From Deltaproteobacteria bacterium (GTDB lineage: Bacteria; Myxococcota_A; Polyangia; Polyangiales; JADJMO01), in the NCBI GenBank assembly GCA_025363655.1, contig JANYDK010000033.1, positions 1 to 34,608 on the forward strand: DNA of 34,608 bases, read 5' to 3'. Shown piece after piece: positions 1 through 34,608 of this stretch. The notes beneath the pieces were generated by a model. It was not told where the DNA came from and did not search any database. It saw nothing but the letters and a program-made list of their open reading frames with translations. The position numbers and the translations under genes were made by a program. Each line of letters begins with the position of its first letter. Position 1 is the first letter of the stretch.

Positions 1-74
1 AAACGCATCAGGCGCTCGTCCATGACCGGCCCGAGGGCGAGAAACTTCCGACGAATCGAGTCCACGTTCTCCAT
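1..74 (-). CDS. ISAzo13-type transposase, N-terminal fragment (runs off left edge)
   Basis: Reading leftward from an ATG at 74-72, the frame stays open to the window edge and gives MENVDSIRRKFLALGPVMDE followed by RLMR. An N-terminus with an IRRK(F/Y)..LGP..DER pattern is what I know from ISAzo13-family transposases (Pfam DDE_Tnp_ISAZ013, Rhodopirellula transposase), which catalyse cut-and-paste transposition with a DDE nuclease fold. Only about 24 residues are visible, so neither the DDE domain nor an intact state can be checked. No clear Shine-Dalgarno sequence precedes the start. The neighbouring carbonic-anhydrase-like gene is on the same strand and ends about 70 bases upstream of this start. 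The alternative, an unrelated protein with a chance match, is less likely given the agreement over the whole visible stretch. Confidence 0.6.
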   Translation of the reverse strand, partial: MENVDSIRRKFLALGPVMDERLMR

Positions 75-135
75 CGAAGCGTGGAACGAGGCGGGCCATC
101 CGAAAATTCATTCTTCCGGGCGATTATTTCCGCGC
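1..135 (-). mobile_element. Probable end of an ISAzo13-family insertion sequence
   Basis: The transposase start at 74 is preceded, on the minus strand, by an unusually AT-rich stretch at about 99-131 containing GGAAATAATCGCC and GAATGAATTTTC. This contrasts with the very GC-rich surroundings. A terminal inverted repeat would be expected here, but the other end of the element lies outside the window, so the exact border and any target duplication cannot be determined. The border must lie between about 75 and 141, because the next gene's stop codon is at 144-142. Confidence 0.4.
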
Positions 136-141
136 GGCGCC

Positions 142-585
142 TTAGTCGATCTTCTCGAACTCGACGTGCTCGCCGCGATGGGCGAAGAATTTCGTCGTCT
201 CGATCTTGCGATGTTCGCCGCGAATCCATTTCGCCGCCGAGTCGAGATCCGACAGCTGACGGCGCCGCGTCGCCTCGGGCGATTCATAGGGAAAGCGCGA
301 CTTGTAGTATCCGCACGACTCGTGGCTAATCAGCACCACCTGGGCGATCTCGTGGCCGACCACGAGGAACGAGAGCGCATGTCGAACCACGTCGAACGCG
401 CCGAGGCTGCTCGTCGCGATCGAGAGCAGGGCAGGGCCGCCCGGCATCGTCAGCGTGTCGAGGCGCGGATAGCCGAGCTCACCGAGGAGAGCCTCGATGG
501 CGTGCGTGAAGCGGCCATCGGAGCAGTAGAAGGCGAGCGCATCGGGGTGCGACGATTCGAAGGGCAGGGGGGAGCGGACGCGCAT
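142..585 (-). CDS. Beta-carbonic-anhydrase-like zinc protein
   Basis: This 147-residue protein carries the zinc-site pattern of beta-carbonic anhydrases: C21-S-D23-G-R25 (the CxDxR dyad) and H88-E-S-C91 (HxxC). The expected ligands are therefore Cys21, His88 and Cys91, with the Asp-Arg gate. The family hydrates CO2 to bicarbonate in the cytoplasm. The protein is shorter than typical beta-CAs (about 190-220 residues) and has Gly instead of Ser in the CSDSR motif, so it may be a diverged relative rather than a proven enzyme. The frame is open further upstream, but the ATG at 585 is chosen because earlier residues are low-complexity and antisense to the next gene's 5' end. It is divergent from the lipoprotein at 701, with 115 bases between them. 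There is no signal peptide. Confidence 0.7.
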   Translation of the reverse strand: MRVRSPLPFESSHPDALAFYCSDGRFTHAIEALLGELGYPRLDTLTMPGGPALLSIATSSLGAFDVVRHALSFLVVGHEIAQVVLISHESCGYYKSRFPYESPEATRRRQLSDLDSAAKWIRGEHRKIETTKFFAHRGEHVEFEKID

Positions 586-700
586 CGGGAGGGCGAGTCT
601 ACCCGAGCCTCCGAAGTCGTCGCCGCATCGCTGCGAGCGGTGGAGAAGAGCGAAATCGGGCGTTTCTGGTAAACCGGCGGGTTCCGGATATCGTCGGTCG

Positions 701-1741
701 ATGACATCGCTGCGCGCGTTCGGGTGCACGGTGCTTCTCTCCGCCGTCGGATACGGTTGTTCGAGCGGAGACTCTCCTGCGCCGTCGCCGAACGCAGACG
801 GGGGTGTCGACGTCACCACGGACGACGACACGAGCAGCAAGGACGCGCTCGACGCGAAGGACGCCGGGAGCGACACGCTGGTGACGCCTCGCGACGGCAA
901 CCTCGGCGCGCGCTGCGAGTCGGACGCCGACTGCCACGCGCCCTGGACGTGCTTCAGCGAGAACGCGACCGGCCTTGCCCAAGGCGTTTGCAGCACGACG
1001 TGCACCAAGGACGACGAGTGCGGCGCGCTGCACCCCGACGCCCTCTGCGGCTTTTCTTTCTTCCGCCCGGGTGAGCCGAAGAAGACGATTTGTTTCGAGC
1101 CTTGTCGCGCCGGTCCCGCGTCGACGGCGCTGCAGGAGCCGCTCGATCCGAAGAAGTGCCACGGGCGCCCCGAGCAGGCTTGCTTGTCGACCTCGAGCGG
1201 CTTCGGCTGCCGTCATGTCTGCAACCTCGACGCCGACTGCACCGGCGGGCGGCACTGTGCACCCGACCGTCAGCTCTGCGTGAAGACGGCGACCGACTGG
1301 AGCTCGATCGGCACGGAGTCGCTCGACTGTACCGGATACTTGCTCGGAGTGGGGAGCGCGACGATTTGCACTTCGGTCTGCACACGCGGCACGGGTCCCG
1401 CGTGTGGATGGGCTGGCCCGAGCACGCGCGTCGAGCGAGTCTGCACGCACCGCACCGGCACCCTCGCTGGCGCGTTCGGGGCGGGCGACCTCGGCGACTG
1501 CCTAGCCGCCTGCGACTGTGACGACGACTGCCCCGGGCCCGACCTCGCGTGCAAGCCGCTCGATGTTGCCGACGCCAAAGTGGCCGGCCGCAAGGGCTGG
1601 TGCGTCGTGGCCAAGCGTGGCGCGATGGCGTGTTCGGGAGACGCCGGGGCGAGCGACGCAGGCGACGCGGGGCCGAGCGACGCCGCTCTCGACACGTCGT
1701 CCGACGCTACCACTGACGCCGGCGCCGACGCTCCGGGCTAA
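701..1741 (+). CDS. Cysteine-rich lipoprotein with acidic C-terminal tail
   Basis: A type II signal peptide ends at VGYGC (Cys20), followed by Ser/Gly and an acidic linker of about 45 residues. The body contains many Cys pairs spaced as in small disulfide-rich modules (for example CESDADC, CTKDDEC, CNLDADC, CDCDDDC). That arrangement is common in uncharacterised myxobacterial surface lipoproteins. The last 35 residues are an Asp/Ala/Ser low-complexity tail (GDAGASDAGDAGPSDA), so this protein has acidic tracts at both ends instead of only next to the lipid anchor. It should be attached to the outer membrane and oxidised in the periplasm or at the surface. No enzymatic motif is visible, and I cannot assign a ligand. 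The start is the only ATG giving a signal peptide. Confidence 0.85.
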   Translation: MTSLRAFGCTVLLSAVGYGCSSGDSPAPSPNADGGVDVTTDDDTSSKDALDAKDAGSDTLVTPRDGNLGARCESDADCHAPWTCFSENATGLAQGVCSTTCTKDDECGALHPDALCGFSFFRPGEPKKTICFEPCRAGPASTALQEPLDPKKCHGRPEQACLSTSSGFGCRHVCNLDADCTGGRHCAPDRQLCVKTATDWSSIGTESLDCTGYLLGVGSATICTSVCTRGTGPACGWAGPSTRVERVCTHRTGTLAGAFGAGDLGDCLAACDCDDDCPGPDLACKPLDVADAKVAGRKGWCVVAKRGAMACSGDAGASDAGDAGPSDAALDTSSDATTDAGADAPG

Positions 1742-1906
1742 GGCCAAGGCGGGCACCGACAGTCGCTCTGTGTCCAGCCTCGTAGCGGATGCGGGGTCCC
1801 CACCCCCTGGTGTCGCAAGACGCCCCCTCCCCACGCATGATCGCGCTCGAAAACATGCTCGATTCGGCTCGCTCGCGCCTGGTCTCCAACCTGCTCGGGC
1901 GACGGC

Positions 1907-3115
1907 ATGCGTTCCTTGGGCTACGTCGCGTTGTGCGCGTTTGTCTTTCTCGGCTGTAGCAGCAGCGACGGTGGCGAGCCCGGCCCGGGCGACGATGCCA
2001 TCGCCGACAGCGGGTTGGTGACCGACGCCAGCGCGACCGACACGCACGTCGACGAGGTCTCGAGTGACACGTCGACCGACGCGACGGCGACGGACACGCG
2101 CGTGACCGATGGCGCCACCAGCGACACCACCTCACCGAGCGACGGCACGCCTCCCGTCGACGCCAAACCTCCCGCGAGCGGCCCGCAGCTCGCCATCTAC
2201 TGGGGCCAGAACGGCTACGGCGGTGCGCACCCAGCCGCGAGCAGCCAATGGGAGAAGCCGCTCGACGTGACGTGCACCGCGAATCCCGCCTACGACGTGG
2301 TCGTCCTCGCCTTCGCCACCAGCTTCGTCCGCACGCGCAACGCCGACGGTTATCCCGAGCTCAACTTCGCCAACCACTGCGAGACTGCCTACGACGCACG
2401 CAACCCGTTCCTCTTGAAGTGCCCCGACATCCAGAAGGGCATCGAGACGTGTCAAGCGAGTGGCAAGCGAGTCGTCCTCTCGCTCGGCGGCGCTTCAGGG
2501 GCCTATGGTTTCGTCAGCGACGCCGAAGGTGAAGCGTTCGCCAAGACGGTTTGGGAGATGTTCCTCGGCGGAAAAGGCTCGGTTCGTCCCTTCGGCAGCG
2601 CGGTCCTCGACGGAGTGGACCTCGATCTCGAAGGTGGTTCGGCGACTGGCTACTCGGCATTCGTGAAGAAGCTGCGCGCGCTCAGCGCCGCCGATGCATC
2701 ACGTCATTATCTGATCACCGGCGCGCCGCAGTGCCCGTATCCCGATGCCTATCTCGGACCAGGGGCGGGCAAGCCGCTCGGTGATGCGCTCTCGTCGTTC
2801 GACTACCTCTTCGTCCAGTTCTACAACAACGCCTGCGCGTTCACCGGCGGCGCTGCCTTCGACGATGCTTGGAAGCAGTGGGCCGCGCTCGGTGCGACCG
2901 CCGGTGGGCCGAAGATCTTCGTCGGTCTTCCCGCGACCACCGAGGCTGCGGCGTCCTCGAGCTTCGTCGTCCGCAGCGACGTCGCCAAGCTCCTCGGCAA
3001 GGTGAAATCGAGCCCGTCGTTCGGGGGCGTGATGCTCTGGGACGTCTCGTACGATCAGAACAGCACCGACGCGGGGAAGACCTACGCGGCCTACGTCAGC
3101 AGTCTCATGCGCTGA
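1907..3115 (+). CDS. GH18 chitinase lipoprotein, hevamine (class III) type
   Basis: This 402-residue lipoprotein (lipobox FLGC, Cys17) has an Asp/Thr/Ser tether to about residue 92, then a complete GH18 barrel. The opening strand LAIYWGQNG, the LSLGG strand (191-195), the catalytic D235-G-V-D238-L-D240-L-E242 (DxxDxDxE, Glu242 as acid), APQCPYPDAYLG, FVQFYNN and GVMLWDVSYD all match plant hevamine and fungal-type class III chitinases in the same order. GH18 enzymes hydrolyse beta-1,4 linkages of chitin by substrate-assisted retention. With the lipid anchor the enzyme should be surface-held rather than released. It sits among other tethered lipoproteins and is not in an obvious operon. The start is the ATG directly before the signal peptide. 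Confidence 0.93.
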   Translation: MRSLGYVALCAFVFLGCSSSDGGEPGPGDDAIADSGLVTDASATDTHVDEVSSDTSTDATATDTRVTDGATSDTTSPSDGTPPVDAKPPASGPQLAIYWGQNGYGGAHPAASSQWEKPLDVTCTANPAYDVVVLAFATSFVRTRNADGYPELNFANHCETAYDARNPFLLKCPDIQKGIETCQASGKRVVLSLGGASGAYGFVSDAEGEAFAKTVWEMFLGGKGSVRPFGSAVLDGVDLDLEGGSATGYSAFVKKLRALSAADASRHYLITGAPQCPYPDAYLGPGAGKPLGDALSSFDYLFVQFYNNACAFTGGAAFDDAWKQWAALGATAGGPKIFVGLPATTEAAASSSFVVRSDVAKLLGKVKSSPSFGGVMLWDVSYDQNSTDAGKTYAAYVSSLMR

Positions 3116-3265
3116 TGCGCTGAGCCGGGCACGTGCGATGGGTACGAGCCAGGGCCGAACGGTGAGCCTCGGCACTGGATCTTGGAAGTGCACTTGCTGG
3201 ACCCGACAGGGGCGTTCGGCGGCTTCTACGAGGAGCTGCTCTGCCCGCCGCCGCCCGCCGGGTGA
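3116..3265 (+). pseudogene. Coding-like 3' remnant, possibly an M24-peptidase-like tail
   Basis: The frame that continues directly past the chitinase stop codon stays open for 49 codons to a TGA at 3263-3265. It has clear coding-like composition, including the stretches HWILEVHLLDP and GAFGGFYEELL. It has no start of its own and is not needed by the chitinase, whose fold is already complete. From memory, the pattern W-x-LE-x-H-x-x-D-P...GGF(F/Y)E-x-LL resembles C-termini of some M24-type metallopeptidases, but that assignment is weak. It is most simply the surviving 3' end of a deleted gene. Readthrough from the chitinase is possible but unsupported. Confidence 0.35.
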
Positions 3266-3266
3266 C

Positions 3267-3683
3267 TCATGACTTGGGCGCGAACTTCGCCAGTGTCTCT
3301 GCCGCCGTCAGCCGTGGATGGTCGCCGGCGATCGAATAGCCCTCGGGCTTTTCGTCGATGAAGATCTCGCTCGCGAGCCGAAACTGCGTTTGATCGTCGA
3401 AGGAGCCGACGCTCATCATGTGGGCGTTCATCGGCTTGAGAAAGTAGAAGAGCGTCGTGCCGCACTGCTTGCAGAACCCGCGCTCGGCCCAGTCCGAGGA
3501 CGCGTAGCGGCCGACGTTCTCTTCGCTCTCGAAGACGACTCCCTTGTTGCGCACGCCGAAGAACGGACCGCCTCCACCCCACTTGCGACACATGCCGCAG
3601 TGGCACGCGCTGTAGTTGGTGCTCGGGTCCTTGGCCGTGAACTTCACCGCGCCGCACAGACACTTGCCGGTACTTTCCGCCAT
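3267..3683 (-). CDS. GFA-family (glutathione-dependent formaldehyde-activating-like) protein
   Basis: This 138-residue cytoplasmic protein has the three cysteine motifs of the GFA fold: CLCGAVKF near the N-terminus, CHCGMCRKW in the middle, and CKQCGT. Together they bind two zinc ions in Gfa, which condenses glutathione with formaldehyde. Most GFA-family members have no proven activity, so the substrate is unknown. The ATG at 3683 is preferred over an in-frame ATG 33 bases upstream because GGAGG lies 7 bases before it. The gene is convergent with the chitinase region and divergent from the large Cys-repeat gene. It is an ordinary housekeeping-type gene among envelope genes. Confidence 0.9.
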   Translation of the reverse strand: MAESTGKCLCGAVKFTAKDPSTNYSACHCGMCRKWGGGGPFFGVRNKGVVFESEENVGRYASSDWAERGFCKQCGTTLFYFLKPMNAHMMSVGSFDDQTQFRLASEIFIDEKPEGYSIAGDHPRLTAAETLAKFAPKS

Positions 3684-3690
3684 TTCGTCG

Positions 3691-3695
3691 CCTCC
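3691..3695 (-). promoter_or_regulatory. Ribosome binding site fixing the GFA start
   Basis: GGAGG on the minus strand lies 7 bases upstream of the ATG at 3683-3681. It supports that start over the earlier in-frame ATG at 3716. Confidence 0.7.
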
Positions 3696-3865
3696 ATCGC
3701 CAAAGGGGTTTTGCACGAGCCTACACCGTAGCTACCAGCGCGTTCGTCCGCGTGCACACACCTACCCACGCGCACTGGCGTAATATGCATGAGACTCGAC
3801 CCATCCAGAACGGAATGTTGTCGCAAGAACGTTGCTCTGCGCGTGCGCCTCGATACGTTGCATGG

Positions 3866-6412
3866 ATGTCGTCTTCGCTTACCCTCCGCGCGCTCGGCGT
3901 CGGTCTCTGTGCTTTGCCCGTCCTCGCCTGCCTCGCCTGCGGCGGGACCGGTGGCCCAACCCCATTCGACTTGGACGATGCCTCCGGCGGCGACGACACC
4001 GGAGGCGGCAGCACCGACGACAGCGGTGGATTTCACTTCGACGACGCCGACACCGCGAGCTGCAAGAAGCGCACGTGTGCCGAGGTCTCGGCCGACTGCG
4101 GCGCGCTCGCCGACGGATGCGGCGGACTCCTCGATTGCGGCAAGTGCACGGCGCCGGCGGTGTGTGGTGCGGTCACGGCGAATCAATGCGGTACGGGTTG
4201 CAAGCCCCTCACCTGCACCGATTTGAAAGCGACTTGCGGCAAGCAGGGTGACGGCTGCGGCGCGGTCATCGACTGTGGCACGTGTACTGCGCCGGCGACG
4301 TGTGGTGGCGGCGGTCCGAGCACGTGTGGCTCGCTCGGCGGCCCGTGCACGGCGAAGACCTGCACCGATCTCGGGAAGAACTGCGGCCCCATCTCCGATG
4401 GTTGCGGCAAGCTCATCGATTGCGGCAAGTGCACCGCGCCCGACATTTGCGGCGGTGGCGGCACCTTCAACGTCTGTGGCGGCGGCACCTCCGGCTGCGT
4501 GCCGAAGGGCTGCGGCACCGCCAACTGCGGTCCCGTCGGCGACGGTTGCGGCGGTATCATCGCCTCGTGCGGCACGTGCACCGCGCCGGCCATCTGCGGT
4601 GGTGGCGGCGTCGCCAGCGTCTGTGGCGGGGGCACCACCACCGGAGGTTGCGTCAACCTAGCGTGCAAACAGGTCACGTGCGCAGGCGCGGCGACGACCT
4701 CGATCAGCGGCGTGGTCTACGATCCGGCGGGCAAGCGCCCGCTGCCCAACGTCTTCGTCTACGTGCCCAACGCCGCCGTCGCTGCGTTCACCGCGGGGGC
4801 GAGCTGCGACAAGTGTTCGGCGGCGCTCTCGGGTGCACCTCTCGTGCAGACCACCACCGACGTCAACGGCAAGTTCACGCTCCCCAACATGCCGGTCGAT
4901 ACCAACGTACCGGTCGTCATCCAGCTCGGCCGCTGGCGTCGGCAAATCAAGGTCACGACCGCGAAATGCGCCGATACCGTGGTTCCGGCGACGCTCTCGC
5001 GATTCCCGCGCAACAAGTCGGAAGGCGACATTCCGAAGATCGCGCTCACCACGGGCGCGGCCGATCCGCTCGAATGTCTGCTGCGCAAGATCGGCATCGA
5101 CGACGCCGAGTTCACCAACCCAACTGGCACCGGACGCGTCAACCTCTTCAGTGGCGAGAAGCTCCCGGCGATCTACATCGGCGCCACCGCTTCGTACGAC
5201 GCGGCGCACGGCGGAGCGACCTTCCCGGCGGCGACGACGTTGTGGGGCACTTCGGCGGCGCTCCTCGCGTACGACGTCGTTCTCCTCGGCTGCGAGGGTG
5301 AAGACACGCTCGCTGCCGGCCTCGTCGGCACCAACAACAAGACCGCGGCCGCACTGACGGCCATGCAGTCGTACGTCAACCTCGGCGGCAAGGTCTTCGG
5401 CGAGCACTATCACTACACGTGGATCAAGAACGGTCCGACGTCGTGGCCGGGCCTCATCACCTGGAATGGCACCTTCGAGCCGTTCTCCAATCCGACGAGC
5501 GAGACCGTGCTCACGGCGCTCCCCAAGGGCGTCCTGATGAACCAGTGGATGAAGAACGTCGCTGGCGCCACGGCCGGTACGCCGAGCACGTTCCCCGTCA
5601 ACGACGCGCGCCACAGCGTCACCAGCGTCGTCGACACCACCAATGTCCTCAAGTGGGTGCAGGCGCCGAGCGCCAAGGTCAGCACGACGGGCGGAAAGAC
5701 GTACACCAACGTCGATCAATACGTCTCGTTCAATACCCCCGTGGGGGCAGCGGCCGATGCCGTCTGTGGACGCTTCGTCTTCAGTGACATCCACGTCTCG
5801 TCGGGCGACAGCGTCGGCGTCGCCTTCCCCGGCGGCTGCACGACGACGGCGATGTCGGCGCAGGAATTGGCGCTCGAGTTCATGTTCTTCGACCTCGCCT
5901 CGCGCGTCTGCGACGAGACGGTGACTCCGCCTCCGCCGACGTGCACCAAGACGACGTGCGCGGCGGCCGGCTATACCTGCGGACCCTTGCCCGATGGTTG
6001 TGGTGGTCTCCTCGACTGCGGACCGTGCACCGCGCCCGACACCTGCGGCGGGGCTGGAACCATCGGCAAATGCGGCCACACCTCGTGCGTCCCGGCGACG
6101 TGCGCCGGTCGTTGTGGTCCGCAAGGCGATGGTTGCGGTGGCACGCTCAGCTGCCCGGCGTGCGATGGCGGCAGCTGCACTCCGCTCACCTGCGCCGGTC
6201 GTTGTGGTCCGCAAGGAGACGGTTGTGGTGGCACGCTCAGCTGCCCGGCGTGCGACGGCGGCTCGTGCTCACCGACGACGTGCGCGGCGGCAGGCGCCGA
6301 GTGCGGCATCATCGGTGACGGCTGCGGGAGCACGCTCGACTGCGGCACCTGCACGCCGCCTTCGACCTGCGGCGGCGGCGGGACGGCGTACAAGTGCGGC
6401 GGGGTGAAGTGA
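3866..6412 (+). CDS. Large lipoprotein: Cys-repeats flanking a carboxypeptidase-regulatory-like and GATase-like core
   Basis: An 848-residue lipoprotein (signal peptide with ALPVLAC, Cys22). After an acidic/Gly tether come four modules of 40-50 residues with the pattern C-x4-TC...CG-x4-DGCG...DCG-x-C-TAP-x2-CGGGG (about 4058-4660). The core follows: a beta-sandwich-like stretch (ISGVVYDPAGKRPLPNVFVY ... TDVNGKFTLPNMP), typical of CarboxypepD_reg-like domains, then a region with LAYDVVLLGCEGE and YVNLGGKVFGEHYHYTW that recalls class-I-glutamine-amidotransferase-like folds. Four more Cys modules close the protein (about 5940-6405); the middle two are shortened to 30 residues and nearly identical. 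The function is unknown; adhesion or substrate binding at the surface is inference. The ATG at 3866 is chosen because it starts a good signal peptide. The frame is open 114 bases upstream, but that part lacks signal-peptide character. Confidence 0.85.
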   Translation: MSSSLTLRALGVGLCALPVLACLACGGTGGPTPFDLDDASGGDDTGGGSTDDSGGFHFDDADTASCKKRTCAEVSADCGALADGCGGLLDCGKCTAPAVCGAVTANQCGTGCKPLTCTDLKATCGKQGDGCGAVIDCGTCTAPATCGGGGPSTCGSLGGPCTAKTCTDLGKNCGPISDGCGKLIDCGKCTAPDICGGGGTFNVCGGGTSGCVPKGCGTANCGPVGDGCGGIIASCGTCTAPAICGGGGVASVCGGGTTTGGCVNLACKQVTCAGAATTSISGVVYDPAGKRPLPNVFVYVPNAAVAAFTAGASCDKCSAALSGAPLVQTTTDVNGKFTLPNMPVDTNVPVVIQLGRWRRQIKVTTAKCADTVVPATLSRFPRNKSEGDIPKIALTTGAADPLECLLRKIGIDDAEFTNPTGTGRVNLFSGEKLPAIYIGATASYDAAHGGATFPAATTLWGTSAALLAYDVVLLGCEGEDTLAAGLVGTNNKTAAALTAMQSYVNLGGKVFGEHYHYTWIKNGPTSWPGLITWNGTFEPFSNPTSETVLTALPKGVLMNQWMKNVAGATAGTPSTFPVNDARHSVTSVVDTTNVLKWVQAPSAKVSTTGGKTYTNVDQYVSFNTPVGAAADAVCGRFVFSDIHVSSGDSVGVAFPGGCTTTAMSAQELALEFMFFDLASRVCDETVTPPPPTCTKTTCAAAGYTCGPLPDGCGGLLDCGPCTAPDTCGGAGTIGKCGHTSCVPATCAGRCGPQGDGCGGTLSCPACDGGSCTPLTCAGRCGPQGDGCGGTLSCPACDGGSCSPTTCAAAGAECGIIGDGCGSTLDCGTCTPPSTCGGGGTAYKCGGVK
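6101..6265 (+). repeat. 90-bp in-frame tandem duplication in the Cys-rich lipoprotein gene
   Basis: The segments 6101-6175 and 6191-6265 are nearly identical and offset by 90 bases (30 codons). Each encodes CAGRCGPQGDGCGGTLSC and following residues. The few differences are mostly synonymous (for example GGCGATGGTTGC versus GGAGACGGTTGT), so the duplication is recent but has been under protein-level constraint. Confidence 0.9.
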
Positions 6413-6420
6413 GCGCGTTT

Positions 6421-6512
6421 CACTGACACACCGAGGCTCGACGATGCGCGTTTCGCCTTGAATTCGAGGCGATCGAGAGACGCGATTCCTCGCGCATCGT
6501 CGAGGTTCAGTG
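6421..6512. repeat. Long imperfect inverted repeat with nested hairpin
   Basis: CTCGACGATGCGCG (6437-6450) is perfectly repeated in inverted orientation as CGCGCATCGTCGAG (6491-6504). Outside it CACTGA (6421-6426) pairs with TCAGTG (6507-6512). Inside the 40-base loop TCGCCT (6453-6458) pairs with AGGCGA (6467-6472). It starts 8 bases after the stop of the Cys-repeat gene and ends 30 bases before the start of the next gene. It could be a structured terminator, a REP-doublet-like element or a small non-autonomous insertion. No T-run follows, so a classical intrinsic terminator is not shown. Confidence 0.75.
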
Positions 6513-6542
6513 CTCGGTACGCCGTTTGCTGAATGCTCGGCA

Positions 6543-7799
6543 ATGCCCCGCGCCCGCCTTCGCTGGTCGACCCTCGCATCGACGCTCTTCCTCGCTTGCA
6601 GCTCGTCCGAAGAGCCCGCGACCCAAGACGCTTCCAGCGAGGACGCGGCCCGCGTCGATACCGCAGCTCCCGTCACGGACAGCGGCGCCACCGACACGAG
6701 CCCAATCACCGATACGCTGGTAGCGCCCGCGGACGCGGTCACCGTCGATTCCCATCTGCCGAGCGCCGACGCGGTCGGGCCGACGCCGCCCCCGGAGTGG
6801 GTGTCGATCACGCACGATCTCGCGGGGCTCGCCTCCGAGTGCGGCAACGTCAATGGCGTCTTTCCCGATCCGTCGAGCGACCTCCTCTTCGCCGGCATCG
6901 CGCGGCAAGGGCTCTATCGAAGCACCGATGGTGGCGAGACGTGGGCGCTCACGGGAGCGACGGGCGACAAGATCCTCAATCGCGCAGCGAGCGTGGTGTG
7001 GGATCCGGCCCACGCGTCGACGCTCTGGTACACCGGAATCTACGGTTGGGAGAGCCCCTTCACGAGCTCGGTGTTCATCTCCACCGACCGCGGCGTCACC
7101 TTCCACGGCTATGGCACGTTGGCGACGATTCAGTCCTCGAACGACTCCATCGCCGTCGACCTCTCCGATCCGACGCGCAAGACGCTGCTCTCGGGTGGTC
7201 ACGAGCAGAAGGGCGTCCTCTTCCTCTCCACCGACGCCGGCGCCACGTGGAAGGACATCGGCAAGTCGCTCCCCGCGGGGTCGGGGTTCTGCACGGCGAC
7301 GCTCGTCGTCGACGCCAAGACCTACGTCGTTGGCTGTGCCGCGTCTTGGTCGGGGGCGGCCGGGATGATCGTCCGTTCGACCGATGGGGGCGCGAGCTGG
7401 ACGAGCGTCTACGGAAAAGGCGTGTCCGCACAGCCGCTCTGGGCCTCCGACGACTCGATGTACTGGGCCGTCGAGGGTGGGGGAATCGTGCGCAGCACCG
7501 ATCGCGGAAAGACCTGGACCGCCGTCGCCGACGCGGGGAAGGCCGGAAATCTCCGCCCCTTCGAGCTCCCCGACGCGCGCATCGTCTCCACGAAGGGGAA
7601 GTCCGTCGTCGTCAGCGCCGATCATGGCGCGACCTGGAAGAACGTCGGCAAAGACATTCCCTTTCAGCCCAATACCTTGACCTATTCGGGTATCCGCAAT
7701 GCCTTCTACGCGTCTTATTTCACCTGTTCGGGTGCCAACGCGGTTCCGGCCGACTCGATCGTCCGATTCGGCTGGGATTACCGAGCGCTCGCGCCGTAG
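6543..7799 (+). CDS. Asp-box (BNR/sialidase-like propeller) lipoprotein
   Basis: A 418-residue lipoprotein (STLFLAC lipobox, Cys at about 18) with an Asp/Thr/Ala tether of about 65 residues. The body has at least six Asp-box motifs of the form S-x-D-x-G-x-(T/S)-(W/F): STDGGETW, STDRGVTF, STDAGATW, STDGGASW, STDRGKTW and SADHGATW. Regularly spaced Asp-boxes indicate a beta-propeller as found in sialidases, GH74 xyloglucanases and Vps10-type domains. I see no full catalytic constellation, so hydrolase activity is unproven; carbohydrate binding is equally possible. The ATG at 6543 is chosen because it begins a short basic n-region. The last 22 bases overlap the convergent gene on the minus strand. 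Two paralogues lie at 18680-21120. Confidence 0.88.
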   Translation: MPRARLRWSTLASTLFLACSSSEEPATQDASSEDAARVDTAAPVTDSGATDTSPITDTLVAPADAVTVDSHLPSADAVGPTPPPEWVSITHDLAGLASECGNVNGVFPDPSSDLLFAGIARQGLYRSTDGGETWALTGATGDKILNRAASVVWDPAHASTLWYTGIYGWESPFTSSVFISTDRGVTFHGYGTLATIQSSNDSIAVDLSDPTRKTLLSGGHEQKGVLFLSTDAGATWKDIGKSLPAGSGFCTATLVVDAKTYVVGCAASWSGAAGMIVRSTDGGASWTSVYGKGVSAQPLWASDDSMYWAVEGGGIVRSTDRGKTWTAVADAGKAGNLRPFELPDARIVSTKGKSVVVSADHGATWKNVGKDIPFQPNTLTYSGIRNAFYASYFTCSGANAVPADSIVRFGWDYRALAP

Positions 7800-8917
7800 A
7801 AGCTCTCACCGGCGGTGCTGACCACCGTGCCCGTGCCGGCGAAGGGATCGATCGAGAGGACGTTGCCCTCGCAAGTGAGGCCGTAGAGCGTCGGCCCGTA
7901 GGCAGCGAGGCCCCAGACGCAGCGGTAACCGACCGAGCCGAGGGTCTTGCCGACGCCGGACGCGGGGCTCATCTCGATGAGGAGGTCGGTGGCACCTCCG
8001 CCGGTCGCGGTGGCGACGAGCCGGCCTCCGACGAAGGCGATGTCGCCCGACGAGGAGAGTCCGGCAGGGAAGGTGGCGATGCGTTTGCTGATGCCGGTGG
8101 CGGGATCGAGCGAATAGAGGGTATTGCCGCCCGCCGCGTAGAGCGTGCCGTCGGGCGCGAAATCGAGCGCGTTGAACGAGGTGCTGACGGAGGCGAAGGG
8201 CGTCGCCGTGCCGGTGAGCGTGTCGATCTTGGAGAGGGACGAGAAGCTGACGCCGTAGAGGACGCCTCCTGGGTGCAAGGCGATGTCGGTGAGCGTCGCG
8301 CCCGTGCTCCCGATGCGTCTCACTTTGCCGGACGGGAGCCTAATCTCGAACAAGCTGTCCGCCGTCTGCGCGAGGGCACGTGCCTGACAGCCGAGGACGG
8401 GATCGCAGCCGTGGCTGACGGGACAGAGCGCGTCGTCGGGCGCGTGACCGCAAGAGCGGCTCTTCTCGTCGCAGGAATCGTGGGTGCACGAGACGCCATC
8501 CCCGCAATCACGCACGCCGGGGAGACATCCGCGGAAGACGTCGCACTGTTCTTCTCCATTGCAGAATCGTCCGTCGTCGCAACGCCCCGAGACCGAGACG
8601 TGTGCGCAGAACCCGCCCGAGTCGCAGGTGTCGAGGCTGCACGCGACGTGATCGTCGCAGTCGTCGTCGCTGAGGCAGGGGCGCGTGTCGAAGGGGATGA
8701 CGGTGTCGACGGGTGCATCTTCTGCCACGTCGCTGGGCACGATGACGTCGAAGCCCGTCTCCCCCGTCGTCTCGGGGGCGCTCGTCTCGACGACGGACGC
8801 GTCGCTCGTATCGCTCGTGTGCTCACCGGAGCCGACGGCAACGTCCGGATCGGTACGCGCGCCACAGCCGGCCAAGACGATCAGCGGAAACATCAGCGGG
8901 ACCAGCGCAACGCGCAT
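7778..8917 (-). CDS. Cys-rich and beta-propeller lipoprotein
   Basis: A 379-residue lipoprotein (VLAGC lipobox, Cys18) with an acidic Thr/Ser/Asp tether. Next comes a disulfide-rich segment with CLSDDDCDDHVACSLDTC and similar repeats, a pattern widespread in myxobacterial lipoproteins. The C-terminal half is a repeating beta-strand region: ALHPGGVLYGV, LDFAPDGTLYAA and GDIAFVGGRLVATA read as successive blades of an NHL/SMP-30-like propeller. No active-site residues can be recognised. The start is the ATG whose following residues give a clean signal peptide. The gene follows the kinase-AAA gene on the same strand after 77 bases, so co-transcription is possible. Its stop overlaps the 3' end of the Asp-box gene on the other strand. 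Confidence 0.87.
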   Translation of the reverse strand: MRVALVPLMFPLIVLAGCGARTDPDVAVGSGEHTSDTSDASVVETSAPETTGETGFDVIVPSDVAEDAPVDTVIPFDTRPCLSDDDCDDHVACSLDTCDSGGFCAHVSVSGRCDDGRFCNGEEQCDVFRGCLPGVRDCGDGVSCTHDSCDEKSRSCGHAPDDALCPVSHGCDPVLGCQARALAQTADSLFEIRLPSGKVRRIGSTGATLTDIALHPGGVLYGVSFSSLSKIDTLTGTATPFASVSTSFNALDFAPDGTLYAAGGNTLYSLDPATGISKRIATFPAGLSSSGDIAFVGGRLVATATGGGATDLLIEMSPASGVGKTLGSVGYRCVWGLAAYGPTLYGLTCEGNVLSIDPFAGTGTVVSTAGESFYGASAR

Positions 8918-8994
8918 CCCGGCACGATTGCACGGTTTTCGGCGCCCTTCCAACGCTACATTTCGCGCATGACCTCTCGCACAGCCGCCCTGCC

Positions 8995-11900
8995 TCACAC
9001 CTCGTCTTCCTCCAACCAAATCGGCGCCACGCCCATCCGCGCGACCACCGCGCGCGCCTCCGTCATCAATTCTCTCCCGCCGTCGCCGCCGAGCCGTTTG
9101 CCACGTTGATATCGACTCACCGCGACGTCGAGCGTCTGGCCGAGCTTCGTCGCCTCGCGCTCGGCCTCCTCCAGCAGCGGAAGCACACGATCGACCTGAT
9201 TTCGGGCCTCCTCCGCGTAGGCGAGGGCGCGAATGGCGCGGGTGGTGGCGAGCGGCGGGGCTTCGGCGCAAATGCGTCGATAGCGCTCGACGACGCGGAT
9301 CGAGGCGTCGGGATCGCCGCTCTTGAGGGCGCGCGCCTCGGCGAGCGCGATCGGCGCGGCGTAGAGGCCGGCGTAGGTACACCGCAACAAGCGAAACGAC
9401 TTGTCGGCAGCGACCGCGCGGGCGAAGGCGCGACGGACTTCCCGACCGTCGGTGCGGAGCACGTTCGGCCAGGGCGCGACCAACTCGAGGAGCGCACGCT
9501 GAATGGTCGGCGGCTCGCGCGGCCACTGGCGACGGAGCGCGTCGATGACCTCGAACGCGTCGTCGAAATCGCCGCGCAGATGGGCGAGGAGCGAGCGGTA
9601 AATGGCTATTTGCACGTGCATCGGCGTCGTTTCGGTGCTCCCTTTGGAGGCCGCCACCAGGCGCTGCAGGCTGCGAGCGGCGCGTGCGAATTCTTGTTCC
9701 GCGTAGTCGAGCTCGAAGCGATTGCAGAGACCGTAGAGGTGGGCGAACGAGCCGCTGAGACCGCTCCCCTCGATGCGCTCGATCGCCGTCTCGAGGAGCG
9801 GCCGTGCTTCGGCGAACCCGCCGGTGCGCATTGCCGCATAGGCATCGATGAAATAGGGAAACGCCGACACCTCGGCGCTCTCGACGTGGCGATCGCCGAT
9901 GCGCGCACGGGCCGAGGCCAAGTAACGTTCGGCGAGCGGCACCGGCCGTCGCTGGTCATCGCCATAGAGCGCGACATAGGCAAATAGGTAGTCGCACCAA
10001 GCGGCTTGTTCGTAGGCCGAAGCGCGCTCGAAGCCGCGACGCGCACGCACGAGGAAGCGTATTCCGCCGAGTGGATTGAAATAGGTGGTGAGCATGCCGA
10101 GGCGGAGATCGCGCTCGGCGCGGCCCCTCGCGACCGGATCGAGCGGCGGCGGACGGCGCACGGTGCGCGAAGACGACGGTCCGCGGAGGAAGGAGAGTCC
10201 AGCGAAGACGGCGCCGAGGCCGGTCGAGGAGATGGTCGGCTCTCCCGCTTCGCGAAGCGTCGCCGCGAGACGGAGGTGACCAGCCGCGATGTCACCATTC
10301 GCGAGCAGCGACGAGGCCTCGTGCATCGCCGCGTCGATGCGTTCGTCGTCGGTCTCGAGCGCGACCAGCTCGGCCCAACGCGTGGCGGCCTCGGCCGAAC
10401 GAGCGCCGCGATCGAGCGCGGTCGCGAGCGCGCGCAAGACGGCACGTGGCTCACCTTCGCGTTGATCGAGCGCGATCGCGTACAGATCTGCGGCGAGGCC
10501 GAAGGCGAGCTTTTTCTCGGCCCGCGGCGCAGCGAGGAGGGCGCGTGCACCAGCCTCGCGTGCCCGGCCGGCGCCGAGGAGATGCCGCACCACCCGCTCG
10601 TCGGGGGCCGTCGCGTCGTCCGTGTCGAGGGCGAGGAAGGCCGCGTGCATCGCCGAGGCCTCACCTGCGTCGGCCAACGCCGCGACCGAGGCACGAACGG
10701 CCTCGTGATAGAGCTCGACGTGCGCGCTCGGTTCCGTCGTCGTGATCCGCACGAGGCCTTCGCGCGCGAGCGTGCGCACCCGATCGTCGACCTCGCCGAC
10801 CGCGTGTCCGAGGACGCGAGCCAGACGCGTCACCGAGGTCGCCTCGTCCGCGACCCACAGCGCGCGAACGAGCGCGCGCTCTTCGGCCGATCGCAAGGCG
10901 ACCAACATCGAGAGTGCCGTCGTGGGCGTGGCTTCGCGGGCGGGCGTGTCCTCGGAGGCGAGCGCGCGACCGATCACCTCGGCGAGGAGCGGTCGACCGG
11001 CGCAACGTCGCACGACCTCGGCGTCCACCGAAATTTCGCCGCGGCGCCCGCCTTCGTTCACCGTCTTCGCGATCGCATCGGCGATCACCGCGGCGATCGC
11101 CTGCTCGTCGAGCGGCGGTACGTCGAGCACCCCGAGTCGCGAGCGTGCTTCGAGGAACTGGCTCGCCCGTGAAGAAGGGACATCGTCACGTGCGGTCGCG
11201 AGGAGGAGGAGACCGGGCGGCGCCCGTTCGAGCAACTCGTCGAGGAGGGCGAGCGAATCGTCGTCGGCGGCGTGCAACTCGTCGAGGATCACCAGCACCG
11301 CGGCGCGTGAGGCGAGATTTTCGAGGAGCGACGCGATCGCCGCGAACACTTCGGGCCGCTGCGGCGCCGCTCGCGGAAGCAGCGCTTCGTCGTGGAGGAG
11401 CACGGGAAACGCCGTCGAAGCGATGCCGAGGAGTCGCGCGACGTCGTCGTCGACACGCGAGGGCTCGTCTTCGTAGATCTGCGCGAGGGCATCGATCGCG
11501 CCGTCGAGCAGGTTGAAGGGCACGCGTTCGCTCGATCGAGCGCGACCGCGAAGGACGAAGAACTCGCGGGCCTGCGCCTCCTTCGCCAGCCATCGCGCGA
11601 GCGCGGTCTTGCCGACGCCGGTGCTGCCGCGGAGCACGCGTGCTTCGAATGCGCCGTCTCCTTCGCGGATGTGCTCGAGGAGCGCGGCGAGCGTGGCTTG
11701 GAGGTCGGCGCGTCCGACGAGCTCGGGCTCCCTCCCGCGCGCGATCGCGAAACGAGCCCGTCGCGCGCCGATCGCCGGAAAGAGCTCGGCCTCGAGCTCG
11801 GCCAGCGTCGGCCTGTCTCGCGGTTCGCGTTCGAGGAGCCGAGCGCACGCGCGGACCAGCGCCGGTGGTGCATCGCTCATGTACGTGTCGAGCGGCGCCG

Positions 11901-12576
11901 GCGAACCGGTCAGCCGCTCGACGATGATCTCGTTGAGGTTGCCGACGAAGGGCAATCGTCCGGCCACGATTTCGAAGAGCATGACGCCGAACGCATAGAG
12001 ATCGGCCGCGGCGGTCACGGCCTCGTTGCGCATCTGCTCTGGCGCCATGTAGGCGGGCGTGCCGACGAAATCGCCCGAGGCGCCGAGCTCGGCGAGGATG
12101 CCGAAGTCGAGGAGTTGGACCACGCCGTCGGCCCGCACCATCACGTTGCTCGGCTTCAAATCGCGATGGACGAGCCCGTGCGCATGGAGAAACGCCAGGG
12201 CCTCGGCCATCGGCGGCAAGATCTGGCGAAGCTGCGCCAGCGTCGTCTCGAGGCTTTTCGGCGCGCTGGGTGACGACTCCGCGCACCAGCGATCGAGCGT
12301 CACGCCGTCGATCGCCTCCATCGTGAAGTACGAACCCTCGTCGTCCTCACCGAGCTCGTAGAGTCGCACCAGTCCCGGATGCGCGAGCTGCTCGACGGCG
12401 CGGAATTCGTTCTTCAAACGAAGGAGCGCGTGCGGGTCTTGCGAGCGCACACGCTTGAGCGCGACGTCTTGCTCGCGCAGGGCATCGCGGACGAGATCGA
12501 CGCGTCCCTCGCCGCCGACGCCGAGGTGTCGGACGAGTCGGAAGCGCGGCCCTTCGGCCCGCGATCGCTCGCGCAT
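8995..12576 (-). CDS. Ser/Thr protein kinase fused to AAA ATPase and TPR-like region (PknK-like)
   Basis: An 1193-residue cytoplasmic signalling protein. Residues 10-270 form a complete kinase: glycine loop G19-x-G-G-E-G24, Lys41 in VALK, H137-R-D139-L-K-P-S-N, D157-F-G and A178-P-E180. An ATPase follows with Walker A GSTGVGKT (317-324) and Walker B-like VLVILDELH, the layout of AAA_16/STAND regulators. The remaining roughly 550 residues are Ala/Leu-rich helical and TPR-like. The family phosphorylates Ser/Thr and uses the ATPase/TPR part as a ligand-responsive switch, as in PknK or MalT-like proteins. No C-terminal HTH or cyclase domain is seen, so output is probably through phosphorylation only. 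The start is the sole good ATG before the kinase domain. It is divergent from the zinc-ribbon gene, with 72 bases between them. Confidence 0.93.
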   Translation of the reverse strand: MRERSRAEGPRFRLVRHLGVGGEGRVDLVRDALREQDVALKRVRSQDPHALLRLKNEFRAVEQLAHPGLVRLYELGEDDEGSYFTMEAIDGVTLDRWCAESSPSAPKSLETTLAQLRQILPPMAEALAFLHAHGLVHRDLKPSNVMVRADGVVQLLDFGILAELGASGDFVGTPAYMAPEQMRNEAVTAAADLYAFGVMLFEIVAGRLPFVGNLNEIIVERLTGSPAPLDTYMSDAPPALVRACARLLEREPRDRPTLAELEAELFPAIGARRARFAIARGREPELVGRADLQATLAALLEHIREGDGAFEARVLRGSTGVGKTALARWLAKEAQAREFFVLRGRARSSERVPFNLLDGAIDALAQIYEDEPSRVDDDVARLLGIASTAFPVLLHDEALLPRAAPQRPEVFAAIASLLENLASRAAVLVILDELHAADDDSLALLDELLERAPPGLLLLATARDDVPSSRASQFLEARSRLGVLDVPPLDEQAIAAVIADAIAKTVNEGGRRGEISVDAEVVRRCAGRPLLAEVIGRALASEDTPAREATPTTALSMLVALRSAEERALVRALWVADEATSVTRLARVLGHAVGEVDDRVRTLAREGLVRITTTEPSAHVELYHEAVRASVAALADAGEASAMHAAFLALDTDDATAPDERVVRHLLGAGRAREAGARALLAAPRAEKKLAFGLAADLYAIALDQREGEPRAVLRALATALDRGARSAEAATRWAELVALETDDERIDAAMHEASSLLANGDIAAGHLRLAATLREAGEPTISSTGLGAVFAGLSFLRGPSSSRTVRRPPPLDPVARGRAERDLRLGMLTTYFNPLGGIRFLVRARRGFERASAYEQAAWCDYLFAYVALYGDDQRRPVPLAERYLASARARIGDRHVESAEVSAFPYFIDAYAAMRTGGFAEARPLLETAIERIEGSGLSGSFAHLYGLCNRFELDYAEQEFARAARSLQRLVAASKGSTETTPMHVQIAIYRSLLAHLRGDFDDAFEVIDALRRQWPREPPTIQRALLELVAPWPNVLRTDGREVRRAFARAVAADKSFRLLRCTYAGLYAAPIALAEARALKSGDPDASIRVVERYRRICAEAPPLATTRAIRALAYAEEARNQVDRVLPLLEEAEREATKLGQTLDVAVSRYQRGKRLGGDGGRELMTEARAVVARMGVAPIWLEEDEV

Positions 12577-12648
12577 GGAGGACGTCTACCGCGGCTGGCT
12601 CCGGACGACGACGGTGACGCGCCCCTTGGCTGCATGTACGTATCCGCG

Positions 12649-13176
12649 ATGGGTCTCCTCGACGCCAGCGGGCTCGATCGTCTCCTCGCCGAAGGCTGCA
12701 CCGCTTGCAAGGGCAAGAAGCTCCTCTTCCGTACCTACGTCGATGCGCGCTTGCCCATCGCCGGAGCCGAACCGAACGGGCCGATCACCTGGGCTTACAA
12801 GGGTGAAACGTTCCTCGACGGCGTCTTCGACGTCAGCTGCCCCGACTGCAAACACGTGGTCTTCCACGCCGACGTCTGCCCACGATGTCATCGCGAAGGT
12901 GCCTTGGCGACGATCCTCGAGACCACCAATCGCTTCGTCGTCCCGGAAAAATGTCCGCAGTGCGACATTCCCGATTTGCAATATCTGGCGATGATCCCGG
13001 CGCGCGTGCTCTACGCGGGCGTGCGCGCGGAGAAGGCGCGGACCGCGACCGAGCTACTCGACCCTGGTTTTCATGGGGTTCGCGTGCAGTGTGCCACGTG
13101 CGGCCTGCTCGACGCTGTCAACGCCAAATGTCCACTATGCGACGCGCCCGGCCCGATTCGCAATCGCCCGTCGTGA
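12649..13176 (+). CDS. Multi-zinc-ribbon protein of unknown function
   Basis: This 175-residue soluble protein contains six CxxC knuckles: CTAC, CPDC, CPRC, CPQC, CATC and CPLC. They are evenly distributed and should pair into three zinc ribbons. Between them lie conserved-looking segments such as ITWAYKGETFLDGVFDVSC and LPARV-like strands. I recall similar proteins from myxobacterial genomes, all uncharacterised. Nucleic acid or protein binding is a plausible but unproven role. A second ATG 15 bases upstream (12634) is equally possible; neither has a clear ribosome site. It shares a very short divergent promoter region with the kinase-AAA gene, which suggests that the two are connected in function or regulation. 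Confidence 0.8.
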   Translation: MGLLDASGLDRLLAEGCTACKGKKLLFRTYVDARLPIAGAEPNGPITWAYKGETFLDGVFDVSCPDCKHVVFHADVCPRCHREGALATILETTNRFVVPEKCPQCDIPDLQYLAMIPARVLYAGVRAEKARTATELLDPGFHGVRVQCATCGLLDAVNAKCPLCDAPGPIRNRPS

Positions 13177-13239
13177 TTTGCCAATCAAGGGCCAATCAGG
13201 GTTTGAGCCGATTTCGCGATGTGGCAGCCTCAGAGGTCC

Positions 13240-14145
13240 ATGACCCGAATCTTCGGCTCCGTGCTCATCGCGATGTTCGCCCTTCCGGTGCTCGCCGGCA
13301 CCTCTGCGTGCTCGAGTGGTTCGAGTGGCGACTCCACCGACCTGACGGGCGACTCCGGCTCCAAGCTCGACAGCGGTAGCAACCCCGACGTCGGCTTCAT
13401 CCTCGACGCCAACACCGACGTCGGTGGCGACGTGCCGGTCGGCCCGACCAGCACCACGCTCACGGCGACGATTCGCGACTTCAAGCTCTACTCGTCGACC
13501 GACGCGACCACCGATCCCGATTTCGAGAACGTCCCCTCCGGCTCGGACACCGGCTGGGACGATCACGGCATCGTCACCGACGCGCTCGGCAGCGACGGCA
13601 AACCGGTCTACAAACCGACCGGCACCACGGTGACGACGCACGGCAAGGCCGCGTTCGACAAGTGGTACAACGACGTACCCGGCACCAACCTCGTGGTGCA
13701 CTATCCCATCGTGCTCACGCACGCCGCCGACGGCTCATGGGGCTACGACAGCGAGAAAACCGGCGTGCCGCTCTCCGCGAGTGACGCCACCAAACAATTC
13801 TTCCCCATCGACGACGGCACGACCTACGCCACCGCCTTCGGCAACCAGGGCAAACCGCACAACTACAGCTTCACCGTCGAGCTCCACACCACGTTCGTCT
13901 ACAAGGGTGGTGAGTTCTTCAAGTTCCGCGGCGACGACGACGTCTTCGTCTACATCGATGGCAAACTGGTCATCGATCTCGGCGGCATCCACGGCCCCGA
14001 GTCGGCCGAAGTGAAGGCCGACACGCTCGGACTCAAAGTCGGCAGCGAGTACAAGCTCGACTTCTTCTCCGCCGAACGTCACGTCACGGGCTCGAACATC
14101 TTGTTCTCGACGACGCTCGATTTGAAGCCCGGCGCGATTCGGTAA
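13240..14145 (+). CDS. Fibro-slime (PA14-like) domain lipoprotein
   Basis: A 301-residue lipoprotein (AGTSAC lipobox) with a short Ser/Asp tether and one fibro-slime domain. The hallmark is KGGEFFKFRGDDDVFVYIDG followed by KLVIDLGGIHG and FFSAERHVTGSN, which match the domain known from Dictyostelium prespore/slime proteins and bacterial homologues (a PA14-related beta-barrel). An upstream segment beginning LTATIRDF is the usual start of the domain. PA14-like domains bind carbohydrate, and the acidic DDD loop is typical of Ca2+-dependent sugar sites. A role in matrix adhesion is therefore likely but not shown. The ATG at 13240 gives the best signal peptide; the frame opens 21 bases earlier. 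The gene is monocistronic and followed by two hairpins. Confidence 0.9.
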   Translation: MTRIFGSVLIAMFALPVLAGTSACSSGSSGDSTDLTGDSGSKLDSGSNPDVGFILDANTDVGGDVPVGPTSTTLTATIRDFKLYSSTDATTDPDFENVPSGSDTGWDDHGIVTDALGSDGKPVYKPTGTTVTTHGKAAFDKWYNDVPGTNLVVHYPIVLTHAADGSWGYDSEKTGVPLSASDATKQFFPIDDGTTYATAFGNQGKPHNYSFTVELHTTFVYKGGEFFKFRGDDDVFVYIDGKLVIDLGGIHGPESAEVKADTLGLKVGSEYKLDFFSAERHVTGSNILFSTTLDLKPGAIR

Positions 14146-14166
14146 GTGGTCCTGCTGGCTGTCGCA

Positions 14167-14211
14167 CGGGGTTTCGCAATTCGTGCTGAGAGGCACGAAT
14201 TGAAAACCCCG
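14167..14211. terminator. Long hairpin downstream of the fibro-slime gene
   Basis: CGGGGTTT (14167-14174) pairs with AAAACCCCG (14203-14211), and after a small internal loop CAATTCGTGC (14177-14186) pairs with GCACGAATTG (14193-14202), with a 6-base loop. It lies 21 bases after the fibro-slime stop. There is no strong T-run after it, so it may act as a transcript-end stabiliser or a bidirectional terminator. Confidence 0.65.
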
Positions 14212-14237
14212 CTCCGATTTCGTTTTGACAGTCTCAT

Positions 14238-14255
14238 CCCCGGCCGTCGCCGGGG
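14238..14255. terminator. GC hairpin between convergent genes
   Basis: CCCCGGC (14238-14244) pairs perfectly with GCCGGGG (14249-14255) around the loop CGTC. It starts 3 bases beyond the stop codon (14261-14259) of the small minus-strand gene, as expected for the end of that transcript. It is not followed by a T-run on either strand. Confidence 0.6.
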
Positions 14256-14258
14256 CCC

Positions 14259-14477
14259 CTACGCGCAGCAGCCTTCGGGCAAGCCGACGAGCTCACGGGC
14301 GTCGCTGCAGCCTACGTCGAGCTCACGGTGGATGGAGAGCGCCGCCGTTTCGAGGGCGCGACGTCGTCCTTCGAGGGGGCCGGTGAGCGCCAGGCGGAGG
14401 GCTTCACGTGCGGCGGCGGGGACGGCGTCACTGTGGACGAGGAGGGGGGCCATGGAAAATGCATGACTTGGGGGCAT
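14259..14477 (-). CDS. Small hypothetical protein
   Basis: A 72-residue frame (64 if the ATG at 14453 is used) with natural-looking composition: an Ala/Leu/Arg-rich helical middle (AAREALRLALTGPLEGRRRA) and a C-terminal CSDARELVGLPEG. I recall a CxDARELVGL ending from small uncharacterised myxobacterial proteins, but this cannot be verified here. A GC hairpin directly after the stop supports a real transcript end. No membrane segment or signal is present. Ribosome sites are poor; GAGAGGA lies about 12 bases before the longer start. The function is unknown. Confidence 0.5.
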   Translation of the reverse strand: MPPSHAFSMAPLLVHSDAVPAAAREALRLALTGPLEGRRRALETAALSIHRELDVGCSDARELVGLPEGCCA

Positions 14478-14626
14478 GCAGGGGAGATGTCCTCTCGAGG
14501 GCGAAAGTTACGGACGTGGCGATTTTTGCGCTTCACCGGAGCTCGCGGGTGCAAACGTGCAGTGTCGCGGGATTCTAAGACGTTACGGGAAATGACAGCC
14601 CACACCGCCATGACTACCTACGCCCG

Positions 14627-15931
14627 ATGCGAATCACCCCCCTGGGCTCCGCCCTCCTGCTCGGCCTCGCGGCCTGCGGGGGAGGCGTCATCGAAGGCTC
14701 CGTAGACGACCAGCTCGGCGATGTCGGCATCGGCGGCGGCGACGACTCGCGCGTCCCGGGCGGTGACGTGACCTCGAGCGGTGACGTCGGCTCCGGCAGC
14801 GACGTCACGACGAGCGGCGACTCGGGAACGACCACGAGCCCGCCGCCAGGCTCCGACGCGACGACGCCTCCCGACACCCTGGCCCCTCCGCCCCCCGTCG
14901 ATTCGGGGCCGCTCCCGGCGCTCTCGATTCGCGTGTCGGGCAATCACTTCATCGACGGTACGGGCGCGACCTTGCGTCTGCGCGGCGCCAATCACTCGGG
15001 CACCGAATACGCGTGCGTACAGGGTTGGGGAATCTTCTCCGGGCCGGGCGACGAGTCGGTGTTCGTCGGTATGCAGAAGTGGAAGCTCAACGCCGTACGC
15101 ATTCCGCTCAACGAAGATTGTTGGCTCGGCATCAACGGCGTCGACACCACCCACGGCGGAAAGGCCTATCGCGACGCGATGGTCAACTGGGTGAACCTCG
15201 CGCACAAACATGGTCTCTACGCGGTCATCGATTTGCACTGGGCGGCGCCGGGCACCCACTCCGCGGCCGAGCAACAGCCGATGGCCGACGCCGATCACGC
15301 GCTCGATTTCTGGAAGAGCGTCGCCACCACCTTCAAGAGCGATCCGGCGGTGGTGTTCGATCTCTACAACGAGCCATTCCTCAACCACTCGACCCTCTCG
15401 ACCGACGCGTGGTCGTGTTGGCTGTCTGGCTGCACGGTCACCGGCGGTGAAGGTGGCCTCAGCGGCACTTGGAAGAGCGCGGGCATGCAGCAGATGCTCG
15501 ACGCCGTCCGCAGCACCGGCGCGAATCAACCGGTGATCGCCGGCGGTCTCGAGTGGTCGAACGATTTGACCGGATGGCTCGCCCACGCGCCGAAAGACTC
15601 TCTCGGTCAGGTGGCGGCGGCGTTTCATCAATACAAAGGCAATCTCTGTCAGGACGCGAGCTGCTGGGGCTCGACCATCGCCGGGGTCACCGCCTCGGTG
15701 CCGCTCGTCACCGGCGAGCTCGGACAAGACGAATGCGCCCACGACTTCACCGACAAGTACCTCGATTGGGCCGACTCGGCCGGTGTCTCGTACTTGATGT
15801 GGTCGTGGAACGCGTGGGGCTCCGGCTCCAGCGCCTCGAGCTGCGGAGGCCAAAAATTCACGATGATCGCCGACTGGAACGGCTCGCCGACACCCTATGG
15901 GGTGGCCTATCAAGCGCGCCTGGCGAAGTAG
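14627..15931 (+). CDS. GH5 glycoside hydrolase (cellulase-type) lipoprotein
   Basis: A 434-residue lipoprotein (GLAAC, Cys17) with a Gly/Asp/Ser then Thr/Pro tether up to about residue 97. The catalytic domain is GH5: LRGANHSG at the first strand, NAVRIPLNEDCW, AVIDLHW, then the acid/base in VVFDLYNEP (Glu249) and the nucleophile in LVTGELGQDEC (Glu364), with FHQYKGN and WSWNAWG on the later strands. GH5 enzymes are retaining endo-beta-glucanases, mannanases or related activities; the exact substrate is not readable. Together with the chitinase it gives the surface two polysaccharide hydrolases. The start codon directly precedes the signal peptide. The upstream gap of about 150 bases shows no obvious operator. 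Confidence 0.92.
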   Translation: MRITPLGSALLLGLAACGGGVIEGSVDDQLGDVGIGGGDDSRVPGGDVTSSGDVGSGSDVTTSGDSGTTTSPPPGSDATTPPDTLAPPPPVDSGPLPALSIRVSGNHFIDGTGATLRLRGANHSGTEYACVQGWGIFSGPGDESVFVGMQKWKLNAVRIPLNEDCWLGINGVDTTHGGKAYRDAMVNWVNLAHKHGLYAVIDLHWAAPGTHSAAEQQPMADADHALDFWKSVATTFKSDPAVVFDLYNEPFLNHSTLSTDAWSCWLSGCTVTGGEGGLSGTWKSAGMQQMLDAVRSTGANQPVIAGGLEWSNDLTGWLAHAPKDSLGQVAAAFHQYKGNLCQDASCWGSTIAGVTASVPLVTGELGQDECAHDFTDKYLDWADSAGVSYLMWSWNAWGSGSSASSCGGQKFTMIADWNGSPTPYGVAYQARLAK

Positions 15932-15962
15932 GTGCCCGCGAAGCTCGAGGACGAAATGACCC

Positions 15963-16991
15963 TCATGGGGTGACGAGCGCGAGAAACCACTTCTCGTTCT
16001 TCACCCCGTCGAAATCGGGATCGAGCCGCGCGTTCTTCTTCGTCGCCTCGGCCTCGCTCCCGGCGCGGGCAATCGCTTCGGCGAGCGAGGCCTCGGCCCT
16101 CGCGTCTTTCAATCGCGCGTAGGCACAGGCGAGGTGATAGGCGGCGAAGGAATAGGTCGGATCGGCGGCGGCAGCCTTGGCGAAGAGCTCGGCGGACTTC
16201 GCGTCGTCTTTCACCATGCGATGCGCGAACCCGGCTTGTTCGTAGGCCTGGGCGGCGATGCGCGCGACTGGCATCGTCTTCACGAGGAACCAGTCGGAGA
16301 ATTCGCCTAGAAAGGTATGCGCGATGACGCCGAGGAGAGCGCCGTCGGGGGACACCGCGATGAGCTCGGGGTGGGCGACGCTGTCGGCGGCGTCGATTCG
16401 ATGAGTGTCGACGAGCACCATCGCATACGACGGGGGCTCACCCTTCACCTGCGCGCCGACGCGGAGCGTGCCGCCCTCCGACGCATCCCACGTCAGCTCG
16501 AGATCGCGCGCGAACGCCCATGGGCCCGAGGCACCGGAGATTCCAGCCTTTTCCACTCGCGCGCCGAGCTTGGCGGAGAGCGCGGGATCGATGTCCTTGG
16601 TCTTGGAATTCCAATCGTCGAGCGTTTCGATTGGCCCATTGCGTGGATGAAGCTCGCAATGATCGGCGCCGCTTCCACCGCTGGTTTGGCAATAGCCGAA
16701 AGTCATGCCGTCGGCCGACCACCCGGCGAGGTGGGTGTGATCCATCATCCCGATCACGAGGGGCGGGACTGGCGGAGAGATCACGACGGGGCCAGGCGCG
16801 CCGAAGGTGATGCCATCGAGCCCGCCCTTCGCAGGCGCGGCGGGGGCCAAAGTCGAGGGAGCGGCCGGAGCGGGAGGCGCATGCGCGACGGGCGCGGCGG
16901 CGATCGCGGTGTGGGTGTTCGTGCGCGAGCAAGCGGATGCGCACAGCATCACGAATGCCCACGGGCCGAGGACGAAGGGACGGAGCGACAT
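15963..16991 (-). CDS. Lipoprotein with TPR-like C-terminus
   Basis: A 342-residue lipoprotein (CASAC lipobox, Cys about 21) with an Ala/Pro-rich tether instead of an acidic one. The middle (ITFGAPGPVVISPPVP ... MDHTHLAGWSADG) looks like strands of a propeller or a DUF. The last 110 residues (AAQAYEQAGFAHRMVKDDAK ... SFAAYHLACAYARLKDARAE) form at least two TPR-type helical pairs ending in a short aspartate-rich cap. TPRs mediate protein-protein contacts, so this may be an envelope assembly factor. The partner is unknown. The gene converges on the GH5 gene (31-base gap) and diverges from the gene at 17100. Confidence 0.8.
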   Translation of the reverse strand: MSLRPFVLGPWAFVMLCASACSRTNTHTAIAAAPVAHAPPAPAAPSTLAPAAPAKGGLDGITFGAPGPVVISPPVPPLVIGMMDHTHLAGWSADGMTFGYCQTSGGSGADHCELHPRNGPIETLDDWNSKTKDIDPALSAKLGARVEKAGISGASGPWAFARDLELTWDASEGGTLRVGAQVKGEPPSYAMVLVDTHRIDAADSVAHPELIAVSPDGALLGVIAHTFLGEFSDWFLVKTMPVARIAAQAYEQAGFAHRMVKDDAKSAELFAKAAAADPTYSFAAYHLACAYARLKDARAEASLAEAIARAGSEAEATKKNARLDPDFDGVKNEKWFLALVTP

Positions 16992-17099
16992 GCGAGCCGA
17001 AGGAACGCTTCCCAGCGAGGAAGGATGCCTGAAGAAATTGGGCGATGCGCACGATCCAGCGCAAGCTGGAATCGTCACGGAGTGCCCAACTGGGTACTC

Positions 17100-17789
17100 A
17101 TGACCATGCAACGCTTTTCTTTGGGTATTCTCTCGCTGGTCACGCTGATCCCGCTCGCGGTCGCCTGTGGGGGGCGAGTCGAGTCCGACGCCACGGGAGA
17201 CGCCGCGCCGTCGCCCGACGTGCTCGTGCCTCCGTCTTTGCCGACCACGCCGACCACGCCGACGACACCGACCGCATCGCCTGCCCCGTACGATGCCGGC
17301 GCGCCCAGCTACGACGCGGCTCCCGAACCCTCGCCGACCGATGCCGCCTGTCTGCCCGGCGATCACGCCGCGCACCTCGCCGCCGTGCAAGCCTCGCTCT
17401 GTGCGGTCTCGATGCCGACCCTCGACGCGAGCAAGACGCCGGGCTTCACGAAGCTGCTCGTCGGACGATGGCTCTCTTGTCCTTCGCCGACGGGGCTCGC
17501 GCTCAATGGGCCGCCCGAGAGCGTGGGTATCGAGTTCACGGCCGACGGCAAGGCGATCTACTTGAAGCTCGATGTCTGCGGCAACATCGTCCGCGGCTCG
17601 GGACCGACCGCTTATGCGGATTGGTCGAACACGTGGGAGTTCCTCCCCGAGTACAACCAACTCAACGTGCAGGGTTCGGCCTGGGAGCAGATCGTGCACC
17701 CCAAGGTCGGCACCAGCCCGCTGCGGATGTGGCTCGAGAACGAAGGGGTGTCCGAGTCGACGTTCGTCGCCGCGCCCGCGCACATCTGA
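17100..17789 (+). CDS. Lipoprotein with Thr-Pro repeat tether
   Basis: A 229-residue lipoprotein (LAVACGG lipobox). The tether contains a TTPTTPTTPT run followed by Asp/Tyr/Ala residues. The folded part begins near CLPGDHAAHLAAVQASLCAV and continues with LLVGRWLSCPSP, VGIEFTADGKAIYLKLD and YNQLNVQG. The pattern (GRW-L-C ... I-F-ADG ... L) recalls a small lipocalin-like or META-type barrel of about 120 residues seen in many myxobacterial lipoproteins, which I cannot name precisely. ATGs at 17100 and 17106 are both usable. The function is unknown. Confidence 0.82.
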   Translation: MTMQRFSLGILSLVTLIPLAVACGGRVESDATGDAAPSPDVLVPPSLPTTPTTPTTPTASPAPYDAGAPSYDAAPEPSPTDAACLPGDHAAHLAAVQASLCAVSMPTLDASKTPGFTKLLVGRWLSCPSPTGLALNGPPESVGIEFTADGKAIYLKLDVCGNIVRGSGPTAYADWSNTWEFLPEYNQLNVQGSAWEQIVHPKVGTSPLRMWLENEGVSESTFVAAPAHI

Positions 17790-17825
17790 GCTCGATGATG
17801 TCGGCCGGTGGGACCGTGACATCCC

Positions 17826-18551
17826 TCAAAATGTGAATCCGCCGAGGATTGCAGCTCCATGCGGCGTCGGCACGATCGCAATTGCGGGAGTCGTGTCGAG
17901 CGGTCGGCTGGGACTCGCGGTGGCGGATTCGCGGGTCACGGAGGGGCGTGTCGGCGCGAAGAGCACCCAACCAATTGCGCTGATTGCGGCGCCGCCAACG
18001 AAACCGAAGAGCAGCCACCGCTCCGCACGAGCATTGGCGGCGGCGCGTTCACTTTGATAATCTGGCCCCGAGTCGGAGTCATGATTGAGGGCGTCGTCGA
18101 AGCTGACGAACCCCGCGACCAGCCCGACGACGGAGACGATCGTGCCCGATACAGCCAAAGTCAGACCCAAGGTGCGGGTCGAGCTCGCCCTCGGCTCGAA
18201 GTATAGAGTCTGCACGCCATCGATGGAGACTTTGCGTCGACCGGCGAGCCCGTCGTCGGTGGCATCAACCTCGAAGACGTAGTCGCCGGGAGGCATCCAA
18301 AGAGTGCAAGGCGTCACGCAACGCTGCCAGGCGAGGTCCGTGCGCGTGGGCACGTACAAGCTCACCCCCAGTCCTGGAGATTCGCTCCGGAGGCCGACCG
18401 CGACGTAGCCTCGAGGCGGTGGCGACGGCGGCATCGCAGCGCTGAGCGAGGCCGACGAGGACGCCGCACCGAACGAGAGCAAGGCGAGCATCGTCCGGCG
18501 GAGTGGGGCCCGCACGCTCGATCGCCTGAAACCGCATCGTCGAAGAGTCAT
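17826..18551 (-). CDS. PEGA-like envelope protein with two membrane segments
   Basis: This 241-residue protein starts with a basic stretch and a hydrophobic signal or anchor (MLALLSFGAASSS). A short beta domain follows (CVTPCTLWMPPGDYVFEVDA) that resembles PEGA-type modules, where P-G-x-Y marks the turn. Two hydrophobic segments come after it (LGLTLAVSGTIVSVVGLVAG and WLLFGFVGGAAISAIGWVLF). The C-terminus ends in AAILGGFTF, like outer-membrane-associated myxobacterial proteins. Function and exact location are unknown. An alternative ATG lies about 20 codons inside and would shorten the basic leader. The gene follows the Asp-box pair on the same strand but after a 128-base gap, so it may have its own promoter. 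Confidence 0.72.
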   Translation of the reverse strand: MTLRRCGFRRSSVRAPLRRTMLALLSFGAASSSASLSAAMPPSPPPRGYVAVGLRSESPGLGVSLYVPTRTDLAWQRCVTPCTLWMPPGDYVFEVDATDDGLAGRRKVSIDGVQTLYFEPRASSTRTLGLTLAVSGTIVSVVGLVAGFVSFDDALNHDSDSGPDYQSERAAANARAERWLLFGFVGGAAISAIGWVLFAPTRPSVTRESATASPSRPLDTTPAIAIVPTPHGAAILGGFTF

Positions 18552-18679
18552 GGGTACTCTAGTGTTACTGCGTCGAGTGGCGTCCAAGCAAGCCGGATAC
18601 CGCTTTTTCGACATGGCCATTCCGGAGACCCGTCGGGGGAAGCGAAGGTGCAGCCAATCCGGAGAGCGCCAGAGCCCCT

Positions 18680-19888
18680 TCAGGGCGGCGGCACCATGCG
18701 CCAGACGCCGCCCTTGAAGTTGGACGAATACAGGACGTGATGGACCTCGTCGTAGGCTACGTACGGCGCGCCCGTATTGCCTGGTGCGGGCGGCGCAGGC
18801 AACTTCTTCCAGACGGTGGGCGCGGTGAGGGAGGCGACGTGGTAGGCGTCACTCCATTGGTCGCTGGAGAACAGCTTCCCGTCGCCCATCGTGAGGCCGA
18901 CGGTGCGACCGCCCGAGTCGGGAATGATCTCCCACTCGCGGCCGAGCTTGTCGGTGCTGCGCGCGATACCGATGTAGCTCGTGAGGTAATAGGTGCCGTC
19001 GGGACCGCGGAAAATCGGATGGGTCTCGACCTCCCCGCCGCCGAAGGCCGCGCCCTTCGGGGCCACGTTGCGGAACGTCTTGCCGTGGTCGATCGTGAGG
19101 TAGAGCCCACTCGGCGCGCCGTAGACCCAGCTCGTCGCGTCGAGCACGAACGGCCCTGACTGCTCTTCCCAATAGTCGTTCGGCAAATCGACGATGGTCC
19201 ACGTCGCGCCGGCATCGGTGCTCTCGGCTTGACACGACTTGGGGTGCGGTGGCACGCACTCGGCGTGCGTGCCGACGACGAGGTGACGATGGTCGTTCGG
19301 ATCCATCGAGATGCTGTCGATGAAGTTGTATTGCACGACCTTCGACGTCCAAATTTGGTCCCAGTCGACGCCGCCGTTGGTGGTCTTCCACAGCCCTTGC
19401 GTGCCATAGAGCGACACCGTGTACATCGTGCCGCGATCGACGGGATCGACGGCCATGCTGACCTTGCCGCCCTTGTCGACGTCGACGGCGTTTCTTCCGG
19501 TGTTCACATGCACCCACGTCGCGCCGCAGTCGGGAGAGCGGAAGATGCCTTTTCCGTTGGCGCCGAGCCATACCACCGCAGGGTCGAACGGATCGACGAT
19601 GACCGCGTCGGTGTCGGTGACGCCGCTCGGCGCGATGCTCTCCCACGTGCCTGCGGCCGGGAGCGAGTTGCAGGCGCCGACCGGTCCGGTGTCGGCGGGC
19701 ACGACCCCGCTGTCGAGCGGTCCACCGACGTCGCTGCTCGGGTGGCCGCTGTCTTCGCTGAGAGTGCCACTGTCGGCGACGTTGGTGTCGGCGTGAGCGA
19801 CGCCGCCGTCGTCCGTCACGCCATCCGTCGTGCTTCCACACGCGGTGGCGAGGCCGAGCGAAATCGCCAATAGAGAGCCGCGCCTCAC
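18680..19888 (-). CDS. Asp-box propeller lipoprotein, second of a coupled tandem pair
   Basis: A 402-residue lipoprotein (LATAC lipobox, Cys about 17 from this start) with an acidic tether (DTNVADSGTLSEDSGHPSSD). The propeller contains motifs such as SPDCGATWVH, TTNGGVDW, STDAGATW, TIDHGKTF and the shared tail YVAYDEVHHVLYSSNFKGG. It is clearly paralogous to the gene just upstream and more distantly to the one at 6543. The GTG at 19888 overlaps the preceding stop codon (GTGA), which implies translational coupling and gives a compact signal peptide. An ATG at 19906 is an alternative that would overlap by 22 bases. Sugar binding or hydrolysis is possible, but no catalytic residues are identified. 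Confidence 0.87.
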   Translation of the reverse strand: MRRGSLLAISLGLATACGSTTDGVTDDGGVAHADTNVADSGTLSEDSGHPSSDVGGPLDSGVVPADTGPVGACNSLPAAGTWESIAPSGVTDTDAVIVDPFDPAVVWLGANGKGIFRSPDCGATWVHVNTGRNAVDVDKGGKVSMAVDPVDRGTMYTVSLYGTQGLWKTTNGGVDWDQIWTSKVVQYNFIDSISMDPNDHRHLVVGTHAECVPPHPKSCQAESTDAGATWTIVDLPNDYWEEQSGPFVLDATSWVYGAPSGLYLTIDHGKTFRNVAPKGAAFGGGEVETHPIFRGPDGTYYLTSYIGIARSTDKLGREWEIIPDSGGRTVGLTMGDGKLFSSDQWSDAYHVASLTAPTVWKKLPAPPAPGNTGAPYVAYDEVHHVLYSSNFKGGVWRMVPPP

Positions 19889-21120
19889 GGTCGAATCGTA
19901 CGCCATAGTCCGCCTGCCCAGTTGGAGGAGTAGAGAATGTGATGAGGGGCGTCGTACGCGAGATACGGCGCGCCTTGATCGCTGGCGAGAGTCGTCGGTT
20001 TCGCGATTTCGGTCCACGTCGCCGAGGCCGTGTCGTCAGCCACGTGGTAGTTTGGTGCCCACTGATCCGACGAGAAAATATGCCCATTTCCCTCCGCGAG
20101 CCCGACGCTTCGTCCACCCGATGCCGGCAAGAGCGACCACGCGCGGCCGTCGACGCTCGAGAGAATTCCCTCCATCGAGGCCAGGTGATAGCGGCCTCCG
20201 GCGCTGGGGAGGAAGGGCACGACGATGGTCTTTCCGCTGGTCGAGCCGGTAGCACCCGCGGGGGTGACGTTCTTCCAGGTCGAACCGGCGTCGTCCGTCA
20301 GCCATAGACCATTCGAATAAGTCGAAAAGAGCCAACTGTCGACGTCGAGGAGGAAGACCCCGGCCCCGGCGATCCAATCGGTCACGCCGGGCAACGGTAC
20401 GTGGATGATGTGCCAGGTCGCGCCCCCGTCCCGACTGTCGGCGATGCAGACAGGCCCATAGGGGGCGGCGCAGTGGGCGTGCATCGAGACCACCAAGTGG
20501 GCCGTGTCGTGGGCGTCCATTCCGATGCTGTTGACGAGATTGTACTCGACGACCTTGGCGACCTCGCTCTCGGGCGGAAAGAGCGCGGTCCAATCGACGC
20601 CGGCATTGGTCGACTTCCAGAGCCCGCTGGCGCCGTAGAACGACGTCGAATAGAGGACACCAGCGTTCTTCGGATCGGCGATGACGCTGATCGGCTCTCC
20701 GTGATCGAGCTTTTCCCCGTTGGTGCCGGTGTTGACGTGAACCCAAGTCCCTGGCGCGCCGCAGCCCTTCGAGCGAAAAATCCCGTGGTCTTTGGTGCCG
20801 ACCCAAACGAGCGACGCGTCGAAGGGATCGACCACGATGGCATCGGTCACCGACACCCCCGGCGGGGTGATCGACTCCCACGTTCCGGCGGCGGGTAAGT
20901 CGCTGCAAGGGGAGGCGCTCACTTCGGTCGGCGGCGCATCGAGGCTGCTCGAATCGGCGATGGCCTCGCCGACGGAGTCAGACGGGCCGGCGTCGGAGGC
21001 GGCCTCGGGGATCGGCGCATCGATGGCACCCGCTTCGGCGACGTCGGAGTTGGACGACGACGAACATGCAGCAAGGCTCACCGAGAGCAAGAGAGCGAGG
21101 CGCCACGGACCGAGTCGCAT
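19885..21120 (-). CDS. Asp-box propeller lipoprotein, first of a coupled tandem pair
   Basis: A 411-residue lipoprotein (SLAAC lipobox) with an acidic Ala/Asp/Ser tether. The propeller begins with CSDLPAAGTWESITPPGVSV, nearly the same as in the downstream paralogue, and shows STNAGVDW, SRDGGATWHI and TDDAGSTW Asp-boxes, ending YLAYDAPHHILYSSNWAGG. The ATG at 21120 is used; a TTG 12 bases upstream keeps the frame open but is unlikely. Its stop TGA shares bases with the GTG of the next gene. The two arose by tandem duplication, with the Asp-box positions kept while the tethers diverged completely. Confidence 0.88.
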   Translation of the reverse strand: MRLGPWRLALLLSVSLAACSSSSNSDVAEAGAIDAPIPEAASDAGPSDSVGEAIADSSSLDAPPTEVSASPCSDLPAAGTWESITPPGVSVTDAIVVDPFDASLVWVGTKDHGIFRSKGCGAPGTWVHVNTGTNGEKLDHGEPISVIADPKNAGVLYSTSFYGASGLWKSTNAGVDWTALFPPESEVAKVVEYNLVNSIGMDAHDTAHLVVSMHAHCAAPYGPVCIADSRDGGATWHIIHVPLPGVTDWIAGAGVFLLDVDSWLFSTYSNGLWLTDDAGSTWKNVTPAGATGSTSGKTIVVPFLPSAGGRYHLASMEGILSSVDGRAWSLLPASGGRSVGLAEGNGHIFSSDQWAPNYHVADDTASATWTEIAKPTTLASDQGAPYLAYDAPHHILYSSNWAGGLWRTIRP

Positions 21121-21213
21121 TCTCTGGACCAACGCAACGGCCGTGCCGCGACGAGTGTGCGCTCGCGTCGGCGATTCGTGGCGAAAACGTGGGAGGGTGC
21201 GGCGCGAGGGGGC

Positions 21214-21247
21214 GTTTCAGTGAAACCCTCCGGTGCGTTGGTGAAAC
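21214..21247. promoter_or_regulatory. Palindrome and repeat of TGAAAC in a divergent intergenic region
   Basis: GTTTCA-G-TGAAAC (21214-21226) is a perfect dyad. A further TGAAAC lies at 21242-21247, exactly 21 bases (two helical turns) after the first direct copy. The site sits in the 304-base gap between the Asp-box operon (minus) and the beta-barrel gene (plus). A dimeric transcription factor operator is a reasonable guess. Nothing else recognisable was found in this gap. Confidence 0.45.
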
Positions 21248-21410
21248 CTTGCCAACCTGACAGGCGGACGCTGCGCTGCTGTCACGACGGCGATTCGTTT
21301 CGATGTCGCAATCGCGCGTCCCTTCGACGGAAGTTCGCGCCGGGTCGTCACGTTCGACCTCGCAACGGAGCGGCAGCTCGGCGCGACATGACGCGCCCGT
21401 TCGTCGCTCC

Positions 21411-21417
21411 GAGAGGA
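21411..21417 (+). promoter_or_regulatory. Ribosome binding site favouring a GTG start
   Basis: GAGAGGA at 21411-21417 is only one base from the ATG at 21419 but 7 bases from the in-frame GTG at 21425, so the GTG is the better start. Confidence 0.6.
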
Positions 21418-21424
21418 AATGACC

Positions 21425-22036
21425 GTGAACTTCTCGACTGGGGCGCGCGCAGCGCTTCTGATGGCCGGCTCGTGTGCGACGCTCTCCATGACGCTGACCG
21501 CGCGCGCCGAGGACACGCCGATCGACATGGGGAAGCCAGGCACGCTCGTGATCGGAGGTGCGCTGATGGGCGGCCGTCACAGCTCGACCCCGACGCCGGG
21601 AAGCGAGCAGTCCTCCAGCTCGGTCACGGCCAGCATTACCGGCGATCTATTCGTCGCCAGGAACGTCTCGCTCGGCGTGGGTATCGGCGGTGGGTACTCG
21701 ACGTTCACGTATCGCACCACCGAGTTGGGCGAGAGCTCCAATCACCAAGCCGCTGTCGGCGCGGCGTTGCGGCTCGGGTATTACATTCCGATCTCGAATC
21801 GCGTCGGCCTCTGGCCCGTCGTCTCGGCGGGGCTCACTTACGCCAAGACGACGGGCACGATCGCCGAGGGCACCGGATCGACCAAGGAAATCGACTTGCT
21901 CGCGCAGGTGATCTTTCACGTCGATGAACACTGGTTCCTGCGACTGCAGCCGGGGCTCGTCGCATATTCGTCTTCGACGGGTTTCGGCGGTGGCTTGGCG
22001 CCCGTCTTCGGCGGCGGCTTCGGCGCTCACTTCTGA
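21425..22036 (+). CDS. Outer-membrane beta-barrel-like protein
   Basis: This protein of about 203 residues has a Sec signal peptide ending near TARAED. Alternating strands follow, typical of small outer-membrane barrels: GTLVIGGALMGG, VSLGVGIGGGYSTFTY, QAAVGAALRLGYYIP, LWPVVSAGLTYAKT and HWFLRLQPGLVAYSS. It ends in an aromatic residue (GGGFGAHF), as required for BAM recognition. About eight strands fit the length, as in OmpA/OmpX-type barrels. The transported or bound ligand is unknown. The start at 21425 (GTG) is preferred to the ATG two codons upstream because of Shine-Dalgarno spacing. It may be co-transcribed with the next gene, about 60 bases downstream. Confidence 0.8.
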   Translation: MNFSTGARAALLMAGSCATLSMTLTARAEDTPIDMGKPGTLVIGGALMGGRHSSTPTPGSEQSSSSVTASITGDLFVARNVSLGVGIGGGYSTFTYRTTELGESSNHQAAVGAALRLGYYIPISNRVGLWPVVSAGLTYAKTTGTIAEGTGSTKEIDLLAQVIFHVDEHWFLRLQPGLVAYSSSTGFGGGLAPVFGGGFGAHF

Positions 22037-22099
22037 GGACCGGTGAGACGACGATTCGGTGAACGGGTCGAGAGGAGTATCGTACGAGGGCCCATGCCG

Positions 22100-22999
22100 A
22101 TGCTTCGAACACTCGCCCTCGTATTTTCCGCGCTGGTCGCCTGCGGGGGCGCGCCGCTCGACAAGGCGACGGCGACCCCCGCGACCGCGAGCACCAGCCC
22201 GAGCGTGACGCCAGGTGCGGGCTCCATCGAGCCGTCGCCTTCGACGTCGTCCTCCACCACTGCGAGCGAGCCACCTCCGACTGCCCTCGACGGAAGGCCG
22301 ATGCTAGGGCCTTTCAAGAACCTCGCCGAGGCTTGCAAATCCCTGGTTTCGGGCGACGAGACGTCGAAGTCGAAGTCGAAGACCAAGGCCTTCGACTGTC
22401 TCCCTGGCGCCAATCTCACGCAGCCACCCAAAGCGAGCCCAATCGATCGGGCGATGCTCGTCGTCGTCACCGACAAGGCAGTCCCCGACGTCTCGGTCAC
22501 GCATCTGGCGCTGCACCTCGTGGGGGGTTGGTTCGTCGATGCCGAGGGTCCCGAAGCGTTCACCGATGCAGCGATGTCGAAGACCTACCGAACGGACATC
22601 GTCCCCGGCTCGGGACCGGCAGTTTTTCTCGCGGGAGCTCTCCCGAATACCACGTATGGAATTCGCTATGACCTTCTCGAGCTCACCCACGTAGTGGCGA
22701 CCGACCCGGTCACTGGCAAGAAAGGCGCGGCGCAGTTTCACGGAGTGCGCGACACCATGCTCCTTTGCGCGCTCGGGCCTTCCGGCGCTCCGAGCTGCCT
22801 CGATCCGATTCGCACCGAGCTGCAGCTCGGCAAGAATGGAGTGGCCCCCGAAGAGCCGGCAGCGATGGCGTTCTCGATCGTCGATGGGCGATGGACGGTG
22901 GCCTCGAGCCAGCACGTGCAGATGTTGCGCGGCGCCGGTCATCTGGAGACGCACCAGGAAATGCCGCTTTCGGGCGCCTACGTGCTTCACTTTCCCTGA
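22100..22999 (+). CDS. Lipoprotein of unknown function with Ser/Thr/Pro tether
   Basis: A 299-residue lipoprotein (SALVACGG lipobox). The tether is Thr/Ser/Pro/Ala-rich and is followed by a folded region beginning near LDGRPMLGPFKNLAEACKSL, with a short lysine/serine run (TSKSKSKTK) and later strands (RAMLVVVTDK, ALHLVGGWFVD). I do not recognise a family. GAGGG ends 9 bases before the ATG at 22100 and only 3 bases before an alternative ATG at 22094. It sits between a barrel protein and another secreted protein, all on the plus strand, so a small envelope operon is possible. Confidence 0.78.
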   Translation: MLRTLALVFSALVACGGAPLDKATATPATASTSPSVTPGAGSIEPSPSTSSSTTASEPPPTALDGRPMLGPFKNLAEACKSLVSGDETSKSKSKTKAFDCLPGANLTQPPKASPIDRAMLVVVTDKAVPDVSVTHLALHLVGGWFVDAEGPEAFTDAAMSKTYRTDIVPGSGPAVFLAGALPNTTYGIRYDLLELTHVVATDPVTGKKGAAQFHGVRDTMLLCALGPSGAPSCLDPIRTELQLGKNGVAPEEPAAMAFSIVDGRWTVASSQHVQMLRGAGHLETHQEMPLSGAYVLHFP

Positions 23000-23072
23000 C
23001 TGTTTCGAGGGGACGAATCGCCGCTCGGCAGGATAGTTCCGCCGCTGGGCCAGGTTGGCTATCTTCCCGCGC

Positions 23073-23909
23073 ATGCAGTCCCGCAGTCCTCGCTCCGGCT
23101 CGTTCTTCGTCGCGCTGACCATGCTCTGCGCCGTGGCGCTCGCCCCCGATGCGATGGGCGCGCCGCCGAAGACGTCGAAGAAGGCTCCGGTCGAGAGCAC
23201 GAAGGCCGAGAAGACCGCCGCGAAGGCCGTGAAGACCGTCGCGACCAAGACGAGCGGCGGCTGCGCGGAGGCGGTCCGCTTCACCAGCGACGCGATTCTG
23301 CTCCTCGCCACCGTGCTCGATGGGAAAATCGAGCGTGGAATCGATCCCTGCGAGACGTCGGGCGGCGAGTTCTTCGCCGATGGTGTGCGTTGGATCGCCC
23401 TCGATCGCTTCGGCCAGCAGGTCGGCGTGGTGGTGCAGAAGACCGACGACAAATTCGGCATGCACTTCGCCAAAGAGTCGGGCTCGTTCGGCGCGAAGCT
23501 CTTCATGCGCGGTCCGAAGAGCACGTCGTTCGTCTCCTACGAGCACACGGCGACAGCGGCCGAGCGCAAAGAGCTCCTCGCCGCGCTCGAGTTGAAGAAG
23601 GCCAAGGACGTCACCTTCTTCGAGGCCGGCGGCGAGCGAATCGCCGTCGTCACCACCGCGCACGCGCTCACCGTCGTGCGCAAGGCTGGAAAAAAGGGCT
23701 GGTTGCGCGTCCATCGCGACCTGGACGCGAACGCCACGTTTCCCGTCTACACGCTGCGCGCAGTGCTCGACGTCGACGGTGACGGCTTTCCCGAGATCGT
23801 CGAGCACGTCGCCGAGCGCGAAGATGGCGCCGGCTACGAGGTCGTCCTTCGCCGGAACGGGAAGGGCGAGTGGCCGCTGGTGGCGAGCAACGAGGACAAG
23901 GGACCCTGA
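23073..23909 (+). CDS. Secreted protein with Lys/Ala-rich linker, unknown function
   Basis: A 278-residue protein with a Sec signal peptide (SGSFFVALTMLCAVALAPDAMGA, no lipobox Cys). A basic low-complexity linker follows (repeats of K-A-E-K-T-A-A-K). The folded part starts near GGCAEAVRFTSDAILLLATV and contains a C-terminal VLDVDGDGFPEIVEHVAE. That stretch matches an FG-GAP/EF-hand-like D-x-D-x-D-G calcium loop. The linker could contact peptidoglycan or nucleic acid, but this is speculation. The upstream TTG frame is ignored because the ATG at 23073 begins the signal peptide. Confidence 0.78.
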   Translation: MQSRSPRSGSFFVALTMLCAVALAPDAMGAPPKTSKKAPVESTKAEKTAAKAVKTVATKTSGGCAEAVRFTSDAILLLATVLDGKIERGIDPCETSGGEFFADGVRWIALDRFGQQVGVVVQKTDDKFGMHFAKESGSFGAKLFMRGPKSTSFVSYEHTATAAERKELLAALELKKAKDVTFFEAGGERIAVVTTAHALTVVRKAGKKGWLRVHRDLDANATFPVYTLRAVLDVDGDGFPEIVEHVAEREDGAGYEVVLRRNGKGEWPLVASNEDKGP

Positions 23910-24071
23910 CGAGCTCGAGCACGCGCTCGGCCGTCACAGCTTCGCAGCTTCACACGCACGAAGCGACGATCGGCGTACCCGCGAGAAGCGGCATCGTCAC
24001 TGCGTCGCCGACGTCGCGCCTGAGGTACATTCGTCCCTCGAAACACGAGAGACCCCGAGGAGGCACGCATC

Positions 24072-24842
24072 ATGGCCAATCCGAGCACCGGACGATTCTG
24101 TTGGCACGAGCTGGTCACCACCGACCTCGCTTTGGCGACCAAGTTTTACGGAGAGCTGCTGGGCTGGACGTTTCGCGACAATCCGAGCCCGACGGGCGGC
24201 GACTACCGGATGTTCTCGCTCGGTGAGGTCATGACCGGCGGCGCGATCGCGGCACCTTCGGGCGTGCCCTCTGGCTGGCTCGTCTACGTCGCCGTCGACG
24301 ACGCCGATGCTTCCGCGAAGAAGCTCACCGAGCTCGGCGGCAAGATCATGGTTCCACCCACCACGGTGCCCGACATGCTGCGATTTGCCTGCGCTTTCGA
24401 TCCGCAGGGCGCGGCTTTCGGAATCCTCCAACCGCTCGGCGCCGGCGCATCGCAAGCTCCCTACGAAGGGCCCCCGCGTTCCAACACCTTCTGCTGGGAC
24501 GAGCTGCACACGAGGGACACGGCCGCCGCGAAGAGCTTTTACAGCAGCGCCTTCGGCTGGACGGGCAAAGGCGAAGCCGATGGCAGCAACGGCTATTGGC
24601 ATTGGAGGAATGCCGACAAGGACATCGGCGGAATGACGTCGCACATGGGCGGTCCCAACGTGCCGCCGCATTGGCTCGCGTACGTCGCGGTGTCCGACGT
24701 CGACGCGGTGACGAAGAAGGCGGTCGAGCTCGGGGGAAAGGTGCTGATGCCGGCGATGGAGATCGAGAAGGTGGGGCGGTTCTCGGTGGTGCAAGATCCG
24801 ACGGGCGCCGTGTTTTCGCCGTTTCGTTCGGCGCGGAGCTGA
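24072..24842 (+). CDS. VOC-superfamily protein with two glyoxalase-fold domains
   Basis: A 256-residue soluble protein with two tandem VOC modules (about residues 8-120 and 134-254). Each begins F-C-W-(H/D)-E-L and continues through AxxFYxxxxGWT, W-L-(V/A)-Y-V-A-V and D-P-x-G-A-x-F. The repeat order is that of the Cfp30B/27-kDa-antigen-like glyoxalase/bleomycin-resistance group. These proteins bind a divalent metal and act as lyases or dioxygenases, or as binding proteins; the substrate cannot be read. GAGGAGG at 24057-24063, 8 bases before the ATG, gives a very secure start. It is apparently monocistronic. Confidence 0.92.
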   Translation: MANPSTGRFCWHELVTTDLALATKFYGELLGWTFRDNPSPTGGDYRMFSLGEVMTGGAIAAPSGVPSGWLVYVAVDDADASAKKLTELGGKIMVPPTTVPDMLRFACAFDPQGAAFGILQPLGAGASQAPYEGPPRSNTFCWDELHTRDTAAAKSFYSSAFGWTGKGEADGSNGYWHWRNADKDIGGMTSHMGGPNVPPHWLAYVAVSDVDAVTKKAVELGGKVLMPAMEIEKVGRFSVVQDPTGAVFSPFRSARS

Positions 24843-24873
24843 GCGCGGACCCGATCCTGCAACGTCGTCGGGC

Positions 24874-25101
24874 ATGTCGACTCTAGGACACTGGTTCGGT
24901 TGGGGCGCGGGCGGGTATCTCGTGCTCAGCGGCGCGGCTTCGGGCGATGGCGCCTACGGCGCGCGGCGCGAGGGCTCGGCGCGGCCCGTGCGCGTCGGCA
25001 CCGAGGCGGACTTCCTCGCCGACGAAAAACGATTCGCCGAGGACGAGAAGCGCCTCGACGCCGCGGCTGCTGCGCAGGAGGCCGAAGAAGGGCCGTCATG
25101 A
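24874..25101 (+). CDS. Small hypothetical protein
   Basis: A 75-residue frame with coding-like third positions. The N-terminus is hydrophobic and Gly-rich (WFGWGAGGYLVLSGAASG), possibly one membrane segment. The C-terminal half is strongly charged (DEKRFAEDEKRLDAAAAAQE), predicting a helix or coiled coil. It starts 31 bases after the VOC gene on the same strand. No known family is recognised. An ATGA overlap at its stop opens another frame, but that frame runs antisense through the GlsB gene and is considered spurious. Confidence 0.5.
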   Translation: MSTLGHWFGWGAGGYLVLSGAASGDGAYGARREGSARPVRVGTEADFLADEKRFAEDEKRLDAAAAAQEAEEGPS

Positions 25102-25187
25102 GCGCGGCCAAAGACGCGGCTCCTCCGCCACCGATGGCAAGCACGGCGCGGAGGAGCCGGAAGGCCGGTAGGAGTCGTACGACGCCG

Positions 25188-25442
25188 TTAGCTGGCGGTG
25201 CGACGGGTGAACGCGTGGTAGGCGATGACCAGCAAGACCGCGCCGACGAGCGACATGACGAAGCCCATCGGTTGGTTGGTTCGCTGGAAGCCGAGCAACT
25301 GTCCGAGGTAGCCGCCGAGGTATGCGCCTGCCACGCCGAATGCGAGCGACAGAATCCAACCGCCGTTCTCGCGACCGGGAACGATGAAGCGGGCGAGCGC
25401 GCCGACGACGAGACCGAAGATGAGAAAGATGAGGAGGGCCAT
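25188..25442 (-). CDS. GlsB/YeaQ/YmgE family small membrane protein
   Basis: An 84-residue protein with three hydrophobic segments. Its sequence order (LIFLIFGLVVGALARFIVPG, then GGWILSLAFGVAGAYLGGYLG and VMSLVGAVLLVIAYHAF) is the transglycosylase-associated/GlsB stress-protein signature. The family is linked to general stress and envelope maintenance; the biochemical role is unknown. The size is exactly that of the family. AGGGG lies 7 bases before the ATG. It is isolated on the minus strand between the small ORF and the kinase gene. Confidence 0.92.
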   Translation of the reverse strand: MALLIFLIFGLVVGALARFIVPGRENGGWILSLAFGVAGAYLGGYLGQLLGFQRTNQPMGFVMSLVGAVLLVIAYHAFTRRTAS

Positions 25443-25609
25443 GCCTCGGCCCCTCGCAAGATGGGGGCCAGCGAAACTTCGCGAGAGATGTGCGACGCGA
25501 CTAGGGACATTCCACCCCGGCAGAGGAGAATTGCCACGCCGGCGATTTCGCGACCGAAAGCGCTCGCGCCGTGGGTCGTTCCTGTCCTACAGCTCTGGTC
25601 AGCGAGTTT

Positions 25610-25631
25610 CAGCGTGCCGGCCGACACGCTG
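25610..25631 (-). terminator. Hairpin after the kinase gene, flanked by direct repeats
   Basis: CAGCGTG (25610-25616) pairs perfectly with CACGCTG (25625-25631). On the minus strand it begins 1 base after the kinase stop codon (25635-25633). The stem lies between two copies of TGGTCAGCG (25596-25604 and 25630-25638), one of which includes the stop codon. There is no T-run, so it may be a rho-linked or stabilising structure. Confidence 0.55.
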
Positions 25632-25632
25632 G

Positions 25633-26919
25633 TCAGCGGCAATCCGGCGCGTTGCACGCCGCTAGCTTGATCAGCGCCGCGGCCGGCGACTGTGCCGAGG
25701 CCGGGAGCGGAACCGCGGGCGGATGCGCGAAGAGGGTGAGCGCAGCGGCGAGGACGAGCGCGGCGATCGCGATGGCGTAGGACGCGCGCGCCTCGCCTCG
25801 CTGCGCGGACTTGGGCGTCAGCATCGGGGCCGGCGTCGGCGTTGCCGTATGCGACTGCGTTGCCGTCTGCGACTGCGTCGGCATGTCCTTCGGCGCGAGC
25901 GCGATCGGCGGCGCGGTCTGCACGACGTTGGTGACGACCCGCGGCGCGAGCGCGCCGAGCGCACGCAGCTTCCCGACGATTGCGCGATTGGTTCGGCGTC
26001 GATCGGAGGAGAAGAGTCTCCTCATGCACGCGCGTACATCGCGCGTCGACGTCGGCACCGTGTGGGCGAGGAAGGCCTCGAGCTCGAGCCGCAGCACCTC
26101 CATGGAGGGTGTTCGTTTCGCGACGTCGAGGGAGAGCGCCCGTTCGATGATCGCGGACAGCTCGGCGGGCACACTCGGGTCCACGGAGAGCACGCTCGGT
26201 GCACCTACGCCGGTGAGGGTGGCGAAGGCCTTGGTCTCCGTGTTCCCCGCGAAGAGTCGACGACCGGTGGCGGCCTGCCAGAGGAGCGCGCCCATCGCGT
26301 AGACGTCGGCGCGGCGATCGAACGAGTGGCCGCCGAGGACCTCCGGCGCCATGTACGTGATGCGACCGCTCACGAGCGAGTGGCACTCGACCTCCGCGCG
26401 CGTCAGGCCGTAGTCGCAGACCTTCACGCGACCGCTGTGCGACACGACGATGTTCTGCGGCGAGACGTCACGGTGGACGAGGCCGAGCGGTCGCCCTTCG
26501 CCGTCGCGGAGCTCGTGGAGGTGATGGAGTCCGGCGCAGGCGTCGGCGAGGATGCGCAGGTGCACGTGCAGCGCGAGCCCATGCCAGAGACCGGCGCGGC
26601 GCCCGAGGTTGTAGAGGGAAGTTCCGGCGACGTACTCCATCGCGAGGAAGGGCACGCCCTCTTCGACGCCGGACTCGAGCCCACGCACGAGGTTCGGGTG
26701 CGAGAGCAAGAGCGCGATGGCGACCTCCCGCTCGAACATCGTCATCAGCCTCGGATCCTTGCGCAGCACGTCGTGCGGTCGCTTGACGACGACGAGGCGG
26801 ACCCGTCGCCCCGCAGGAGCCCGCGTCGCGAGGTGCACCTCGCCCATTCCGCCACGGCCGAGGAGCAAGATGTCGGCGCGGCGAATCGCGGGCTCGGCGG
26901 TGATGGGTTGACTCATCAT
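25633..26919 (-). CDS. Membrane-anchored Ser/Thr protein kinase with DYG variant
   Basis: A 428-residue kinase. The glycine loop G21-R-G-G-M-G26, Lys46 (VVVK), the catalytic loop H139-R-D141-V-S-P-Q-N146, D159-Y-G161 and A181-P-E183 are all present. Two family-typical changes are notable: the usual Lys of HRDLKxxN is Ser, as in many myxobacterial kinases, and DFG is DYG. After a Thr/Pro/Gln-rich juxtamembrane linker (QSQTATQSHTATPTP) one membrane helix follows (YAIAIAALVLAAALTLF) with a short tail. It probably phosphorylates cytosolic partners. The gene is divergent from a second kinase. The start is one of two adjacent ATGs (26919, 26916). Confidence 0.92.
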   Translation of the reverse strand: MMSQPITAEPAIRRADILLLGRGGMGEVHLATRAPAGRRVRLVVVKRPHDVLRKDPRLMTMFEREVAIALLLSHPNLVRGLESGVEEGVPFLAMEYVAGTSLYNLGRRAGLWHGLALHVHLRILADACAGLHHLHELRDGEGRPLGLVHRDVSPQNIVVSHSGRVKVCDYGLTRAEVECHSLVSGRITYMAPEVLGGHSFDRRADVYAMGALLWQAATGRRLFAGNTETKAFATLTGVGAPSVLSVDPSVPAELSAIIERALSLDVAKRTPSMEVLRLELEAFLAHTVPTSTRDVRACMRRLFSSDRRRTNRAIVGKLRALGALAPRVVTNVVQTAPPIALAPKDMPTQSQTATQSHTATPTPAPMLTPKSAQRGEARASYAIAIAALVLAAALTLFAHPPAVPLPASAQSPAAALIKLAACNAPDCR

Positions 26920-27235
26920 GTGTGAAGCCGAGCAGAGCAACGCACATACCGTCGTGGAAAGAGCGCGTGAAACTACATGCGCTCAGCTTCGCGAAGCCGA
27001 CGGCGCTGGGGCGTTATGCGCGGATAGCGACGTTGTGCCGCCGCACACGGAAGAACGATTGGCTCCCATACATCGCCGCGCTCGTCGTGCACGGCGCGAT
27101 GGGTCGCGGCGCTCTGGCGCGATCGAGGCAATGTGTCGCCCCTGCCTCCCGGGCGCTGGTACGAAGGGTCGAAAGGTCGGGCCATACCTGGCTCGCGCCG
27201 ACGTTGGCTCCGGGCTTGCTCACGGTGTGGCGAAG
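26920..27235. other. Divergent intergenic region between two kinase genes
   Basis: This is 316 bases without a convincing gene. The frame of the downstream kinase is open through it but encodes Arg/Ala-rich, non-conserved sequence with poor start signals. It must carry promoters for both kinases, but no clear -35/-10 pair, repeat or operator could be identified. Confidence 0.5.
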
Positions 27236-28294
27236 ATGTCGAGCGCGCTTTCCTTCGCCGTACCTTTCGTGCCTCACGTCGGCGCCCTCGTCGACCAGAA
27301 GTACGTGCTGACGCGCCGGATCGGCAGCGGAGGGATGGGCGAGGTGTGGTCGGCGCGTCATTGCGCGCTCGGCCACGAGCTGGCGGTGAAGTTCCTCATC
27401 CTCGAGCTCGACGATTTCACGGGCAACGCAGGCCACGACGCGTCGCTCTCACGGTTTCAGCTCGAGGCGCGGCTCGCCGCCAACCTCTCGCGACGAACCA
27501 AGCACATCGCCTCCGTCTTCGATTTCGGGATGGAGGGCGCTACCGCGTATCTGGTGATGGAGCTCATCGAGGGGGTCTGCCTCGAAGCGGTCATCGGCGA
27601 AGGCGAGCACCGCGACCTCGGCTTCGTCGCGACGGTGATCTCGCAGCTCGCGCTCGGGCTCTCCGTCGCGCATGGGCACGGGGTCGTGCACCGGGACCTC
27701 AAGCCCGGCAACGTCATGCTGGTGCGTGGAGACGAGCCTGGCACGCCGTTGGTCAAGATCCTCGACTTCGGCATCGGCAAGGTCCTGCCGTCGGCGAATT
27801 CCGCACGCACCGCGCATCCGGCGCCGGCGCTGGTCCGGCACCGCACCCGCTACGGCGTACCCATCGGAACGCCCGAGTACATGAGCCCCGAGCAAGGTCT
27901 CGCGCACGGTGACGTCGACTACCGTTGCGACGTCTGGGCGCTCGCGGTCGTCGCCTACGAGATGCTCACGGGAGTCTGCCCCTTCGAGGGCGCCAGCATC
28001 GGCGAGACGATGGCGCGCGTGCGAACGCGCTCTGGCTGGTCGGTCCTCGTCCATCGGCCTGACCTGCCCGAAGCGGCCACCAGGCTATTCGAGACCGCCT
28101 TCGCGCTCGATCTCGACGAGAGATTCCGCTCGGCGCTCGCATTCTCCGCCGCCCTCTCCAGCCTCGCAGAGGCCGCCGAGGTCCAGACGTCTTCGGGCAC
28201 CCCTAGAGCCGTGAAGAGCTCCATCTGCGCCGGCGACCCGGTGCCGGGGCCGGTCTCGCGCGTGCGTCCATGCAAGACCACCGAGCCCGGCTAG
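27236..28294 (+). CDS. Soluble Ser/Thr protein kinase
   Basis: A 352-residue kinase that begins about 20 residues before the domain. It has G30-S-G-G-M-G35, Lys52 (AVK), H142-R-D144-L-K146-P-G-N149, D167-F-G169 and S197-P-E199, so all catalytic residues are present and it should be active. A His-rich/basic insertion lies between DFG and the SPE motif (RTAHPAPALVRHRTRYG). The tail after the kinase is short (about 60 residues), low in structure, and has no membrane helix or sensor domain. The kinase is probably recruited by partners. It is divergently paired with the membrane kinase, so a two-kinase cascade is conceivable. The upstream open frame is not used because it lacks domain similarity. 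Confidence 0.9.
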   Translation: MSSALSFAVPFVPHVGALVDQKYVLTRRIGSGGMGEVWSARHCALGHELAVKFLILELDDFTGNAGHDASLSRFQLEARLAANLSRRTKHIASVFDFGMEGATAYLVMELIEGVCLEAVIGEGEHRDLGFVATVISQLALGLSVAHGHGVVHRDLKPGNVMLVRGDEPGTPLVKILDFGIGKVLPSANSARTAHPAPALVRHRTRYGVPIGTPEYMSPEQGLAHGDVDYRCDVWALAVVAYEMLTGVCPFEGASIGETMARVRTRSGWSVLVHRPDLPEAATRLFETAFALDLDERFRSALAFSAALSSLAEAAEVQTSSGTPRAVKSSICAGDPVPGPVSRVRPCKTTEPG

Positions 28295-28403
28295 CGCGCG
28301 TCTCGGCGTTGCATCGCTGGCCGCGATGAGCACCTCCACCGATGCCGCTGGTCGGTGAGGTGCGAATTCGCTCGAGGCGGTGAGCGTGAATCCCGAGTGG
28401 TAG

Positions 28404-28475
28404 CGCGCCGCTCTCGAGAGCCTCTTCGATCTCGAGACCGGCCACCTCGACGGGAAGATCGTCCTCTGCCCGTGA
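28404..28475 (+). pseudogene. Coding-like C-terminal remnant resembling an MDR oxidoreductase tail
   Basis: After an in-frame stop at 28401-28403 there are 23 codons with strong G/C third-position bias, encoding RAALESLFDLETGHLDGKIV and then LCP, before TGA (28473-28475). The form A-x-L-x-x-L-x-x-GH-x-x-GK-(I/V)-V-L is what I know from the end of medium-chain dehydrogenase/quinone oxidoreductases. No start, Rossmann fold or upstream frame survives. The rest of the 360-base gap (28295-28654) holds no gene apart from the ribosome site for the next one. Confidence 0.35.
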
Positions 28476-28640
28476 TCGACCACCGTGCCTCGAAGCTTCG
28501 CCCGCGTGTGGCATTCGAGCGCGGCTGACGCTCGGTCGCTCGGCGATTCGTCTTCGATTCGTCGCCGTCTCGATCGCGCGAATGTTGGTCAGCGAATTGC
28601 CCCCTCCCGATCGACGCCAAACCGCGCGTCGGTACTCGTA

Positions 28641-28646
28641 GGGAGG
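28641..28646 (+). promoter_or_regulatory. Strong ribosome binding site
   Basis: GGGAGG lies 8 bases before the ATG at 28655. It is one of the best Shine-Dalgarno matches in the window and implies high translation of the Cys-periodic lipoprotein operon. Confidence 0.75.
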
Positions 28647-28654
28647 ATTGTTCC

Positions 28655-29884
28655 ATGACTCGAATCACCAAGCTGGCTCTGTTGACGATGACGGTATGCG
28701 TGACCGCGGCCTCCGGAGGCTGCATCGCGACCAACTCGGGAGTCGCCAGTGGGACGAGCGAGGGCTGTGAAGCGATCACCGGCGACAAGATCGACGACGG
28801 GCTCGACGTCGACGCGACGGTGCGCGTCTTCATGCAGGCGTCGGTCGACTTCCGCGGTATCGGCCGCACGACCAAGGTTGCCGTCAAGACCGCGTGCGTG
28901 AACATCGCCAAAGATCTCGGCGTGGCCGACTCGTGGACTGCCCTCGGCGACACCGACGACTCGATCTCCAACAAGAGCGCGACCGGCGCCTGCGACGTGG
29001 CCACCGCGCGCATTCGAGCGATCATGGAGGCGCCAGGCTCGGCCACGGCGAGCTTCGCGATCGTGAGCTCGCCGGGCGCATGTCGCATCGACTTCGCCGC
29101 CCAAGCGGCGTGCGACGCCAAGTGCAAGGCTGAGGCAGTCTGTGACTCCGGCAAGGTCGAGACGCGCTGCACGCCGGGCTCGCTCGCCTGCGTCTGCGAC
29201 GAGAAGTGCAAGGCCACCTCGTACTGTGAGGGCACGGTCGAGCTCGAAGCCAGCTGCGGAGGCTCCTGCGAGGCGACCTGCACCGGTCACTGCGCCGGCA
29301 CTTGCACGACCAAGGAAGGCAAGAAGAGCAACAACGACCCCAGCTGCCACGGCAAGTGCAGCACGACGTGCACCGGCACCTGCTCGGGTCGCTGCAAGGT
29401 CGAGGTCGAAGCCGGAATCTCTTGCGGCACCAAGGTCCGTTGCAAGGGCGAGTGCACCAGCACGTACACCGATCCGGTCTGCGAGACGCAGATCACGCCG
29501 CCGGTCTGCAAGGTCGATGCGTCTTGCGAAGATTCCTGCACTGCGAGCGTCACCGCGCACGCCGTCTGCGATCCCCCGCACGTCGAGATCTACGCCGATG
29601 CCTCGGTCAGCGCCGACGTCTCCAAGCTCATCGCCACGCTCGACGCCAACCTGCCGCCGCTCGTCGCGGTCGCCGAGCAACAGGGCAAGCTCGCGCTCGA
29701 CGCCGGGACCAAGCTGGTGTCGACCGGTCAGACGCTGGTCGGCTCGGTGACCAAGCTCACCGCCAAGTCGGTCGTCTGTACGGCGGCCGCGGCGAAGGCC
29801 TCGGTCGAAGCGGCGGCCTCGCTCAGCATCTCGGTGAAGGCGAGCGCCGATCTCACCGCCGTCTGCCGTACGCACGCCTCGTGA
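28655..29884 (+). CDS. Lipoprotein with (CX3)4C cysteine ladders
   Basis: A 409-residue lipoprotein (SGGC lipobox, Cys23). Residues 35-150 are an ordinary mixed region. Cysteines follow, and between residues 201 and 247 they form two blocks in which every fourth residue is Cys: C201, 205, 209, 213, 217 and C231, 235, 239, 243, 247, exactly 30 residues apart. CxxxC periodicity would put the thiols on one face of a helix, or form a tight disulfide or metal ladder. There is no CxxCH heme motif. The C-terminal 110 residues are Cys-poor and helical (VSADVSKLIATLDANLPPLV). The function is unknown. It overlaps the next gene by GTGA, so both are made together. Confidence 0.85.
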   Translation: MTRITKLALLTMTVCVTAASGGCIATNSGVASGTSEGCEAITGDKIDDGLDVDATVRVFMQASVDFRGIGRTTKVAVKTACVNIAKDLGVADSWTALGDTDDSISNKSATGACDVATARIRAIMEAPGSATASFAIVSSPGACRIDFAAQAACDAKCKAEAVCDSGKVETRCTPGSLACVCDEKCKATSYCEGTVELEASCGGSCEATCTGHCAGTCTTKEGKKSNNDPSCHGKCSTTCTGTCSGRCKVEVEAGISCGTKVRCKGECTSTYTDPVCETQITPPVCKVDASCEDSCTASVTAHAVCDPPHVEIYADASVSADVSKLIATLDANLPPLVAVAEQQGKLALDAGTKLVSTGQTLVGSVTKLTAKSVVCTAAAAKASVEAAASLSISVKASADLTAVCRTHAS

Positions 29885-30624
29885 CGAACTGGGATTCGCG
29901 GCGGCTCGCGCTCCTCTCGGGCGTGCTCTCGGGCGTGCTCGCCGCGTCCTTCGTGCTCGTCACTCCCCGGACGGCTTCGGCCGCGCCGGGGGGTGGGTAC
30001 ACGTCGGATCGCCCGCTCGAGTGGGCGTGGATCAACGCCGAGACGGGCTTCTCCGCGGCCAATCTCCGCACGTTCACCGCCAACAGCGAGACCTTGGCGG
30101 TGGGGATCGTCCCCACCTCCGGCATCGGCCCGACCGCGGGCGTCGGGCTCGGAGTGCGCTTCGTCTTCATCACCCTCGGGCTGCGCGGCCGCGTCGCCAG
30201 CCTGACGGGCGACACGCCGACGCGAGGCTCACGCGCCTGGCAGCTCTGGACACTGGCGGCCGAGCTCGGCATTCGCATCCCGCTCAAGCGCGTCGAGCCG
30301 TACTTCACGTTCGGCGTCGGCTACGCCTCGATCGGCGGCTTCGGCGACGCGCTCGACGGGCTCAAGGGCGGGCTCGACGTCAGCGGCGCAAGCCTCCGCG
30401 TCGGCTTCGGCGTCGACTACTACCTCACCGACACGTTCAGCATCGGCGCCAACCTGACGACCGAGGCGCTGATCATGGCACGCAAGGGCGTCTCGCTCGG
30501 TAGCCTCGCGGAGGCCAAGAGCGTCGGCACCATCGACGAGGCGCAGGCGCGCATTCTCGAGGCAAACGGATCGAGCGTGGGGACGATGCTGACGATCACC
30601 CTCGGGGCGGGCGTGCATTTTTAG
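29881..30624 (+). CDS. Outer-membrane beta-barrel protein coupled to the Cys-ladder lipoprotein
   Basis: A 247-residue protein starting with GTG inside the previous stop (GTGA). It has a Sec signal (LLSGVLSGVLAASFVLVTP ... ASA) and then alternating barrel strands: TAGVGLGVRFVFITLGLRGR, LWTLAAELGIRIPLK, VEPYFTFGVGYASIGG, ASLRVGFGVDYYLTDTFSIG and a final MLTITLGAGVHF with terminal Phe. The length fits 8-10 strands. No ligand-binding motif is evident. Because of the overlap it is most likely the membrane partner of the lipoprotein, for example as a channel or exporter for it. That is inference only. Confidence 0.83.
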   Translation: MTNWDSRRLALLSGVLSGVLAASFVLVTPRTASAAPGGGYTSDRPLEWAWINAETGFSAANLRTFTANSETLAVGIVPTSGIGPTAGVGLGVRFVFITLGLRGRVASLTGDTPTRGSRAWQLWTLAAELGIRIPLKRVEPYFTFGVGYASIGGFGDALDGLKGGLDVSGASLRVGFGVDYYLTDTFSIGANLTTEALIMARKGVSLGSLAEAKSVGTIDEAQARILEANGSSVGTMLTITLGAGVHF

Positions 30625-30651
30625 GTGGTTTAGAGGCGCCTGATTGGCACT

Positions 30652-31977
30652 TTAGCGACCCACCATGATCGGATGGCGGCGCAGAGTGCCTGCCGTGGCG
30701 ATGCCGACTTCGAGGTACGAAGCGAAGTGTGCGTCGGTCTTGCGGGACGAAACGGTGAGGTACACCTTTTCGCCGTTCTGGCCCGAGGCGCGATCGAGCG
30801 AGACGTCCAAATCGCCGAGTACGTCGTTGACGGAGAGGTCCAGCGGCTTCGTCGCCGCGTCGCTCCAGATGTCGAGCTCGACGATGCGCGTCTCGCCGAC
30901 CGCCAGATGAATACCTTTCGTCGTATGACCAAGGACGACGACCTTGTCGAGACCTGGCGGCGTCACGTCGAAGTAGGCTTGACCGCTGGGAGTGGGCAAG
31001 CACGGATCGCGACCGGCCTTCGCGCTCGCGTTCGACCAAAGCCGAGCGAGCTTGTCGCCGAAGCCCGTCGCGAGGACGTCGGTGATGGTCTGCCGGTAAC
31101 AGAAATCGGCGGCGTCTTGATCGGCGAGCATGAAGGTCCAGACGAAATGGTCGGGGTCGGCGCCCGCGTACCCGAGTGAACCCGCAGTCGGAAGGGGGCT
31201 GGTCGCAGCGGCGGCGATGAGGCCGCTCACGGTCTGTACCGGATTGATCGATTTTCCGCAGTCGAGGACGACGGCGTACGCCACCTCGATGCTGCCGACG
31301 AGCGCGCTCCAGTGATATCCCGCGTGGTTGAGGTAACAGAGATCCGCAGAGTCGCCCTCGACGGTCAGGCTGGTGCCGGCCGGTAGATAGAGCACATAGA
31401 GCGTCTGCTCCGTCGCCGCCGGCCAGCCCGATTTCGGATCGGAGGCCGTCTTTGCGATGTAGTCCTCGAGCTCCTTCTGCGTCATCTTCGACGGCGGCGG
31501 CGTCGTCATGCGCACGTGATCGGCAGCGGTGCTCTTCGTCGGTCCGACGCCGTACTCCGAGACCGTGGTCTTCCAATACGACGACGCGCCGAGTTGATCG
31601 GCGAACGTCTCGACCGCGGCCACGTGCGCATCTCCCGGGTAGGTGACGGTGACGAGCTCGGCCGAGGTGAGCACTCTTCCGCCGCCAAACTGCATCGTCG
31701 GTTGATCGGGAGGGAACGCGGGATAGGTCGTGCTCGGCGCGCCGTGATCGTGCGTGGCGGCGTCGAGCATGCTGTCCGGCGTGCCGGACTCGGTGACACC
31801 CACGTCGGCGTCGGCGTCGGTTCCGCCTCCGGCCCCATCAAAATGGCCATCGGCGGCTGCATCGACCGCTTCCTCTGGATACCCCTGGGGTGAGCTGCAC
31901 CCACCGCTCGCGAGGAGAAGGGAGAGGCCAGCACCGAGGACGAAGTGGCGATCGAGAGACGACGCGCGGATCGACAT
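30652..31977 (-). CDS. Acidic-tether lipoprotein of unknown function
   Basis: A 441-residue lipoprotein (LASGGC lipobox) with an Ala/Asp/Gly tether (DAAADGHFDGAGGGTDADAD). The folded part contains FGGGRVLTSAELVTVTYPGD, DQLGASSYWKTTVSEYGVG, ELEDYIAKTASDP and TLYVLYLPAGTSLTV. I recall this order from a family of uncharacterised myxobacterial lipoproteins. Later HWSALVGSIEVAYAVVLDCG precedes a beta-rich C-terminus (VVVLGHTTKGIHLAVGETR). No catalytic motif can be assigned. The start at 31977 gives the signal peptide; the open frame upstream is ignored. It is convergent with the barrel gene (27-base gap). Confidence 0.85.
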   Translation of the reverse strand: MSIRASSLDRHFVLGAGLSLLLASGGCSSPQGYPEEAVDAAADGHFDGAGGGTDADADVGVTESGTPDSMLDAATHDHGAPSTTYPAFPPDQPTMQFGGGRVLTSAELVTVTYPGDAHVAAVETFADQLGASSYWKTTVSEYGVGPTKSTAADHVRMTTPPPSKMTQKELEDYIAKTASDPKSGWPAATEQTLYVLYLPAGTSLTVEGDSADLCYLNHAGYHWSALVGSIEVAYAVVLDCGKSINPVQTVSGLIAAAATSPLPTAGSLGYAGADPDHFVWTFMLADQDAADFCYRQTITDVLATGFGDKLARLWSNASAKAGRDPCLPTPSGQAYFDVTPPGLDKVVVLGHTTKGIHLAVGETRIVELDIWSDAATKPLDLSVNDVLGDLDVSLDRASGQNGEKVYLTVSSRKTDAHFASYLEVGIATAGTLRRHPIMVGR

Positions 31978-32001
31978 GACGAATGGTAACGTCGACGGTC
32001 G

Positions 32002-32319
32002 GTGAGTCCCACCGATTGCGTGGGAAAGCCGCGAGCGATCGACACGGAGCACGTTTCGGACTTACGCGAAAGGCTTGCGGTATGCGAGCTACAGCCGACG
32101 TCGGTCACGCGATGGAACACGTGGATCGCTGCCCACGCGAAGGTCCGCATGGTGGTGGAGCTGGGGCCCGACGTGATCGACGTCGAGCAGGTCGGGCCCT
32201 CGGTCCTCGCGGGCGGCGTTCTCTGGATCACGCCGACGCGCACGGGGCCGATGGAGTCCAATGACGAGGCGACGCATCTGCTACTGGCGGCGATCTCGGG
32301 AGACGCCGGCGTGCCGTGA
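32002..32319 (+). CDS. Small hypothetical protein
   Basis: A frame of about 105 residues with coding-like third positions. The second half (VVELGPDVIDVEQVGPSVLA ... LWITPTRTGPMESNDEATHL) reads like a compact alpha/beta domain, perhaps with one beta-hairpin. There is no signal peptide. Upstream the frame is closed by TAA at 31987, so the first usable start is the GTG at 32002. Only 24 bases separate it from the divergent lipoprotein start, too few for a normal double promoter, so an internal start such as the ATG at 32150 is possible. No family is recognised. Confidence 0.45.
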   Translation: MSPTDCVGKPRAIDTEHVSDLRERLAVCELQPTSVTRWNTWIAAHAKVRMVVELGPDVIDVEQVGPSVLAGGVLWITPTRTGPMESNDEATHLLLAAISGDAGVP

Positions 32320-32335
32320 AGAAGCGACGCGACTC

Positions 32336-32389
32336 TCAGCTCGGTCGCGCGGGCAGACTCTTCGGATTCGCTCCGGTGAGCTGCTTGAT
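32336..32389 (-). pseudogene. Truncated C-terminal copy 1 (KQLTGANPKSLPARPS-stop)
   Basis: Minus strand, 18 codons encoding IKQLTGANPKSLPARPS and TGA. Upstream of this the frame soon meets a stop, so only the tail survives. It matches copy 2 at 32950-33003 with 49 of 54 bases identical, and all five differences are silent. Confidence 0.7.
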
Positions 32390-32694
32390 GGGCAGTACTC
32401 GTTAGCGTTCGACGCGGCCCCTCGCTCGATGCCCTCTGCGTCAGAGAATTCGTCGCCCGCAAGTTGGTCGGGTTGGTCGACGACTCATCCCGGAGGGTCC
32501 GGGTCGGCGCCAGATCCCGAGCCGACTGACCGCCGAGCATGGATCGAGTCAGGAAAAACCGACGACGAGTGCTTCAAAAGATGGACGCTATGTCCCCGGG
32601 ACCTATCCGAGTGACCTTGAAGCTCACGCGTGAACTGCTTTGGGCGAGCTGAGTCGGCCGGACGGCGACTCGTCCATCCTTTTGACTGAGCTTC

Positions 32695-32890
32695 AGTCGG
32701 CCCGACGCCGACTCGCCGAGCCTTCCCGGTCACACGCGTCGGTCGGACGCCGACTCGTCGAGACTTCCCGGTCACTCGCGTCGGCTGGGCGCCGACTCGC
32801 CGAGCCTTTCCGGTCACACGCGTCGGTTGGGCGCCGACTCGTCGAGACTTCGTGGTGACAGACGTCGGTCGGACGGCGACTCGCGGACCT
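32695..32890. repeat. 42-bp tandem repeat array with a hairpin in each unit
   Basis: Four complete units at 32695-32736, 32737-32778, 32779-32820 and 32821-32862, plus a partial fifth from 32863. Every unit starts with GTCGG-N7-CCGAC, a 5-bp stem whose 7-base loop varies while the arms are kept (the fifth differs slightly). Units 1 and 3 share CGCCGAGCC, and units 2 and 4 share CGTCGAGAC, so the array is really a duplicated 84-bp pair. A related but diverged unit starts near 32651. The units are contiguous without spacers, so this is not a CRISPR. Confidence 0.88.
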
Positions 32891-32949
32891 CGAGAAGAGA
32901 GCGGACTCGGTCTCGAGCTGACTCGTCGAGGGTCTGGGGACGCGACCCG

Positions 32950-33090
32950 TCAGCTCGGCCTTGCGGGCAGACTCTTCGGATTCGCTCCCGTCAGCTGCTT
33001 GATCGAATCCCACAGCAATTGCTTGGCATACGTCGGATTGTGCACGCCGAGGTCCTTGCTACGGGCGATGACGAGATGCGACGCAGAGCG
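32950..33090 (-). pseudogene. C-terminal copy 2, multiheme-cytochrome-like tail
   Basis: Minus strand, about 47 codons ending SHLVIARSKDLGVHNPTYAK, then QLLWDSIKQLTGANPKSLPA and RPS-stop. From memory, the GVHNPxYxxxLLxxxI form is typical of the extreme C-terminus of multiheme c-type cytochromes. No CxxCH motif remains and the N-terminal part is gone, so this is a relic. It contains the full copy-1 sequence. Confidence 0.55.
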
Positions 33091-33254
33091 AGCTGTTCGC
33101 CGCGAATAGGCTGCCGGACACACGCTCGAAGCATGGTTGGTGACCACGGGGAAGGGCCTGGTGTCGATTTCACGCAACCGCTCCGCGCCCCGCGTCGAGC
33201 TGGTGACGAGACCCGCGCACGTCGCGCGAGGTCGTCAGGAGGAGACCGTCCATC

Positions 33255-34061
33255 ATGTCCGACGCATTCGATCCGACTCCCTACACCCGCGCGCCGCTGC
33301 TCAACGTTGCGAGCGCCGTCACGCTGGGCACCGCGCTGCTCGTGGCCATGCCGAAGAAGCCCGAACCGCGCCTTGCCAAGGCTGGCAAGCGGCTTCGCGC
33401 TGCAGTCGTCTCGCTGCAGCAGGCCTGGGTCGAGAGCGACGCAGCGACGGCACACGGTGATCCGCGTCCGGCCGATCAGGCGATCGACAACAGCTACGCC
33501 AATCTCTTCGCCCGGCTGCAGGCCTACGCGTCGCTCGACCCGGAGGTGCATCCGAAGGCCACGCGCGCGGCCGAGCTCATCTCGATCCTCTTCCCGACGG
33601 GCCTGACGTTCCTCAAGCTTCCATACGTCGAGGAGTGGGCCGAGAGCAAGAAGCGGCTCGACCGCATCGAGAGCGACGACCTTGCCAAGGACCTCGACGC
33701 CCTCGCGGGAAAGGAATTCCTAGGAGAGGTCCGGCGACTCCACGAGCGCTACGGCGAAGCGCTCGGCGTCACGAAGGTACGTGGACCGGCAGAAGCCGCC
33801 AGCATCGGCGAGCCGCTTCGGAAAGTCGCCGAGGCGGTCGTGCATTACGCGACGCAGATCGCGGGGCTCTACGATCCCGACGAGCCGAGCACGCTCGATA
33901 TCGTTCGAACGGCGCTCGCGCCGATCGACGAGCTTCGCGTGGGCGTTGCCCGTCGATCGGCGGCTGGGAGCGAAGGCTCCGCGACATTGCCGGTTCCGCC
34001 GGTGCCGGTCGGGCCGGCGACGCCCGCGCCGGCAGGAGGGAGCGCGTCCCCGGGCCATTGA
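33255..34061 (+). CDS. Hypothetical helical protein
   Basis: A 268-residue protein without a signal peptide. The N-terminal part has one hydrophobic patch (LLNVASAVTLGTALLVAMP), and then long charged helices follow: AKAGKRLRAAVVSLQQAW, ANLFARLQAYASLDPEVH and YVEEWAESKKRLDRIESDDL. It ends in a Pro/Ala/Gly tail (LPVPPVPVGPATPAPAGGS). The composition is that of a helical-bundle adaptor. I recognise no family. AGGAGGAG about 10 bases before the ATG makes the start secure. It lies alone between two different arrays of hairpin-forming tandem repeats. Confidence 0.85.
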   Translation: MSDAFDPTPYTRAPLLNVASAVTLGTALLVAMPKKPEPRLAKAGKRLRAAVVSLQQAWVESDAATAHGDPRPADQAIDNSYANLFARLQAYASLDPEVHPKATRAAELISILFPTGLTFLKLPYVEEWAESKKRLDRIESDDLAKDLDALAGKEFLGEVRRLHERYGEALGVTKVRGPAEAASIGEPLRKVAEAVVHYATQIAGLYDPDEPSTLDIVRTALAPIDELRVGVARRSAAGSEGSATLPVPPVPVGPATPAPAGGSASPGH

Positions 34062-34135
34062 AGGTCGCCTGGCAAGTTCTGGGACGTCGGTATTCGCCTT
34101 GATTTGGCGGCTTCCGATGTCCCAGGACCCAGGAC

Positions 34136-34350
34136 ATCACGGATCGAGGCGACGTCTCGTTGTTCGATGTCCCAGGACATCGAGGACCGAGGCGTTGCCT
34201 CGTCTTTGGATATGCCCGGACATCGAGAATCGAGGCGCCGTCTCGTTCTTGGATGTGCTCGGACGTCGAGAATCGAGGCGGCGCGTCGCTTCTCGATGTG
34301 CTCGGACATCACCCGACGAGGCAGCACGGCATTTCGCCATGTGCGGGGGC
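34136..34350. repeat. 43-bp tandem array of palindromic units
   Basis: Units at 34136-34178, 34179-34221, 34222-34264 and 34265-34307 plus a degenerate fifth (34308-34350). Most junctions have ACATC pairing with GATGT of the same unit, and each unit has a central dyad, for example CGAGGC-GTT-GCCTCG in unit 2 and CGAGGCG-C-CGTCTCG in unit 3. In unit 2 a T-to-C change in the right arm restores a Watson-Crick pair. A period of 43 is not a multiple of three, so the array is non-coding. It begins about 75 bases after the hypothetical gene and may form its 3' untranslated region. Confidence 0.87.
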
Positions 34351-34397
34351 CTGTCTGGCCGCGGCGACGTCATGATTTCCAAGTTCTGCGACATCCG

Positions 34398-34419
34398 GAG
34401 TCGACACGTCACTCGACTC
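34398..34419. terminator. Perfect 7-bp hairpin
   Basis: GAGTCGA (34398-34404) pairs with TCGACTC (34413-34419) around CACGTCAC. It lies between the 43-bp array and the convergent partial gene. It could end either transcript; no T-run follows. Confidence 0.45.
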
Positions 34420-34481
34420 TGCCTGAGCCAGACTCGACTCGGTCGGCGATGGCTACCGGGTCCGCGGCGACTCGTACAGCG

Positions 34482-34608
34482 CTATTTGGCGACACGGTGC
34501 CATGTGACGCACAACGCCCTCATCGTCACCCCGACCAGGGCGCCGCACTTGCCGCCGAGGCATGCGCCCGAGGAACAACGCGGGCACTCGTAGGCGTCGT
34601 CGCAGCTA
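34482..34608 (-). CDS. C-terminal end of a Cys-rich protein (runs off right edge)
   Basis: Minus strand, 41 codons open to the window edge and closed by TAG at 34484-34482. They encode SCDDAYECPRCSSGACLGGK, then CGALVGVT and a short tail. Six cysteines in the first 24 residues, with CxxC and CxxxxC spacing and GC-rich third positions, resemble the Cys-rich lipoproteins elsewhere in the window. The last 15 residues look less constrained. Only this end is visible, so no product can be named. Confidence 0.45.
   Translation of the reverse strand, partial: SCDDAYECPRCSSGACLGGKCGALVGVTMRALCVTWHRVAK

Follow-up and report, generated by a model that had tools for sequence, protein, structure and literature searches.

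The window, by which we mean the whole stretch of 34,608 nucleotides analysed here, carries on its forward strand a gene for a 409-residue protein with a very high cysteine content (P0001) and, overlapping its end, a gene for an outer-membrane beta-barrel (P0002). The two genes and the features assigned to them are the following.

28641 to 28646 (approximate), forward strand: GGGAGG, read directly as the ribosome-binding site that precedes the ATG of the Cys-ladder gene by 8 nt.
28655 to 29884, forward strand: Cys-ladder lipoprotein gene (P0001, 409 aa), from the reading of the ORF and the comparison of 104 distinct relatives.
28655 to 28723, forward strand: predicted signal peptide and lipobox, aa 1-23, with the putative lipid-attached Cys23, by inspection and from alignments A1/A3.
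28814 to 29029, forward strand: N-terminal helices of the predicted base, aa 54-125, from the AlphaFold2 model (pLDDT mostly 72-95).
29081 to 29569, forward strand: mirror-symmetric Cys core, C143 to C305, with 13 Cys pairs summing to 448, from the Cys positions and the mirrored secondary structure.
29255 to 29305, forward strand: left (CX3)4C block, C201-C217, read directly; tip of the putative outgoing arm.
29306 to 29344, forward strand: central loop TTKEGKKSNNDPS, the putative hairpin turn, with the mirror axis passing through it at residue 224.
29345 to 29395, forward strand: right (CX3)4C block, C231-C247, read directly; tip of the putative returning arm.
29612 to 29821, forward strand: C-terminal long helices of the predicted base, aa 320-389, from the AlphaFold2 model.
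29822 to 29881, forward strand: C-terminal tail, aa 390-409, from alignment A3; of low confidence in the model.
29881 to 30624, forward strand: outer-membrane beta-barrel gene (P0002), with a GTGA overlap, matched by Pfam OMP_b-brl; a private neighbour, the adjacency not being conserved.

Upstream of the Cys-ladder gene, positions 25633-28294 hold two divergent Ser/Thr kinase-like genes. At about 32485-33013 there are frames with repeated RRVG-PT / SRRPTDA units, which suggest a short tandem DNA repeat.

The ribosome-binding site of P0001 is strong, as an earlier note on this DNA had remarked, and the reading of the product as a lipoprotein made there is borne out by its N-terminus. A hydrophobic stretch precedes a lipobox of the form SGG-C23 (by inspection), C23 is invariant or nearly so in alignments A1 and A3, and an equivalent cysteine is present in most relatives. 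From its signal peptide, lipobox and cysteine, P0001 is predicted to be a bacterial lipoprotein. At the other end of the protein, the relatives keep a tail in which Ser and Val alternate (ASVSVSVEVSVSVSASAG); in P0001 it is degenerate (29822-29881). This tail could act as an amphipathic beta-strand for assembly.

Two segments of P0001, CGGSCEATCTGHCAGTC (aa 201-217) and CHGKCSTTCTGTCSGRC (aa 231-247), each follow the pattern (CX3)4C, with 30 residues from one start to the other. The earlier note had singled out these blocks of five cysteines at every fourth residue, and the pattern does lie beyond chance, but the blocks are just the tip of a larger mirror pattern and the number of CX3C blocks varies among relatives. 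Of the 27 core cysteines, 26 are mirrored about residue 224, forming pairs whose positions sum to 448. From the outermost inwards, the pairs are 143-305, 153-295, 157-291, 163-285, 172-276, 181-267, 185-263, 191-257, 201-247, 205-243, 209-239, 213-235 and 217-231. Counted from C143, the intervals are 10,4,6,9,(7+2),4,6,10,4,4,4,4,14,4,4,4,4,10,6,4,9,9,6,4,10. When these intervals were shuffled (2000 times), at most 20 of the 26 cysteines were mirrored, and random placement of the cysteines (2000 times) gave at most 16. C179 is the sole core cysteine without a partner and breaks the symmetry. C179 and C404 both lack an equivalent in L005, the closest relative (40% identity); the two may be paired together, be free, or link two molecules.

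Direct repeats were considered as the origin of the pattern and rejected, the best translational shift accounting for just 10 of the 27 core cysteines. Tandem duplication leads to translational and not to mirror repetition, and random placement likewise yields no mirror. If, on the other hand, a chain runs out and back antiparallel with each cysteine facing a partner, mirror spacing follows, together with matched insertion or loss of rungs in both arms. The observed pattern suggests such an antiparallel pairing of two arms.

Of 56 related genomes, 48 contain relatives of the Cys protein, and often several of them. The copies of the host genome are on contigs C62 (the window), C147, C130 and C89. 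At one locus (L103), four Cys-ladder genes are clustered on both strands. A profile search of 282 genomes of the phylum gave strong matches in the window's own class of Myxococcota only. Weak matches in other classes were discarded as relatives, those examined being short simple-repeat frames. The contigs with relatives are assigned to Polyangiaceae, Sandaracinaceae, Nannocystaceae, Kofleriaceae and other Myxococcota/Deltaproteobacteria, and include isolates of Polyangium and Sorangium.

The mirror rule holds across the family. Exact mirroring holds for 2706 of the 2786 core cysteines in the 104 distinct relatives. The two arms are identical in 90 of these proteins (87 when the core is set by sequence landmarks) and unequal in 14-17, mostly by one residue. 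The number and position of rungs vary while the rule is kept: 23 distinct exact patterns of spacing were counted, and comparison between different patterns gave no arm matches (0/506). Paralogue L003, for example, is an exact palindrome of 37 intervals, against a shuffle maximum of 17. Repeats of uniform spacing, as in L139, are palindromic in a trivial way, so that the evidential weight lies on the irregular intervals (6, 8, 9, 10, 13 and 14), whose mirroring is no less strict than that of the regular ones. As many of the sequences are closely related, a flank-based tree, from sequence outside most of the core, served to count the pattern changes. Thirty of the 35 changes on this tree affected both arms, 22 of them leading straight to a new exact mirror; the other five affected one arm, each being a single-residue shift.

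Structure prediction gave mirrored elements as well, in two members. In the AlphaFold2 model of P0001 (36 sequences; mean pLDDT 66.7, pTM 0.53), strands E134-139/E309-314, E142-144/E304-306, E167-173/E275-281 and E176-181/E267-272 are mirrored about 448, and so are the helices H147-158/H289-301, on which the CX3C pairs 153/157 and 291/295 lie. The base of the model is made up of long helices (54-87, 106-125, 320-367 and 370-389), and the tip (184-264) has a pLDDT below 50. For the relative L034, modelled from a gap-poor alignment (pLDDT 75), the base is again mirrored about the protein's own Cys axis, 431. Its tip was predicted with confidence (pLDDT 92-95), with strands mirrored about 435, one four-residue step off the Cys axis; in this register C187 and C220 would therefore be unpaired. 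Residue covariation across the arms was too weak, and the sequences too few, to pick a register.

The tip strands of L034 lie 12 residues apart (191/203 and 228/240), as in a 12-residue coil, so that a small solenoid is possible. The core might be a beta-solenoid or another repeat fold, with CxGx units stacked along each arm, disulfides inside the arms and a mirror that results from the packing of two solenoid halves. Independent halves, however, need not change length together, yet 30 of the 35 changes were concerted, and the irregular spacings are mirrored with the same strictness as the regular ones. We consider such a fold rather unlikely. Foldseek and VIA searches returned weak matches only, to helical bundles and flagellins; for L034, flagellin/FlgL-type structures were on top, with E values of 0.14 and above and a VIA Z of about 4-5. 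The flagellin/FlgL hairpin fold resembles the models in having N- and C-terminal helices as a base and a beta region between them, but flagellins have no Cys ladder or lipid anchor and the fold match is not significant.

At four loci in different assemblies (L093, L095, L100 and L112), a gene for a fusion of VKOR with a thioredoxin/DsbA domain lies directly downstream of the Cys-ladder gene on the same strand. By a published account (PMC11208910), VKOR regenerates DsbA, and DsbA in turn inserts disulfides. The four relatives belong to a subfamily with the spacing 14,6,13,...; two further loci of this subfamily (L107 and L110) had no detected VKOR-DsbA neighbour. The linkage is found in this one subfamily only and is absent at the window locus; in the host genome a VKOR-DsbA fusion is encoded by a different contig. 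Since VKOR genes number only 0-3 per related genome, we infer that four direct adjacencies are unlikely to have arisen by chance. As genes were delimited with a simple rule based on codon position, context beyond the immediate neighbours is approximate. No other neighbour is general: a Mrp-type ATPase gene was seen at 3 loci, DUF4920 at 5, an OmpA-type protein at 6 and a rhodanese at 4. The DUF4920 gene stands beside Cys-ladder genes with the 25-interval pattern (L083, L084, L070 and L079), and a gene for an OmpA-domain outer-membrane protein, in one orientation or the other, adjoins the Cys-ladder gene at L039, L050, L055, L108 and L111. At L035 the adjoining gene encodes an ArsP-type permease.

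These neighbours bear on two other readings of the cysteines. The earlier note had proposed a metal-binding ladder; in that case the protein would be a metallothionein-like store, with reduced cysteines binding soft metals on an exported lipoprotein. The very high cysteine content and the ArsP-type permease at one locus would fit this. However, the protein is exported into an oxidising compartment, metal clusters do not need mirror order, and none of the metallothionein models of Pfam and NCBIfam matched. Mirror order, export and the VKOR-DsbA gene beside four relatives together favour disulfides over metal, and metal binding now seems quite improbable. A ladder of disulfides might also serve as a redox reservoir, either as a thiol/disulfide buffer or as a relay of oxidising equivalents along the envelope. 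Such a role is in line with the number of disulfides predicted for each molecule (13 or more) and with the genetic link to VKOR-DsbA at four loci, but most loci have no conserved oxidoreductase partner, and the strict geometry suggests that the disulfides are structural. We regard this role as unlikely.

The barrel gene is real and overlaps the Cys-ladder gene as the earlier note had stated, the TGA stop (29882-29884) sharing GTGA with the GTG start at 29881. P0002, of 247 residues, begins with a good signal peptide. Its match to Pfam OMP_b-brl (E 5e-10) scores 40.2 bits, above the gathering cut-off of 28.7. Relatives of the barrel occur in 30 of the 56 related genomes. Among about 100 Cys-gene loci, none other than the window's own had a barrel relative of the P0002 type, and no CxGxC-rich ORF was present near 19 barrel loci of related genomes. 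As neither gene's relatives adjoin the other's elsewhere, the pairing is private to the host genome. The partnership of barrel and lipoprotein, which the earlier note had put forward as a candidate two-part envelope system and had made dependent on their co-occurrence, was therefore rejected as a conserved system: among the loci examined, the two genes adjoin in the window only. The GTGA overlap implies co-translation in the host genome, and a private interaction between the two products in the host species is conceivable, but a two-part system as the explanation of the Cys protein is very unlikely.

P0001 has no Pfam match and no NCBIfam match at E values up to 1. No Pfam or NCBIfam family covers it, and the reading of the Cys pattern as an undescribed one is supported. 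Matches to the Pfam models Bactofilin and CinA_KH were isolated, in one or two members. In the PDB there was no convincing sequence relative among solved structures (best E 0.58). TIGR04201 (TraA repeats) and other NCBIfam models of Cys-rich repeats did not match P0001 at E up to 1, and none of 21 members matched TIGR04201 at E up to 0.1. Six of the 21 members had a weak match to TIGR04114 (best E 0.017), a model of the CXXX-repeat family targeted by radical SAM enzymes, as would be expected of a precursor for radical-SAM peptide modification. These matches are nevertheless not significant and are explained by the common C-x-x-x repeats, P0001 itself has no TIGR04114 match, and no radical SAM gene was found among the 20 adjacent downstream genes scanned, which leaves this reading hardly any probability.

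A second Cys-rich family (L150-L155 and L159-L173) consists of proteins of about 300 residues with an N-terminal signal peptide, and a C-terminal hydrophobic segment with an Arg tail that resembles MYXO-CTERM, without an NCBIfam match. The Cys spacing of these proteins is nearly mirrored, with 28-32 of about 35 cysteines in place when one residue of tolerance is allowed; the comparison with shuffles covered exact matches, which exceed the shuffle maximum in some members only. The family may follow the same ladder principle with a C-terminal membrane anchor.

Several known systems share single traits with P0001. The closest precedents are the theta-defensin ladders and the stalk proposed for TraA, and P0001 has the defining features, at sequence level, of neither. 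TraA of Myxococcus is a surface protein whose Cys-rich region has been proposed to form a rigid stalk (PMC3325183). TraA (TIGR04201, MYXO-CTERM) is likewise myxobacterial, but it has tandem repeats, a C-terminal tag as anchor and a PA14 domain, whereas the Cys-ladder protein is mirror-ordered. The small Tim proteins, with their twin CX3C helical hairpins, recall C153xxxC157 and C291xxxC295 on the two mirrored predicted helices. Only this one segment of the Cys core is comparable, however, and no sequence relation was found.

In theta-defensins, protegrin and tachyplesin, an antiparallel hairpin is held by cross-strand disulfides whose positions have a constant sum. The Cys positions and the predicted base of the Cys-ladder proteins obey the same rule of constant i+j, the bonds being predicted and the tip of L034 being off by 4. 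Those peptides have about 18 residues and 2-3 disulfides at every second residue, in contrast to a Cys-ladder core of about 160 residues with about 13 predicted rungs, mixed spacing, an anchor and a helical base. Theta-defensins are also small macrocyclic peptides, unlike the linear P0001 of 409 residues.

The reading we favour, with a probability of about 0.68, is that P0001 forms a giant hairpin, with helices at its base and cystine rungs holding its stalk together, and that it is probably a rigid spacer of the envelope. The protein would be exported, anchored by lipid at Cys23 and folded as one long hairpin, whose base would consist of the long helices of the N- and C-terminal parts. From there the Cys core would run to the tip loop around residue 224 and return straight, the arms being antiparallel, so that each cysteine of the outgoing arm would lie opposite its mirror cysteine on the returning arm, giving about 13 rungs. 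Oxidation of the facing cysteines into a cystine ladder would be the task of the disulfide machinery of the periplasm, for which some relatives would have a VKOR-DsbA fusion of their own. Both the cross-arm disulfides and their pairing are deduced from Cys positions. The resulting stalk would need no hydrophobic core, and its length would change by whole rungs gained or lost in both arms at once. Judged from this architecture, the protein most likely serves the envelope as a spacer or stalk that is stiff and resists proteases. As a rod it might measure 10-20 nm, a guess in the upper range that multiplies arm length by about 0.33 nm.

We consider it fairly probable that the family as a whole represents a giant cystine ladder of open chain, with about 9-18 rungs bolting two arms together and with whole rungs gained or lost in both arms at once, present in multiple copies in one class and provided with its own VKOR-DsbA oxidase in some lineages. 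No description of a family with mirror-spaced cysteines was found in the open-access literature (subscription papers lay outside the search), and we rate the architecture, with its predicted disulfides, as new with respect to open-access full texts.

Sequence alone rarely allows disulfide connectivity to be predicted; here the mirror spacing of the cysteines does so for each rung in more than 100 proteins. A vague guess of a metal ladder on a pore is thereby replaced by a claim that a single mass-spectrometry experiment can test. If the prediction is true, these proteins would be modular, length-tunable rods without a core, held by cystines, and as natural substrates would make very high demands on disulfide formation by bacterial VKOR-DsbA. 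The class that encodes them consists of predatory, multicellular bacteria with a poorly known envelope, of which such rods would probably be rigid spacers.
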